From IMG/VR virus record IMGVR_UViG_3300021477_000011, positions 1 through 48,237 of that record: DNA of 48,237 nt; one strand, given 5' to 3'. The notes beneath the pieces were generated by a model. The model saw only the letters and a program-made list of their open reading frames with translations, was not told where the DNA came from and did not search any database. Origin of the DNA: a virus. Below are positions 1 through 48,237 of the stretch, one piece after another. The position numbers and the translations under genes were made by a program. Each line of letters begins with the position of its first letter. Position 1 is the first letter of the stretch.

Positions 1-279
1 GTCTTGAACCGTCTGGTTCCAACGCGCTTCGGTCGTCGGGTCGCCAGACACAGAGGCGGCGAACCCGCCTATAGTTGCGCCTACGTCATGGGTGCTGGCG
101 GCTAGCTGTTCGCCTACGTCGCTCCAAGTCGCCGGGGCGGCAGGGAGGCCAGATATCCCGGTTCCTGTCTTGGTGTCGTCAAGCCCACGCGCCGTGTCCT
201 CGTCAAAGCTCGAAAAGCTCGCCGGTAAGGGCGAGTCGTCGAATGACGAGAAGTGTGCTGGTAGGAGGGGATCAGCCAT
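1..279 (-). CDS. Hypothetical protein, 3' end outside window
   Basis: This is a leftward open frame of 93 codons that runs off the left edge without a stop. The ATG is the complement of 277-279. The protein carries the element FSSFD twice near its N-terminus (residues 10-14 and 22-26), then a Gly/Ala/Thr-rich stretch, and I recognise no domain. It follows the giant ejection protein after 16 bp filled by a dyad copy (281-295), so it probably belongs to the same late operon and may be a virion component. That role is inferred from position only. Confidence 0.7.
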   Translation of the reverse strand, partial: MADPLLPAHFSSFDDSPLPASFSSFDEDTARGLDDTKTGTGISGLPAAPATWSDVGEQLAASTHDVGATIGGFAASVSGDPTTEARWNQTVQD

Positions 280-295
280 CTTACTCTGCGGGTAA

Positions 296-3200
296 CTAGA
301 ACGGCGGTGCTTGGGTCTGCTCAGCAGGCGTGCGGCCCTGCCAAGCGGGTATCGACGTGGGTGGTAGACCTGGCTCGCCGTAACCCATCGAACCTAGCAC
401 GCCCTTGCGGCTTATCGTGTCAGCGAGGTTCGCTCCCTGTTGACGTGAGTATTGGTAACGCAGATTGCGTAGGTTAGAAAGATCGTTCTGCGGCACCAAC
501 ATCGAGATATGATTGCCGGTATTGTCCTCCACCGTCACTGCGTAGCGCACTTCGCCATGCTGCGCTGTTGGGCGACCGTTTGCATCAACTGCCTCTGCCG
601 TTGCAGTGAATGGCCCGCCTGTAACGAAGCTCTGGATGGCGGGTCCGACTTGCTCCGGGTCCACACCATGCGAATTGCGCACCGCGTTGTGCCATGCCGT
701 CGCCAGCGTAGCTTGGGTGTTGGCGTCGAACCCCTTCTGCTTGAGGTCGTTCATCGCCGTGACGCGGTTCGTATCCTCGGGTAGATCGGGATTGAATGCC
801 TGCGCCACCATCACGGCAGGATCATAGGTCTTACCCTCACCCGCCAAGCTGTTCATCTCTTGGTCGCTACGGGGCGCACTCCCGGCGAGATTCGATTTGA
901 ACACAGCGTTACTCTTGTCAAGCGCGTCCTTCTGTGAGTTGAGTATCGCGTCACGCTTGCTCTGATCCACGGCGCGCTGGGACGTTCGGTCATCTTGCTG
1001 CTGAAACGTCTCACGCCGCCCGCGTTCAGCCGCAGCATCACGCGCTTGGTCACGTAGGGTCTGATACTGTTTGTTGCGGATATCCCGGTTGTCTGCGATA
1101 TCCTTGTTCATCGCGTCTTGGTTCGCCTTAAGCATAGCGTTGTACTGCGCGAGCGGCCCCCTCACGTATTGCTCCATCGCCTGCTGCTGCTCGGGCTTGT
1201 TCAGCCCAGTCATATCAGGTTCAGGCGGGCGGGCGTATTCCTGCCCGCCATAGAGGATGTTACCCTGCGGGGTAAAGTAACCCCCTCGTATCCGCGCCGC
1301 ATCGCTGGCGTTCGCTTGCGCCTCTTGATTGTTAAGCCGTGAAGCGACTTGCTCGAAACTCACGTCTTGCGCGGCTGGCGCAGGAGCGTTCGCGTCTGGC
1401 GTAGCGCGTGGCGGAATAGCGGGACCGGCCTGCGTCGGCGCTCCCCCAAGGTCGGAGGGCTGATAAGGCGCGTTGCTGTCCGCCCCAGCAGGGGGAGTAG
1501 CGGGTGCCGCCCCGCCACGGCTATCAGGCGACGGTGCCGCCCCTGATGCTGGCCCTGATGCGCTTACGGGTGTAGGAGCGGGAGCGGGGGTCGCAGCGGG
1601 TGCCGCCGCAGGAGCGCTGCCGGGACCCGGCAAAGCAGGCGGCGCATTACCCACGCGGGTAACTGGCTGTAGTGGGTTACCCGCTCCCGTCGCCGCCACG
1701 CGACCCGCGCTCGCGTTCGCAGCGTCCTCTTTGGCCCGCCCAATCTCGTTGCCTTGGCGCGCTTTCTGCATCTGCGCGAATGTGCTGTCGTATTTGGCGG
1801 CTTGGCTTTCCAGCGCATTCCATTGTAGCCTGCCGTCGCGTCCCATCGACGTGGCGCGCTCAAGCACCGCCGCCGCTGAACCCTGCTTCTGCCACAACGC
1901 TTCGCCGCTTAGGTTGCTGCCGGTGACAGTGACCGTCTTACCATCCGGGTTAAGCGTCATATGGACTAGGCGTCCATCCGGCACAGCGTCAGATGCTTGG
2001 TTGACGTAATCGACTGACTTCTGCAAGTCGCCCTTATACAAAGCGTCTTGCGCCTTGGCGGATAGATTCTGTGAGGTTATCACCGAGTAGTGCAGGATGC
2101 TCGCCGCCAACCGTCCTGCCGTCTGGCTGTCGCCTTGGGAGAGAGCGAACTTATAGCCTGCCTCCAAGCCCGCGATGTTGCGGTACGCGCTGGACAACTC
2201 GTGGTTCGGGTCCGCCTGATCATTCAGTTCTTCGGCGTCCTTAGGCGTCATATAGGTGGCGCTGTTAGGACCATAGTTGACATGGTTCTGCCGGTTCGTC
2301 TGCGTCTGTGCATTTGAGGCCAGCGGGGCCGCTTGCGCGCCGCCCACCAAGCCGAGATGATCGCCAAGCCAATGCAGCCCGTCGCCAATCGCCGCAATCA
2401 GTCCCTTCGACGGGTTGCCGTTGCCGTCATGGATTTCCGCCGCAGTTGGATCGGGTGGGGGTGGGTTAACCTTCGCAGCGCCACCGCCCCCGCCGCCCGA
2501 CGCAGCCGGAGGCTGTAGAAACTCGTTGGGATCAACGTCGCTTGTCGGCTCTCCTACTGAATTATAAGTTGTAGTAGGGGCAGGCGCAGCGGCGGGCGTT
2601 GGAGAACTCGCCTCGTCGCGAGCGTCCGCAATATCCATCGTAGTCATAGCGTTCAGCGTATCGTCGCCCACCCCACCGCCATCATCGAACGCCACCACGC
2701 CGCCACGAGCCATCGGCAATGAAGGAATTGCCCCAGCGTTGAACGTGGTGGCTGAGTTTTGGGTTATCCCTTTGCCGACTGGCGCACCCGCCCCCGCGTA
2801 GGTCGCCGGGTTGTAATAGATCGGCGGGATGGCTTGCTGTCCGCCAAGACCGGGCGGCATACCAGCAGCGGAGGGGCTTACCCCGCCGCCATCGTCGTAG
2901 CGATTTACCCGCTGGGTAACTCTCGGGATGGAGCCTCCTTTGCGCGACAGGATCGTGGTGTTGTTCTGATTAGTGCCTGAGATTTGACCCGATGCGTTCT
3001 GTTGCAGGAGGTCGTCAGTTCCCACGCTGTAATCAGTGCCGCCCACATTGCTCGTGTTGGCGAACCCCGCGCCCGTCTGCGCGTCCACGTTGGGGTCATA
3101 GCTCTTGGCGGTAATGCTGTTGGGCAGGCCCGGTGCGCCTGTGGTTGTCGTCGTGGTTGGGTCGGTGATAGTCGCAGTAGCCGAAGGCGCGACAGTGTTA

Positions 3201-5980
3201 GCCACGGTCGGCGCAGGCTCAGCAATAGGCGCAGGCGCGGCGGGCGCAGGCGCGGCGGGCCAGATCGCCGCTGGGGTCCCGCTGAGTTGCGCCCATCCAG
3301 ACCAAGTAGGATTGTTAGCGTTAGCCTTCTCTTGGCCGAGAAGGTTTTGCTGACTCGTAGCCCATGCTTGCTGGTTGGGAGCCATGTCAGCATAGGGCGT
3401 GCCAGCCCATCCACCGCCCGCTGTTGGCCCGCTGTAATTAGGACTCATGAGCGATGACGCCGCAGCGCCGCCGCCAGCAGCGAACCGCGTCATCGGACGT
3501 GAGGGAATACCGCCGCCATTGGCATAGCGCTTGATGGGTCCGCCCTTGCGCGAGCCGGATATCTGCCCGCTGGCGTTCTGCTTTAACAGGTCATCGCTAC
3601 CCACTGAGTAATCGGTGCCGCCTGTGTTCGACGTGTTGGAGAACCCTGCGCCGGTCTGTTGGTCCACATTCGGGTCATAGCTTTTCGCCGTAATTGAGTT
3701 CGCTAGCTTAGGTGCACCCGTTGTGGTAGTTGTGGTCGGGTCAGTAATAGTCGAGCTAGCGGCAGGCGAAACGATATTGGTCGCAGTCGGCGCAACCGTA
3801 GCAGGAGCAGCCGCAGTCGTGGCGGGCGTGGCGGCGGACGCAGACGTATCTGCTGGCGGTTGCCATGTGCCAGCGGTCATCGCAGCATATTGCTGCTGTT
3901 GCGCCGGGGTCATCTTTGACCAGTCGGAAGTCAAAGTCTGTCCGCCGACCCCGCCCTGTCCCGGCCCATAGGACGTATAGTACATTGGGTTGGTTTGGGT
4001 TAGATCAACTGCCGACATGCCGGGTAGGCCAGTCATAAACTGATCCGCCGCTAGCACGTTGCCTTGTATGACATTGTTGTTTTTTGGTGTCGCTGGCGTA
4101 TAGGATGGGTATTGCGAGGACACAGGCGCGGCACCGCCTGCCGCGAAACCTAGTCTCGGACGTTCAGGGATCGCGCCGCCCTTAGCCGCACCCATCTGCA
4201 TACCAAGCGCAACGTCACTCATGTCTGGTGCAGACGCGACATTGCTCCAATCACCGCCGTCATCTTGGCGTGGGTTATCCACCGGGGTAACTGACGGCGC
4301 GGCTCTAGCTAGGGGAGGGTTCGGCCCCCATAAATGACTAAGATCGCCAACCGTGATAATAGGCGCTCGGGACGCGCTTGAGTTCGGCACTTCATACCGC
4401 ACCGTACCAGCGGCGTCCCCAGTATTACCCGCTGGGTTACTCGCGGGTGCCGTCGCGCTTACCGGCTGTGCGTCCTTTGACGGTACATTGGCGGCTGTTG
4501 CTGGCGAGCGCGCCGTCAGATCGGGCCGCGCACCCGTATCAACTGCGATAGGGACCGGCTTAGGCCCATACACGCCCTTGGGATCACGCTGGCTACCCGA
4601 TGCCGTCTCACCGACATAGGGCATGTTGCGGTATTCGCCACCCGCGCCAACGGGCGGCACTGGCATGTTGCGTGTTAAGGGGTTGTCCTCCCCCACCGAC
4701 GATGGCGTAGGACCGACGTTCGGCGGCGCACCCGTGCGCTGCGGCGGGCCTTGCACTGGCGGAAGGGCTGGGCCTTGCGCCGCATACGAGCGTGGGTCGG
4801 GGCTGTCCTCTGGTCGATAGGTCGAGTCCGGGGTGGGGTAGTTTGCTTCTGGTGGCACCGCCTGTTGATCCTGCGCCGGGACGGTTGGCCCCGGTGGGAT
4901 CGCAGCGATCTTCTCATTCGGCGTAGGTGGTGCTGGCGCTTGTTCTGGCGGGGTCAGAGCGCGCTCGTTGCGCGGCGGCGCGGAGCCGGGACCGGGCGCA
5001 GGGCTATCCTGATCCATCTCTTGGGCAGTGCGCGTGTCCGGTGGCGCTCGATGCGCCTCTAGGTCCGCTTTCTGCCTAGCAGCGGCTTCCGCCGATACCG
5101 GGCCAGCATCGCCCGCCACTTGATATGAGCCATCGCCCGCCTGTGCTGTCTTAGCAGGTGCAGCTTTCTTGTCGTCGCTCGCAGGCGCAGCTACGGTAGT
5201 CGTGTCAGCCTTTGGCGGCTTGCCTTTGTTCGGTCCTTTCGTGGGGGTTGTAGCGCTAGCGGTCTGCGTCGTCGTGGGCTTGCCGCCCAACGCCGCTTGC
5301 GCCATACCGTCACGGTTGGCGAAGTTAGCTTGGTTGGGATCGCCACGCTCGAATACGTGGAAGAACTCGTGTGTCGCGTATTGCGGATCGTCGGTTGTCC
5401 GCAGTTGATTGAACATCGACGGGTAGTCGCGCTTCGTCTCAGCCATCGCGGCGTCGAGATGCGAACGCCAATCGTTCGGATCAAGACCGTTCTGCGCGAT
5501 ATAGTTTCTGGCGTTGGTCTGGCGTGCGCCAGAACCAGAGCCAGTATCGCGCCACTGAAACATACCCGCAGCAGTGCCTTTGTCACCACCCGGATTGAAG
5601 TTGGCGGCAAACTTGCTCTCTTGCCACGCGTTACCGACAACGCCCGCCGCGCCTGCTTTGCTCAGGCCCCATTTGTCCTGTAGGTATTGCGACATTTCTT
5701 GGGCGTGTGCTTCGGCCTTCGGCCCGCCTTCATAAGCGCCGCCACCGCCGCCACCCGCGCCACCTTGACCCCACGCCTCCCTGCCGCCTTCGATTGCGTT
5801 CGCCAGCCCTGCGCCTTTATTCCCCCGATTGGCGGCGTTTTCTTCAGCCGCGTCCCCGCGCTTCCGATAGTAATCGGCGCGTGCGTCATACAGGTCCTTC
5901 GTCATCTTGAGCTTATAGACAGCTAGAATACTGTCCATAAATCCCTTGGCGAACGAGCCGTAATGCTTACCCATAGCCAT
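296..5980 (-). CDS. Giant internal virion (ejection) protein with phage tail lysozyme domain
   Basis: This 1894-residue protein is probably carried in the capsid and ejected, cutting peptidoglycan on the way in. After a short basic helical N-terminus, residues about 95-235 match the phage tail lysozyme fold; the likely catalytic Glu is in GNAWQESKF (about 121), followed by GMFQWRD. The rest is mostly low-complexity Pro/Ala/Thr sequence, ending in a charged helical part (about 1560-1894). Blocks of the form KGG-x-I-x-R-(Y/F)-A-x-GGG recur, and a block of about 85 residues (SITAKSYDPNVD to LLxQNASGQISG) occurs twice, about 580 bp apart. Five dyad copies lie inside the gene and one (5987-6001) lies 6 nt before the ATG. 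A second ATG two codons on gives MGK, the start seen in several other genes here. The lysozyme assignment is from motif recognition; the ejection role is inferred from size and gene order. Confidence 0.85.
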   Translation of the reverse strand: MAMGKHYGSFAKGFMDSILAVYKLKMTKDLYDARADYYRKRGDAAEENAANRGNKGAGLANAIEGGREAWGQGGAGGGGGGAYEGGPKAEAHAQEMSQYLQDKWGLSKAGAAGVVGNAWQESKFAANFNPGGDKGTAAGMFQWRDTGSGSGARQTNARNYIAQNGLDPNDWRSHLDAAMAETKRDYPSMFNQLRTTDDPQYATHEFFHVFERGDPNQANFANRDGMAQAALGGKPTTTQTASATTPTKGPNKGKPPKADTTTVAAPASDDKKAAPAKTAQAGDGSYQVAGDAGPVSAEAAARQKADLEAHRAPPDTRTAQEMDQDSPAPGPGSAPPRNERALTPPEQAPAPPTPNEKIAAIPPGPTVPAQDQQAVPPEANYPTPDSTYRPEDSPDPRSYAAQGPALPPVQGPPQRTGAPPNVGPTPSSVGEDNPLTRNMPVPPVGAGGEYRNMPYVGETASGSQRDPKGVYGPKPVPIAVDTGARPDLTARSPATAANVPSKDAQPVSATAPASNPAGNTGDAAGTVRYEVPNSSASRAPIITVGDLSHLWGPNPPLARAAPSVTPVDNPRQDDGGDWSNVASAPDMSDVALGMQMGAAKGGAIPERPRLGFAAGGAAPVSSQYPSYTPATPKNNNVIQGNVLAADQFMTGLPGMSAVDLTQTNPMYYTSYGPGQGGVGGQTLTSDWSKMTPAQQQQYAAMTAGTWQPPADTSASAATPATTAAAPATVAPTATNIVSPAASSTITDPTTTTTTGAPKLANSITAKSYDPNVDQQTGAGFSNTSNTGGTDYSVGSDDLLKQNASGQISGSRKGGPIKRYANGGGIPSRPMTRFAAGGGAAASSLMSPNYSGPTAGGGWAGTPYADMAPNQQAWATSQQNLLGQEKANANNPTWSGWAQLSGTPAAIWPAAPAPAAPAPIAEPAPTVANTVAPSATATITDPTTTTTTGAPGLPNSITAKSYDPNVDAQTGAGFANTSNVGGTDYSVGTDDLLQQNASGQISGTNQNNTTILSRKGGSIPRVTQRVNRYDDGGGVSPSAAGMPPGLGGQQAIPPIYYNPATYAGAGAPVGKGITQNSATTFNAGAIPSLPMARGGVVAFDDGGGVGDDTLNAMTTMDIADARDEASSPTPAAAPAPTTTYNSVGEPTSDVDPNEFLQPPAASGGGGGGAAKVNPPPPDPTAAEIHDGNGNPSKGLIAAIGDGLHWLGDHLGLVGGAQAAPLASNAQTQTNRQNHVNYGPNSATYMTPKDAEELNDQADPNHELSSAYRNIAGLEAGYKFALSQGDSQTAGRLAASILHYSVITSQNLSAKAQDALYKGDLQKSVDYVNQASDAVPDGRLVHMTLNPDGKTVTVTGSNLSGEALWQKQGSAAAVLERATSMGRDGRLQWNALESQAAKYDSTFAQMQKARQGNEIGRAKEDAANASAGRVAATGAGNPLQPVTRVGNAPPALPGPGSAPAAAPAATPAPAPTPVSASGPASGAAPSPDSRGGAAPATPPAGADSNAPYQPSDLGGAPTQAGPAIPPRATPDANAPAPAAQDVSFEQVASRLNNQEAQANASDAARIRGGYFTPQGNILYGGQEYARPPEPDMTGLNKPEQQQAMEQYVRGPLAQYNAMLKANQDAMNKDIADNRDIRNKQYQTLRDQARDAAAERGRRETFQQQDDRTSQRAVDQSKRDAILNSQKDALDKSNAVFKSNLAGSAPRSDQEMNSLAGEGKTYDPAVMVAQAFNPDLPEDTNRVTAMNDLKQKGFDANTQATLATAWHNAVRNSHGVDPEQVGPAIQSFVTGGPFTATAEAVDANGRPTAQHGEVRYAVTVEDNTGNHISMLVPQNDLSNLRNLRYQYSRQQGANLADTISRKGVLGSMGYGEPGLPPTSIPAWQGRTPAEQTQAPPF

Positions 5981-6002
5981 TATAAGTTACCCTTAGGGTT
6001 AG

Positions 6003-7301
6003 CTAGGCGTACCGAGGAATTGCCCCACCCATTACGTGGCCGTGGACCGGGCGAGATACGAATGTGGGTCTTTGAGGTATCGCATGGGTTGGCTCCCCGC
6101 CAATGTCATCCCGGCCAGCAAACCGTTGTTGCTCTTGGCGGGCCTTGTCGATCTGGCTCGCCAGCGCCTTGTGCCCCACCCACGTCGCCACGTCTTTGGG
6201 GATCACAAACTCGTTGGCGGTCAGCATCGCCGGAACGTCATCGGTCGCCGCGCCCATACTCGGGCTGGCGTGAACCGGCACCGTCCCCCCGGTAGTCGCC
6301 CCCAACGCGACCTGAGGCACGGGGGACATAACCGGCACGGGGGGCATAACCGGAGCAGATGGAATACCCGTCGCTCCCCCTCCCTGCGTCGGCGTAAGCG
6401 TCGGGTCCACGCCCCCACCGTAAGCATAACGCTTGATTGCGGGTCCACCGTCCTTATGCAGATACATCAACGCCATCGCGGAGCCAGCGGCGCTACCCAG
6501 CCCACCCATTTCCTCCGCGCCAGCCTGCGCGAACTGTGCTTGGCTCTGGTTGTAGCCGTTGACTGCGCCAACATAAGAGTTCATGTTGTTCGCGCCAGCG
6601 TTGAACCACTGCGCGGGGTTCGTCATCGCCGTACTGCCGGTCGATAGGTTCTGGTTAGCAGTGTTCGCTGCGCCCGATGCCGATCCTGCCGCCGAATTGG
6701 CTGCGCCCGTGCCTGCGCTAGTCAGCCCCTCAGTGGCGTTCACCAATCCTCTGCCGGTGTTTATCGCGCCGCTCTCCAAGCCCATCTGCTGCAAGCGTAG
6801 GTTCTGTGCAGCAGTGGTTCCCGCAGCCGCCTCGGCGGCTCCCAACATCGGCTGCGCGCCCGTATACAACGCGGCATAGCGCCCACTCCCCGGATTAATC
6901 CCGTAGGAGCGTAGCGTCTCGGCAGCAGAGTTTAACCCGGCTTGGCCCTGTTCCGCCACGTCGGACATGGCCTGTCCGCGTGCTTCCGCGACGGCGCTTG
7001 GCGAAGCCCAGTTTTCGGCTTGGTTGACGTAAGACGCTTCAAGGGGTGCGTAAGTGCTCTCGTATTGCGCGTATTGCTGCGCGCTTTCCTCGTTCGACTG
7101 TTGCAGCGCTTGCTGTTCGGCGGCGTCCACCGCCATCTGCGCCTGCTCGGACGCATCCATGAGCGGCTGCTCTTGGTTCCAAACCTGTTGCGTCCACTGC
7201 AACTGTTGCTCGCCAAGCGCGTACGACTCCTGCGCCGCCTGCGCGGACGCCATTGCCTCCATCATACCTGAGTTGTCGGCAGAGCCTTTGTCGCCGCCCA
7301 T
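6003..7301 (-). CDS. Internal virion protein with EFVIPKDV-type domain
   Basis: This 432-residue protein is Ala/Gln/Gly-rich and mostly helical, as expected of podovirus internal core or ejection proteins. Near its C-terminus it has DDVPAMLTANEFVIPKDVA, a segment common in tape-measure and ejection proteins, and the block DGGPAIKRYAYGGG shared with the 1894-residue neighbour, so the two proteins are related in design. I take the ATG at 7299-7301, giving MGGDKGS; an in-frame TTG lies one codon upstream. A dyad copy (7307-7321) ends 5 nt before the start and fills the gap to the acetyltransferase gene. The stop is 22 nt from the next start, and that gap is again filled by a dyad copy. Confidence 0.82.
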   Translation of the reverse strand: MGGDKGSADNSGMMEAMASAQAAQESYALGEQQLQWTQQVWNQEQPLMDASEQAQMAVDAAEQQALQQSNEESAQQYAQYESTYAPLEASYVNQAENWASPSAVAEARGQAMSDVAEQGQAGLNSAAETLRSYGINPGSGRYAALYTGAQPMLGAAEAAAGTTAAQNLRLQQMGLESGAINTGRGLVNATEGLTSAGTGAANSAAGSASGAANTANQNLSTGSTAMTNPAQWFNAGANNMNSYVGAVNGYNQSQAQFAQAGAEEMGGLGSAAGSAMALMYLHKDGGPAIKRYAYGGGVDPTLTPTQGGGATGIPSAPVMPPVPVMSPVPQVALGATTGGTVPVHASPSMGAATDDVPAMLTANEFVIPKDVATWVGHKALASQIDKARQEQQRFAGRDDIGGEPTHAIPQRPTFVSRPVHGHVMGGAIPRYA

Positions 7302-7306
7302 CAAAG

Positions 7307-7825
7307 TTACTCCGCGGGTAAGTTATTGTACGCGGGCATAGTGTCAAGCGGGCGTACAATACTTGTTCGATTTTCAGGCGCGTATTCGATAAAGGGCATT
7401 TTCATGTCGAGCCACCGGCACTCATCTTTGGTCATGCTCATGAGGTACATGCCGTTCACGTCATCCGCATGGTTGAACACGCCTTCGGCCAGATATTCGA
7501 TCTTGAACCCCAGCTTGAGGTTGAAGTTGCGCGCCAGATGGTTACGCTCTGGCACCAGCCCAAATATCTTCTTCACCTTGAGTTGCCTAAAGGGGTAATC
7601 GAACGCTAGATACATCATCGCTTTTGAGACAGCGCGCTTGTTGAAGCACGCCGTGTGAAGCTGGCATGAGCCGCCGTTGCCCCAGTAATCAGTGTAAAGA
7701 TTGCCGCCCACCAGCTTGTCGCTCTCGTCATAGGTCGCGATGCAGTGATGGATGCGCGGCACGAACTGGACATGGCAGGCGTTGGCTATCAACTGTATCG
7801 CGTGAACGTCGTTGATACGGATCAT
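7307..7825 (-). CDS. GNAT-family acetyltransferase
   Basis: This is a 172-residue protein with the C-terminal half typical of Gcn5-related N-acetyltransferases: VKKIFGLVPERNHLARNFNLK, where R-N-x-x-A-x-x-x-N lies in the acetyl-CoA helix, followed by LGFKIEYLAEGVF and a final strand MYLMSM. The ATG at 7823-7825 overlaps the stop of the upstream fibre gene (ATGA), which argues for this start over one four codons upstream. Such proteins sit in the tail region of many phages; the substrate is unknown and could be a virion protein or a host target. The family call is firm, the role open. Confidence 0.8.
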   Translation of the reverse strand: MIRINDVHAIQLIANACHVQFVPRIHHCIATYDESDKLVGGNLYTDYWGNGGSCQLHTACFNKRAVSKAMMYLAFDYPFRQLKVKKIFGLVPERNHLARNFNLKLGFKIEYLAEGVFNHADDVNGMYLMSMTKDECRWLDMKMPFIEYAPENRTSIVRPLDTMPAYNNLPAE

Positions 7826-8193
7826 GCAGGCACCCACGCGCCGTTCTGACGAACATACTTACCGCCGTCCATTGGTGCTTCCTCACACACAGGTTGCCAG
7901 CTAATCGCATGCCGCCCATAGGTGTTAGTATCGCTCGGCGCTTCTGCGATACCCGGTCCCGGCGGACCTTGCGGACCCGAGGGACCCTGCGCCCCGACGA
8001 CGCCCGATGCCTTAAGGTCCTCTTTGGTGACGAACACCTGAGACGCCGACGATGGCGCGAAGTTGGGGCTAGGCGCTTGCGCATTCATCGTGATCATGGT
8101 CAACGTCTGGCGCATAGCATCAAGCGTCGCCCGCTGAGACGCAGCGTCGTTACCGGGGGATGGGATCGATGGGTATATACTCTTACCAGCCAC
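7822..8193 (-). CDS. Collagen-like short fibre/appendage protein
   Basis: This 123-residue protein has a helical N-terminus, a collagen-type stretch (GAQGPSGPQGPPGPG, about residues 69-83) and a C-terminal EAPMDGGKYVRQNGAWVPA. The last element is the same EAP-x-DG-x-x-Y-x-R-x-N-x-x-W-x-P unit repeated in the large appendage protein at 13769-15664, so the two probably belong to one adhesive structure. The start is GTG (8191-8193), one base after the stop of the preceding gene, with AAAGGCGG about 9 nt upstream as ribosome binding site. Its function as a fibre or fibre tip is inferred. Confidence 0.78.
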   Translation of the reverse strand: MAGKSIYPSIPSPGNDAASQRATLDAMRQTLTMITMNAQAPSPNFAPSSASQVFVTKEDLKASGVVGAQGPSGPQGPPGPGIAEAPSDTNTYGRHAISWQPVCEEAPMDGGKYVRQNGAWVPA

Positions 8194-8194
8194 G

Positions 8195-10486
8195 TTACGC
8201 CGCCTTTAATTCTTTAACGCTAGATGCGCACTTGAAGAACCGCATGCCGATCTGACCCTCGAATTGGAACTCCCATAGTTCAGCCTTGAAGTCGCCGGGG
8301 ATCAGCAAGACTTCCCCCGACTTCTGTATCTCCCGCACCACAATCTCATTACTATCCGCGTACACCCGGATAATGAGATACTGGGTGAGCGGGTTAAACG
8401 TCTGCGCCTGATCGGTGTTTCTTACCCCGAGGGTAATTGTAACCTCTGGCGGGACTTCAAACAGGATCATGAACGCCTTAAACTGCTGCGGCGCGGTGAA
8501 CCGAAACTTCTTGGTTTTCCACTGCCAGTTTCTAAGCGTGGTCGCGCCGGGGTTGCCAATGGGCGGGTTCCACTGCATGATCGCGCCGCCCACGTCCAGT
8601 ACAAATATCTGCCCGGACAGTTCATCGCTGTAACTATTAACGACATTGGCGATGCCGCGCAGGTAGGTAAAAGGCGTGTTCGTGTCGCCGCTATCCATTA
8701 CAAACCCGGTGTACCCAGCCGCGTCCAACTGAGGGTCCGCGCTCGGAATAGGCGAACCCTTGATGAACGTCGCATAGGACGAGCCATAGCGAGCGGACGA
8801 CCATTGAGGCGGCAAGAGAGAATAGTGGAACTCTTTCTCGTAAATTTGCTCGGTAACGTTCGTGGTGCCGCCTGAATTGAGCAACTGGATGCCGTTAGGG
8901 GACGCATAATACGCCCCCTCGCCAGAAGATACAACAGACCCGCGTGAAATGCATGGCTCATTGGCGGTTATCTTGCCTATCGTCATCGTGTCAGGCGTGA
9001 CGCCGGTTGCAATAAAGGGACTACCCTCGGTGACGATGTTAAGCGAGGACCCGTTGGCGGTCAGCCCGACGATAGGATAGTCCACCGTCAGTGCGTATTG
9101 CGGGGGCCAAGCATGCGGCAAGTAGGCGGCGCTAAACCATACTTCACGCGAGTTGGTGAACCCGGCAGCAATGCCGTTCGCCATCATTACTACGCCTTGA
9201 AGCCCCGCAGGAGGCGGGGCATACCCTATCGTGTTCAACACAAGGTTGGCGGTCACCACGGCGTCAGTGGCGCTATCGTGGATCGTCACTGTACCCACTG
9301 GGTTAATCGGAACCTCAGTGACTTGGTAATAGGTCGCGTTCCCTGACGAGTCCGTGACCGTGCGATACAATCGATAATGACCCGGATTGAATGGAGCGTT
9401 GGTGTTGTAACCAGCCGGGGGAGCCGGGATAACCACGATCCATGTCCCAGTGCCGTCACCAGACGCGACCGTCGCAGGCGAAGGTTGGCTTTCCTCCGAG
9501 AAGTCGCTGATGTACGTGTAGACATAAGCCCGCGTCTCGGGCAGACTTGTAAGAAACTGGATCGTATCGCCAGTCTGCACGCCAGCCGCCACCACGCCGT
9601 TGCTGAGCGTGACTTGGCCCGCACCATTGTTGACAGCGGTAACCGTCGTGCTGGTTAAGATTTGATTGGCGTTGTCAAACTGGAATGTATCTCCTGCGTT
9701 GACCGCTCCCACGAGATTATAGTTGATGGTGACCGTGGTCGCCGTAACGCTGGCGACTGACGAGCCGGGGAACACCACGGCGGGATTGTTCGTGCATTTG
9801 ACCGACATGCCGGGTACGATATTGTTCGGCGCGGTGCCAGTGCTAGAGAAGTTCAGGACCGTCGTGTTTGCGGCTGAACCTAGCGTTGTGTTCGCCACCA
9901 ATCTATGGTCGGTCAAATCTATCGCGTACATGCCCACCAAGACGCTGGCAATCGTCCCGGCAGCGAAGAATAGCACCGTCGCGCTCACCGCAGTTGGCGC
10001 AGACGTGGTAAGCACGATATAGCTAGGCGGTGGGGTTACGGTGGGCGGCGTCAAAGGCGCGGCGATGCCCAAAGTGTACATGGGCGAACCGCTCTCTAGG
10101 CGGGCAAGGGTGTTGTACACCGGACCCGGCGAGGCGACCGGCCACGAGGGATTGTTACCCGCAGAGTCATATTGATCGCTAGGAAAGAAGTAGTATCGAT
10201 CAAACGTGTCGCCAACCGTAGGGTTACGGATGGTCGCCATGTAGGGATCGGGGAACTCAAGCCACAACGAACCCGTGCTGCTAAAGTCTGGCGGGTTGTC
10301 AGCGTTGCGCGGTATCCGGTAGATTTGCTGGGTGTCGGCGTAGACTGCTTGCGCCACCGCAGCCGCCGCCCTGAACCCACGAATTTGCCCACGGTATAGC
10401 CAGCAGTTCTCAGCCAACTGCGCGTTGTTATCCGGCAGGAGGATGGGGTCGCGGATAGGGAGCATACCCGCGAAGTCAGCAATCAT
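8195..10486 (-). CDS. Tail nozzle / tail tubular protein B-like structural protein
   Basis: This 763-residue, beta-rich protein begins MIADFAGMLPIRDPILLPDN and continues AQLAENCWLYRGQIRGFR. That N-terminal pattern (GM-P-ixxxxLPxxxAQxAxNxxLxxGxIxxxR) is typical of phage nozzle-like tail proteins, functional counterparts of T7 gp12 or P22 gp10. I place the start at the ATG 10484-10486 because the longer frame would run back across the stop of the gene before it and across the dyad copy 10504-10518. A dyad copy is inside (8422-8436) and two degenerate ones are at 9291-9305 and 10155-10169. The structural class is fairly sure, the exact position in the tail less so. Confidence 0.78.
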   Translation of the reverse strand: MIADFAGMLPIRDPILLPDNNAQLAENCWLYRGQIRGFRAAAAVAQAVYADTQQIYRIPRNADNPPDFSSTGSLWLEFPDPYMATIRNPTVGDTFDRYYFFPSDQYDSAGNNPSWPVASPGPVYNTLARLESGSPMYTLGIAAPLTPPTVTPPPSYIVLTTSAPTAVSATVLFFAAGTIASVLVGMYAIDLTDHRLVANTTLGSAANTTVLNFSSTGTAPNNIVPGMSVKCTNNPAVVFPGSSVASVTATTVTINYNLVGAVNAGDTFQFDNANQILTSTTVTAVNNGAGQVTLSNGVVAAGVQTGDTIQFLTSLPETRAYVYTYISDFSEESQPSPATVASGDGTGTWIVVIPAPPAGYNTNAPFNPGHYRLYRTVTDSSGNATYYQVTEVPINPVGTVTIHDSATDAVVTANLVLNTIGYAPPPAGLQGVVMMANGIAAGFTNSREVWFSAAYLPHAWPPQYALTVDYPIVGLTANGSSLNIVTEGSPFIATGVTPDTMTIGKITANEPCISRGSVVSSGEGAYYASPNGIQLLNSGGTTNVTEQIYEKEFHYSLLPPQWSSARYGSSYATFIKGSPIPSADPQLDAAGYTGFVMDSGDTNTPFTYLRGIANVVNSYSDELSGQIFVLDVGGAIMQWNPPIGNPGATTLRNWQWKTKKFRFTAPQQFKAFMILFEVPPEVTITLGVRNTDQAQTFNPLTQYLIIRVYADSNEIVVREIQKSGEVLLIPGDFKAELWEFQFEGQIGMRFFKCASSVKELKAA

Positions 10487-10508
10487 TACCGTGGGCAAAA
10501 AAGTTACT

Positions 10509-10796
10509 CTATGGGTTAGTTCCGTCGGGGTTGCGGTTACCGCTTCTCTGCTGGTTGGCGCGGCGTCCAGCTTCATGCTCGGCGTCGTTGCGCCGGGAAT
10601 GCTGCCCCAAGTTCTTTCTCCCCGCCTCCATCTCGGCGCGGGTGTTGTCGCTCAGCCCTTCGGGTTCCGGTTCGTCGGGGGCCATGTTCGGTTGTGGTGC
10701 CGCCACGCCGTGGATGTTCACTTGCGTGGTTCGCTGTGGGGGTTGCTGTTGCTGAGCGGGTGGGGGCGGCATACCGGGTCGTGGTGCTTGTGCCAT
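10509..10796 (-). CDS. Small Pro/Gln-rich hypothetical protein
   Basis: This 95-residue protein has a Pro/Gln-rich N-terminal third (residues 7-20) and a polar, charged C-terminus with several Arg/Asn. No domain is recognised and it looks disordered. Its TAG stop (10509-10511) lies inside a dyad copy (10504-10518), so the motif supplies the end of this gene and the upstream region of the nozzle gene. AAAGGAGAAAAC lies about 5 nt upstream of the ATG and is a strong ribosome binding site. By position it may be a small virion or assembly protein. Confidence 0.65.
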   Translation of the reverse strand: MAQAPRPGMPPPPAQQQQPPQRTTQVNIHGVAAPQPNMAPDEPEPEGLSDNTRAEMEAGRKNLGQHSRRNDAEHEAGRRANQQRSGNRNPDGTNP

Positions 10797-10816
10797 AGGT
10801 TTTCTCCTTTTGGGGA

Positions 10817-11080
10817 TTAAGTCTTGGTTCGCTTTATCGGACCATCCATCGGGAAGGCCCCACCGCCTGACTTAACGACGGTGACTTCGAGGTTACCCTC
10901 AGGGTAAGTGTCGGGTGCAACAGCAGCCGTTGGCTCGTTACCTTCATCAAGCCATGCCATATATTCCTGACAATCGATGTTATCAGGGTCCATCGGGATG
11001 AACGCGCCGTCCTCGTCGCGCTGGATTATGCTGTCGTGAGGTTGGCCCTTCATGTGATCCCAAACTTGCGTATAGGTCAT
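10817..11080 (-). CDS. Small protein of the tail-fibre region
   Basis: This 87-residue acidic protein contains IIQRDEDGAFIPMDPDN followed by EYMAWLDEGNEP. This pattern (R-x-D-GA-x-IPxDxxNxDYxxYxxWLxxGNxP) is common in small phage proteins beside or within tail-fibre genes, including some fibre-assembly proteins. The gene starts 2 bp after the stop of the fibre gene at 11083, which suggests translational coupling and a role with that fibre. A perfect dyad copy (10893-10907) is read as TYPEGN within it. Confidence 0.68.
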   Translation of the reverse strand: MTYTQVWDHMKGQPHDSIIQRDEDGAFIPMDPDNIDCQEYMAWLDEGNEPTAAVAPDTYPEGNLEVTVVKSGGGAFPMDGPIKRTKT

Positions 11081-11082
11081 GC

Positions 11083-12261
11083 TTAAAGCTCCGCGCTAAG
11101 ATTAAAGAGAACATTCAAAATGACGAGGCCAGCCGCCGTTGCGTTCCCGTTAGCCGTGATGGAAGAATTATTACTTGTTACACTGACCAACGTCCAATTA
11201 CTGCTATTGGCGGTAGTGAGGTTCACTGTAGTTGGAGCAGCGCGCATCCAAATTGGCGATAACGAGCCGTGGATGAAGGGTTGGCCAGCAACTTGACCGG
11301 ACCCTGCGCCATAGATTTGCAGTGTCCCCGAGTAATACCGCTGGCAATCGGCCAGAGACTTCGCCAGCGACTGCCGATTAAAGGGCGTTGCTACGCTGCC
11401 GATCTCCAGCTTGACGCCAGTGACCAAGAATTGCGCGCCGTTGACAGCGACGATGCTGACCGAGCCGGTCGCGCCATAATAATTCGCGGACGCCCACGCA
11501 TTTGCGGGGCCTCGATGGGTCGAACCGGAACCAAGATCGAACGCCAAATATGCCGAGCCAGCATTGCCGCTCATCACCCATGTTCCGCCCGTGTCGCCGG
11601 GGATCGTGATGACGATCTTCGTCCATGTACTGGCGACAGGGATCGAATAAGTGAACGGATAAGAGCGTGTCTGCGCGTAATTCTGAAGCGCCCCGCTGAA
11701 TGTGCCGCTCAAACTCGACCAGACTAAAAACGACAACGTGACGGGTTGAGCACTCGCGCTCCCCCACTGGAAGTCAGTAATCTGATCGGCTTCAATCGGC
11801 TGTAAAAACCAGAAAACATCCGCCGCCACAGAAGCATAGGCCGACGACGAAATAAAGCTGAGAGCGTAGCCGAACCCAGGCGCAGCCGACGAGACGCGCT
11901 GCCACGTTCCCTTCGCGGCTTGCGATCCGCCATATTGCCAGCGATCAGCCGTGTAGATGTTGTTTACCGTACTCGCTGCGCCGTTGTTGCGCTGATCCCA
12001 CCGCATGTCGCCGTTGATGATCCTGTTGCTGCCAAGCGAATATGACGCCTCAATGAAGTCAACATACTGCTTAGTCGCCGGTTGTAACGGCGCAACCGGG
12101 TCACTCTGTAGAGTAATCGGCCCGCTCATCGTGCCGCCCGCCAGCGGCAAGTATGGCACGTTCAACCCGTTCGATGTCCATTTGGTTCCATCCCACGTCC
12201 ACGTCACGCCTGCGGCGGTAAAAGTCTGACCGACTGTGGGGTTGTTAGGAAAGTCGATCAT
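11083..12261 (-). CDS. Tail fibre protein (paralogue 1)
   Basis: This 392-residue fibre-like protein starts with PNNPTVGQTFTAAGVTWTWDG, a small domain found at the N-termini of phage fibres. YLPLAGGTMSGPITL follows, then a C-terminal domain of about 300 residues opening NRIINGDMRWDQR. That C-terminal domain is closely similar to the one in the next gene (12264-13754), with shared strings such as KLEIGSVATPFNRQSLAKSL, so the pair arose by tandem duplication. Both end in SAEL and have diverged most near the C-terminus, where receptor contact is likely. No dyad copy occurs between 10908 and 13272, the longest gap in the window. Confidence 0.8.
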   Translation of the reverse strand: MIDFPNNPTVGQTFTAAGVTWTWDGTKWTSNGLNVPYLPLAGGTMSGPITLQSDPVAPLQPATKQYVDFIEASYSLGSNRIINGDMRWDQRNNGAASTVNNIYTADRWQYGGSQAAKGTWQRVSSAAPGFGYALSFISSSAYASVAADVFWFLQPIEADQITDFQWGSASAQPVTLSFLVWSSLSGTFSGALQNYAQTRSYPFTYSIPVASTWTKIVITIPGDTGGTWVMSGNAGSAYLAFDLGSGSTHRGPANAWASANYYGATGSVSIVAVNGAQFLVTGVKLEIGSVATPFNRQSLAKSLADCQRYYSGTLQIYGAGSGQVAGQPFIHGSLSPIWMRAAPTTVNLTTANSSNWTLVSVTSNNSSITANGNATAAGLVILNVLFNLSAEL

Positions 12262-12263
12262 GA

Positions 12264-13754
12264 TTAAAGCTCCGCGCTCAAGGTAGTGGGAGAAGCAATT
12301 ACATAACCGGGTCCAGCCGTAGTAACAGTAATCTGCATCCGCAAACTATTTTGATCAACGGTATTAGTTGTCAAAGCCCCTGCATTAGCACTGGCTACGG
12401 GGGTATAGGCAACAGTCGGTGTAGCGCGCATTGTAACAAGAAACATAAGTGGAGAATAAACAGTACCACCAGTAAGCCCATAACCAGTACACATAACGTT
12501 GTTAAAAGACTGAAAATATCGCTGGCAGTCGGCCAAAGACTTCGCGAGCGACTGCCGGTTGTAAGGCGTTGCTACGCTGCCAATCTCCAGCTTGACGCCG
12601 GTCAGGTAGAAGGTCGCGGCGTTGTTCGACACGATGCTGACCGAGCCGGTCGCAGCGACATAATTCGCCGACGCCCACGCATTTGCGGGACCGCTGTAAG
12701 TCGTCCCCGTGCCAAGATTAAAGCCAAGGATCAGAGACGCGGCGTTGCCACTCATCACCCACGTTCCGGCCGCCGTATCGCCGGGGATGGTGATATTAAT
12801 CTTGGTCGCTACGCTCGCGACAGGAATGTTAAAAGTGAACGGATAAGAGCGGGTAAACGCCGCGTTGCGGATCGCGCCGCTATACGTGCCTGCGATAGTC
12901 GACCAAACGACAAACGATAGAGTAACCGGCTGCGCGTTCGTCGTGCCCCATTGGAAGTCCGAAATCATGTCAGCTTCGATAAGCTGAAGCAAACCAAAGT
13001 TATCCGTCGCGAGAAGCGCGTAAGCTGAATTTGAGAGGAAGTTCCAAGCCAAAGGGAAGCCGAGACCGTTGAAGGCTTGCTGCGACCACGTTCCTTTGTT
13101 CGACTGTGTTCCTGAAAAAGACCAACGATCAACCGTATAGCCGCCCGCCGTCCCGCTCGCGACGCCGCGTTGATTGATCCGCATGTCGCCGTTGATAATG
13201 CGGTTATCATTCATCGCCACCGGCAGAGAGTCAACATATTGCTTCGGCACTGACTGAAGTGGTGTTGTCGGGTTACCCGGCAGAGTAAGCGGGCCAGTCA
13301 GCGTACCTCCAGAGAGCGGCAGATACCCCGAAGCCAACACTGACGCAGCGTTATTCGCCACCACCCACTGCGAAGAATTGGCGTCCACAAACCAGACGTA
13401 AAGCTGCCCTCCTATGCTGTCCCACCATAGGGCTCCCGGTTGCGGATTACTAGGCGGGTTGTCGCCCACACTGACCGCGCCGCCGCTTATCGCCCAATTG
13501 GCGGGGACAAATGCGCCGGGGCTGGATGGCGCGAGAGCGCGATAAAGCTGCCCATTATAGACGACGAACGCGCCAATCGCATAAGACGACAACGTAGAAA
13601 AGAACGGTATCGCGAGCAAGTCCTGCGCCGCAGAGCTTGCGTTAATCACGCCGAACTGATTGTCAGCCCAGTTGACATAAAGCTCCCCCGGCTGACGTCC
13701 GGTAGGCCGATTGCCAGCAACGGTGGATCGAAGGGTCTGGACGCGTCCGGTCAT
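12264..13754 (-). CDS. Tail fibre protein (paralogue 2)
   Basis: This 496-residue fibre has N-terminal beta modules (GNRPTGRQPGELYVNWADNQ, then a carbohydrate-module-like GAFVVYNGQLYRALAPSSPG), the YLPLSGGTLTGPLTL linker, and the same roughly 300-residue NRIINGDMR domain as its neighbour. The last 70 residues differ from paralogue 1 except for the final SAEL. AGGAGGG lies 9 nt before the ATG (13752-13754) and abuts a perfect 12-bp palindrome, GGGTATATACCC (13755-13766). A role in receptor binding is inferred from fold and place. Confidence 0.8.
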   Translation of the reverse strand: MTGRVQTLRSTVAGNRPTGRQPGELYVNWADNQFGVINASSAAQDLLAIPFFSTLSSYAIGAFVVYNGQLYRALAPSSPGAFVPANWAISGGAVSVGDNPPSNPQPGALWWDSIGGQLYVWFVDANSSQWVVANNAASVLASGYLPLSGGTLTGPLTLPGNPTTPLQSVPKQYVDSLPVAMNDNRIINGDMRINQRGVASGTAGGYTVDRWSFSGTQSNKGTWSQQAFNGLGFPLAWNFLSNSAYALLATDNFGLLQLIEADMISDFQWGTTNAQPVTLSFVVWSTIAGTYSGAIRNAAFTRSYPFTFNIPVASVATKINITIPGDTAAGTWVMSGNAASLILGFNLGTGTTYSGPANAWASANYVAATGSVSIVSNNAATFYLTGVKLEIGSVATPYNRQSLAKSLADCQRYFQSFNNVMCTGYGLTGGTVYSPLMFLVTMRATPTVAYTPVASANAGALTTNTVDQNSLRMQITVTTAGPGYVIASPTTLSAEL

Positions 13755-13766
13755 GGGTATATACCC
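13755..13766. repeat. Perfect 12-bp palindrome at fibre gene start
   Basis: GGGTATATACCC has the half-sites of the dyad in reverse order (GGGTA...TACCC). It sits between AGGAGGG and the ATG of the 496-residue fibre. A near copy (GGGTATATACTC) lies at 8170-8181 in the first codons of the collagen-like gene. Confidence 0.5.
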
Positions 13767-13768
13767 TC

Positions 13769-15664
13769 CTAGAAGGTGCCGCAGTCAATATTGGCGTTGG
13801 CAACAGCAGTAGAAATAGCGCTAGCAACCTGAGCAGCCGTCTGATAACTCGCTGGGTTACTCATTGGGTAAAGCGTCGTGTCGGTCGGGTGAACATGGTC
13901 GCCCCGTGAATAAGCGGCTGATCCACCCGGCGCAGCAACCCCATTCATGCTTGGCGCAGCATTCGACGCCACCGGCACTGCACTGGCAAGCGCGTAGGGG
14001 CCAAGCGCCGCTGTGACTTGCGCCGCTGTCTGGTAACCCGCTGGGTTAGTCGCGGCATATCGCGATGTGTCGGTCGGATGGACATGATCGGCCCGCGCCC
14101 AATTCAGCGACGTACCGATGGCGTTCGTGCCGTCCATCAGCGGGAAGCTGATCGAGCCAAGCGGAACTTGTGTCAGCAACGCGTACGGCTGTAGCAAAGT
14201 TGTGAGCGTAGCGTCCCAGTCAGTGATATCGGTATGCGCGAGATGCACCCACGCTGCGTTATTACGGGAGTAGGTCGTGCCGTCCTGCGGCGCTTCCGGC
14301 AAGCCTGCCCCGCTAGCGGTCGGCACCCACAGACCGTTCTGACGCGCATAAGCAGTGCCATCGTTCGGCGGCTCGGGGATAGGGACCATTCCCCAATTAA
14401 ACGTATTGGCTGAGTTCGCAACAAGAACTTGCCCCGGCGAACCACCGGGGATTTGCAGCGTTGCAGGACCGTTCGCCAAGATCAATCCGGGTGCGCCAAT
14501 CGCACCAGTGAAGCTGCCCCCGCGTATAGGCATGTAAAGAGCAAGCGAAGTCGCAAGTAGCCCCGCGCTAACATAGTTCGCCGGATTACTCGCTGGGTAA
14601 GCCGCCGACCATGCGCCATTCAACCGTCCGTAAAGTGTGCCGTCGCTTGGCCCATCAGTCAAAAACTGATCTACAAGGATAGCTATCCATGACCGATTAT
14701 TACGAGCATAAAACTGCCCATCGGGCGGCGCGTCCGCTTGAATAGCATCGGGTTGCCAACCGCCGTTCACCCGAGAGTAAAGTCGGCTATCCCTTGGCGC
14801 TTCGGGGATGATCGGCAAGAGAGCAGTCCACGCGTTGCTCCTACGCGCATAATTATTGCCATCGTTCGGCGCGTCAGTCTGGATCGCGTCAGGTTGCCAC
14901 GTCCCATTAAAGCGCCCAAAGCGAACGCCACCCGGCGCTTCCCCGATATACTGCGGCAGTGGATACCACGCGTTCAAACGGCGTGTGTACATCACTCCAT
15001 CAGCGGGCGCATCAGACTGAATGATGTCCGGCACCCAATAACCGTTATAACGCGAGTACAACAGATTGCTCGACGGCGCTTCCGCCACCAAATTGGTTGA
15101 CGCTATTACCTGCCAAAAGAAAGTCACCCCGTCTGTAGCGTACTCGTATAGCGTGCTGCTGTCTGCGCTATACCACTGATCCATGACGTTCGGGTTCGGA
15201 GGCGGCTGCGTCCCCCAAAAATAGCGCGCCCCGGTATTAACATAGGTATTCGAGGCGAACGGCGTCTGAGTGTATAGTTGCGGCACCGGGTTGATTGACG
15301 CGCGCTCGCAATCAGCAAATGACGGGATGCTGACGGTAAGCACGTCAGTTTGCGCACTCGCGCCGGGGTTAACTGTGATCGAGATATTGTATTGTTGCCC
15401 CTCGATGCCGCCGCTCAGCAAAAACGACAACGTGTCGCCAACCAAATCGATTTGTGGATAACTCACAACAAGTTGCGGGTTGCTTGTCACGTCAACAGCG
15501 AACGAATAACCCGTTAGGGTAAGCGGTGGGGTAAGCTGGCCGTAATTGATCATCACCAGCGTTTGGTCGGATAGCTCCTTGACCAACGCAAACTTCATCG
15601 TCGTATCGGCGACGAACATCACCGAGTCTGTATTGACGACGCCAGAAGGAAGATGAAAGCCCAT
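13769..15664 (-). CDS. Repeat-containing tail appendage / receptor-binding protein
   Basis: This 631-residue protein has a beta-sandwich-like N-terminus (about 1-125), a module with ARYFWGTQPPPNPNVMDQWY, then about nine repeats of EAP-x-DG-x-x-Y-x-R-x-N-x-x-W (about 195-480). Two copies of RADHVHPTDTSRYAATNPAG / RGDHVHPTDTTLYPMSNPAS follow, each with YQTAAQV. The repeats look like stacked fibre-shaft units. Its N-terminal plan matches the smaller neighbour 15665-16531, so they are paralogues. Dyad copies lie at 13845-13859, 13857-13871 (sharing a half-site), 14034-14048, 14586-14600 and 15507-15522. Most fall in the NPA-type linkers between modules. Confidence 0.78.
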   Translation of the reverse strand: MGFHLPSGVVNTDSVMFVADTTMKFALVKELSDQTLVMINYGQLTPPLTLTGYSFAVDVTSNPQLVVSYPQIDLVGDTLSFLLSGGIEGQQYNISITVNPGASAQTDVLTVSIPSFADCERASINPVPQLYTQTPFASNTYVNTGARYFWGTQPPPNPNVMDQWYSADSSTLYEYATDGVTFFWQVIASTNLVAEAPSSNLLYSRYNGYWVPDIIQSDAPADGVMYTRRLNAWYPLPQYIGEAPGGVRFGRFNGTWQPDAIQTDAPNDGNNYARRSNAWTALLPIIPEAPRDSRLYSRVNGGWQPDAIQADAPPDGQFYARNNRSWIAILVDQFLTDGPSDGTLYGRLNGAWSAAYPASNPANYVSAGLLATSLALYMPIRGGSFTGAIGAPGLILANGPATLQIPGGSPGQVLVANSANTFNWGMVPIPEPPNDGTAYARQNGLWVPTASGAGLPEAPQDGTTYSRNNAAWVHLAHTDITDWDATLTTLLQPYALLTQVPLGSISFPLMDGTNAIGTSLNWARADHVHPTDTSRYAATNPAGYQTAAQVTAALGPYALASAVPVASNAAPSMNGVAAPGGSAAYSRGDHVHPTDTTLYPMSNPASYQTAAQVASAISTAVANANIDCGTF

Positions 15665-16531
15665 CTAAAAATTACTCCCCGGCGGTGCGAACCACAGCAT
15701 GAAGATACGCGAGTCAGCGAATGGCGCTTGGGTAAATTGTATCTGGTTGCCAGCAGCTTGATACTGCGTCACCGGCTCCTGCCATACGCCGTCAACCGAC
15801 ACAAGCAGGGTGTTGGCGACCGTCACCGTAACAGGCCGGGTTGTCGTCGTTAGGGTGAATTGCGTTGTCGTCCCATCAGGGAAAATTGGCGAGATGCTAA
15901 GGATGTTCGCCCCCGAGCCGCCTCCCCCGCCGCCCCCTCCTGAGCCGCCCCATAGCTCCCAAAACGTATCCAGTCCGTCACTGACATAATCATAAAGATT
16001 GCCGGTTGACGTGTCGTACCAGCGATCAAGTACATTAGGGCCGACCGGGAACGTCGCACTGACAAAGAACCGTGGCGCAGTATTGACGATGATCGAGCCA
16101 TCGCCGCTCACCACGCCATTACCCACTGGGTAAGCTGCCAAGGGCGCGCAACCGCAATCATCGCCCAATACGTTCACAGTCCAATGAAAACTGTACACCC
16201 CGCCTTTATCGCCGCGTACGTTAATCTCCACGTCATATGAACGTCCGGTAATACCCCCTTGTACGTTGAACGTCACAATATCCGTGGGCGTGCCTGAGGT
16301 CATCCCGACGATAGGCGGGCCTACCACCAACTGTGGCTCGCCACCCGGCTTCACCCTGATCCAACATCCAACGACATTCACCGTTGGCGACAATTGGGTG
16401 AAGTCCACCGTTACGTCGGTAATCTCGTCAACTGACCGACTAAGCGCAGGGAGCCTCCGCGTCCCGTCAGCCACGTAAGTGGGGCGCGAACTGCCTTGGA
16501 TTGTGCCCGGTATGGGATATGGATAGTTCAT
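15665..16531 (-). CDS. Appendage protein, paralogue of the large repeat protein
   Basis: This 288-residue protein shares its layout with the first 190 residues of the 631-residue neighbour: a beta-sandwich-like start, then PRFFVSATFPVGPNVLDRWY and LYDYVSDGLDTFWELW. A run of nine glycines (about residue 201) links this to a small C-terminal beta domain (VSVDGVWQEPVTQYQ) like those in phage fibres. The stop abuts the start of the next gene. A perfect dyad copy (16119-16133) is read as YPVGN. It is probably a baseplate-like connector or short fibre; this is inferred. Confidence 0.72.
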   Translation of the reverse strand: MNYPYPIPGTIQGSSRPTYVADGTRRLPALSRSVDEITDVTVDFTQLSPTVNVVGCWIRVKPGGEPQLVVGPPIVGMTSGTPTDIVTFNVQGGITGRSYDVEINVRGDKGGVYSFHWTVNVLGDDCGCAPLAAYPVGNGVVSGDGSIIVNTAPRFFVSATFPVGPNVLDRWYDTSTGNLYDYVSDGLDTFWELWGGSGGGGGGGGSGANILSISPIFPDGTTTQFTLTTTTRPVTVTVANTLLVSVDGVWQEPVTQYQAAGNQIQFTQAPFADSRIFMLWFAPPGSNF

Positions 16532-17275
16532 TCAGCGCGCCCCAATAGCGAACAGCCCCGCCCCGGAGTTCCACCCACCGGGGAAATTCCAGCGCTGCGA
16601 ACCATAGGTGAACATACGCCGCACTTCGGTGCGACAAGTGCCAACGCCTTGGTTGTACACCCGCCCGTGATATTGCGACCCCGGCAGGGAGGAATAGGGC
16701 TTGCCGGGTTGCAGCATCAGCCGCATGTTGACCCCGCTAGCGAGGGTATTCAGATATTTCTCCATCACCCAATTAGGCGGCTGGGTGAACCCATCCGCGT
16801 CGGTGGGATCACATGGCGTCAGCGCCAGCGTGGCGATCCATATCTCGTTGGCGCTGGGGTTGTCGCGTATGCGTAGAATGGGACATTTCTCCCCGGCGTT
16901 TAAAAGGACCCCCACACGCTGGGTCCGCATCAACGGGTCCTGAGTTTCCGAGTCCACATTCGGGCCGAGGGTCGTTAAATATTGGGGAGGACACATCGGT
17001 AGATATGGTGGAACCAGAAAATCACCCGGCGGTGGGGGCGAGGCAGGACGATCCAGACCCATAAGACGATTAACAACGACATTTTGGCCGGTGCCAACTT
17101 GATAGTCATTGGTATTCGCTTGGATATAAATCGGAACTTCAAGCAACCATGAGTCAGTACGCTGAAACCAATCCTTGAGGGTGTTATACATCTCCATGCG
17201 AATGACGCCATCCAGCGCGCCGCCGCACGTCATGCGCACCATATCGTTCAAGCGAGCCATGTTGGTGGTTGTCAT
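16532..17275 (-). CDS. Head-tail connector / tail tubular protein A-like
   Basis: This 247-residue protein lies between the adaptor gene and the fibres, where podoviruses encode the second ring of the head-tail connector. It has ALDGVIRMEMYNTLKDWFQR followed by beta-rich sequence with a Pro-rich loop (SPPPPGDFLVPPYLP) and a C-terminus containing MLQPGKPYSSLPGSQYH. The first codons overlap the last of the adaptor gene (17272-17275, ATGA), indicating translational coupling. No family was recognised with certainty, so the connector role rests on order and size. Confidence 0.65.
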   Translation of the reverse strand: MTTTNMARLNDMVRMTCGGALDGVIRMEMYNTLKDWFQRTDSWLLEVPIYIQANTNDYQVGTGQNVVVNRLMGLDRPASPPPPGDFLVPPYLPMCPPQYLTTLGPNVDSETQDPLMRTQRVGVLLNAGEKCPILRIRDNPSANEIWIATLALTPCDPTDADGFTQPPNWVMEKYLNTLASGVNMRLMLQPGKPYSSLPGSQYHGRVYNQGVGTCRTEVRRMFTYGSQRWNFPGGWNSGAGLFAIGAR

Positions 17276-17703
17276 GCGGCGCTCAACGTGGTTAGGTGCG
17301 ATTGAAACTTAGCGATGAACCCTTGCGCTCTCGCGTCTTGAGTGTCGGTCACGTCGAGGAACTGCGACCAGCCATTGATAAACCAATCGAGAGTAGACAC
17401 ATACTTGGTGGGAACCGGCACGAGAGTTCCTTTACCGAGGATGTAATTGCCACTCGTATCAGTCGCCACGTCAGCCGTAGTGTATAGGGGCGGGTTGCCG
17501 TCATTAGTATCGCCCTTGCTCAAGGGCTGCTGATACTTGAGGTCTAAAAACATATCGGGTCGGATACGGCCCATCTCGCCCACGCCGACGTTCAACGCGA
17601 TAAGCAGCGTCGTGTCGGGATAGCGATACGGCCACACTGCGTCTTGCAAGCCCAGCCTTGCTATCGCCATATAGTCAGTTACCGTACGATACCGCTGAGC
17701 CAT
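17272..17703 (-). CDS. Head-tail adaptor protein
   Basis: This 143-residue protein starts MAQRYRTVTDYMAIARLGLQ and continues with WPYRYPDTTLLIALNVGVGE and RIRPDMFLD. This pattern (RT-xxDYxxxAR-xxLQDxxxPYRYPDxxLxxALNxGxxExxRxRPDxF) is a recurrent phage adaptor family found just downstream of capsid genes. It should dock under the portal. The start lies 2 nt after a perfect dyad copy (17706-17720), whose GGGTAA half is the only Shine-Dalgarno-like sequence. An RNA-strand-specific hairpin (17726-17766) separates it from the capsid gene, which could uncouple the two expression levels. Confidence 0.8.
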   Translation of the reverse strand: MAQRYRTVTDYMAIARLGLQDAVWPYRYPDTTLLIALNVGVGEMGRIRPDMFLDLKYQQPLSKGDTNDGNPPLYTTADVATDTSGNYILGKGTLVPVPTKYVSTLDWFINGWSQFLDVTDTQDARAQGFIAKFQSHLTTLSAA

Positions 17704-17725
17704 AGTTACCCACTGGGTAAGAGCA

Positions 17726-17766
17726 GTCCCGACGCTCCCCTATGTAATCATGAGGAACGCCGGGAC
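17726..17766 (-). other. Minus-strand RNA hairpin between capsid and adaptor genes
   Basis: In the minus-strand transcript, GTCCCGGCGTTCCTC pairs with GGGGAGCGTCGGGAC over 15 pairs around an 11-base loop. Three of the pairs are G-U, so the matching plus-strand RNA would have three A-C mismatches. No T run follows, so it is more likely an mRNA-processing, stability or partial-termination element after the capsid gene than a simple terminator. Confidence 0.65.
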
Positions 17767-17802
17767 CTAACAGGAGCCAAACGCAACGCCAACAGGCAAA
17801 CG

Positions 17803-18798
17803 TTACGTTCCGGCGACCTGTGTGACGATGGCCTGCGCGATAGCCTTGTTGTCCAAGACCTGACGGCCATAGACTTGCAGCCCACGCAGGATTTGGCCGA
17901 ACGTACGCTCGGAACGGATCGTCTCGACGTTGGTCAGCTGGCTCGCGAACGTAAGACCGTGCGCATGCCCGCCGAAAATCACCCACTCGCCCGCCGCCAG
18001 ACCAGCGGCAACGCCGTTGGGCAGGAGGTTGGACGCGTAGATGGTGAAGCGGTCAATCTGACCGAACTTGCCATTACGAAGTATACTCACGCTGTCGCCA
18101 GATACAAACACTTCGCGCAGTTCCGAACGCTTGATTTGGAACGTAGCCCATGTGGGCATGACGATCCAGCGCCCCGTCTCGGGGATGTTCTGCTCATCGA
18201 GCGCCTGCCCAATCCTGAGAAGCACGTCGATGATTTCGACCTGACCAGTCTGCGGGTTGCGGCCTACAGTGGCGATAGGCGTGCCGGTCACACCAAGGTT
18301 GATGTTGCCCGAGATGACGCCCGCCGTCAACCCCATGTTGCCGGGGTTGGCTTGGTTCAACAAAAACGTCAACACGTCCGTATCGACAACAATTTTCATC
18401 TGCTCGGACGCATCATCCGACCAGAGGCTCATGTTGTTAATGTCGGACTGCTTTTCGATCACGTCGTCAATGATCGCAGCGAAGTATTTGCCTTGATCAA
18501 TGGTCAGTTCGACGCTCGACCCGGCTGGCCTTTGTAGGGCCAAGTCGCCGTTGACGAGGTAGTTATTGATGATCAGAGTCGGCTTGGTGCGGATTTTCAC
18601 CCGGTCGCCGTAACTCTTGATTTCGCCCTCGTAGTCGGTGTTGCTGATCGCGGCTAGGACGGTCGCCGCGTAGAACTTTTCGATCAGCTTCCCCGACCAA
18701 ATCTCAGGGATAAAACCGGCTGCTACATAGTCAGTGGACGTGCTACCACTGGGGTAGATTGGAGGGGTTGTACCACTACCAGCAAGGCCAAGGGCCAT
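17803..18798 (-). CDS. Major capsid protein
   Basis: This 331-residue protein has the order and features of an HK97-fold podovirus coat: an N-terminal arm with SGTTPPIYPSGSTSTDYVAA, EIWSGKLIEKFYAATVLAAI, a beta strand GDRVKIRTKPT, and ELTIDQGKYFAAIIDDVIEKQSDIN near the spine helix. The C-terminal P/A-domain region is also present. It lies directly downstream of the scaffold gene. GGAG is 7 nt before the ATG. The gene is free of dyad copies. A long antisense frame (17644-18537) is a composition shadow. Confidence 0.88.
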   Translation of the reverse strand: MALGLAGSGTTPPIYPSGSTSTDYVAAGFIPEIWSGKLIEKFYAATVLAAISNTDYEGEIKSYGDRVKIRTKPTLIINNYLVNGDLALQRPAGSSVELTIDQGKYFAAIIDDVIEKQSDINNMSLWSDDASEQMKIVVDTDVLTFLLNQANPGNMGLTAGVISGNINLGVTGTPIATVGRNPQTGQVEIIDVLLRIGQALDEQNIPETGRWIVMPTWATFQIKRSELREVFVSGDSVSILRNGKFGQIDRFTIYASNLLPNGVAAGLAAGEWVIFGGHAHGLTFASQLTNVETIRSERTFGQILRGLQVYGRQVLDNKAIAQAIVTQVAGT

Positions 18799-18953
18799 TT
18801 GAGTTCTCCGTGCGTTTGACTACGATGTGGGATCGGCATCAAACGAGCGGCGAATGCGGCTCGGCCTCGCTCTGTATGGGTGCTAGCGTGTTAGGGCTAG
18901 GACACCATCAGCCAGAGATAGATAAACTGCCTAACAAATTACTCTATGGGTAA

Positions 18954-20177
18954 CTATCGGTCCTTTACAATTCTGTTCTCATTACCAGCCTCAAATATCT
19001 GGCGCTCAATGGCGGCGGCTTCGGCCTCACGGCCCGCCCACTTACCTTGAGTTTTCTCGGCGTAGAACTGCCTAATCTCTGAAGTCCTGACGATAGGCTT
19101 GTCCGCAGGGACTTGCGTATCACCACCCTTCGCCCGACCGGGGGCAGCGAGTTGTCGCAGATCAAATTGCTGCGGGGAGGGAGCGGGATTTCCGGCTCCA
19201 TTGCCCGCACCATTACCTGCGCCACTGGCTGCGCCATAGGTGGACAAAAAGGCGTTAAAGATATCGATAACCTGACCCGTTGAGTTAGAGTTGTGTGCGC
19301 CGTTCAGGAACTCCCGCCGCGTCCGGTGCGAGATAGGATCGACCTGATCGAGCCACTGCGCGAACTGCGGCGAATTGTTAATCGCATCCCACTGCGGCAG
19401 GGCGCGCTGCAAGTCGTCGTACATCTTGACTCTAGCGTCAAAAACTACCGTATTTTGAACGCCACCTATTTGCCGCTTAACAGTGTTAAGCTCGCCCGCC
19501 AACTGTTGCAGGATCGGCTCATAGACCTCGGCGGCGCGACGGCCAACCACGTCCATAAGCTCTTGCCCGTATTCCGCTACTTCGGCGGGGGTAACGCGGC
19601 GACCGGGGGGTGGGGGTGCGACGTTAAATCGCAACCCCGACCCCTCGCCCTGCGGCGCTGCGGTGGTGGGAGGGGGGCTTCCCACTTGCGCCAGCAGCCT
19701 TTGTTGGTCGATGAGCGTCTGTTGCAGGCGGCGTTTTTCCTCCTGATCGCGCTCGAACCGACCTTTGAGTGATTTAAACTGATGCTCCCAATCCGCCTCG
19801 CCCTGTGGTTGGGCGGGTTGCGGCGCGGCGGGAGGGGTAAATTGCGGCGCTTGTTGCGAAGAAGCGGAACGCGTAGGTTGCGCCTGCACCCGCGTGTCAG
19901 CCGGATCGCCAAACTCTGGCGGACGCGGGTTACGCGGATCAAAGTCGCCGGTAATCACCGTGGGGTTGGAACGGGTAGGCGGGATCAGAGGTCGCACAAG
20001 CTCGTTGCCGCCGCTGGCGTCGTTCGCCTCTTTGGCAGCTTTGGCCTGCTCGATAAGAGCGTTCGCCCTGTCAGCCTGCGCCTTGACGCCGGGGGGAACC
20101 GGCACGGAGGGATCAGGCGCACCGCGCTTGGTTGCCCCGCCTACAGCGTTATGCCCTTGGATCGTTGGTGTATTCAT
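18954..20177 (-). CDS. Capsid scaffolding protein
   Basis: This 407-residue protein has a Pro/Ala/Gln-rich disordered N-terminus, a coiled-coil segment around residues 130-170 (WEHQFKSLKGRFERDQEEKR), further helical sequence and a basic C-terminal part. It precedes the capsid gene, the usual position of scaffold proteins that fill the procapsid and leave before packaging. Its start overlaps the stop of the 78-residue gene upstream (ATGA at 20174-20177). A dyad copy (18939-18953) touches the TAG stop. Confidence 0.82.
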   Translation of the reverse strand: MNTPTIQGHNAVGGATKRGAPDPSVPVPPGVKAQADRANALIEQAKAAKEANDASGGNELVRPLIPPTRSNPTVITGDFDPRNPRPPEFGDPADTRVQAQPTRSASSQQAPQFTPPAAPQPAQPQGEADWEHQFKSLKGRFERDQEEKRRLQQTLIDQQRLLAQVGSPPPTTAAPQGEGSGLRFNVAPPPPGRRVTPAEVAEYGQELMDVVGRRAAEVYEPILQQLAGELNTVKRQIGGVQNTVVFDARVKMYDDLQRALPQWDAINNSPQFAQWLDQVDPISHRTRREFLNGAHNSNSTGQVIDIFNAFLSTYGAASGAGNGAGNGAGNPAPSPQQFDLRQLAAPGRAKGGDTQVPADKPIVRTSEIRQFYAEKTQGKWAGREAEAAAIERQIFEAGNENRIVKDR

Positions 20178-20410
20178 TTTCTGATCTTATCCATTAACGC
20201 TTCGATGCCGATAAAGTCGTCCCGAAGTTCCTTCATCTTGCGCCCAAACCCAACCGCGATGGGGGCGTTTTCCACCGTCGATGTAGTAATACGCTCCAAC
20301 TCAGCTACCGTATACGCCTTAAACGCTTCTACGAATGTCGCCCACTTGGCCGGGTCTACTTTACTCAGGTCAAACGTTGCCCTGATATACTCATTACGAA
20401 CATCGGCCAA
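20174..20410 (-). CDS. Small helical hypothetical protein
   Basis: This 78-residue, helix-rich, charged protein has the central segment DLSKVDPAKWATFVEAFKAY and a basic C-terminus. The only workable start is TTG (20408-20410); GGGAAG lies about 8 nt upstream and a perfect dyad copy (20428-20442) lies 17 nt upstream. Its end is translationally coupled to the scaffold gene. No family is recognised; a head-assembly role is possible from position. Confidence 0.62.
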   Translation of the reverse strand: MADVRNEYIRATFDLSKVDPAKWATFVEAFKAYTVAELERITTSTVENAPIAVGFGRKMKELRDDFIGIEALMDKIRK

Positions 20411-20446
20411 GAGTTACTTCCCAAATCTTACCCACTGGGTAAGTCG

Positions 20447-20725
20447 TTAGAAGATACGTTTCGGGGTGCTAACGTTGGCGAACGGAGGCCCGCCGTTGAT
20501 AATATCGTCAACCATGTCCCCGGTGGACGCCTTGCCGTCGTCTTTCTTGCAGTAGTTATTGGTTAGTAGGCGACCAAGCCCCTGACTCACAACTTCCTTC
20601 GGGGCGTGATCCCATATCCCCTCAAGCTCGGCGCGCACGTTGCACTCACCGAACTTGCGCTCGGTGCCTGCGTCGGTGTCGCCCCATTCCTTCGAGTCCT
20701 TCTTGCGCTCGGCAGGTTTATCCAC
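20447..20725 (-). CDS. Small hypothetical protein
   Basis: This 92-residue polar protein begins with VDKPAERKKDSKEWGDTDAG and contains KEVVSQGLGRLLTNNYCKK. I choose GTG (20723-20725) because AAGGAG lies 8 nt upstream; the longer frame would run back into the Tad2 gene. It follows Tad2 by 11 bp, so the two are probably co-translated. No domain is recognised, and being next to Tad2 it could be a further host-interaction protein or a virion protein. Confidence 0.6.
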   Translation of the reverse strand: MDKPAERKKDSKEWGDTDAGTERKFGECNVRAELEGIWDHAPKEVVSQGLGRLLTNNYCKKDDGKASTGDMVDDIINGGPPFANVSTPKRIF

Positions 20726-20736
20726 GAGAGAACTCC

Positions 20737-21012
20737 TTATCCATCGTAAATCTCCCAATCGTTCGCTAGCAGATCAGCCTGCGAACAGAGCCACGGCACT
20801 ACGTATCCCTGCGCCGTTTTCATGTCAACATGGGCATGATAATCCACTTGCTTGCCAATCAATTCGGGGCAAGCTTGCCCCATCGGCCTATCTTCCTCGA
20901 CCGTGAACGTCGAACCCGGTACGAGAAAGATATACATATTCTTGCCGTTCCAACCCTCGCGGGCTACCCGGTCGCCGCTCTGTAAGCGTCTAACTGCCTG
21001 CCCAATATCCAT
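20737..21012 (-). CDS. tad2: Tad2-like Thoeris anti-defence protein (DUF2829)
   Basis: This 91-residue protein matches the DUF2829/Tad2 family over its full length. It has an N-terminal GQAVRRLQSGDRVAREGWNGK (the conserved R-x-GWNGK is near residue 18-24), then NMYIFLVPGS, DMKTAQGYVVPWLCSQADLL, and the closing DWEI. Known Tad2 proteins form oligomers that sequester the cyclic ADP-ribose-type signal made by ThsB and so block Thoeris defence; binding in this protein is inferred from the family. The ATG overlaps the stop of the Ig-like gene (ATGA at 21010-21012). It is unusual that it lies in the virion operon rather than among the small right-arm genes; expression may therefore be late, or a separate promoter may exist. 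Confidence 0.85.
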   Translation of the reverse strand: MDIGQAVRRLQSGDRVAREGWNGKNMYIFLVPGSTFTVEEDRPMGQACPELIGKQVDYHAHVDMKTAQGYVVPWLCSQADLLANDWEIYDG

Positions 21013-21533
21013 CAGGTAATCGCCACAGCATTGGAGGTTACCGGCGTACCATTACCGCCAGCGTTCACGCCATAAATCCGGCAAGAGATATTGTGCGTAG
21101 CGTCTGCGGCGACGGTCGTGTATGTCGTCGCTGTCTGCCCTGCAATCACCGCGCCGTCCCGCAGCCATGCCCGCACATAGGACGTGGGCGAGTTGGTCCA
21201 CGATCCGTTCGTCGTAGTCAGCACTGCGCCATTCACGGCAGTGCCAGCCGGGGTGACGGCGGGAAGAACAGTGTTCGCAGGCGGCGCTGGAATGCTATTG
21301 ATATGCGCAGCGATTGCGCCCGCCACCGACCCGAAGGCGCTCATATCCAGACTTGTGTATGTCGGCATGCCCAACGCTGTCAGGATACGATTAAACTGCT
21401 GCACCCAGTTCGGATGCGTCTCGCCAGCGCTCTTATCCAGCGCCGTAGCGGTTAGCCCAGCCGCCAGTCCCAACTGACGCAGGACAGCGTTTCGCGACCC
21501 ATAGTCAACGTGGTAGGGGATCGAGACTGGCAT
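21012..21533 (-). CDS. Ig-like domain capsid decoration or virion protein
   Basis: This is a 173-residue protein with two parts. The first 85 residues are helical (NAVLRQLGLAAGLTATALD, then NWVQQFNRILTALGMPTY). Residues about 86-173 form an immunoglobulin-like or fibronectin-like beta domain, from VTPAGTAVNGAVLTTTNGSW to a final strand VTSNAVAIT. Such domains decorate phage heads or tails and may bind host surface sugars. A perfect dyad copy (21539-21553) ends 5 nt before the start. The gene is coupled to tad2. Confidence 0.68.
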   Translation of the reverse strand: MPVSIPYHVDYGSRNAVLRQLGLAAGLTATALDKSAGETHPNWVQQFNRILTALGMPTYTSLDMSAFGSVAGAIAAHINSIPAPPANTVLPAVTPAGTAVNGAVLTTTNGSWTNSPTSYVRAWLRDGAVIAGQTATTYTTVAADATHNISCRIYGVNAGGNGTPVTSNAVAIT

Positions 21534-21553
21534 TTGGCTTACCCTTTGGGTAA

Positions 21554-21697
21554 CTAAATCGGGTAGACCCGATTTAGTAGTGTGGGATCGCGTAAAAGAA
21601 CAAACCGGGATCAGTACGGGAACGAACAGGGAAACACCTAGTGGATCATACTTCTAACCAGAAGTCAACCCATTAGGGGCTATTTTTATGACATTTT
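21554..21697. other. Short non-coding gap with two hairpins
   Basis: CTAAATCGGG (21554-21563) pairs with CCCGATTTAG (21568-21577), ten perfect pairs with a TAGA loop. It abuts the dyad copy 21539-21553. ACTTCT/AGAAGT (21650-21665) forms a second hairpin. The gap separates the small Gly-rich gene from the Ig-like gene. Terminator or RNA-stability roles are both possible. Confidence 0.5.
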
Positions 21698-21982
21698 TTA
21701 TCCTGATTTTCCCGATTGCCCCGGCGTCATCTTATTGGCGGTCTGTTTGCCGAACATCTTGGTTTTGCCGCCTGACGCAAACTTATCGCCGCCACCGGAG
21801 GGTGTTTGGGTATTTTTGCCCGACTGACCGGACTCAGCGTCGCCAGCCTCACCCTTGCCGAACATCTTGCCTGAACCACCCTTGGCGAAGAAGCCGGGGT
21901 CCTCTGAGCGCTTTTCAACTTTACCCATGACTATATCTCCTAAATCCTCGAACGGGTCGAACAGTTCTAGCTGCTTACCCAT
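21698..21982 (-). CDS. Small Gly/Lys-rich hypothetical protein (MGK start)
   Basis: This 94-residue protein starts MGKQLELFDPFEDLGDI and then becomes Gly/Ser/Lys-rich, with repeats of G-K-M-F-G-K and K-T-K-M-F-G-K. The ATG at 21980-21982 is inside a dyad copy (21975-21989; on the coding strand TAACCT-AAT-GGGTAA), so the motif supplies start codon and second and third codons. A longer frame upstream would translate the 25-bp repeat at 21996-22020. No domain is recognised. Confidence 0.66.
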   Translation of the reverse strand: MGKQLELFDPFEDLGDIVMGKVEKRSEDPGFFAKGGSGKMFGKGEAGDAESGQSGKNTQTPSGGGDKFASGGKTKMFGKQTANKMTPGQSGKSG

Positions 21983-21995
21983 TAGGTTACTTCTC

Positions 21996-22020
21996 GCGTT
22001 TAGCGTGTTCGCGTAAACGC
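21996..22020. repeat. 25-bp repeat, copy 1
   Basis: GCGTTTA at one end and TAAACGC at the other are inverted, with an 11-base centre. The 25 bp are identical to 26627-26651. On the minus strand it follows the amber stop of the Gly/Pro-rich gene and, in that gene's frame, encodes RLREHAKR. Confidence 0.8.
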
Positions 22021-22031
22021 GCACGCAAAAG

Positions 22032-22454
22032 CTACCCACGACCTTTGTGGATCACGCCTTTGTGACGGGCTTTGGTGTCGCCACCGCCGCCATGAACCGC
22101 GCCACCCTTGCGGAACGCTGGTCGCTCAGCGCCCTCGACTTTGGCTTCCTCGCCGCCAACGCCAGTGGGTCCGCCTTTATTGAACCCGCCCGAACCGCCC
22201 ATGCCCCCCGGAGCGGGAGGCGGCGGGCCTGCCCCACCACCGGGCATTGGCGGCGGCGCTCCTGCGCCCAAACCGGGCGGGCGTACGTTTGCGACTTTCG
22301 GGGCCATAGGGGGTGCTCCCATTGCTGCGGCGGGTCCGCCTCTCGGCGCACCCAACCCGCCTCCTGCCATCGGCGTCGGCGGACGCCCTGCCTTAATTCC
22401 GCCGCCGCCCATCTTCCTCGATCCCGGTCCTGCCATTGCTCTGTTCCTCGCCAT
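22032..22454 (-). CDS. Gly/Pro-rich hypothetical protein
   Basis: This protein of about 140 residues is mostly glycine, proline and alanine, with a C-terminus FRKGGAVHGGGGD and ending HKGRG. The R-K-GG-x-V type element recalls the KGG blocks of the two internal virion proteins, so it may also be packaged; that is inferred. The ATG at 22452-22454 overlaps the end of the gene before by 62 nt. After the amber stop (22032-22034) the frame stays open for 14 codons and ends ARLREHAKREK, a segment shared with the membrane protein at 26558-26737. Confidence 0.65.
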   Translation of the reverse strand: MARNRAMAGPGSRKMGGGGIKAGRPPTPMAGGGLGAPRGGPAAAMGAPPMAPKVANVRPPGLGAGAPPPMPGGGAGPPPPAPGGMGGSGGFNKGGPTGVGGEEAKVEGAERPAFRKGGAVHGGGGDTKARHKGVIHKGRG

Positions 22455-22896
22455 CGTTGTCACTCTCGCCTGCCGGTGGCAGTCCTAGCGTATCCTCCCA
22501 TTTCCGGCGCAAAATGGGATGCATGTCCTCGATACGTCGCACCGGCACGGTGCTTGGTCTGCCAAGTGCTTCACGCCATGATGCTGGTACGCCGGTCATG
22601 GTCCGGTACACCCACAAGTCAATATCATCGAACGCATAGTAGCGCTCGCCTCGGCTCTTGTCGGGGAAGTCGCCAAAGATAACGTACTTTGGGCCAGCGT
22701 CGTCGCGGCTGAACATCTCAAACATCTCAGCCCGCGCCATCTTGCCCCAGCGTCGGCGTATGTACTCGATAGCGTCATCGACGTGGATGTAACCGGCAGG
22801 GATATTGGGGTCCCACTTCGCTATGAGAGGCTTGCGCGCCTGCGCCCTTGCGCGGCGTTCTTGGTCTTGCTCGCGATCTTGGCGTGGGTTACCCAT
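22393..22896 (-). CDS. Hypothetical protein (MGN start)
   Basis: This 167-residue charged protein lies between portal and Gly/Pro-rich genes. It starts MGNPRQDREQDQERRARAQA and continues with DAIEYIRRRWGKMARAEMFEMF, DDIDLWVYRTMTGVPASWRE and MHPILRRKWEDTL. The middle looks helical and globular. The chosen ATG (22894-22896) is inside a perfect dyad copy (22889-22903), with GGTGGAG about 11 nt upstream; an alternative ATG lies 8 codons upstream. Function unknown. Confidence 0.68.
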   Translation of the reverse strand: MGNPRQDREQDQERRARAQARKPLIAKWDPNIPAGYIHVDDAIEYIRRRWGKMARAEMFEMFSRDDAGPKYVIFGDFPDKSRGERYYAFDDIDLWVYRTMTGVPASWREALGRPSTVPVRRIEDMHPILRRKWEDTLGLPPAGESDNDGEEQSNGRTGIEEDGRRRN

Positions 22897-22919
22897 CGGG
22901 TAATGTTCTCCACCATGCA

Positions 22920-25637
22920 TCAATGCGTCGGTCCCCCTTGGTTGACCAAGTTCGTACGCGGTTGCCCGCCTGCGCCCGGTGCGCCGGGGGGCGCGCTCCC
23001 TTGCGCCATTTGTGCGGGACCGGGAGCGCCCACATTAGGTGGTGTCTGCGGCGGTCCACCCTGACCGGGAGGCACTGGCGGGCCGCTTGGTGGCGCACCA
23101 ATGCTCCCATGTCCCGGCTGACCCTGCGCGGCTGCACCCGCTGCCGCTTGCTGTTGCTGCTTGTCCAGATCAGCCTCGGAGGGAACGATGTTCTCGCCCG
23201 GTAGGCCAATCTCGGTGGCGACGTTGCGCAACACCTGTGCGCGGCCCTTCGGCCCAATAATCGCCATGTCAATTGGGTTAGCGGTCAGTTGCAAGAACTC
23301 AAGCTGACGCGCCCGTTGCGTCTCGCGCTGTTGGGCGACTTGCACGCCAAGCACCCGAACTTTTTCCTCGCCCGTCAGCAATCCGGTCTGATCGGTCATC
23401 ATCACCATATCGAACAGCGCATTGATGACCGGCTCGATCACGTCGATATCGATGTTCGATGCGACCGTCTGGAGTATCTTGGACGAGTTTTGCATCAACA
23501 TGCTTAGGCCACTCGCAGTGCGGCCTAAGCCACCAGTAGGCGGACTGCCGGTCATAAACTTCGGGATCGCGCTCGCCTCGTCGGCCATCCCACTAAAAGC
23601 CGTGTACACCTGTAGCAACTCGGAGGCGTTGCTGGCGGGGGAGAAGAACTCTACGGCTTTCTCGGTGTTATTTCCAAATGGATCACTCTTAACGTGCCAT
23701 CGCTTCCACGGATACATATCCTCCCCGTTCTCGCCATCTCCAAGTCGGTCATCATTGACGACGACTTGCGGGCCTGAGCTAATCGAGAGGTTATTAACCA
23801 TTGCGCGCAGCGTAGCATTAGCCACCGAAGAAACGTCTGCCAGCAAGTCGGGCAGTCCGTTACCGCAAGGGTTACCGGGAGTTTTTTCAAAGCTGGTGAT
23901 GTAATACTGATGCCGCTTGCGCGGAGATGGGATAAGCTGAACCTTGATAACGTGTCTGCCAATAAGCCAAGCATTGCAGAAGTAATCTCTGAGAGGATCG
24001 GGTATCTGCGACGGGTCCATCCCCAAGTCCAACAGGAACCGACCCTGTGCATTCCCTTGGAACTCTAGGCAGGCGATAAGGCCACTCTGATTAAAACGAG
24101 GGTCCTCTCGCCCTTCAAGTATTGAACGCTCGCTGTCGGTTTGGTCCCAGTTATCAACCAGACCGCCTCGACCATATTCGTCCAAGACGGCTCTGACTTC
24201 ATCCGTGAGGAACCCCGGTAAATCCAAGAGTGTGTTAATTTCAGCCCGTGTAAGACGACTACGCTGGATGATGTTTGCATCTTCGATATTCGATACGCCG
24301 GGGGTCCAATAAATGTCAAAGGGCGAGACGCGCTCCCAACACAAGATAGGCACGTCCTGCACTATCGGCTTGGCAAGCTGCGGTTGCTTCTGCAACTGCT
24401 GCGGGGATTTTTGGGGGGCGAAGGGCGCTGCGCCGTTACCCGCAGGGCTTACCCCTTGGGTAACCCCCCCAGCGCCGACCGGCCCAACGGGAGTTGGGGA
24501 CAGGGGCGAATTAGCGCCCATCCCCGGTGTACCGGGGGATGGGTTTGGGGAGGGCATGGGCAAGTCGGTTTGTGGATCAGTCGGCAGCGCGCCGCCACCG
24601 GGCGCTCCTCCCAATTGCGGACTTGCGCCTGCGCTTAATCCGCCACTAAGAGATGGCGTATTGCTGTTCGCCGGGAATGGGCTTACGTCCTTCGTCCACT
24701 TGACTTGCGTCTTAATGCGAACCGTAGGCCCCTTCAAGCAGGCGTACGGGAACATCGGCAGATCGACAAGGAACTCTGCGAGGGCGGTATAGAAATCGCC
24801 CATCGCGAGATATTCTTCGAGCTTGTCCTGAGCTATCTTCGTCTGCTCGACCGCCTTGCGCTTCGCTTGGTCGCGAGCGTCTTCCATCATCAGGTCATAG
24901 ATATCTCTGACGGTGTTTGGATCAGGTAAAGGTGGAGGCGGGGGAGGGGGAGGCAGGCCCGCACCCTGACCGGGAGGCGGTTGTACACCCGGAGGTATAG
25001 CACCTGTGTGCGCGCCCTGAGACGGTCCCGAGATGTTGGATGGAATGGAAGCGTCGATAAATGCAGGGTGTTGTCCACTGGCTTGTCCAACAGCATGAGC
25101 GGCGGCAGTCCCTATTTGATGCGCGACTTGCGCTTGCATCGCAGCAAAGTGCGCCTGTATCTGGCTGGTGACCGTCTCCCCAATGTGCTGCGCTATCGCC
25201 TGCACAACCTCGTCGGGAACGTCGGGATCGCTATCCGGCTCAAGCCCCCAAGGTTTATCAGTTCCTAAGTATACATCTCGCAATAAGCTCGATGTACCAC
25301 GGCACTTCTGAGCAATGATACGGGCGTAGACGTTCGACCCACCAAATTTTTTTAACTCTTGGATGACGTTCACGTCATACACGCCGTTGAACGCCCTTAA
25401 GGACGCCAAGAGCCTGTCGCTCCACCCCCTGCCGGGAGTATCCCGGTGGCGGCGCATGAGCGAGTATTGGTCAGTAACGAACCCGGCTAGGCCAGTGGGC
25501 GGGTCGCCCACAAAGGGACTAGCGCTGTTCGGCTTGGCGTAGCTCTGAGCGCGGGTCGCATCCATGACCTGTTGCTGGGCTTGGAGGTCATCCCTGCCCA
25601 CAACTCTCAAGGCCGGTGCATTCGGTAGCGCCGCCAT
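22920..25637 (-). CDS. Portal protein
   Basis: This 905-residue protein should form the dodecameric DNA channel at the capsid vertex. It is longer than a P22-type portal (about 725) because of Pro/Gly-rich insertions around residues 200-235 and 325-410 and a Gln/Pro/Gly-rich tail. Portal features include the N-terminal RRHRDTPGRGWSDRLLASLR, the block ILCWERVSPFDIYWTPGVSN, and IPKFMTGSPPTGGLGRTASG followed by LSMLMQNSSKILQTVASNID and VIEPVINALFDMVM. The start has AAGGAC upstream and lies behind the leftward promoter at 25702-25730. Dyad copies are at 24449-24463 and (degenerate) 23860-23874 and 24436-24450. Confidence 0.88.
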   Translation of the reverse strand: MAALPNAPALRVVGRDDLQAQQQVMDATRAQSYAKPNSASPFVGDPPTGLAGFVTDQYSLMRRHRDTPGRGWSDRLLASLRAFNGVYDVNVIQELKKFGGSNVYARIIAQKCRGTSSLLRDVYLGTDKPWGLEPDSDPDVPDEVVQAIAQHIGETVTSQIQAHFAAMQAQVAHQIGTAAAHAVGQASGQHPAFIDASIPSNISGPSQGAHTGAIPPGVQPPPGQGAGLPPPPPPPPLPDPNTVRDIYDLMMEDARDQAKRKAVEQTKIAQDKLEEYLAMGDFYTALAEFLVDLPMFPYACLKGPTVRIKTQVKWTKDVSPFPANSNTPSLSGGLSAGASPQLGGAPGGGALPTDPQTDLPMPSPNPSPGTPGMGANSPLSPTPVGPVGAGGVTQGVSPAGNGAAPFAPQKSPQQLQKQPQLAKPIVQDVPILCWERVSPFDIYWTPGVSNIEDANIIQRSRLTRAEINTLLDLPGFLTDEVRAVLDEYGRGGLVDNWDQTDSERSILEGREDPRFNQSGLIACLEFQGNAQGRFLLDLGMDPSQIPDPLRDYFCNAWLIGRHVIKVQLIPSPRKRHQYYITSFEKTPGNPCGNGLPDLLADVSSVANATLRAMVNNLSISSGPQVVVNDDRLGDGENGEDMYPWKRWHVKSDPFGNNTEKAVEFFSPASNASELLQVYTAFSGMADEASAIPKFMTGSPPTGGLGRTASGLSMLMQNSSKILQTVASNIDIDVIEPVINALFDMVMMTDQTGLLTGEEKVRVLGVQVAQQRETQRARQLEFLQLTANPIDMAIIGPKGRAQVLRNVATEIGLPGENIVPSEADLDKQQQQAAAGAAAQGQPGHGSIGAPPSGPPVPPGQGGPPQTPPNVGAPGPAQMAQGSAPPGAPGAGGQPRTNLVNQGGPTH

Positions 25638-25680
25638 GCTGTCCTTGACCCGCCTGCCAACGGGTTACCCACGGGGTAAC

Positions 25681-25709
25681 TTGACTTTCGTCCGGTTGTA
25701 TGCTATATC
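25681..25709 (+). promoter_or_regulatory. Rightward promoter of small terminase gene
   Basis: TTGACT (25681-25686), 17 bp, TATATC (25704-25709). The start point would be near 25716, giving a leader of about 27 nt before AGAGG and the ATG at 25743. It overlaps the leftward promoter 25702-25730; a dyad copy (25665-25679) abuts its -35 box. Confidence 0.78.
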
Positions 25710-25730
25710 ACAAAAAATGACCCCTGTCAA
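25702..25730 (-). promoter_or_regulatory. Leftward promoter of portal operon
   Basis: On the minus strand TTGACA (25725-25730), 17 bp, TATAGC (25702-25707). The -10 shares four bases with the -10 of the opposing promoter, so RNA polymerase can use only one at a time. The dyad copy 25665-25679 lies at about +16 to +30 of this transcript. Confidence 0.8.
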
Positions 25731-25742
25731 GAGGTATTTTTT

Positions 25743-26033
25743 ATGGACGGTTTTTTGCCCCCCGGCGAGGAACAACGCCTAAGAGAGCTAGCCAACGGCA
25801 TCATTCGCGGCATCCAAACGCCCGAGGAAGTGCTGGATATTCTCGGCTTCACGTCGCAGGAATACACCGACCTGACCGAGACGCGCATGTTCCGGCAGAT
25901 GCTTCGGCAGGCGCAGGACGAATGGGAAGGCGCGAGCAACACCCACAAGCGGATCAAGCTCAGCCGCCGTGAACATCGAGCAGGCTTTACCGCACTTCTA
26001 CACGGCGATGACCGACCCCAAGGAGCCGCTTAG
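25743..26033 (+). CDS. Probable small terminase subunit, N-terminal part
   Basis: This rightward frame of 96 codons is the only plus-strand gene in the left arm. The first 77 residues are a helical, acidic domain (EEQRLRELANGIIRGIQTPE, VLDILGFTSQEYTDLTETRM, then QAQDEWEGASNTHKRIKLS) as in small terminase-like DNA-binding subunits. After RIKLS the frame continues into unrelated sequence (REHRAGFTALLHG) while the natural continuation, AAVNIEQALPHFY, lies in the +1 frame. This suggests one protein of about 184 residues joined by a +1 shift near 25956-25966. AGAGG is 8 nt before the ATG and a TTGACT-N17-TATATC promoter lies at 25681-25709. Confidence 0.6.
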   Translation: MDGFLPPGEEQRLRELANGIIRGIQTPEEVLDILGFTSQEYTDLTETRMFRQMLRQAQDEWEGASNTHKRIKLSRREHRAGFTALLHGDDRPQGAA

Positions 26034-26298
26034 CTCCAAGGTGAAGGCATTCGAGGTTGTGTCGCGAGTGGCGGGGCTAGGCAACCCGGAGCCGATGGGC
26101 GCGGGGGCCGGTCAGTTCTTCAAGCTGGAAATCAATCTTGGCGGCGGCGTTGCGCCGCTAGTGCTGGCGTCAGGAGTCGAGAACGTGACTATCGAGCATG
26201 AGACTCAAGAGATGCGAGTGTTCGATGCATCTCCACTCGATAAGGGGGCTTATACGCAAAGCCGCCTGTTTGACTCGCTGCCGCTTGAGGAATTATAA
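25969..26298 (+). CDS. Probable small terminase subunit, C-terminal part (+1 frame)
   Basis: This frame opens with GTG (25969) and reads NIEQALPHFYTAMTDPKEPL followed by SSKVKAFEVVSRVAGLGNPE. That is the pattern of the second half of small terminase-like proteins (ALxxLxxxxxDPxxPLxxKVxAxKxxxxxAGLGxP). The next residues form an acidic beta-like tail. It overlaps the upstream frame by 65 nt in the +1 frame. Either a +1 frameshift fuses the two, or the second half is translated by re-initiation at GTG, or an indel broke the gene. It ends at 26298, tail to tail with the leftward gene that stops at 26299. Confidence 0.6.
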   Translation: MNIEQALPHFYTAMTDPKEPLSSKVKAFEVVSRVAGLGNPEPMGAGAGQFFKLEINLGGGVAPLVLASGVENVTIEHETQEMRVFDASPLDKGAYTQSRLFDSLPLEEL

Positions 26299-26607
26299 TC
26301 ATTCCTCGTTATCCGGCAGTTTGGTCAACGGGATCGATGAGCCTTGCGTATAACGCTCGTAGTTCAGCCGGAACGCCAGCCCGTTGACGGCGGCGGATAG
26401 GCTATGATACCAACCCTCGCCAGCCGACAGGATCGTCTCGGTGGAGCGTCCGCCGTCGCCTTGGGGATCATAGCGCGCTATCGCTATACCTACTGCCTGT
26501 ATATGCCCCTCTTTCGCTTCCTTTAACGCCTCGCGTAACGCAGTGACGACGCGCTCGTTAGCGTCGGGTTTGATCGGCGTCACGGTCTTTATTTTTGGGC
26601 CAGCCAT
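26299..26607 (-). CDS. Small hypothetical protein
   Basis: This 102-residue protein contains VVTALREALKEAKEGHIQAV followed by GIAIARYDPQGD and a helical GWYHSLSAAVNGLAFRLNYE. The pattern recalls a small phage/prophage family of unknown function with a strand-helix layout. I choose ATG 26605-26607 because AAGGAG lies 8 nt upstream; a longer frame would translate the 25-bp repeat. Its first 50 bp overlap the end of the membrane-protein gene 26558-26737. It is the last gene of the terminase operon. Confidence 0.68.
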   Translation of the reverse strand: MAGPKIKTVTPIKPDANERVVTALREALKEAKEGHIQAVGIAIARYDPQGDGGRSTETILSAGEGWYHSLSAAVNGLAFRLNYERYTQGSSIPLTKLPDNEE

Positions 26608-26737
26608 CAAGCTTCTCCTTCTCATTGCGTTTAGCGTGTTCGCGTAAACGCTCACTCAGGATGATTGCCGGGTCCCACCGGCAGGGGAGGCACACGCAAA
26701 TTAACGCGATCAGCCCTAAAACAAGTCCCCAGTCCAT
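26558..26737 (-). CDS. Small single-pass membrane protein
   Basis: This 59-residue protein starts MDWGLVLGLIALICVCLP, one clear membrane segment, followed by a charged cytoplasmic-type tail rich in Arg/Lys/Glu (SERLREHAKRNEKEKLDG). GAGG lies 8 nt before the ATG (26735-26737) and the start is 9 nt after the stop of the gene before. Being a small membrane protein next to terminase, it might be a holin, spanin part or exclusion protein; nothing specific shows which. The segment RLREHAKR is encoded by the 25-bp repeat also found at 21996-22020. Confidence 0.62.
   Translation of the reverse strand: MDWGLVLGLIALICVCLPCRWDPAIILSERLREHAKRNEKEKLDGWPKNKDRDADQTRR
26627..26651. repeat. 25-bp repeat, copy 2
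   Basis: This copy is identical to 21996-22020 and lies in the same orientation. Here it encodes RLREHAKR of the small membrane protein (26558-26737) and ends 20 bp before the ATG of the next gene. Confidence 0.8.
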
Positions 26738-26746
26738 AGCGCGCCC

Positions 26747-26956
26747 TCACCCACGTAGGGGAACCCATCTCACTATCTCCCATGAATTGCCCCGTGCGTC
26801 ATGCGAGTCCACACCACCCTGAGCCTCTATCTGCCAACGGTAGCTTTGGTAAGAAAGCGCCGTAGTGATATGGAGCGAGAAGCGGGGCCAGCCCCGGTCG
26901 TGGCGGTTAGGGGTTAGACTTACTCCAAGGGTAATTGATGATGTTGTTAGGTCCAC
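26747..26956 (-). CDS. Small hypothetical protein
   Basis: This frame of 69 codons is just downstream of the large terminase. I favour the GTG start (26954-26956) because GAGG lies 7 nt upstream, inside the 19-bp inverted repeat 26957-26975; a longer TTG start at 27016 would overlap the terminase end. The product contains LTPNRHDRGWPRFSLHITTA and ends WEIVRWVPLRG, with no recognised domain. A dyad copy (26920-26934) is read near its N-terminus. The translation start is moderately certain, the function unknown. Confidence 0.5.
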   Translation of the reverse strand: MDLTTSSITLGVSLTPNRHDRGWPRFSLHITTALSYQSYRWQIEAQGGVDSHDARGNSWEIVRWVPLRG

Positions 26957-26975
26957 GAGCGATCCTCGCGAGCGA
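26957..26975. repeat. 19-bp inverted repeat downstream of terL
   Basis: GAGCGATCCTCGCGAGCGA is the exact reverse complement of 28564-28582. On the minus strand this copy carries the GAGG that serves the GTG start at 26956. Confidence 0.75.
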
Positions 26976-27002
26976 GTGGATAGGCGTGACGAGTATACGA
27001 AG

Positions 27003-28544
27003 TCATGTCCAAGCAAGAGAGGATGGGGCTTGGCGCATCGGGCGGCGCGGCTTGAGGGTTTGCACGATCCGGCCCAACACCCATGCGTAAGCTCCCGCGT
27101 TCCCCGTCACAAGACATACATATTGTAAGGCGTCCGCCACGTCGCTCCACGGATGCAGCTTCTCGGGAACGTCCTTCACAAATGTTCCCCCCGACTGGTC
27201 CACCCTCGTCGCGAACTTGTACTGCCCGTTGAGTGCTGCGACGAGAGTTGGGCAACGAGTTCCGTCAATAAGGATAGCAGGTGCGCCTCCAATATTCCTG
27301 ACAAAGAAAGCCTCGACGGCTCTGAGCCGGGGATCGAGGTCGTTTGTCGGGGCTGGCTCTGCGGCAAGTCCGCACCCTTTAAGGAGATCGAAACTGTTAA
27401 GCTCAAACAGGCTGTCTTTCGACTGACCTGATGGGTCTCCCACCAGACCGATAGGACGCCCTGCGTATCGGGGTTGAAGGAGAGTGGGAATGAGGTTGTT
27501 TTTCGCATGCTGCTCAAGCCCCACGTTCTCCCCCGTGGGGCCGCGCCCCGGCACTTCCTCTAAGACCAAGAGACGACCTGAGTGGTCGAGTTGGCATATA
27601 AGGGACCACGGCGACCTCCCGAAATCCTGCCCCACCACAAGCATGCGGCTATAGACAGGCTCCAGAGGGACGCGGGACACATGATAATCGTACTTGAAGC
27701 TTTCAGCAAACACGGCAGCGCCGCTAGGATCGCGACCAAACTCCGACCACACGTACCTGCGAATGTAATCAGTTGTGCCCACAGAGAGTAATCGATCATA
27801 ATATCCCCTGCCCTGCTGTATGCGCCTCGGGTCATCTTCCGGCAGGAGTATCGTTTCCGCCGTCTGATTGAGATGGGGCAAGTTCTCGGCTCCCTCGCTC
27901 CATTGACCCGTTTTCGGGTCAATGCCGGGATAAGTATGACCCCCCGGTTGATGGAACACTTGCCACTGCGGTGGCGGGTTGACCATGAACCCCGCCCACG
28001 GCGTATTCATTATCGGCGCGTTGGTATCCGCCCATATCCCCGACCAACTACAAACGCCTTGGTCATTGTTGGGATATCGCCCGACACGACCGGCAATATC
28101 AGAAAGGAGATTTATGTCTGTCTCAATACACTCGTTGACATATGCACCCGTGAGTTGAAGGGACAGAAGCCTCTTAACATCGTCGGGTTCGTCAAGGGGG
28201 ATAAACGGCCACTCGGAGACAACATCGCCGTATTCGAGATACAAAGTAGACTCGGACACACGCCAATCGGCAATAGAGCCGAACCATCCACGAACATCTT
28301 TAAGCACAGTCGCTTTAGCATCTTTGAGGCTTTGACGTATGATCGCGAACCGGGTGTATCGCTTCCCATCTTCGGCAGGGGCCTGCTGCGCCATGCGTCG
28401 CGCAGCTTCGACGATACACCCGGTTGTCTTGCCGGAACCAACGGGTCCCCAAATCAGTCGTCCGAACGCTTCGCTTTGAAGGAAAGCGCTAATCGTCGGC
28501 GGCGCGTTGTACACCCATTGCTGTCTTATTCCGCCGCTTCTCAT
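27003..28544 (-). CDS. terL: Terminase large subunit (packaging ATPase/nuclease)
   Basis: This 513-residue protein is the packaging motor. The ATPase domain has Walker A GPVGSGKT (33-40) and a Walker B-like GAYVNE (133-138). The C-terminal RNase H-like nuclease has acidic residues in VVGQDFG (D307), LVGDPSG (D370) and HPWSDVADALQY (D468). All core residues seem present. It is the first gene of the left arm, about 250 bp downstream of the leftward promoter 28799-28827. The matching small subunit appears to lie 1 kb away on the other strand, an unusual layout. Confidence 0.92.
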   Translation of the reverse strand: MRSGGIRQQWVYNAPPTISAFLQSEAFGRLIWGPVGSGKTTGCIVEAARRMAQQAPAEDGKRYTRFAIIRQSLKDAKATVLKDVRGWFGSIADWRVSESTLYLEYGDVVSEWPFIPLDEPDDVKRLLSLQLTGAYVNECIETDINLLSDIAGRVGRYPNNDQGVCSWSGIWADTNAPIMNTPWAGFMVNPPPQWQVFHQPGGHTYPGIDPKTGQWSEGAENLPHLNQTAETILLPEDDPRRIQQGRGYYDRLLSVGTTDYIRRYVWSEFGRDPSGAAVFAESFKYDYHVSRVPLEPVYSRMLVVGQDFGRSPWSLICQLDHSGRLLVLEEVPGRGPTGENVGLEQHAKNNLIPTLLQPRYAGRPIGLVGDPSGQSKDSLFELNSFDLLKGCGLAAEPAPTNDLDPRLRAVEAFFVRNIGGAPAILIDGTRCPTLVAALNGQYKFATRVDQSGGTFVKDVPEKLHPWSDVADALQYVCLVTGNAGAYAWVLGRIVQTLKPRRPMRQAPSSLAWT

Positions 28545-28563
28545 TCTCGTGGCTCACATTCGT

Positions 28564-28582
28564 TCGCTCGCGAGGATCGCTC
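28564..28582. repeat. 19-bp inverted repeat upstream of terL
   Basis: TCGCTCGCGAGGATCGCTC, reverse complement of 26957-26975, lies 20 bp upstream of the large terminase ATG. The pair brackets the terminase gene at 1.6 kb distance. Confidence 0.75.
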
Positions 28583-28649
28583 ACTCATGTTCGCAACTTA
28601 CCCCGTGGGTAACGGCATGGAAATAGGGTCCGTTTTTTAGACGCGGAAA

Positions 28650-28690
28650 GACCCTGCACGGCGGGGACAGCATCCGATCCGTACAGGGTC
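28650..28690 (-). other. Leader hairpin upstream of terminase
   Basis: On the minus strand GACCCTGTACGG pairs with CCGTGCAGGGTC (12 pairs including one U-G) around a 17-base loop; plus-strand RNA would have a C-A mismatch. It lies in the expected leader of the terminase transcript, about 100 nt after the start point, and may be an attenuator or RNA-stability element. Confidence 0.55.
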
Positions 28691-28798
28691 CATTCTGCGC
28701 AGTGGGCTTGCTTACCAGTGGTTTGTTCAGTCGCTCGCTGACGCGCTCGCTTCCCTCACGCACTGGCTCTCTTGGCAGGGAGCTTACCCACGGGGGTT

Positions 28799-28827
28799 AA
28801 GATAACATCTTTAAGGGGTGTTGTCAA
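28799..28827 (-). promoter_or_regulatory. Leftward promoter at the head of the left arm
   Basis: On the minus strand TTGACA (28822-28827), 17 bp, TATCTT (28799-28804), near consensus. The last base of the -10 is shared with a dyad copy (28784-28799), so a protein on the dyad would cover the start point. It probably drives terminase and the small genes after it. Confidence 0.82.
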
Positions 28828-28841
28828 GGGGGATTTAATAC

Positions 28842-28870
28842 TTGACAATTACTTGGGGAATACTGTGAAT
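28842..28870 (+). promoter_or_regulatory. Weak rightward promoter candidate
   Basis: TTGACA (28842-28847) has a poor match 17 bp on (GTGAAT). With the leftward -35 it forms TGTCAA-N14-TTGACA, a symmetric divergent pair. Confidence 0.4.
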
Positions 28871-29331
28871 ACTATGTATTATTCCACATTGGGGGGATGG
28901 GGATATGTGGGGGTTCAAAAAGATTGCACGGCTACCTAAAGCGCCCGCCCCCGGTCCATGCCTTGGTCCAGATACCCCTACCACTCGACCCCTATGCGCC
29001 GTTCAAGTATTGTGTCGATAGGCTAGACTAACCCAACGGGTAACGGGTCAAGGCAATCGACTAGGGGCTTGGACTGCCCCGAGGGTGATCGCACCCGAGT
29101 AGTATCGTGGCCTATGTGCAAGGCGGGTCACGGGAAGTCGGGCAGTGTCGGAAAGCGCGGGGGTAATAGCTCGCCACCAAATTGGACAGCGAGGGCAATG
29201 GACCTTCGTCCGAGGATAGCGTGAGAACACGGAACACCGTGCGGTAGCGTGAAGGTAGGATGAAAGCGAAGGTTAGGAGTAGCTGATCCACGGGCGAACC
29301 TTACCCAAAAGGTGGCCAAGACCTAAAGCTT

Positions 29332-29363
29332 CGGCTAGCGCTTGCGAATTGCGGCGCTAGCCG
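29332..29363. other. 10-bp hairpin before the first right-arm gene
   Basis: CGGCTAGCGC (29332-29341) pairs with GCGCTAGCCG (29354-29363) around a 12-base loop. A dyad copy follows 15 bp later. It may be a terminator without a T run or an operator-like palindrome. Confidence 0.5.
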
Positions 29364-29416
29364 TGCTTTCGGGTGAACTTACCCACGCGGGTAAGTTGAC
29401 TAGAGGGCACATTGAC

Positions 29417-29632
29417 ATGAGCACTATCAAGTCTCGACGCAAGCTCCGGCCTATGAAGGTCAAGGGCAAGGTTTACGACCCAATGCCGCGTCACCCCACA
29501 ACCGTAGCGCGTGTTCGCTCGCGTAACGGCCATGCGTTTGACATTCGCATGACGACTTATATACAAGTCGAAACGCAAGCACGCAAATCCCGCGTGTTGA
29601 AGTCCGGCATAAGGAGAATTAGCTACAAATGA
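29417..29632 (+). CDS. Small basic hypothetical protein
   Basis: This is the first gene of the right arm: 71 residues, strongly basic (MSTIKSRRKLRPMKVKGKVY, and a Lys/Arg-rich C-terminus KSRVLKSGIRRISYK), suggesting nucleic-acid binding. AGAGGG lies about 9 nt before the ATG and a dyad copy (29379-29394) lies 22 nt upstream, behind a 10-bp hairpin (29332-29363). The stop overlaps the ATG of the next small gene (ATGA). Function unknown. Confidence 0.6.
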   Translation: MSTIKSRRKLRPMKVKGKVYDPMPRHPTTVARVRSRNGHAFDIRMTTYIQVETQARKSRVLKSGIRRISYK

Positions 29633-29715
29633 ACCGCGAACAAGACGAACTGGACCGCTACGACGCGTTGCAGCGCTGGCTTGACGCCCAAATTTGCGTC
29701 AAAATAAGCTCATAA
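29629..29715 (+). CDS. Small acidic hypothetical peptide (28 aa)
   Basis: This 28-codon frame starts with an ATG that overlaps the stop of the preceding gene. AAGGAG lies about 12 nt upstream, a little far. The peptide begins MNREQDELDRYDALQRWLDA, an amphipathic helix. It ends at the edge of the AT-rich segment, just before a hairpin (29721-29747). It may be real because of the coupling, but it is short and unmatched. Confidence 0.42.
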   Translation: MNREQDELDRYDALQRWLDAQICVKISS

Positions 29716-29720
29716 TACTT

Positions 29721-29747
29721 AATTCGGCCCCTAAAACGAGCCGAATT
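29721..29747 (+). terminator. Hairpin closing the first small operon
   Basis: AATTCGGC (29721-29728) pairs with GCCGAATT (29740-29747), loop of 11, followed by AT-rich but not T-run sequence. It is just after the stop of the 28-aa frame. Confidence 0.45.
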
Positions 29748-30107
29748 ATGTATTATAAGTATTATTAGTATTATTCCGAAGTTTTAAGTATGTGAAGTAT
29801 TGGCTTCGGTTAAATAGAAAACCGCCGGTAAGTCACTGGCAGGAAAAAGGTTTTATTGTATGTATTATAGTATTTAAGTATAATCAATATATAAGGGTCA
29901 TAAGCCAACTCTAACCGGATAGGGTTAGCTAACCCCATCTAGTTGTAGTCCCGTCATCCCTAACTAGTTAGAGTTATATCTATACCTTATCTAAAAATCG
30001 GCAATACTTCCGGTTGTGGGGGTTAAGTCATTGATATCATTAACGAATAACTACGCTGGACTTCCACAATACAACCTAATACTTCGACCCTACAACTTAA
30101 ACGCGTA

Positions 30108-30136
30108 TTGACAACTACATCTAGTTATGGTTAACT
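30108..30136 (+). promoter_or_regulatory. Promoter candidate upstream of 30177
   Basis: TTGACA (30108-30113), 17 bp, TTAACT (30131-30136). The repeats around CTAACTAGTTGGAG lie between it and the ATG. Confidence 0.55.
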
Positions 30137-30176
30137 GTATCCGGTTAGAGATAACTCTAACTAGTTGGAGTTAACC

Positions 30177-30437
30177 ATGCCCGGACCCAAACCAAGCGCG
30201 CAAATCATCTTTAGTCGTATCCACGTCGAATTGCTGCGCCTTCGCATCCTATGCGAGACAGAGCTACAGCATAACGTGCTGAACAATCTTGAGGCTGTTA
30301 CCCTAAAGGTAATGCCATTGTGGACTGATCAACCATTAGTTCCACCAAGCAAACGATCAACGCCACGCGAAAAGGATCAAAACTCTTTTGATGCCGAGGA
30401 ACGTGTGCGTAGGATGTACGGCAAGACGCCGACTTAA
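30177..30437 (+). CDS. Small hypothetical protein
   Basis: This 86-residue protein begins MPGPKPSAQIIFSRIHVELL and ends in a basic, polar tail (ERVRRMYGKTPT). TTGGAG lies 6 nt before the ATG, and a TTGACA promoter (30108-30136) stands just upstream with leader repeats around TAACTCTAACTAGTTGGAG. The TAA stop (30435-30437) is the first three bases of a dyad copy (30435-30449). A second, imperfect copy is inside (30298-30312). It could bind DNA next to the presumed origin, but no domain is recognised. Confidence 0.6.
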   Translation: MPGPKPSAQIIFSRIHVELLRLRILCETELQHNVLNNLEAVTLKVMPLWTDQPLVPPSKRSTPREKDQNSFDAEERVRRMYGKTPT

Positions 30438-30451
30438 CCCAAAGGGTAATC

Positions 30452-30511
30452 ATGTGGTTAACGCTCTCATTGTTGTTCGCGCTATGGATGTTCGCGTCCG
30501 AACGCGTATAA
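30452..30511 (+). CDS. Tiny membrane peptide (19 aa)
   Basis: This 19-codon frame starts 2 nt after a dyad copy whose AAAGGGTAA acts as the ribosome-binding region, the same geometry as many longer genes here. The product, MWLTLSLLFALWMFASERV, is one hydrophobic helix. It overlaps, in another frame, the start of the next small gene. It may be a genuine membrane micropeptide or a leader; evidence is start context and hydrophobicity only. Confidence 0.35.
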   Translation: MWLTLSLLFALWMFASERV

Positions 30512-30609
30512 TCAACTTTTCCTGCCGCAAAGTCGGCGGACTTCGTTTCGTCAAGCTTGGCCGGTTCACGTTCATGTTCTGCATCAGTAGGGAGTACAAG
30601 CCGCTATGA
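30484..30609 (+). CDS. Small basic hypothetical protein
   Basis: This frame of 41 codons (ATG at 30484; an in-frame GTG at 30454 would add ten residues and sit right behind the dyad copy 30435-30449) encodes a basic protein with RTRIINFSCRKVGGLRFVKL and CISREYKPL. It ends TGA overlapping the next ATG (30606), a typical coupling that supports the frame. Start choice and function are uncertain. Confidence 0.45.
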   Translation: MDVRVRTRIINFSCRKVGGLRFVKLGRFTFMFCISREYKPL

Positions 30610-30815
30610 AGTTTACGCTGCGTCGTCACTACTTGAACGCGCAAGGCTATGATGGCAGTGGATGCTATTATGGCGCTGGCGCTCCACTATATTGGTGGGC
30701 GTCCGACGACAAGATCGATGGCGAGTATCGCGATGGATATTTGCGCGCTCGCAATCGCGCCGATGCGAAAGCGCAAGTGCGCAAGCTCTATCCTGCCGCG
30801 CAGTTCTACAACTAA
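30606..30815 (+). CDS. Conserved small phage protein (GYD..G.Y.G.GAPLY type)
   Basis: This 69-residue protein follows a pattern I associate with a widespread small phage family: LNAQGYDGSGCYYGAGAPLY in the first half and YLRARNRADAKAQVRKLYPA before a final F-Y. Its job is unknown in any phage I can name. The ATG overlaps the stop of the gene before. Its stop is immediately followed by the structured element 30815-30952. Confidence 0.7.
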   Translation: MKFTLRRHYLNAQGYDGSGCYYGAGAPLYWWASDDKIDGEYRDGYLRARNRADAKAQVRKLYPAAQFYN

Positions 30816-30952
30816 GGGCCGCGCCTATAGACCGAGGCGCTATCTCTAACACGGGAGGCAATCATGCAACCCGCTAGCTAAACACTAGCATCAATGCCGT
30901 ATCGGTAAACCGTCCCGAAAGGCGCGGCCCTAACGGCATTGTTAGTAGTGTT
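30815..30952 (+). ncRNA. Candidate pseudoknot-like structured RNA
   Basis: Two long stems interleave. Stem A is AGGGCCGCGCCT (30815-30826) with AGGCGCGGCCCT (30920-30931), 12 perfect pairs. Stem B is AACACTA (30881-30887) with TAGTGTT (30946-30952) plus AATGCCGT (30893-30900) with ACGGCATT (30933-30940), separated by a 5x5 internal loop. Because the order is A5'-B5'-A3'-B3', they make a pseudoknot or two exclusive folds. The 5' arm of A can also pair locally (GCGCCT 30821-30826 with AGGCGC 30835-30840), and a small hairpin CGGTAAACCG sits at 30903-30912. The element ends 16 nt before a dyad copy and 37 nt before a lipoprotein gene, so it may be a leader control element or an independent RNA. 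Confidence 0.6.
30864..30881 (+). CDS. Possible five-codon leader peptide (MQPAS)
   Basis: ATG-CAA-CCC-GCT-AGC-TAA stands 5 nt after GGGAGG, one of the best ribosome binding sites in the window. It lies in the loop between two interleaved stems of the element 30815-30952, and its stop abuts the 5' arm of stem B. Translation here would affect folding, as in leader-peptide control. It could be chance. Confidence 0.3.
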   Translation: MQPAS

Positions 30953-30988
30953 TATTGGGAACACTCGTAACCCATAGGGTAACTATCC

Positions 30989-31321
30989 ATGCGAAAGATT
31001 GCTGTTTTGTTCGCGGCTAACGTCGCGATCCTATCCGGTTGCATCTATTTGGAGCAACCCGCTCATGCCGACACAGTTCGGCTAGGCCAGCGGAACTACG
31101 CCATTGATGATGGCGACGAGAGTACGAACATGAACGAAGCGCAAGCATTCTGCCAGCGCTTGGGTTACGCGTTCGCTTCGCTTGACTACACGCGTTATGA
31201 GCCGTCGCTTGGTCATATGCTGAGCAACCACGACACGACGCGTTTCTATTGCTTGAACAACGGCGAGACGAAGCCGCCGCTCGTCGCCAACGACTACAAC
31301 ATCACCATTCGCAATCGATAA
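30989..31321 (+). CDS. Phage-encoded lipoprotein
   Basis: This 110-residue protein has a signal peptide (MRKIAVLFAANVAILSGC) with a lipobox L-S-G-C, so Cys18 should be lipidated after cleavage. The mature part has two further cysteines (in AFCQRLGYA and RFYCLNNGE) that could form a disulphide and a beta-rich look. In other phages, early lipoproteins often block re-infection by masking receptors; that role is inferred here. The start lies 6 nt after a dyad copy (30968-30982) and behind the structured element. A strong hairpin follows (31329-31372). Confidence 0.72.
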   Translation: MRKIAVLFAANVAILSGCIYLEQPAHADTVRLGQRNYAIDDGDESTNMNEAQAFCQRLGYAFASLDYTRYEPSLGHMLSNHDTTRFYCLNNGETKPPLVANDYNITIRNR

Positions 31322-31328
31322 TCATTAT

Positions 31329-31372
31329 ACAACCCATGCGGGCGTCACCACCTAACCGCCCGCATCAGTTGT
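31329..31372 (+). terminator. Strong hairpin after lipoprotein gene
   Basis: ACAAC-CC-ATGCGGGCG (31329-31344) pairs with CGCCCGCAT-CA-GTTGT (31357-31372), giving 9 plus 5 pairs around a 2x2 internal loop. There is no clean T run after it, so it is either a weak terminator or an RNA-stabilising hairpin separating the lipoprotein gene from the next unit. Confidence 0.55.
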
Positions 31373-31395
31373 GTAAAAGATTGTTGAGAAACCTC

Positions 31396-31424
31396 TTGAC
31401 AACCCTCATTTTCTATGCCAAGTT
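31396..31424 (+). promoter_or_regulatory. Promoter candidate upstream of 31477
   Basis: TTGACA (31396-31401) is followed after 17 bp by CAAGTT, a poor -10. The stretch TTGACAACC-TC closely resembles the promoter at 34573, supporting a shared promoter type. With the terminator at 32645 it would make 31477-32622 its own transcription unit. Confidence 0.5.
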
Positions 31425-31476
31425 GGCTAGGACGCATGGCTCTGGCGTAACAGAGTGTAAAACAGGAGTAGTGTGA

Positions 31477-32622
31477 ATGGTGAAACGACCGAAGCTCGAT
31501 AACGTTGGCGAGGAAACCGATCCCGCGAACGAAGTCGAAACCTCATTCGTGCCGGGGGAAGGCGCGGCTAACCCCGAGGGTAACACTCCCGAAGTGGGCG
31601 AGGCGGACGTGTCCGAGCAGGACATTGCCGATCAGGAAGCGGCAGGCGTTGTGGCTGACAAGCCGACGCGACCGGCTGCGACACCCAACGCCAGCGCTGG
31701 CAATGGGAGCAACAACCCGCGCACTGTGTCGCCCAAGGCGCAGTTCAACAAGCTCAAGAGCGACGCTCAAAAGCTTGGCGCGTTGCATGGCGGCGGCAAG
31801 ACTTCGATGATCGCGCTCGCGGAAATCGTTGTCGAGGCGGCGCAGGACGGCGCGATCACGCCCGAGCAGACATCGGACGTGTATGACAAGTTCAAGGAAG
31901 GCGTGACACGGGCGTCGTCTTACGAGGACGCTGGCGTTGTGCCTGACGAGGCGGCGATGGGCGCGGCTCCGGCCAAGTCAATCGAGCAGCAGTTGTCCAA
32001 GCTGCGGCAGTTCGTCTACCTTGGCAACAAGTACGAGAGCGACGCGCTCGACTTGATCCGCAAGGCGCGCAACATGCATATCGAGTTGCTGCGCAATGCG
32101 CTCGCCAACTCGGACGCGAAGAAAGGCGTCAAGCCGGGTTCAACCTATAGCGTGCTGGTTGACGTGGCTCGCGCCCAACTCAAGAAGCAAAAGGACGCCG
32201 TTGAAGCTGGCAAGAAGCCGGGTGCTACGAAGCACGTTGGCCTTGCGCCGGTCCTGACCGACGACGAACTGCGCGGCTTGATGACGCAGGAAGTCAACGA
32301 GCCGGTGGACAAGACCGGCGAGGACAAGCTTCTCGATACCCTTATCTTGGCGAAAGCCACGTACAAGGGCAGCGACAAGCGCAACGCCATCACGAGCGAG
32401 GAACTGTCGAACGCCATCGAATGGCTGAGGCAGGCGCTCGCCAAGGCTGCGCCTGAGTTGCTGAGCCAGCACGATGCCGAGGAACTGGCGGCGGCGCAAG
32501 CCAAAGAACAGGCCAAGGCTGACGCGGCTGAGCGTGAGCGTCTCAAGGCTGAGAAGGCTGCGCAACCCAAGCCCACCAAGGCTGAGCGGCAAGCTGCGCT
32601 TGCTACTCAACCCGCCGCCTGA
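31477..32622 (+). CDS. Helical hypothetical protein, own transcription unit
   Basis: This 381-residue protein has an acidic, disordered N-terminus (about 1-85), a helical middle (SPKAQFNKLKSDAQKLGALH, SIEQQLSKLRQFVYLGNKYE, ALDLIRKARNMHIELLRNAL) and an Ala/Lys/Glu-rich C-terminus (about 325-381). No family is recognised. It is flanked by a promoter candidate (31396) and a textbook terminator (32645-32676), so it can be made alone and strongly. That fits a nucleic-acid-binding or structural early protein, but this is a guess. ACAGGAG is 9 nt before the ATG. A dyad copy (31569-31583) is read as NPEGN. Confidence 0.7.
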   Translation: MVKRPKLDNVGEETDPANEVETSFVPGEGAANPEGNTPEVGEADVSEQDIADQEAAGVVADKPTRPAATPNASAGNGSNNPRTVSPKAQFNKLKSDAQKLGALHGGGKTSMIALAEIVVEAAQDGAITPEQTSDVYDKFKEGVTRASSYEDAGVVPDEAAMGAAPAKSIEQQLSKLRQFVYLGNKYESDALDLIRKARNMHIELLRNALANSDAKKGVKPGSTYSVLVDVARAQLKKQKDAVEAGKKPGATKHVGLAPVLTDDELRGLMTQEVNEPVDKTGEDKLLDTLILAKATYKGSDKRNAITSEELSNAIEWLRQALAKAAPELLSQHDAEELAAAQAKEQAKADAAERERLKAEKAAQPKPTKAERQAALATQPAA

Positions 32623-32644
32623 TCTAACCCATCGGGTAACTAAC

Positions 32645-32676
32645 AGCCCGCGCTCTGATCAGCGCGGGCTTTTTAT
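32645..32676 (+). terminator. Rho-independent terminator
   Basis: A perfect stem AGCCCGCGCT (32645-32654) / AGCGCGGGCT (32661-32670) with a six-base loop is followed by TTTTTATT. It follows a dyad copy at 32625-32639 and ends the 31477-32622 unit. Confidence 0.92.
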
Positions 32677-33039
32677 TGCCACCTGTCATGCGCGCAAAAC
32701 GTGCGTTTGTTTGGTGGCGTACATAGCCGCCTCATATCTACTTGCGGCAGTAGATGCATACCTCACAACGTGAGCTAGGTTCACTCGCTAGACCAGTTCC
32801 TTCCAACTGCCGGAACACTGTGACGCGTTTGCAACCAACAATTGCCGGAAGGCCGACCAACGAGAAGTGTCGTTAAACCTGTACTTGGCTACTCATGCCA
32901 GACCAGAGCATCTAGGGGCGGATGAAACGCCCCACATTGTCTCTTTGCCGTCGCGTCCCCATTGCCTCAATGGGCGTTAGTCTCCCCACACGCGCTCGCA
33001 CCTTGGCGCGTGGGCTAACGAAAGCTGGCGGCGATAGGC
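32677..33039 (+). other. Non-coding gap between two terminators, several hairpins
   Basis: No convincing gene is seen here. The stretch has local hairpins: ATCTACT/AGTAGAT (32736-32755), CTCAC-AAC-GTGAG near 32762, GGGGCG/CGCCCC near 32914-32932, and an imperfect GC-rich pair just before the terminator 33040-33071. It lies between two rho-independent terminators, as a separately transcribed small RNA would, but no clear promoter was found inside. Confidence 0.4.
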
Positions 33040-33071
33040 GGCAGGGAGGGTTTTCTCTCCCTGCCGTTTTT
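33040..33071 (+). terminator. Rho-independent terminator
   Basis: GGCAGGGAG (33040-33048) pairs with CTCCCTGCC (33057-33065), loop of eight, followed by GTTTTT. The T run leads straight into a dyad copy (33075-33089). Confidence 0.9.
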
Positions 33072-33088
33072 CTCTTACCCTCAGAGTA

Positions 33089-33190
33089 ATGACTATGCCT
33101 GCTGAACTTGTATTCTGGCTGAAAGTCGATATCGCTGTTGGCGTGGCTATGCTAGCCGCGACGTTGCTCTTACTCAGGCGATGGTGGTGA
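33089..33190 (+). CDS. Small membrane protein (31-33 aa)
   Basis: The frame starts at ATG 33089 (overlapping the last base of the dyad copy 33075-33089) or at 33095. The product, MPAELVFWLKVDIAVGVAML followed by AATLLLLRRWW, is one membrane helix with a basic end. The TGA stop overlaps the ATG of the next gene (TGATG). No function is known. Confidence 0.5.
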   Translation: MTMPAELVFWLKVDIAVGVAMLAATLLLLRRWW

Positions 33191-33450
33191 TGCGAACCAT
33201 CCGACGCATCGTGCGAGGCGAGGACATGCCATTGTATGGCACGGTCACCCGCATCAAAAAAGGCATGTACGAAGTTGTCATCAAGTTCGTCGCCTCCAAG
33301 CGCGTGCTGCATCACGAGCGCATTGGCGCACCCAACGTGACCAGCGTCAAGCTGTTTTTTCGACGCGAGTATCCCACGCTGACGTGGGGCAAGCCCAAGT
33401 ATCCGAAACCCAAGCAACCGCGTAAGCGCGCTAACCCAAAGGGTAACTAA
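33190..33450 (+). CDS. Small basic hypothetical protein
   Basis: This 86-residue basic protein has an SH3- or beta-barrel-like look (MPLYGTVTRIKKGMYEVVIK, then RVLHHERIGAPNVTSVKLFF) and a Lys/Pro/Arg tail. ATG 33190 overlaps the stop upstream; ATG 33181 is possible. The gene ends NPKGN, where the dyad copy 33432-33446 is its last codons and the TAA follows directly. Unknown function, perhaps nucleic-acid binding. Confidence 0.6.
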   Translation: MRTIRRIVRGEDMPLYGTVTRIKKGMYEVVIKFVASKRVLHHERIGAPNVTSVKLFFRREYPTLTWGKPKYPKPKQPRKRANPKGN

Positions 33451-33451
33451 G

Positions 33452-33847
33452 ATGGACCTGGATAAAGACGACCGTCGCACGCTACTCGAAAACTCGATTG
33501 AGCGTGTCATCAACACCGCTCGCGAGGTCGCCTTGCACTCAACTCATGAGAACGCAGGCATGAGCTATGACGACATGGGCTGGTGCAAGCCGGTCATGGT
33601 CAAGCTGTGGAATGAGGCGCGCAACGAGGCGTTCATTCAAATGCAGCGCGACAAGGCAAAGGAGGCAGTCTACGAGCAGCTATGGGGCGCACTCAAGCTG
33701 CCGCTCGATCAGGCAATCCCTGTCGCCCGCAAGTTTGCCAATGCCGACTTCAACATCGTGTTCGACAAGCGGTTCGTCAAGTGGTGTACAGACAACGCGG
33801 CGGCAATCCAAGCTTATGTGAAAGCTAACCCGGAGGGTAACTCATGA
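33452..33847 (+). CDS. Hypothetical helical protein
   Basis: This 131-residue protein is mostly helical and charged, with the segments ENSIERVINTAREVALHSTH, VKLWNEARNEAFIQMQRDKA and FDKRFVKWCTDNAAAIQAYV. It begins 5 nt after dyad copy 33432-33446 and ends by reading copy 33826-33840 as NPEGN, so it is bracketed by two copies. It overlaps the next gene by 4 nt. No family recognised. Confidence 0.65.
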   Translation: MDLDKDDRRTLLENSIERVINTAREVALHSTHENAGMSYDDMGWCKPVMVKLWNEARNEAFIQMQRDKAKEAVYEQLWGALKLPLDQAIPVARKFANADFNIVFDKRFVKWCTDNAAAIQAYVKANPEGNS

Positions 33848-34089
33848 CGCCCCGCGCTCTGATCGACTACGCCATCAACACCGGCCACTTCTACAACCGC
33901 CATGTGCGCTACGCTCGCGAGCGTGCGTCGCAGTCGGTATGGCACCTGTACGTGCGCGCCACCCTGCTGCCGCACTATCGGCGCGAGACGCGTGAGCCAT
34001 ACGAGGGCATGAGCGAAATCGAGATTGGTGTGGTCGCCAACGAGCTTATGTTCTACTACGCCAACCACATAAAGGAGATGGACGCATGA
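33844..34089 (+). CDS. Small hypothetical protein
   Basis: This 81-residue protein rich in His, Tyr and Arg (HFYNRHVRYARERASQSVWH) begins 3 nt after a dyad copy whose GGAGGGTAA is the best Shine-Dalgarno match among the motif copies. It overlaps its neighbours on both sides by 4 nt. Function unknown. Confidence 0.62.
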   Translation: MTPRALIDYAINTGHFYNRHVRYARERASQSVWHLYVRATLLPHYRRETREPYEGMSEIEIGVVANELMFYYANHIKEMDA

Positions 34090-34235
34090 CGACGCCCCGG
34101 TTCGTAGGCCCATACTGCATCAAGCAACGCAGGCTGGCAAAGATATGGCGGGCGATTGCGCGCCGTCACCTGTCACGTTTGGCGCACGCGCACGTTTGGG
34201 CGTATCACGAGAACGATGGCGAGACTGATCCGTAA
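34086..34235 (+). CDS. Small basic hypothetical protein (49 aa)
   Basis: This 49-residue basic protein (CIKQRRLAKIWRAIARRHLS) has its ATG overlapping the stop of the gene before and its stop overlapping the next ATG (TAATG), a tight coupling that supports the frame. GGAG is 12 nt upstream of the start. Function unknown. Confidence 0.55.
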   Translation: MTTPRFVGPYCIKQRRLAKIWRAIARRHLSRLAHAHVWAYHENDGETDP

Positions 34236-34552
34236 TGGGCAGGCATAAGGCACTCACAACTGTTGAGCGTTCGCCCGAGCGTAAAGCTTGGCTTAACATG
34301 CAGCATCGCTGCCGAACGCAAAACCCTAACTATGGCGGTCGCGGTATCACCGTTGATCCGGCATGGAGTACCTATGAGCAGTTTCTCGCTGACATGGGGC
34401 GGCGACCATCACCAAAGCATACATTGGATCGTAAAGACAACGATCTAGGTTACTCAAAGGGTAACTGCCGATGGGCAACCCGCAAAGAACAAGCGAACAA
34501 TCGTCGCATATGGTCTATGGGAAAACATTGGTATATTCAGAAAGACGTGTAA
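34235..34552 (+). CDS. HNH endonuclease-like protein
   Basis: This 105-residue protein matches the compact HNH family common in phages: W-x-NMQHRC, NYGGRGITVDPAWSTYEQFL, then DMGRRPSPKHTLDRKDNDLG, and GYSKGNCRWATRKEQANNRR. The metal/catalytic residues expected are the His in KHTLDR, the Asp/Asn in DRKDND and the Asn in GNCRW. It nicks or cuts DNA, perhaps as a homing enzyme or in packaging. A dyad copy (34450-34464) encodes the conserved GYSKGN itself without any indel, which argues the motif arose by substitution. Confidence 0.8.
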   Translation: MGRHKALTTVERSPERKAWLNMQHRCRTQNPNYGGRGITVDPAWSTYEQFLADMGRRPSPKHTLDRKDNDLGYSKGNCRWATRKEQANNRRIWSMGKHWYIQKDV

Positions 34553-34572
34553 AAGATTTCTGATATGACTAA

Positions 34573-34601
34573 TTGACAACCTCTTACTCTTATGTCATAG
34601 T
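34573..34601 (+). promoter_or_regulatory. Promoter candidate for the AAA/VWA operon
   Basis: TTGACA (34573-34578), 17 bp, then CATAGT (34596-34601). A perfect dyad copy (34617-34631) lies at about +10 to +24 of the expected transcript, an operator-like place. Confidence 0.65.
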
Positions 34602-34645
34602 GTGTCATCAACCCCGTTACCCGCTGGGTAACATAACCTCAGAGT

Positions 34646-35761
34646 ATGCCGATGAAACTGAACCAAATCTTGGCGCGGCTTCCCGCCTTGTACTACAGCG
34701 CGTTGGAGCCGAAAGGTCCATCGTATTACCTCAAGGGTAAGATCGGACGCGGCAAGACAACCACGTTCGAGCAGTTCCCGAAGATCATGCGCCGCATCGA
34801 TCCCGAGGGTTCGTATGGGCTGAGCGTAATCAACGGCGCGAACTTCACACTCCAGACTGCGATGGGGTTCATGATCCCACGCGAGGACGCGCAGGGCAAT
34901 TCGATATCCGTGTTCACTCGCCCGTATTGGTGGTTTACCCAAGAGGGTAAGCCGCTTGAGGCGTACACGGGCGGCATTATCCTCGTTGACGAAGCTGACA
35001 AGCTGGGCGGCGACGAGAAGAAGATCGTTGGCGAGGCGGCGCTATCCAAAGTGCTGGGCAACCATCGCTTCCCGCCCGGATGGGTTGTCATGTTCGCTGG
35101 CAACTTCATGAACGAGAAGTCCGGTTCGTCACGTGAGCCGCGCCATCTGATCGGCAGACGTATCGAGATTGAAGTCACCGACGATCTTGAAAGCACGCTC
35201 GACTACTACCACGAGGTTCGGCTGCTGCCCGAGACGATCCAGTTCGCGGAGGAAAACCCGCAGCTTGTGTTTGAACCCATGCCTGAGGACGAGCGCCCGT
35301 GGTGTACGCCACGCGCATTGCATCAGGCCGACACGCACTTGCAAAGCCTCATGCGTTCGTTCGACACCGACAAGATACCGACCGATCCTCTGACGCAGGA
35401 GGAAGTGAAGGGCGGCATTGGCATACCCGCCATGACGCAATTCATCAAGACGATCCGCCTTGGGCAAGAGCTATCGAGCTACGAGGACGTGATCGCCAAC
35501 CCGATGAAAGTTACCCTGCCGGGTAAGCCTGACGCGCAGCGGCTTATGTCCTACAAGATTGCCAGCCGTGTGAGTGTGGCTGACGCTAAGCAGGCATTGC
35601 AGTTCATGTCTCGTATGCCGATGGAGCATCAGACGGTGTTCGTCCGCATGGCGATACAGCGGACGTACCAGCTTGCGTTCCAACCGGACTTCGCGGCATG
35701 GTGCGGCAGGAATACAGCGCTGATTGCAATCCTCAACCGCTACAAGGTGGAGAACAAGTAA
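34646..35761 (+). CDS. MoxR-type AAA+ ATPase
   Basis: This 371-residue AAA+ protein has Walker A GKIGRGKT (31-38), Walker B IILVDEADKL (111-120), a sensor-1-like VVMFAGNFMNE (147-157) and an arginine-finger region PRHLIGRRIEIEV (165-177). This is the layout of MoxR/RavA chaperone-like ATPases that work with a VWA partner. Such a partner lies two genes downstream (36265-37608), so the two probably form a phage-encoded unfolding or insertase complex; its client is unknown. The gene has its own promoter candidate at 34573 and a dyad copy 14 nt before the ATG, plus two internal copies (34935-34950, 35511-35526). Its TAA stop is part of the copy 35759-35773. Confidence 0.85.
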   Translation: MPMKLNQILARLPALYYSALEPKGPSYYLKGKIGRGKTTTFEQFPKIMRRIDPEGSYGLSVINGANFTLQTAMGFMIPREDAQGNSISVFTRPYWWFTQEGKPLEAYTGGIILVDEADKLGGDEKKIVGEAALSKVLGNHRFPPGWVVMFAGNFMNEKSGSSREPRHLIGRRIEIEVTDDLESTLDYYHEVRLLPETIQFAEENPQLVFEPMPEDERPWCTPRALHQADTHLQSLMRSFDTDKIPTDPLTQEEVKGGIGIPAMTQFIKTIRLGQELSSYEDVIANPMKVTLPGKPDAQRLMSYKIASRVSVADAKQALQFMSRMPMEHQTVFVRMAIQRTYQLAFQPDFAAWCGRNTALIAILNRYKVENK

Positions 35762-35765
35762 CCCA

Positions 35766-36152
35766 ATGGGTAAGCCGCATATCCCCGGCCAATGGATGAA
35801 AAGCGAGTGGGATAATCAGGTGAAGCGTATGGTTACTTTATACCAGATGCCTGACGCTCACCTGAACTCGCAACGCCGCCTCAACATCACCGTTCACTTG
35901 AACGAAACTCTGAGTAAGGATAAAACCAACATGCGACTTGTATTCAATACCACACTGACCGTGGACGTTGCCGCCCACGACGACGAACTGCGCGCTGCGT
36001 TCATCGAGCTTGTCTCGCAGTCCGCTCGCGCCGTGTATGGCCCCGCCGCTATGCTTGCCAAGAGCAAGCCGATCCTCACGATTACAGTCACCGACCGCGA
36101 GGGTATGAACGATATCCCTTTGTTCGCCGAAGCGTCCCCGGACGAGGGCTAG
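35766..36152 (+). CDS. Hypothetical protein between AAA and VWA genes (MGK start)
   Basis: This 128-residue protein starts MGKPHIPGQWMKSEWDNQVK, where the ATG is inside the dyad copy 35759-35773 that also ends the ATPase gene. Its C-terminal half (RLVFNTTLTVDVAAHDDELR and PILTITVTDREG) looks like an alpha/beta domain. It is likely part of the AAA/VWA module by position. An internal ATG at about 35931 could also serve as a start. No family recognised. Confidence 0.62.
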   Translation: MGKPHIPGQWMKSEWDNQVKRMVTLYQMPDAHLNSQRRLNITVHLNETLSKDKTNMRLVFNTTLTVDVAAHDDELRAAFIELVSQSARAVYGPAAMLAKSKPILTITVTDREGMNDIPLFAEASPDEG

Positions 36153-36166
36153 CCCTCAGCGTTACG

Positions 36167-36247
36167 ATGGATAGGTTCGGCAAGCCAGAGACGATCTACG
36201 AAGTTACACCGTTCGGAGCAATCATCATTCGCGATTGGTTCGACTAA
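36167..36247 (+). CDS. Small hypothetical peptide (26 aa)
   Basis: A 26-codon frame, MDRFGKPETIYEVTPFGAII and on, ends with a TAA that forms the first bases of the dyad copy 36245-36259, the same stop arrangement as other genes. No good ribosome binding site is visible. It may be real and would sit between the AAA and VWA genes. Confidence 0.38.
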   Translation: MDRFGKPETIYEVTPFGAIIIRDWFD

Positions 36248-36264
36248 CCCATAGAGTAACCGAG

Positions 36265-37608
36265 ATGCCTTTAGCTCAACACGAGACGGAAGCCTCGCCT
36301 GTCGCTGGCGAGATTGAACTGTGGCCGCAACTCAAGCTGAGCGCGGCGCACGAGAAGCAATGGTCCGAGTTCAAAGCCTGCATGCTGTGGGCTGTGCCAT
36401 CGTTCAGCGACATATGGCTGGGCATGATGGTGGATAAGTATTGCGACCATGCGTGGTTCACCGATCAGATCGACACGGCGGCGACCGACGACAAGTATCT
36501 GTATATCAACCCCGAATGGTTCTTCAAGCTGACGCTTGACGAGCAGTTGTTCGTCGCTTGCCACGAAGTCGAACATGCGATGTACGGCCACGCTGGCACT
36601 GGCTGGATACTGTCGAAGGAAGGCAAGGTGCGCTACAGCGATGGCGTTGTCCTGCCGTATCATGGCGACACCATGAACCGGGCGATGGACTATGTTATCA
36701 ACGCGCAGCTTGTCGAGGCGAAGATTGGCAAGATGCCAGAACACGGTTGCCTGTGGAACAAGGTCAACGGCGATATGGGCGTGCTTGACGCCTACCGTTT
36801 GGTGTACAAGACTTACCCACCGAGTAAGTCGCCGCGCCCCGGCAGCGGCGAGGGCAAAGGTGGCGGCGGCAGCGCACCCGGCACGCCGTTCGATAAGCTG
36901 TTGCGCCCCGGTCAAGGCCGAGGCAAGACGGCAAGCAAGGCTGTGTCTGAGCGCTCGCAATCCGAGTGGGATACAACTGTCACGGCTGCGATGGAAGCGG
37001 CGAAATTGCGTGGGCAGCTTCCCGCTAATCTCGACCGGGCGTTCACCAAGCGCCTGCAACCCAAGGCTGACTGGCGCGACTTGTTCGCGGTGGCAGTGAG
37101 CAGAAAGATCGGCAATGGACGCTATACGTGGGCGACTCTCGATCCTCAGCTTGTGTATCGTGGTATTGGCTCTCCGGGCCGCGTCGCGTTTGGGTGTGAT
37201 CTGGTGGTTATTGTTATTGATACTTCTGGCAGTATCAATCAGCGCACGTTTGATGTGTTCATGGCGGAAGCTATGGGCTTGATGGAGCAGGCGCGACCGA
37301 GGCGTATCATCTTCGTGCAATGCGACACGAAGGTGCAAGAGTGGGTGGAGTTGGAAGGCGCGGCTGATCTGTACGAGTGCAAGCTTAAGATCGGCGGCGG
37401 CACAAGCTTCCGCGAGCCGTTCGAGCGCATTGACGAGGAAGGGCTTGAGCCTGACTTGGTGGTGTACCTCACCGACTTGTATGGCGACCAGAACGAGATA
37501 CCCGAGCCGCCGTATCCCGTAGTGTGGGGCTGCATCACCGATGAGAGCGCTAAGTGGGGCGAGATTGTTCGCGTCCCGCCGCAAGCTGAGGACTTACTCA
37601 ATGGGTAA
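36265..37608 (+). CDS. DUF2201-type metallopeptidase-like / VWA domain protein
   Basis: This 447-residue protein has an N-terminal metallopeptidase-like domain with HEVEH (100-104) in LFVACHEVEHAMYGHA, then MNRAMDYVINAQL (138-149). A Gly-rich linker (193-207) follows, and then a C-terminal VWA-like domain with MIDAS DTSGS (319-323), GGGTSF (377-382) and TDLYGD (403-408). It is the expected partner of the MoxR-type ATPase upstream. Whether the HExxH site cuts protein is unknown. It begins 5 nt after dyad copy 36245-36259, and its stop TAA (37606-37608) and the next gene's ATG (37601) are both in copy 37594-37608. A 437-codon antisense frame here is a shadow. Confidence 0.83.
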   Translation: MPLAQHETEASPVAGEIELWPQLKLSAAHEKQWSEFKACMLWAVPSFSDIWLGMMVDKYCDHAWFTDQIDTAATDDKYLYINPEWFFKLTLDEQLFVACHEVEHAMYGHAGTGWILSKEGKVRYSDGVVLPYHGDTMNRAMDYVINAQLVEAKIGKMPEHGCLWNKVNGDMGVLDAYRLVYKTYPPSKSPRPGSGEGKGGGGSAPGTPFDKLLRPGQGRGKTASKAVSERSQSEWDTTVTAAMEAAKLRGQLPANLDRAFTKRLQPKADWRDLFAVAVSRKIGNGRYTWATLDPQLVYRGIGSPGRVAFGCDLVVIVIDTSGSINQRTFDVFMAEAMGLMEQARPRRIIFVQCDTKVQEWVELEGAADLYECKLKIGGGTSFREPFERIDEEGLEPDLVVYLTDLYGDQNEIPEPPYPVVWGCITDESAKWGEIVRVPPQAEDLLNG

Positions 37609-37954
37609 AGACGACGACCTGAAAGCGCATCTCGTCAAGCGCGATGCGCTATTCCGCCAACCCAACGCGGCTGACGCGATGGCGTGGTGGAATGAAACCA
37701 TGAGCAATATCCCGCCGCATGATCCTCTCGTGCCGCTCGCTGCATGCCACAAGGCGCGGCTGCAATGGCTCGACGCCACCGACGATATGCTGGCGCAGAG
37801 CAAGCTGTGGTTGGCAGAGAATGGGTTCCGCGCCGACTGGCAAGGTGCTGAGCCGCTGACGCCCGAGCGACGTGACGCAGATCGTATCTCAATCGGCAAG
37901 GAGCCGTTGAACAAACGCGAAGCCGACGATGACTTTAACCCTGAGGGTAAATGA
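37601..37954 (+). CDS. Hypothetical protein (MGK start)
   Basis: This 117-residue protein starts MGKDDDLKAHLVKRDALFRQ from the ATG inside dyad copy 37594-37608, overlapping the VWA gene by 8 nt. It has HKARLQWLDATDDMLAQSKL and ends FNPEGK, reading a second copy (37936-37950). The helical, charged sequence has no known domain. Coupling to the VWA gene suggests a shared function. Confidence 0.65.
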   Translation: MGKDDDLKAHLVKRDALFRQPNAADAMAWWNETMSNIPPHDPLVPLAACHKARLQWLDATDDMLAQSKLWLAENGFRADWQGAEPLTPERRDADRISIGKEPLNKREADDDFNPEGK

Positions 37955-37955
37955 C

Positions 37956-38147
37956 GTGGACCCAGTAGTTATAGATAGGCTTGGCAACAATGTACTCATT
38001 GAGTGCAACGAATGCCACGATCATTATATCATTGGCTCGCCGCCGATCTATCGGAAGCCGCGAGCATGTCCGCATTGCGGCAAGACGCAAGGGTTCGTTG
38101 ATCCCATCAACGGGATAACAGTCGAACGCGTGCCCAATGCCGAGTAA
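37956..38147 (+). CDS. Zinc-ribbon-like small protein
   Basis: This 63-residue protein has C-x-x-C pairs in CNECHDHY and CPHCGKTQG, a likely zinc ribbon. I use GTG 37956 because GAGGG (from the dyad copy 37936-37950) lies 8 nt upstream and no ATG fits. It probably binds nucleic acid or protein. It overlaps the next gene by 11 nt. Confidence 0.62.
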   Translation: MDPVVIDRLGNNVLIECNECHDHYIIGSPPIYRKPRACPHCGKTQGFVDPINGITVERVPNAE

Positions 38148-38358
38148 CCAACCCGTGCCGTTCAGACTGCTACAGATGCCGTGCTGCAACATTCTCATAT
38201 GCTGGGTGAACCCACGGCGTCCGATGTACTGCCCCGAGTGCGGCATCAGAGTGTTCCATCATTACCCATCGGGTAAGTGGCACAACACCTACTCACCCGC
38301 ATGGTTGCGGATCGAGGACGACGACAAAGCGTTTCTACCAAGCGAGGTAAGCTCATGA
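38137..38358 (+). CDS. Second zinc-ribbon-like small protein
   Basis: This 73-residue protein has CC near residue 16 and CPECGIRV (about 32-39), a possible zinc site, with HHYPSGKWHN reading a perfect dyad copy (38262-38276). Its ends overlap both neighbours. With the gene before it forms a pair of tiny zinc proteins. Function unknown. Confidence 0.58.
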   Translation: MPSNQPVPFRLLQMPCCNILICWVNPRRPMYCPECGIRVFHHYPSGKWHNTYSPAWLRIEDDDKAFLPSEVSS

Positions 38359-38531
38359 AACTTGATCTTGACGCCGACAACGTGCAGGAAGAAGAACTAA
38401 CCGTCGCGGAAATACGGGCGATGGACAGCGAGCTTACCGAGAAGATGGAGGGTTGGCTGGACAACGCGCAAGGTGAAGTGTTCACTGAGAAGCACAAGCA
38501 TTTCTATTTGGTGATTAAGGTCACCGCATAG
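38355..38531 (+). CDS. Small acidic hypothetical protein
   Basis: This 58-residue acidic protein (MKLDLDADNVQEEELTVAEI) ends in a beta-like HKHFYLVIKVTA. Its ATG overlaps the stop of the preceding gene. It is followed by a non-coding gap of 185 bp. Function unknown; a DNA-mimic role is conceivable from the charge but not shown. Confidence 0.58.
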   Translation: MKLDLDADNVQEEELTVAEIRAMDSELTEKMEGWLDNAQGEVFTEKHKHFYLVIKVTA

Positions 38532-38716
38532 CTCCCTGCCAAGGGTACTCTACCGGCAGCGGGAACGATGGCACCGGCTAGTTAGTGGCTTACGCCTCCA
38601 TTGCGTAGGTGCATGGGACTTCAAGACGTGGTTCGGGACTTTGGTAGGGTAGGCATAACCCCCGTGAAACTACGTAAACCATCGACTTCTTTTCTCTTAC
38701 CCTCAGAGTAACGGTG
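38532..38716 (+). other. Non-coding gap with hairpins
   Basis: No gene is seen. Hairpins include TGCC/GGCA within the first 50 bp and TACGC/GCGTA (38591-38607). The last 22 bp before the dyad end (38690-38711) are identical to 33068-33089, which also closes a non-coding gap. No promoter or T-rich terminator is evident. Confidence 0.4.
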
Positions 38717-39565
38717 ATGAACCAACACCTAATCAACTACATCGACGCGAAATTGAATAGCGCCGCCAACTTCGTATGCAAGTTCATGCCGGTGGATGTC
38801 ACCGTTGACAGCGCCTATGAGGCGATGCTGGCGTGCAGCACGATCAGCACCGTGCCGATGATGCTGGCGTTCCGCGAAGCCGTGAGGTATCTCGATCCGC
38901 AGGCGAACTTCAAGAGGTTCAACTTCGCGCTGGGCGATGGCCGTGTCGCCAGCATTCAGGCGCGGTTCAACCCGACCAAGACATGGCCTGCGTTCCTAAT
39001 CCCGAGCGGCAACCTGACGATTAACCCGGAGAGTAAGTTCGCCGCGCTGCTCGACACGCCTATCCGCGTAGCGACCGAGTGGGAGAGCCTGACCTACATA
39101 TGGGAGCAACTGCGCTCGCCGCAGTATGGACTGGACGTGGCTACATTGGCGTACCTCATGCCGTGGCTGCGCGAGTGCCTCGCCGACTTCGACTTCACCA
39201 TGATCCCGGTAGAAGCCTCGCGAGTTGAGCGCAAAGCTATTGACAAGGAATTGTCAACTGTCATGAATGATGCGCCCGTGCTATTTTTCCCGCGCATGGG
39301 CAAAGCACTGAGCGATACGGCGCGTTCCGGCAAGATACTGTTGAGCCAATACCGCATGATCGACGCGGCGTATTCAGGCGACACGTTGGTGCAGTCGCCC
39401 ATTACCGTGGAGCGCACGCCATCGCTGCTTGAGCCGTGGCTGAAAGAGCATTTGGCCGAGGCGCTGGACGAGTGGAGCCGCGATAAGGCTGCGCGTACGG
39501 CACGGCAGTTGGAGGCAATCATGATAAAAGCCGCTGCCAAGTTCGACAAAGCCAACAAGTCGTAA
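38717..39565 (+). CDS. Hypothetical protein, 282 aa
   Basis: This 282-residue protein has an alpha/beta appearance, with IDAKLNSAANFVCKFMPVDV near the N-terminus, a middle segment NPTKTWPAFLIPSGNLTINP, and a long C-terminal helix rich in Ala/Lys (DKAARTARQLEAIMIKAAAK). I recognise no domain. The ATG is 5 nt after dyad copy 38697-38711; another copy (39022-39036) is read as NPESK. It opens the run of genes leading to the polymerase. Confidence 0.65.
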   Translation: MNQHLINYIDAKLNSAANFVCKFMPVDVTVDSAYEAMLACSTISTVPMMLAFREAVRYLDPQANFKRFNFALGDGRVASIQARFNPTKTWPAFLIPSGNLTINPESKFAALLDTPIRVATEWESLTYIWEQLRSPQYGLDVATLAYLMPWLRECLADFDFTMIPVEASRVERKAIDKELSTVMNDAPVLFFPRMGKALSDTARSGKILLSQYRMIDAAYSGDTLVQSPITVERTPSLLEPWLKEHLAEALDEWSRDKAARTARQLEAIMIKAAAKFDKANKS

Positions 39566-39586
39566 CACTAACCCTGAGGGTAAGTG

Positions 39587-39985
39587 ATGGTAAACGCACA
39601 AACAACCGAGCCTGACGAGAACTGGAAAGGCAATACGAAGAACGAACTCATAGCTTTGCTCTGTGAACAGGAAGGCTATGAGAAATGGCGGCAGGTAAAT
39701 GGCATGTACACCTCTAGCTTGACAAGAAAACAAATAGAGTTAGGCATTAAAAAATTTGGCTTAGAGCGACAATACAGCGATATCGTTAAGAAACACAAAC
39801 CGCTAGTGACGAAGCGAGTTAAACCACCTCCCGCGCCGCCTACGGCCCCACTGCCGTTTAAGGCAGTGAACAACACCCATGCGAATTTAATGGCGGCATG
39901 CGAACTTCTCGCAGAGGCGCTAGGGGAGTGGAAGGCGGCGCAGGCGGCGCTTAGGGAACATAACTCAAAGGGTAAAGTGACATGA
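39587..39985 (+). CDS. Hypothetical protein
   Basis: This 132-residue protein has a helical N-terminal half (LTRKQIELGIKKFGLERQYS), a Pro-rich linker (KPPPAPPTAPLP, about 83-95) and a C-terminal helix. The N-terminal half could be a small DNA-binding or SAP-like domain, but I cannot assign it. It starts 3 nt after dyad copy 39569-39583 and ends in copy 39961-39975 (HNSKGK). Confidence 0.6.
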   Translation: MVNAQTTEPDENWKGNTKNELIALLCEQEGYEKWRQVNGMYTSSLTRKQIELGIKKFGLERQYSDIVKKHKPLVTKRVKPPPAPPTAPLPFKAVNNTHANLMAACELLAEALGEWKAAQAALREHNSKGKVT

Positions 39986-40305
39986 CGGGGTTCACCTACA
40001 AGTCGTATAGCTTTGTGAACAAAGACCCGATGATTGATCAGGTCCGCACGATTATTCAGGATAGCCATATGACGTACAAGGCTATCGCGGAGGCGAGTGG
40101 TGTAGGACCACACACGATCAGCAAGTGGCTGGATGGCGCAACCAAGAAACCGCAAGCCGCCACGTTCAACGCGGTGCTGCGCGCCTGCGGCTACAAGCTG
40201 AGCATCCGCCCCATTGCCGAGGCTGAGCTTATCGGGCCGACAATCAACATGCGGCACGTAGTGCAAATTGCGAAATACAGAACTAAGAAAGCGAAACGCG
40301 CATGA
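39982..40305 (+). CDS. XRE-family helix-turn-helix regulator
   Basis: This 107-residue protein has a clear lambda-repressor-like HTH: MTYKAIAEASGVGPHTISKW (about 30-49), where AIAEASGV-GPHTISKWLDG forms the two helices, followed by FNAVLRACGYKLSIRP. XRE dimers bind short palindromes with half-sites about one helical turn apart, which fits the dyad of this genome (half-site offset 9-10 bp). That makes it my first candidate for the motif-binding protein; this is inference. Its own gene starts 6 nt after a dyad copy, allowing autoregulation. Confidence 0.8.
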   Translation: MTGFTYKSYSFVNKDPMIDQVRTIIQDSHMTYKAIAEASGVGPHTISKWLDGATKKPQAATFNAVLRACGYKLSIRPIAEAELIGPTINMRHVVQIAKYRTKKAKRA

Positions 40306-40577
40306 CGTGGGCGACCTTCTGGCAGAAGAATAAAGGACTGATCGTCCCCCCTGCCGTCACACTTATAGTGCTGGCGATCTTCTGGCATTGGTTCACCGCG
40401 CATGTCACCGTCACCTTCCCAGCCACGGTAGATACGCGCACCGACTGGCAGAAGGAACGCGACTTGTGCGACAAGATGGTGCCGCTGTTGTTGCACAGTA
40501 CGGACCTGATCGAAGTTACCCGAGCGGGTAATCTGGTGCGCCAAATGAACTGCGGCATAGGGAACAGACTTCCATGA
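40302..40577 (+). CDS. Membrane-anchored small protein
   Basis: This 91-residue protein has one membrane helix near the N-terminus (IVPPAVTLIVLAIFWHWF, about 13-30) and a soluble C-terminal part with two cysteines. Both ends overlap neighbouring genes (ATGA). Topology suggests a periplasmic tail. It could act in lysis or exclusion but shows no diagnostic motif. A dyad copy with a 4-bp spacer is inside (40516-40531). Confidence 0.62.
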   Translation: MTWATFWQKNKGLIVPPAVTLIVLAIFWHWFTAHVTVTFPATVDTRTDWQKERDLCDKMVPLLLHSTDLIEVTRAGNLVRQMNCGIGNRLP

Positions 40578-41050
40578 CAATTAAATATAAGCTTGGCTTC
40601 ACTATTGACTCCGAGACGCTTTTCGGTATAATGGCGAAGTTCCTGCCGATACAGGACTTGACCGTGGAAGAACTCGCGCCGATGGAAGATCGCATCAACG
40701 CCAAGATGCAAGCGCTGGGCAACGCGCTAGAGGCGAAGCAACTCAAGCCTAAGCGCAAGCAACTCCGCGCCCCGCGTGTGAGCGGCTATGCGATCAACCT
40801 CTATGCAGGCGTTAACGCTGTTCTGCTTAAAGCCCTAGAGGATGGGCAGGCGCATGCAATCTCCGACGCCTTTCCGGCTATTCGAGAGGCAGGCTATTCA
40901 CCCAACGGAATTTACTCCCGCTTGGAGCGATTGGTCAAGCATGGCTACATCGTCAAAATTGTGTCGGGCATGTACAAACTTACCCCCAAGGGTAAGACGG
41001 CATGGGGCGAACGACCAGCCGCACCGTTGGAGGTTGAGGACCGGGCATGA
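40574..41050 (+). CDS. Winged-helix-type DNA-binding protein
   Basis: This 158-residue protein has a charged helical N-terminus (about 1-65) and a C-terminal domain resembling a winged helix: LLKALEDGQAHAISDAFPAI, GYSPNGIYSRLERLVKHGYI, then KIVSGMYKLTPKGK as wing. It probably binds DNA, and is a second candidate reader of the dyad. A 4-bp-spacer dyad copy (40980-40995) encodes LTPKGK in the wing. It overlaps both neighbours. Confidence 0.65.
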   Translation: MTIKYKLGFTIDSETLFGIMAKFLPIQDLTVEELAPMEDRINAKMQALGNALEAKQLKPKRKQLRAPRVSGYAINLYAGVNAVLLKALEDGQAHAISDAFPAIREAGYSPNGIYSRLERLVKHGYIVKIVSGMYKLTPKGKTAWGERPAAPLEVEDRA

Positions 41051-41646
41051 TTGCAGTACCCGACCGCATGAAGCATCTGGACCGCGACCATCGCGGCTAC
41101 CCGATCCCATTCGTGGTGTTGCGTGACAATGAGGGCACGCCGCACTTCACGATCAATGACGCGCACAAGACGGCACGCTGCCGTAAGAATGATCTATGTC
41201 CGATATGTGGGCATGAACTATTGCGCGGGCGTTGGTTCCTTGGCGGACCCATGTCGGCGTTCCATCCACATGGCGCATACATCGACCCGCCCTTGCATCA
41301 CGAGTGCATGCGGTTCGCGGTGCAGACATGCCCATACCTGATCAACGCCAAGTACACCAAGCGCCTTGACGACAAGAAACTCGACCGCAGTAAAGTGCCT
41401 GACACACTGCTAGTGGTGGACCCGACACTGGACCCGACGCGCCCCAAGATATTCGTCGCTGCTATGGCGGTGGGCCAGTCGTACACCGAGAACGGCTATG
41501 TGGTGCCGAAGCATCCATATCGTGGGCTAGAGTTCTGGCGCGACGGCGTGATGGAGCAGAAGTTTGAACGCGACCAAGTACGTGTCGCTATGCTGGCCGC
41601 GTTCGAGAAGTTTAAAGCGGCGGGGATGTTAGAGATAAGGGAGTAA
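41047..41646 (+). CDS. Conserved phage protein with zinc-binding cysteines
   Basis: This 199-residue protein has DLCPICGHELLRGRWFLGGP (C-x-x-C near 51-54) and PPLHHECMRFAVQTCPYL (H-x-x-C and a further Cys), a probable zinc site. The second half, DTLLVVDPTLDPTRPKIFVA and YRGLEFWRDGVMEQ, resembles a recurring phage protein of unknown function. It overlaps the gene before by 4 nt and its TAA is part of dyad copy 41644-41658. Confidence 0.68.
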   Translation: MIAVPDRMKHLDRDHRGYPIPFVVLRDNEGTPHFTINDAHKTARCRKNDLCPICGHELLRGRWFLGGPMSAFHPHGAYIDPPLHHECMRFAVQTCPYLINAKYTKRLDDKKLDRSKVPDTLLVVDPTLDPTRPKIFVAAMAVGQSYTENGYVVPKHPYRGLEFWRDGVMEQKFERDQVRVAMLAAFEKFKAAGMLEIRE

Positions 41647-41650
41647 CCCA

Positions 41651-41986
41651 ATGGGTAAGATGGGGAAGAAGGCTAAGGCGAAGTTGCTTGAGGACGTGTG
41701 CCTGCATTGCGGGTTCTTCAAGATGCATGGCGACAAGTGGCCTGACTGGCGACCGGATAAGCACTCAGACGTTGACAATGCAGCGTTCAACGATCTGTGC
41801 AAGAGCGCCATCAAGATCACAGCCGAAGTGTTCTCGATGCTTGACGAGGGCGATCAGATGATGTTCATGCGCCAAGTCATGGTGTCGCAGGCTGTGCATG
41901 AGGCGACCGAGGGCAAGAATGCCGTGGAGCTTAAAGAAGTTCTGGCGAAGGTCAAGATAGCGCTCAACGGATCAACCAAGCACTAG
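41651..41986 (+). CDS. Hypothetical protein (MGK start)
   Basis: This 111-residue protein starts MGKMGKKAKAKLLEDVCLHC from the ATG inside dyad copy 41644-41658. The N-terminus is basic with a single C-x-x-C, and the C-terminus is helical. It lies 4 bp downstream of the zinc protein and 5 bp before the next gene. No domain recognised. Confidence 0.62.
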   Translation: MGKMGKKAKAKLLEDVCLHCGFFKMHGDKWPDWRPDKHSDVDNAAFNDLCKSAIKITAEVFSMLDEGDQMMFMRQVMVSQAVHEATEGKNAVELKEVLAKVKIALNGSTKH

Positions 41987-41991
41987 ACATT

Positions 41992-42399
41992 ATGGACGCA
42001 GAGCGAAAGGACTTTGCGCTGAGCCTGCTCCCCAAGGAAGCCAAGCTTGCACGACTCGCGTTCGACAAGGGTGCAATAGAGGGGGAAGCAATCGCAGCGT
42101 TCACCAAGCTGCGGCAGTCATTGCTTAGTAATGGTGCGTTAGCGTTGAAGGATAATGTTACCCCGAGGGTAAGAAAGCCGCGAGCTAAACCACCGCCGCC
42201 ACCGCCTCCACCACCGCCCCCACCAAAGCAACCGGGTGATACGCTTATGCCATTCGGCCCAACCATAGGTACACCGATTAAACATCTATCCCGCTACGAG
42301 TTGGTGCGTGTCCTACGGTGGTGTGAGCAGAAAGCACCGGAGAAGTTCGACTATCTAATCCGCGATATCTACGCATTCCTCAATCAGAGTTTTACATAA
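41992..42399 (+). CDS. Hypothetical protein with polyproline linker
   Basis: This 135-residue protein has two helical parts joined by a run of twelve prolines (about 67-78). The C-terminal part (HLSRYELVRVLRWCEQKAPE) directly precedes the DNA polymerase, whose ATG follows its stop without a gap. It might be a polymerase accessory protein; only position supports this. A dyad copy (42158-42172) is read as VTPRV. Confidence 0.6.
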   Translation: MDAERKDFALSLLPKEAKLARLAFDKGAIEGEAIAAFTKLRQSLLSNGALALKDNVTPRVRKPRAKPPPPPPPPPPPPKQPGDTLMPFGPTIGTPIKHLSRYELVRVLRWCEQKAPEKFDYLIRDIYAFLNQSFT

Positions 42400-44316
42400 A
42401 TGCTACGTATATTTGGGGACTTCGAGTCTTACTATGATCGTGTGTACAGCTTGCGCAAGCTAAGCCCGGTCGAGTACATCCTAGACCCACGCTGGGAGAC
42501 GCTAGCTTGCTCCGTGGCTATCGATCACGAGGACCCCTTTCTCCTGCCGCAAGATGACGTGGCGCGGTTCCTGACGGACATACGCCAGCCCTACGCCTTC
42601 ATCTCGCACAATGCCCTGTTTGACGCCTGCATCCTCGCCTATCGCTACGGCATCCACCCGCCCGCCCTCATGTGTACGCTCAGCCTAGCCCGAGCGACGA
42701 TCTACCACCAGATACCCAACGGGCGGCTCAGCCTCAAGAATTTACTTAAGTACCTTGGACTAGGCGTGAAGGGCGAGTTTATTCAACAAATGGCAGGTGT
42801 ACATTGGGCGGACTTGGTTGCTGACCCCGGCAAGATGATGCTGTTTACGGCGTACGCACACAACGACTCGACCGGGTGCCGTGACATATTCTTCAAGCTG
42901 CGCGAGTATCTGCCCAACATGGAAGCTATCGTCATGGACCGGGTTATCCGCATGGCGACCTCCCCGATGCTACAGGTGGACATAGGCGCGCTGACCACCT
43001 ACCGGCAGGCGGTGCGGGAAAAGAAAGGCGTCTTACTCTCTAGGGTAACTCTGACCGACCCCGGCATGCTGGCGAGCAACGTCAAGTTCGCTAGCCTGTT
43101 GATGGCGTTCGGGGTTGACCCGCCAATGAAGATTAGCCCCAGTGACCCCGAGGGAAAGAAACTCACCTATGCCTTCGCTAAAACAGACACGGCGTTCACC
43201 GACTTGTTGGAACATGATGATCCAATGGTTCAAGCGCTGGTGGCGGCGCGGCTAGGCACCAAGACGACGATAGAAGAAACGCGCTCGTCGCGGTTCATCT
43301 CGATAGGCATGGCGTGCCACGCCCACTTGGGCATGCCTTACATGCCAGTGCCGCTCAAGTACGGCGGCGCGCACACGCACAGGTACTCAGGCGACTGGCT
43401 GCTGAACATGCAGAACCTAAGCGCCCGCAAGAGCAAAGAGATACGAAGGTGTCTATACGCCCCCGAGGGCTACACGATTGTGGCGGTAGACGCGGCGCAG
43501 ATCGAGGCGCGCATCGTTGCGTGGTTGGCGGATCAGACCGACTTGCTTGATATGTACGTGGCAGGCGAGGATACATACATAGCCTTTGCTGCCGATATCT
43601 TTGGGCTTGATCTTACCCAAGTGGGTAAGGTGCATCGGTTCGTGGGCAAGACCTGTATCTTGGGGCTTGGCTTCGGCATGTCGGCAAGGAAGCTTTTGTT
43701 TTCTATCCGCACGCTGTCACGCGAGCAGGGTATCGACCTTGGGTTTGAACTGACGTTGGAAATGTGTTCCACGTGGGTGTTCAAATACCGGCAGCGGTTC
43801 CACTACATCCAGAAGCTATGGGGCGACCTGAACAACCTTATCGTGCTGATGGCGCGAGGGCAGGCGGATGGCTATCAGATTGGGCCGTGCGTGGTTGAGG
43901 GTACAACTGTCATGTTACCCAGCGGGTTACGGCTGTTCTACGACAATCTGCGGTTTGAAGTCGGCACCGATGGGCGCGGCAATTACGTCTACGATCAGGC
44001 GCAGTTCACGAAGCGCATCTATGGCGCGAAGCTGTTGGAGAACATCGATCAGGGGCTTGACCGGCAGCATGTGGTCGAGGCGGGGCTGCGCACTGAGATG
44101 CGCGCAAGAGCGCAAGGCATACCAGACCCACGAGTGCTGTTAAACATTCACGACGAAAACGTGCATTGCGTGCCAGACGAGTACGCGGAGACATTGGCGG
44201 GGATAGCCTTGCAAGAGATGGCGAGGAACACCCAGTGGTCAACTGGACTGCCCCTCGCCGCCGAAGTTAAGCTAGGCAAGAACCTAGCAGATATGGTCAA
44301 GTGGGAGCCAGTGTGA
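42400..44316 (+). CDS. Family A DNA polymerase with 3'-5' exonuclease
   Basis: This 638-residue replicative polymerase is complete. The exonuclease domain has Exo I DFES (7-10), Exo II SHNALFD (69-75) and Exo III YAHNDSTGCRDIF (152-164). The polymerase domain has motif A VAVDAAQIEARIVAWLA (361-377), motif B around KTCILGLGFGMSARK (417-431) and motif C NIHDENV (582-588). Catalytic aspartates in A and C are present. Three dyad copies (43033-43048, 43613-43628, 43915-43929) are read through; the middle one codes LTQVGK next to motif B. The gene starts at the stop of the polyproline protein and ends with an AT-rich 140-bp gap. Confidence 0.93.
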   Translation: MLRIFGDFESYYDRVYSLRKLSPVEYILDPRWETLACSVAIDHEDPFLLPQDDVARFLTDIRQPYAFISHNALFDACILAYRYGIHPPALMCTLSLARATIYHQIPNGRLSLKNLLKYLGLGVKGEFIQQMAGVHWADLVADPGKMMLFTAYAHNDSTGCRDIFFKLREYLPNMEAIVMDRVIRMATSPMLQVDIGALTTYRQAVREKKGVLLSRVTLTDPGMLASNVKFASLLMAFGVDPPMKISPSDPEGKKLTYAFAKTDTAFTDLLEHDDPMVQALVAARLGTKTTIEETRSSRFISIGMACHAHLGMPYMPVPLKYGGAHTHRYSGDWLLNMQNLSARKSKEIRRCLYAPEGYTIVAVDAAQIEARIVAWLADQTDLLDMYVAGEDTYIAFAADIFGLDLTQVGKVHRFVGKTCILGLGFGMSARKLLFSIRTLSREQGIDLGFELTLEMCSTWVFKYRQRFHYIQKLWGDLNNLIVLMARGQADGYQIGPCVVEGTTVMLPSGLRLFYDNLRFEVGTDGRGNYVYDQAQFTKRIYGAKLLENIDQGLDRQHVVEAGLRTEMRARAQGIPDPRVLLNIHDENVHCVPDEYAETLAGIALQEMARNTQWSTGLPLAAEVKLGKNLADMVKWEPV

Positions 44317-44329
44317 TTATATATCACAC
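44311..44329. repeat. AT-centred inverted repeat at polymerase 3' end
   Basis: GTGTGAT-TATAT-ATCACAC, 7-bp arms, overlaps the polymerase stop. The next 70 bp are AT-rich, with CACT/AGTG half-repeats. It lies about 70 bp upstream of a good promoter and could be an operator for the winged-helix gene. Confidence 0.5.
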
Positions 44330-44395
44330 TTTTATAGTGAACACTGTTATAATTTATACAACTGGTGGTTGAGTGAAATACAACTTCTAGTCTAC

Positions 44396-44424
44396 TTGAC
44401 ACTTTATTACAAATGATGTACACT
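44396..44424 (+). promoter_or_regulatory. Promoter for 44461 gene
   Basis: TTGACA (44396-44401), 17 bp, TACACT (44419-44424). Both boxes are close to the sigma-70 consensus at ideal spacing, and the ATG at 44461 is about 30 nt after the expected start point. Confidence 0.75.
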
Positions 44425-44460
44425 CTAGCGCGGTCAGTAACCCTATATAGGTGGAATGAA

Positions 44461-44772
44461 ATGGTTGAGTTTATGACCGTCGAGAAACATAACCCTACCC
44501 CTGCCGATGAAAAGACGCTTATCCATGCGTTCGGCGTGTCACCGATGGAGGCTCGATTTATGCAGGCTATGCTTAACACGACCGGATGGGTGGGCGAGGA
44601 AGAACTACCCGAGGTTAAATACAGCGTTCGTCAAGTCATCTACACGTTGCGCAAAAAGCTTGAGCCTCGTAAGATTTGGGTGATTAACGATGGTAATGGA
44701 CGCTATTCGATCCCGCCTACGTGTAAAGAGATCATCAGACGGACAATCGAAGCCGCCTTACCCACGGGGTAA
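44461..44772 (+). CDS. OmpR-like winged-helix regulator
   Basis: This 103-residue protein resembles the effector domain of OmpR/PhoB-type regulators. GVSPMEARFMQAMLNTTGWV corresponds to the first helices. VRQVIYTLRKKLEPRKIWVI then NDGNGRYSI corresponds to the recognition helix and wing (compare VxxxIxxLRKKLxxxxIxTVxGxGY). No receiver domain is present. GGTGGA is 5 nt before the ATG; the promoter at 44396 rules out longer starts. The TAA stop is in a perfect dyad copy (44758-44772). It likely controls early or middle genes. Confidence 0.75.
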   Translation: MVEFMTVEKHNPTPADEKTLIHAFGVSPMEARFMQAMLNTTGWVGEEELPEVKYSVRQVIYTLRKKLEPRKIWVINDGNGRYSIPPTCKEIIRRTIEAALPTG

Positions 44773-44776
44773 CGAC

Positions 44777-45202
44777 ATGACGATAGGCGATCTCCCCAGT
44801 AACCTTAACTTGCTGCTTGCTCAAGTGCCGGATATGTGGCAGCACGTCAACAAGGACGAAGCGCAAGCAGAGTTGATGCGCCAACTGGCGGGCGTGCAGA
44901 TGCAGAGTAACGCGAACGCACAGGCGCAGCAGGCACAAGTCTGGAAGCCGCCCAATGGTCCAGTGGGGGCAACGAAAGGGCCAGACCTAGCCGCACGCGC
45001 CCGCGAGATGTTCCTTAAGCGCATGGGCGGGATACGCGCCGAGTTGAAAGTGGCTTCGGATGACTTTCTCGCCTGCCATGTCTGGAATGATCAGGTGTAT
45101 GTGTTCTATTGTTTCGGCGGCAGACATGGGGTGACGCTAGAACCTATCGATCTGTTTCCGAGCGATCAGTTGATCACTCAGTTTAGATTGGTGCTGACAT
45201 GA
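44777..45202 (+). CDS. Hypothetical protein
   Basis: This 141-residue protein starts 4 nt after dyad copy 44758-44772. It has a Gln/Ala-rich helical N-terminal half (AQAELMRQLAGVQMQSNANA) and a C-terminal beta-rich part (FLACHVWNDQVYVFYCFGGR). No family is recognised. Its stop overlaps the next ATG. Confidence 0.62.
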   Translation: MTIGDLPSNLNLLLAQVPDMWQHVNKDEAQAELMRQLAGVQMQSNANAQAQQAQVWKPPNGPVGATKGPDLAARAREMFLKRMGGIRAELKVASDDFLACHVWNDQVYVFYCFGGRHGVTLEPIDLFPSDQLITQFRLVLT

Positions 45203-45615
45203 GATGCCCCAACTGCCACGGCACAGGCGTCCATGCCGACAGCGCCGATGGTCGATGGGTGTGCGTTCATTGCGACGAGTGTAAAGGCAGTGGGATCACG
45301 CACTGTTGCGACGGACTTACTCAAGGGGTAATTGAAATGGCTACATTGCTGACTAGAGTTGACTACGACGATGCGCCTGAACCGGGTTGGTATATCTACC
45401 AGTACGATACAGCGGAGGATATGCTGGCGAAACGGCCAATGAACACATTGGGGCCATACAGCACGCAAGCCGAAGCAACGCGCTTGGTTGCCGACATGAC
45501 TTCGCAGATGATTATAAACTATTCAAGCAAGAGACAGCCACATGATCCAGTCAGCGACCAAGCCCCAGCCTTCGACGCCGGTATCCCAACCGACAACGAA
45601 ATCGACGCCGATTAA
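45199..45615 (+). CDS. DnaJ-type zinc-finger protein with possible internal start
   Basis: This 138-residue frame begins with a DnaJ-like zinc finger, CPNCHGTG (3-10) and CDECKGSG (25-32), then CC. A dyad copy (45317-45331) is read through as LTQGV, followed by a second domain MATLLTRVDYDDAPEPGWYI. In the neighbouring frame the motif would give TTA-CTC-AAG-GGG-TAA, the stop arrangement used at 37608 and 44772. AAGGGG lies 8 nt before ATG 45337, so the second domain may also be made alone. This looks like two genes fused at a motif. The end overlaps the nuclease gene by 74 nt. Confidence 0.65.
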   Translation: MRCPNCHGTGVHADSADGRWVCVHCDECKGSGITHCCDGLTQGVIEMATLLTRVDYDDAPEPGWYIYQYDTAEDMLAKRPMNTLGPYSTQAEATRLVADMTSQMIINYSSKRQPHDPVSDQAPAFDAGIPTDNEIDAD

Positions 45616-46312
45616 GAACTTTAGTTGGTCGTACAGCAAGCTTAAGAACTACGAGACTTGTCCGCGCCGCTACAAGGCGATTGACGTGGACAAGAGCATC
45701 GAACAACCGCGCAGCGATGCATTGGAGAGAGGGGACGAGTTACACGAGGCAATGAAGAACCGGGTGCAAGGCACGACACCACTTCCTCCACATTTGATCT
45801 ATATGGAACATTGGGCAGAGAAGTTAACCCGCGTCTTGCACCCGTTCCAAATCATCCAGTGCGAGCTTAAAATGTCGAATGACCGTCAGGGTAACCCAAC
45901 GGGTTATTTTGATAAGCGTACTTGGTTCCGCAGCAAGATCGATTACTTTCGGCTCATGCCGACCGGCAAGGATAACCAAGACTTCGGGCATGTGGTTGAC
46001 TACAAGACCGGTAAGCCGCCGCGCATATGGGACGGCACACAACTGATGCTGAACGCGTGGCAGATATTCCAGTCGTACAAGTCAGTGTCGAGCCTGCGCG
46101 TTGACTATCTGTGGACTGAGTACAACGACACGTCGCATGAGACATACAACCGCGAGGAAATCCCCCAGCTTATGGCTGAGGTATTGCCACGGGTGAGCGC
46201 GCTAGAGGAAGCGCATAAGACAGACAATTTCCCGCCTAGACCGTGCGGGCTGTGTCAAGAATACTGCGACGTTACGTCATGTGAACACTGGGGCAAGAGG
46301 CCGAAGCGATGA
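45542..46312 (+). CDS. Cas4/RecB-like PD-(D/E)XK exonuclease with Fe-S cysteines
   Basis: This 256-residue nuclease carries the RecB/Cas4 layout: YETCPRRYK (C40), RGDELHE (H68), CELK (E108), KIDYF (D134), VVDYKTGK (D153, K155) and GTQLMLNAW (Q167). CGLCQEYCDVTSC (C235, C238, C242, C247) follows and with C40 can hold a 4Fe-4S cluster. Such enzymes trim DNA ends during recombination or replication. It overlaps the zinc-finger gene before and the zinc protein after. A dyad copy (45892-45906) is read as NPTGY. Confidence 0.87.
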   Translation: MIQSATKPQPSTPVSQPTTKSTPIKNFSWSYSKLKNYETCPRRYKAIDVDKSIEQPRSDALERGDELHEAMKNRVQGTTPLPPHLIYMEHWAEKLTRVLHPFQIIQCELKMSNDRQGNPTGYFDKRTWFRSKIDYFRLMPTGKDNQDFGHVVDYKTGKPPRIWDGTQLMLNAWQIFQSYKSVSSLRVDYLWTEYNDTSHETYNREEIPQLMAEVLPRVSALEEAHKTDNFPPRPCGLCQEYCDVTSCEHWGKRPKR

Positions 46313-46587
46313 ATGGCGAACCAGCAATGTTAGTCTGTACGCGTCTGGCAGACATGACGCAGGTGCACCCGGATCAGGGGTGGGAGTTATGCTCCAAGTG
46401 CCAGCGCACGGTTGGCGTTTACCCAACGGGTAAGCGAGCGATAGAGCGTTGGCCGCATATGAAAATCCTCTGTGTGGAATGCGCCAACCTGAGCGCGCTT
46501 GATCCTGAGGATGAAATCTATGCTGCCGGTTCGGCGGATGAAATCCTCAAAGAGCACAACGAGAGCAAGCCAGTGGGGAGAGCATGA
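46309..46587 (+). CDS. Small zinc-finger protein
   Basis: This 92-residue protein has C-x-x-C pairs in WELCSKCQRT and KILCVECANL, with VYPTGKRA reading a dyad copy (46419-46433) between them, and an acidic C-terminus. It overlaps genes on both sides by 4 nt and is wedged between two nucleases, so it may be their accessory factor. The function is unknown. Confidence 0.62.
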   Translation: MNGEPAMLVCTRLADMTQVHPDQGWELCSKCQRTVGVYPTGKRAIERWPHMKILCVECANLSALDPEDEIYAAGSADEILKEHNESKPVGRA

Positions 46588-46967
46588 CCCCGGAAGGTCG
46601 CGTCAAGAAAAACATCTCGCGCATACTCGCGTCGTTCCCGTTCGTCTATTCTTTCATGCCGGTGCAGTATGGCAGGGGCGCGGCAGGGATAGACTACCAC
46701 TGTGTGGCAGGCAAGTATTATCAGGTCGGGTTCCTTGTTGAGATGGTCCCGGTGGCGTTCTTCATCGAGGCGAAAAAACCCGGCGATGGTCCGACACCAC
46801 GGCAGGAGAACTTTGCCAATGAGCGCAAGGAGAAACAGAACGCGATTACGTTCGTCATAGACGAGGACCCGAGCATAGGCAAGGGCAATGGGTTGGATAA
46901 GCTGACTGAGTGGTTAGAGGAAATCGAGAAGAACAATGAACGTATCCGCCCAGCCTTTACCCGCTAG
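46584..46967 (+). CDS. VRR-NUC domain nuclease
   Basis: This 127-residue stand-alone VRR-NUC protein has the N-terminal EGRVKKNISRIL, then YGRGAAGIDYHCVAGKYYQV (G35, D37) and AFFIEAKKPGDGPTPRQENF (E62, K64), the PD-(D/E)XK core. Stand-alone VRR-NUC proteins of phages are structure-specific or Holliday junction nucleases. Its TAG stop is in dyad copy 46957-46972, and the helicase gene starts 32 nt before that stop, a pairing often seen for VRR-NUC and SNF2 genes. Confidence 0.87.
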   Translation: MTPEGRVKKNISRILASFPFVYSFMPVQYGRGAAGIDYHCVAGKYYQVGFLVEMVPVAFFIEAKKPGDGPTPRQENFANERKEKQNAITFVIDEDPSIGKGNGLDKLTEWLEEIEKNNERIRPAFTR

Positions 46968-48237
46968 GGTAACTCCCGATCAAGCGGGTTGGTTGATGCT
47001 GAACACGGCCAAGCTGCAAGTCGCGGCGGGCTACCAGTTCCCGCCTGAGGCGTTTCAGGTGCAGAAGTGGACAACCGCTCTGTTCATTGAGAACCCGCGT
47101 GGGTACTGCCTCAACGAGCTAGGCACGGGCAAGACGCGGAGTATTCTGTTTGCGTTCGATGCGCTCAAGCAAGCTGGCATGGTGCAACGGATGATCGTGC
47201 TATGCCCGCTCACTGCCATGAGACGCACATGGTATCGCGAAGTGCTGCTATACTTCCCGCATCTCAAGGCGACGATCCTGCATGGAAGCAACAGAGAGGC
47301 GCGCTCACGCAAGCTGTTTGAGAAAGTGGATATCTACATTATCAATCATGATGGGCTTGAAGTGCTACAAGAGAGCCTGATGCAGCGCGACGATATCGAC
47401 TGCGTATGCGTTGACGAGATTGGCGGCTACCGCAACGGGCGGGCTGAAAAAACCAAACTCCTGCGCCAGTATGTCGCGCCGAAGGATTACGTATGGGGGT
47501 TGACCGGCTCACCTATCCCTCGTGCTGTGACGGACGTGTGGGGGCCATGCTCATGCCTCACGCCCCATACGGTGCCGAAGTTCTTTACCATCTTCCGCGA
47601 CCAGTTGATGCTCAAGAAAGGGCCGTTCAGATGGGAGGCCAAGCCGGGTGCGGAGGAACGGGCTGTTTCGTGCATGCAACCGAGCGTGCGCTTCAAGCTA
47701 AGCGACGTGACGGAGTTACCCGAACGGGTAATCAAATACTACCAAGCGGACTTGACGAGTAAGCAGAAATACGTATACGAGGCGATGCGCAAGCAGAGCA
47801 TAGCGTTGGTGGGGGCGCACAAGATCGATGCGCTGAATGCTGGCGCAGTGCTGTCAAAACTCATGCAGATCGCTATTGGGTATGTCTATACTCGTGACGG
47901 TAAGACGGTCCATATGGATAACACGCCACGCTTGCAGTTGATCCTAGACCTGATCGATAGCACGCAGCGCAAGGTGCTGTTGTTTGCGCCGTTCAAGTCG
48001 GCAGTGGCGGCGTTTAGCGCATTCCTCAAGACGAACAAGATCGACCATGCCGTGGTGACTGGCGAGACGACGCTCAAGAGACGAGACGAGATATTCGGCG
48101 ACTTTCAGGACACCGGCAGGTATAAGGTGATTGCCGCGCACCCCGGCTGCATGTCGCACTCTCTGACGCTGACCAAGGCGAACACGACGATATGGGCTGG
48201 ACCTGTCACGAGTTTAGAGACGTTCCAACAAGCCAAC
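46936..48237 (+). CDS. SNF2/DEAD-like helicase, C-terminus outside window
   Basis: This frame of 434 codons is open to the right edge. It has helicase motif I LNELGTGKTRS, motif II VCVDEIGG (DE-I in place of DEAH), motif III LTGSPIPR, then in the second lobe KVLLFAPFKSAV and VIAAHPGCMSHSLTLTKANT followed by SLETFQQAN, the start of motif VI. It is likely a DNA translocase for replication or recombination with the VRR-NUC and Cas4-like nucleases. The ATG (46936) lies inside the VRR-NUC gene. Dyad copies are at 46957-46972 and 47716-47731. Confidence 0.87.
   Translation, partial: MNVSAQPLPARVTPDQAGWLMLNTAKLQVAAGYQFPPEAFQVQKWTTALFIENPRGYCLNELGTGKTRSILFAFDALKQAGMVQRMIVLCPLTAMRRTWYREVLLYFPHLKATILHGSNREARSRKLFEKVDIYIINHDGLEVLQESLMQRDDIDCVCVDEIGGYRNGRAEKTKLLRQYVAPKDYVWGLTGSPIPRAVTDVWGPCSCLTPHTVPKFFTIFRDQLMLKKGPFRWEAKPGAEERAVSCMQPSVRFKLSDVTELPERVIKYYQADLTSKQKYVYEAMRKQSIALVGAHKIDALNAGAVLSKLMQIAIGYVYTRDGKTVHMDNTPRLQLILDLIDSTQRKVLLFAPFKSAVAAFSAFLKTNKIDHAVVTGETTLKRRDEIFGDFQDTGRYKVIAAHPGCMSHSLTLTKANTTIWAGPVTSLETFQQAN

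Follow-up and report, generated by a model that had tools for sequence, protein, structure and literature searches.

Does the gap between two early genes of this phage genome encode a structured RNA, and if so, what might such an RNA do? The window analysed here is the whole of an IMG/VR virus record, 48,237 bases given as one strand, and encodes a terminase and a family-A DNA polymerase. The locus lies in its early, rightward part and spans the interval between the stop codon of a gene and the ribosome-binding site (RBS) that follows. A first-pass annotation described it as a new structured RNA with interleaved stems and a leader ORF, flanked by a small conserved phage gene and a lipoprotein gene. 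The downstream flank is indeed lipoprotein-like, as its ORF starts with the lipobox-like signal LSGC. For the upstream ORF of 69 residues, a sequence scan found no relative except one contig that is identical to the window in this region. The locus contains the following features.

30606-30815: upstream ORF, 69 residues
30815-30826 and 30920-30931, plus strand: arms of a perfect 12-bp inverted repeat, AGGGCCGCGCCT/AGGCGCGGCCCT; present, not conserved
30816-30840, plus strand: GGGCC and then hairpin P1 (GCGCCT 30821-30826 / AGGCGC 30835-30840, loop AUAGACCG), right after the upstream stop codon
30853-30858, plus strand: Shine-Dalgarno (SD) sequence GGGAGG of the mini-ORF; GGAGG is invariant (8/8) and always 5 nt before the ATG
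30864-30881, plus strand: mini-ORF, ATG CAA CCC GCT AGC TAA (ATGCAACCCGCTAGCTAA), encoding MQPAS; identical length in 8 distinct sequences
30873-30889, plus strand: hairpin P2, GCUAG/CUAGC, with the stop codon in its 7-nt loop CUAAACA
30879-30954, plus strand: hairpin P3, with lower stem 30879-30887/30946-30954 and upper stem 30892-30900/30933-30941
30888-30891 (GCAU) and 30942-30945 (UUAG), plus strand: 4 × 4 internal loop of P3
30969-30991, plus strand: AACCCATAGGGTAAC, a copy of a dispersed TTACCC/GGGTAA palindrome, over the RBS and ATG of the downstream ORF
30989-31321: downstream lipoprotein-like ORF, 110 residues

Relatives of the phage, all of them metagenomic contigs, were found through neighbourhood proteins (L003-L006 and L010) and through terL alignments (L013-L022 and L042-L058). 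Identical or partial contigs excepted, terL identity among them is 72-91%. The early region varies far more than terL, so that conservation there is informative. L015, L017 and L020 are unbiased because protein homology had revealed them before pattern searching began, and the contig behind L002/L005/L009/L012/L025/L042, being identical to the window here, was left out of the counts. The terL frame of L024 (2113-3611) contains one in-frame TAA and gives two matches, which may reflect a broken gene or an assembly error.

Conservation in relatives, which the first-pass annotation had named as a test of its reading, was found together with covariation for the 22-nt stem, the SD sequence and the ORF. 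The 22-nt imperfect repeat (30879-30900 and 30933-30954) is present and conserved as described, but it comprises 18 pairs rather than 15, divided between the two 9-bp stems of P3. P3 has a fixed geometry of 7-9 bp, a 4 × 4 internal loop (GCAU/KUAG), 8-9 bp and a variable loop of ~10-39 nt, and occurs at the corresponding place in most relatives whose early region is covered; internal-loop variants are GUUC/AUAG in L014 and a 3' UUCG in L021. We compared ten distinct P3 sequences (the window, L017, L015, L020=L049=L058, L024, L028, L014=L016, L019, L021 and L050=L051), scoring the pairing of their two arms after shortening the terminal loop. In this set 98% of cells are paired, against 23-52% in slid-register controls, and two-sided changes occur in 14 of the 15 pairs. 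Compensatory cells numbered 44 where shuffles predicted 12, and none of 500 shuffles did as well as the real set; some members of the set were recognized partly through their pairing, at a homologous position fixed beforehand by gene context. P3 appears in every single-sequence fold, and a strict scan (at least 13 pairs) of ~290 kb of shuffled sequence yielded no more than 8 matches, all by chance. Model R2 recovers all P3 members at E ≤ 6e-8, by construction since these are its own training sequences, and found nothing else convincing beyond them. The hairpin with all 15 pairs is present once per genome or locus, besides one divergent second copy in L021.

The interleaving of stems fared differently. 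Both repeats are present in the window, and the second arm of the 12-bp repeat falls inside the loop of the 22-nt repeat, which is the order of a pseudoknot. However, the 12-bp stem is private to the window phage. Its 3' arm does not recur in the relatives, save for 6 bp in L017, and its 5' arm recurs only within a local hairpin: GGGCCGCGC, a part of P1, is found again in L049 and L050 with the distal partner absent. The competing local pairing of the first arm that had been noted (GCGCCT/AGGCGC) does exist and is this P1 hairpin. Not being conserved, the 12-bp stem was rejected as part of the element, and any role of the pseudoknot may be confined to the window phage. None of 200 shuffles folded as well as the region itself (z -3.7).

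P1 is a GC hairpin of 5-6 bp whose loop is AUAGANCGA or a near form, and it is present in the window, L049, L050, L024 and L014. The corresponding hairpins, at the same place and with similar loops, are GCGCG-AUAGACCGA-CGCGC in L049, GCGCG-AUAAACCUA-CGCGC in L050 and GCGGG-AUAGAACGA-CCCGC in L024 and L014, while L015 has a P1 variant carrying an inserted GC hairpin. Four GC-rich hairpins of the form CCCCCGG-n8/9-CCGGGGG occur in L015 (827, 1302, 1388 and 6237), two of them in or near the element, and look like a small mobile hairpin. The upstream reading frame of L050 and L014 terminates within the P1 loop. In both, P3 lies directly 3' of P1, indicating that the mini-ORF and P2 form an optional cassette between the two. 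Four phages have P3 without the mini-ORF, which suggests that P3 has a role of its own. We picture the element as having up to three parts: P1, the optional cassette of a strong SD sequence, five-codon ORF and P2, and P3 before the next RBS.

The five-codon ORF that had been noted behind GGGAGG is conserved in the relatives. Eight distinct sequences (the window, L017, L015, L020, L024, L028, L049=L058 and L026) share the same geometry, consisting of GGAGG, exactly 5 nt, ATG, four codons and TAA, with one copy per genome. A pattern scan that permitted SD-ATG spacings of 4-8 nt yielded L024, L026 and L028, and the spacing is 5 nt in all three. Relaxing the pattern to 17 fixed bases retrieved the same set of 7 viral contigs with no additions. 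L049/L058, missed by the patterns (CTC codon), were recovered through terL and provide an independent confirmation of the mini-ORF. The third codon is CCC (CTC in L049) and the fourth GCN; the fifth has C as its last base, and the stop is followed by an A. The encoded peptides (MQPAS, MSPAS, MNPAD, MQPAH, MQPAD, MQPAG and MHLAS) contain no conserved regulatory codons or stalling peptide; their variability argues against a sequence-specific stalling peptide, and the peptide itself is probably not the signal. Two other candidates were rejected: pairing of CCCG that would hide the mini-ORF SD sequence is not conserved, and for recoding past the stop, downstream reading frames are not conserved by eye.

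The last two mini-ORF codons form the 5' arm of P2, a 5-bp stem closed by a 7-nt loop, CUAAANN, that always holds the stop codon. The arms differ (GCUAG/CUAGC, GCCGA/UCGGC, GCGCA/UGCGC, GCUGG/CCAGC and GCCAG/CUGGC), yet 97.5% of cells are paired, with two-sided changes in 3 of 5 pairs and 2 pairs invariant. L020 and L049 have identical P3 sequences and different P2 arms, which pair in both. At -4 to -6 kcal/mol P2 is weak, so that it would matter during transcription or translation and not at equilibrium. The idea that P2 mimics an anticodon arm (5-bp stem, 7-nt loop) was dropped, as it places AAA at the anticodon and has no known target.

Rfam 15 covariance models, at the gathering score, gave no match in the window, in keeping with the earlier statement that no known RNA family was recognizable, and none in the element region of five relatives, a single tRNA match in L017 lying elsewhere. 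Searches of INPHARED and PLSDB found no homologues of the element, and 84,980 bacterial and archaeal genomes (GTDB) contained no true match. Seven pattern matches in those genomes, with 2-4 of the 5 P2 pairs only, were attributed to chance, as was L029, which lies inside a coding gene. The element is absent from Rhizobium phage RHph_TM3_14A (terL 45%), from part of Luteibacter phage Pluto and from the distant terL relatives L053-L056, where the only match was a weak one in L053. That match (2900-2947, minus strand; mini-ORF model, E 0.55) has an SD sequence, a GC hairpin and a longer ORF, and is possibly a distant form.

The remaining mini-ORF member, L026, lies within an 82-kb record (G001) that has its own terminase and matches neither the terL nor the ATPase profiles of the group. 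Here the mini-ORF and a perfect P2 are intergenic and co-directional with the next gene, and an intrinsic terminator follows; the P3 counterpart is weak on folding and was missed by R2. The presence of the mini-ORF and P2 in this unrelated phage indicates that the cassette crossed between phage lineages or is older than they are. One arm of the G001 terminator, AACCCGC (L026 1246-1263, minus strand), equals the mini-ORF segment AACCCGC, and the 3' arm could pair with its own arm or with this segment, possibly by chance. Its terminator makes the G001 element a self-contained unit of ~130 nt, as might suit a trans-acting small RNA, or an RNA that delivers the pentapeptide or ties up ribosomes in the manner of minigene toxicity and lambda bar RNA. 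We hold such a function to be quite improbable, given that elsewhere the next RBS follows directly with no terminator, that the peptide is variable and that scans for a promoter of the element's own saw none. The lambda bar minigenes are very short phage ORFs behind an SD sequence, two codons long and not in a conserved fold, whereas the ORF here has five codons and lies in a conserved fold.

How the cassette and P3 could act together is suggested by their spacing, the distance from the mini-ORF stop to P3 being 0, 1, 26 or 42 nt. In 4 of the 8 mini-ORF elements (the window, L017, L024 and L026) the stop touches or starts the lower P3 stem, at 0-1 nt in the first three, and in the window P3 begins with the three nucleotides of the stop codon. 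Termination at this site and formation of P3 should thus be mutually exclusive in these phages. In constrained folding with a ribosome at the stop, the lower P3 stem was lost in all four and P3 stayed intact in L015, L020 and L049. P2 and P3 are 26-42 nt apart in L015, L020, L028 and L049 and are able to coexist. In the overlapping cases P3 wins at equilibrium (p(P2) 0.00-0.11), and any switch would therefore have to be co-transcriptional.

We tentatively favour an element that acts in cis on the early mRNA: translating the mini-ORF would control the formation of P2 and P3, and hence expression of the next cistron. Ribosomes would load on the mini-ORF, open P2 and finish at the UAA. In the window phage, a ribosome at this stop would block the lower P3 stem and its departure would let P3 close. 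P3 would fold the intervening 76 nt away and so bring the mini-ORF stop beside the following SD sequence. Mini-ORF translation, by setting the state of P3, could then tune the downstream early mRNA regardless of which gene it carries, affecting either its stability or its translation (through coupling, reinitiation or ribosome standby). A more far-reaching version, which we regard as speculative and rather doubtful, posits a new class of phage mRNA module that is mobile and independent of the adjoining gene. A ribosome that terminates at the stop held in the 7-nt loop (CUAAANN) would gate a conserved internal-loop hairpin, and the module would serve as a generic ribosome-sensing connector of cistrons across unrelated phages.

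The earlier suggestion of a riboregulator or leader-peptide attenuator is plausible but unproven. The window has no terminator after the element, G001 does have one, and the peptide varies. Leader-peptide attenuators and uORF leaders (cat, erm, trp) resemble some copies of the element in placing an SD sequence and a very short ORF over competing hairpins before a gene. The ORF overlaps alternative hairpins in the window, L017, L024 and L026 and is apart from P3 in L015, L020, L028 and L049. Unlike those leaders, the element encodes a peptide that varies and lacks a run of regulatory codons; in most phages it is not followed by a terminator, and P2 and P3 compete in only half.

The orientation of the element is constant, and it directly precedes a gene in every case. 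In most cases the next RBS comes immediately after P3, which is followed by AACYC...GRGTAA and the ATG. The downstream gene differs between phages, so that the neighbouring genes change and the element stays; in L017, for example, an MNHIQ-type gene precedes the element, and in L021 the gene of this type comes after P3. Downstream gene types are common to L017/L019, L024/L028 and L014/L050, and the others differ. Such changing of downstream genes makes control of one particular gene unlikely.

The record also contains other DNA repeats. The palindrome [TA]ACCCN2-4GGGT[TA] has 46 sites across the whole record (for example at 30436, 30969, 33433 and 39570), compared with 0.65 in shuffles, and several sites cover an RBS before a start codon. 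L020, L024 and L028 have ACTC...GAGT at the same kind of place as the ACCC/GGGT palindrome of the window. A cluster of inverted and direct repeats of the CTCTAACTAGTTAGAG type (29900-30185), with TTGACA at 30108, ends at the ATG of the first early gene (30177), where relatives have different, operator-like palindromes. The element might act at the DNA level, as an operator or as a recombination or origin hairpin with an incidental mini-ORF. Conservation of an inverted repeat alone would look alike in DNA, and DNA palindromes do occur in the same region, at the first early gene. We nonetheless judge this the least likely explanation and a very improbable one: the internal and hairpin loops are conserved yet not palindromic, orientation is fixed to transcription, the geometry of SD sequence, ATG and stop is fixed, and G-U pairs occur in P3.

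A second hairpin (31325-31378; ACAAC-CC-AUGCGGGCG / CGCCCGCAU-CA-GUUGUGU, with a 2 × 2 internal loop) lies immediately 3' of the stop codon that ends ORF 30989-31321; just beyond the hairpin is a promoter-like TTGACA site with GCCAAnTTGGC. This hairpin is conserved in L014/L016, L015, L017 and L019. The closest analogue of P3 itself is R1.1 of phage T7, an RNA of 60 nt that separates early genes 1.0 and 1.1 and has an internal loop of 4/5 nt (PMC6121014). Both are a single ~20-bp hairpin with an internal loop of ~4 nt, positioned in an early intercistronic gap and independent of the downstream gene, a geometry of T7-type RNase III sites that P3 shows in 10 sequences. P3 differs in that its internal-loop sequence is conserved across divergent phages and that it is joined by a mini-ORF cassette with the stop in the loop.

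The main rival explanation, which we consider possible if rather unlikely, follows the T7 example: P3 and the second hairpin (31325-31376) would be RNase III sites for early-mRNA processing, at which the host enzyme cuts the internal loop, the leftover 3' hairpin protects the upstream message and the SD sequence with the mini-ORF protects or marks the new 5' end. The 20-22 bp of P3 with a central internal loop in an early intercistronic gap, the conserved ~20-bp internal-loop hairpin just downstream and the independence from the identity of the next gene are consistent with such processing. By contrast, conservation of GCAU/KUAG exceeds what RNase III should need, P3 occurs once per genome, and a five-codon ORF with an invariant stop-in-loop is left unexplained. 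Moreover, RNase III from Sinorhizobium favours dsRNA longer than the E. coli enzyme does (PMC6121014), a preference that the host enzyme here may or may not share.

The conserved loops amid variable stems (AUAGANCGA, CUAAANN and GCAU/KUAG) could also be read as contact points. The element would then be a nut- or put-like binding site in the early transcript for a phage or host RNA-binding or antitermination factor, which would recognize the internal loop of P3 together with the loops of P1 and P2, and the mini-ORF would keep this site either free or occupied. The intrinsic terminator after the G001 element fits this idea, as does the lack of dependence on the downstream gene. A binding site appears unlikely, since the window has no intrinsic terminator after the element, G001 being the only case with one, the element is several genes into the operon and no candidate factor was identified.

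In layout, the closest analogues of the element are the SAS/ESAS sequences of cluster K mycobacteriophages and cluster EF Microbacterium phages. These are imperfect inverted repeats whose arms are separated by a spacer of variable length; they lie immediately 5' of a conserved start-codon motif and precede varied, mostly small genes (PMC3203893, PMC7302621). ESAS are 17-bp repeats of conserved sequence in many copies per genome, for which the authors see little support as RNA hairpins (PMC3203893). The element shares with them an inverted repeat adjacent to a start motif and lacks the many consensus copies per genome: P3 is single-copy, covaries strongly and is accompanied by a mini-ORF module.

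Neither T7 R1.1 nor SAS/ESAS nor the attenuators are a class to which the element belongs. The original reading as a new structured RNA with a leader ORF stands on conservation, covariation, fixed spacing and length and the lack of an Rfam match, and only its interleaved stems are unsupported. Structure, conservation, orientation and ORF geometry are well supported by comparison of the contigs, and the element appears to be a phage RNA regulator of a kind not described before, with the function proposed above as a candidate. To our knowledge, few structured RNAs of uncultured phages combine covariation support with a conserved micro-ORF. Two covariance models and an exact geometry make the element directly testable. 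Should mini-ORF translation gate the hairpin, the element would be a compact means of control able to work in front of any gene, as well as a source of portable translation-coupling parts.
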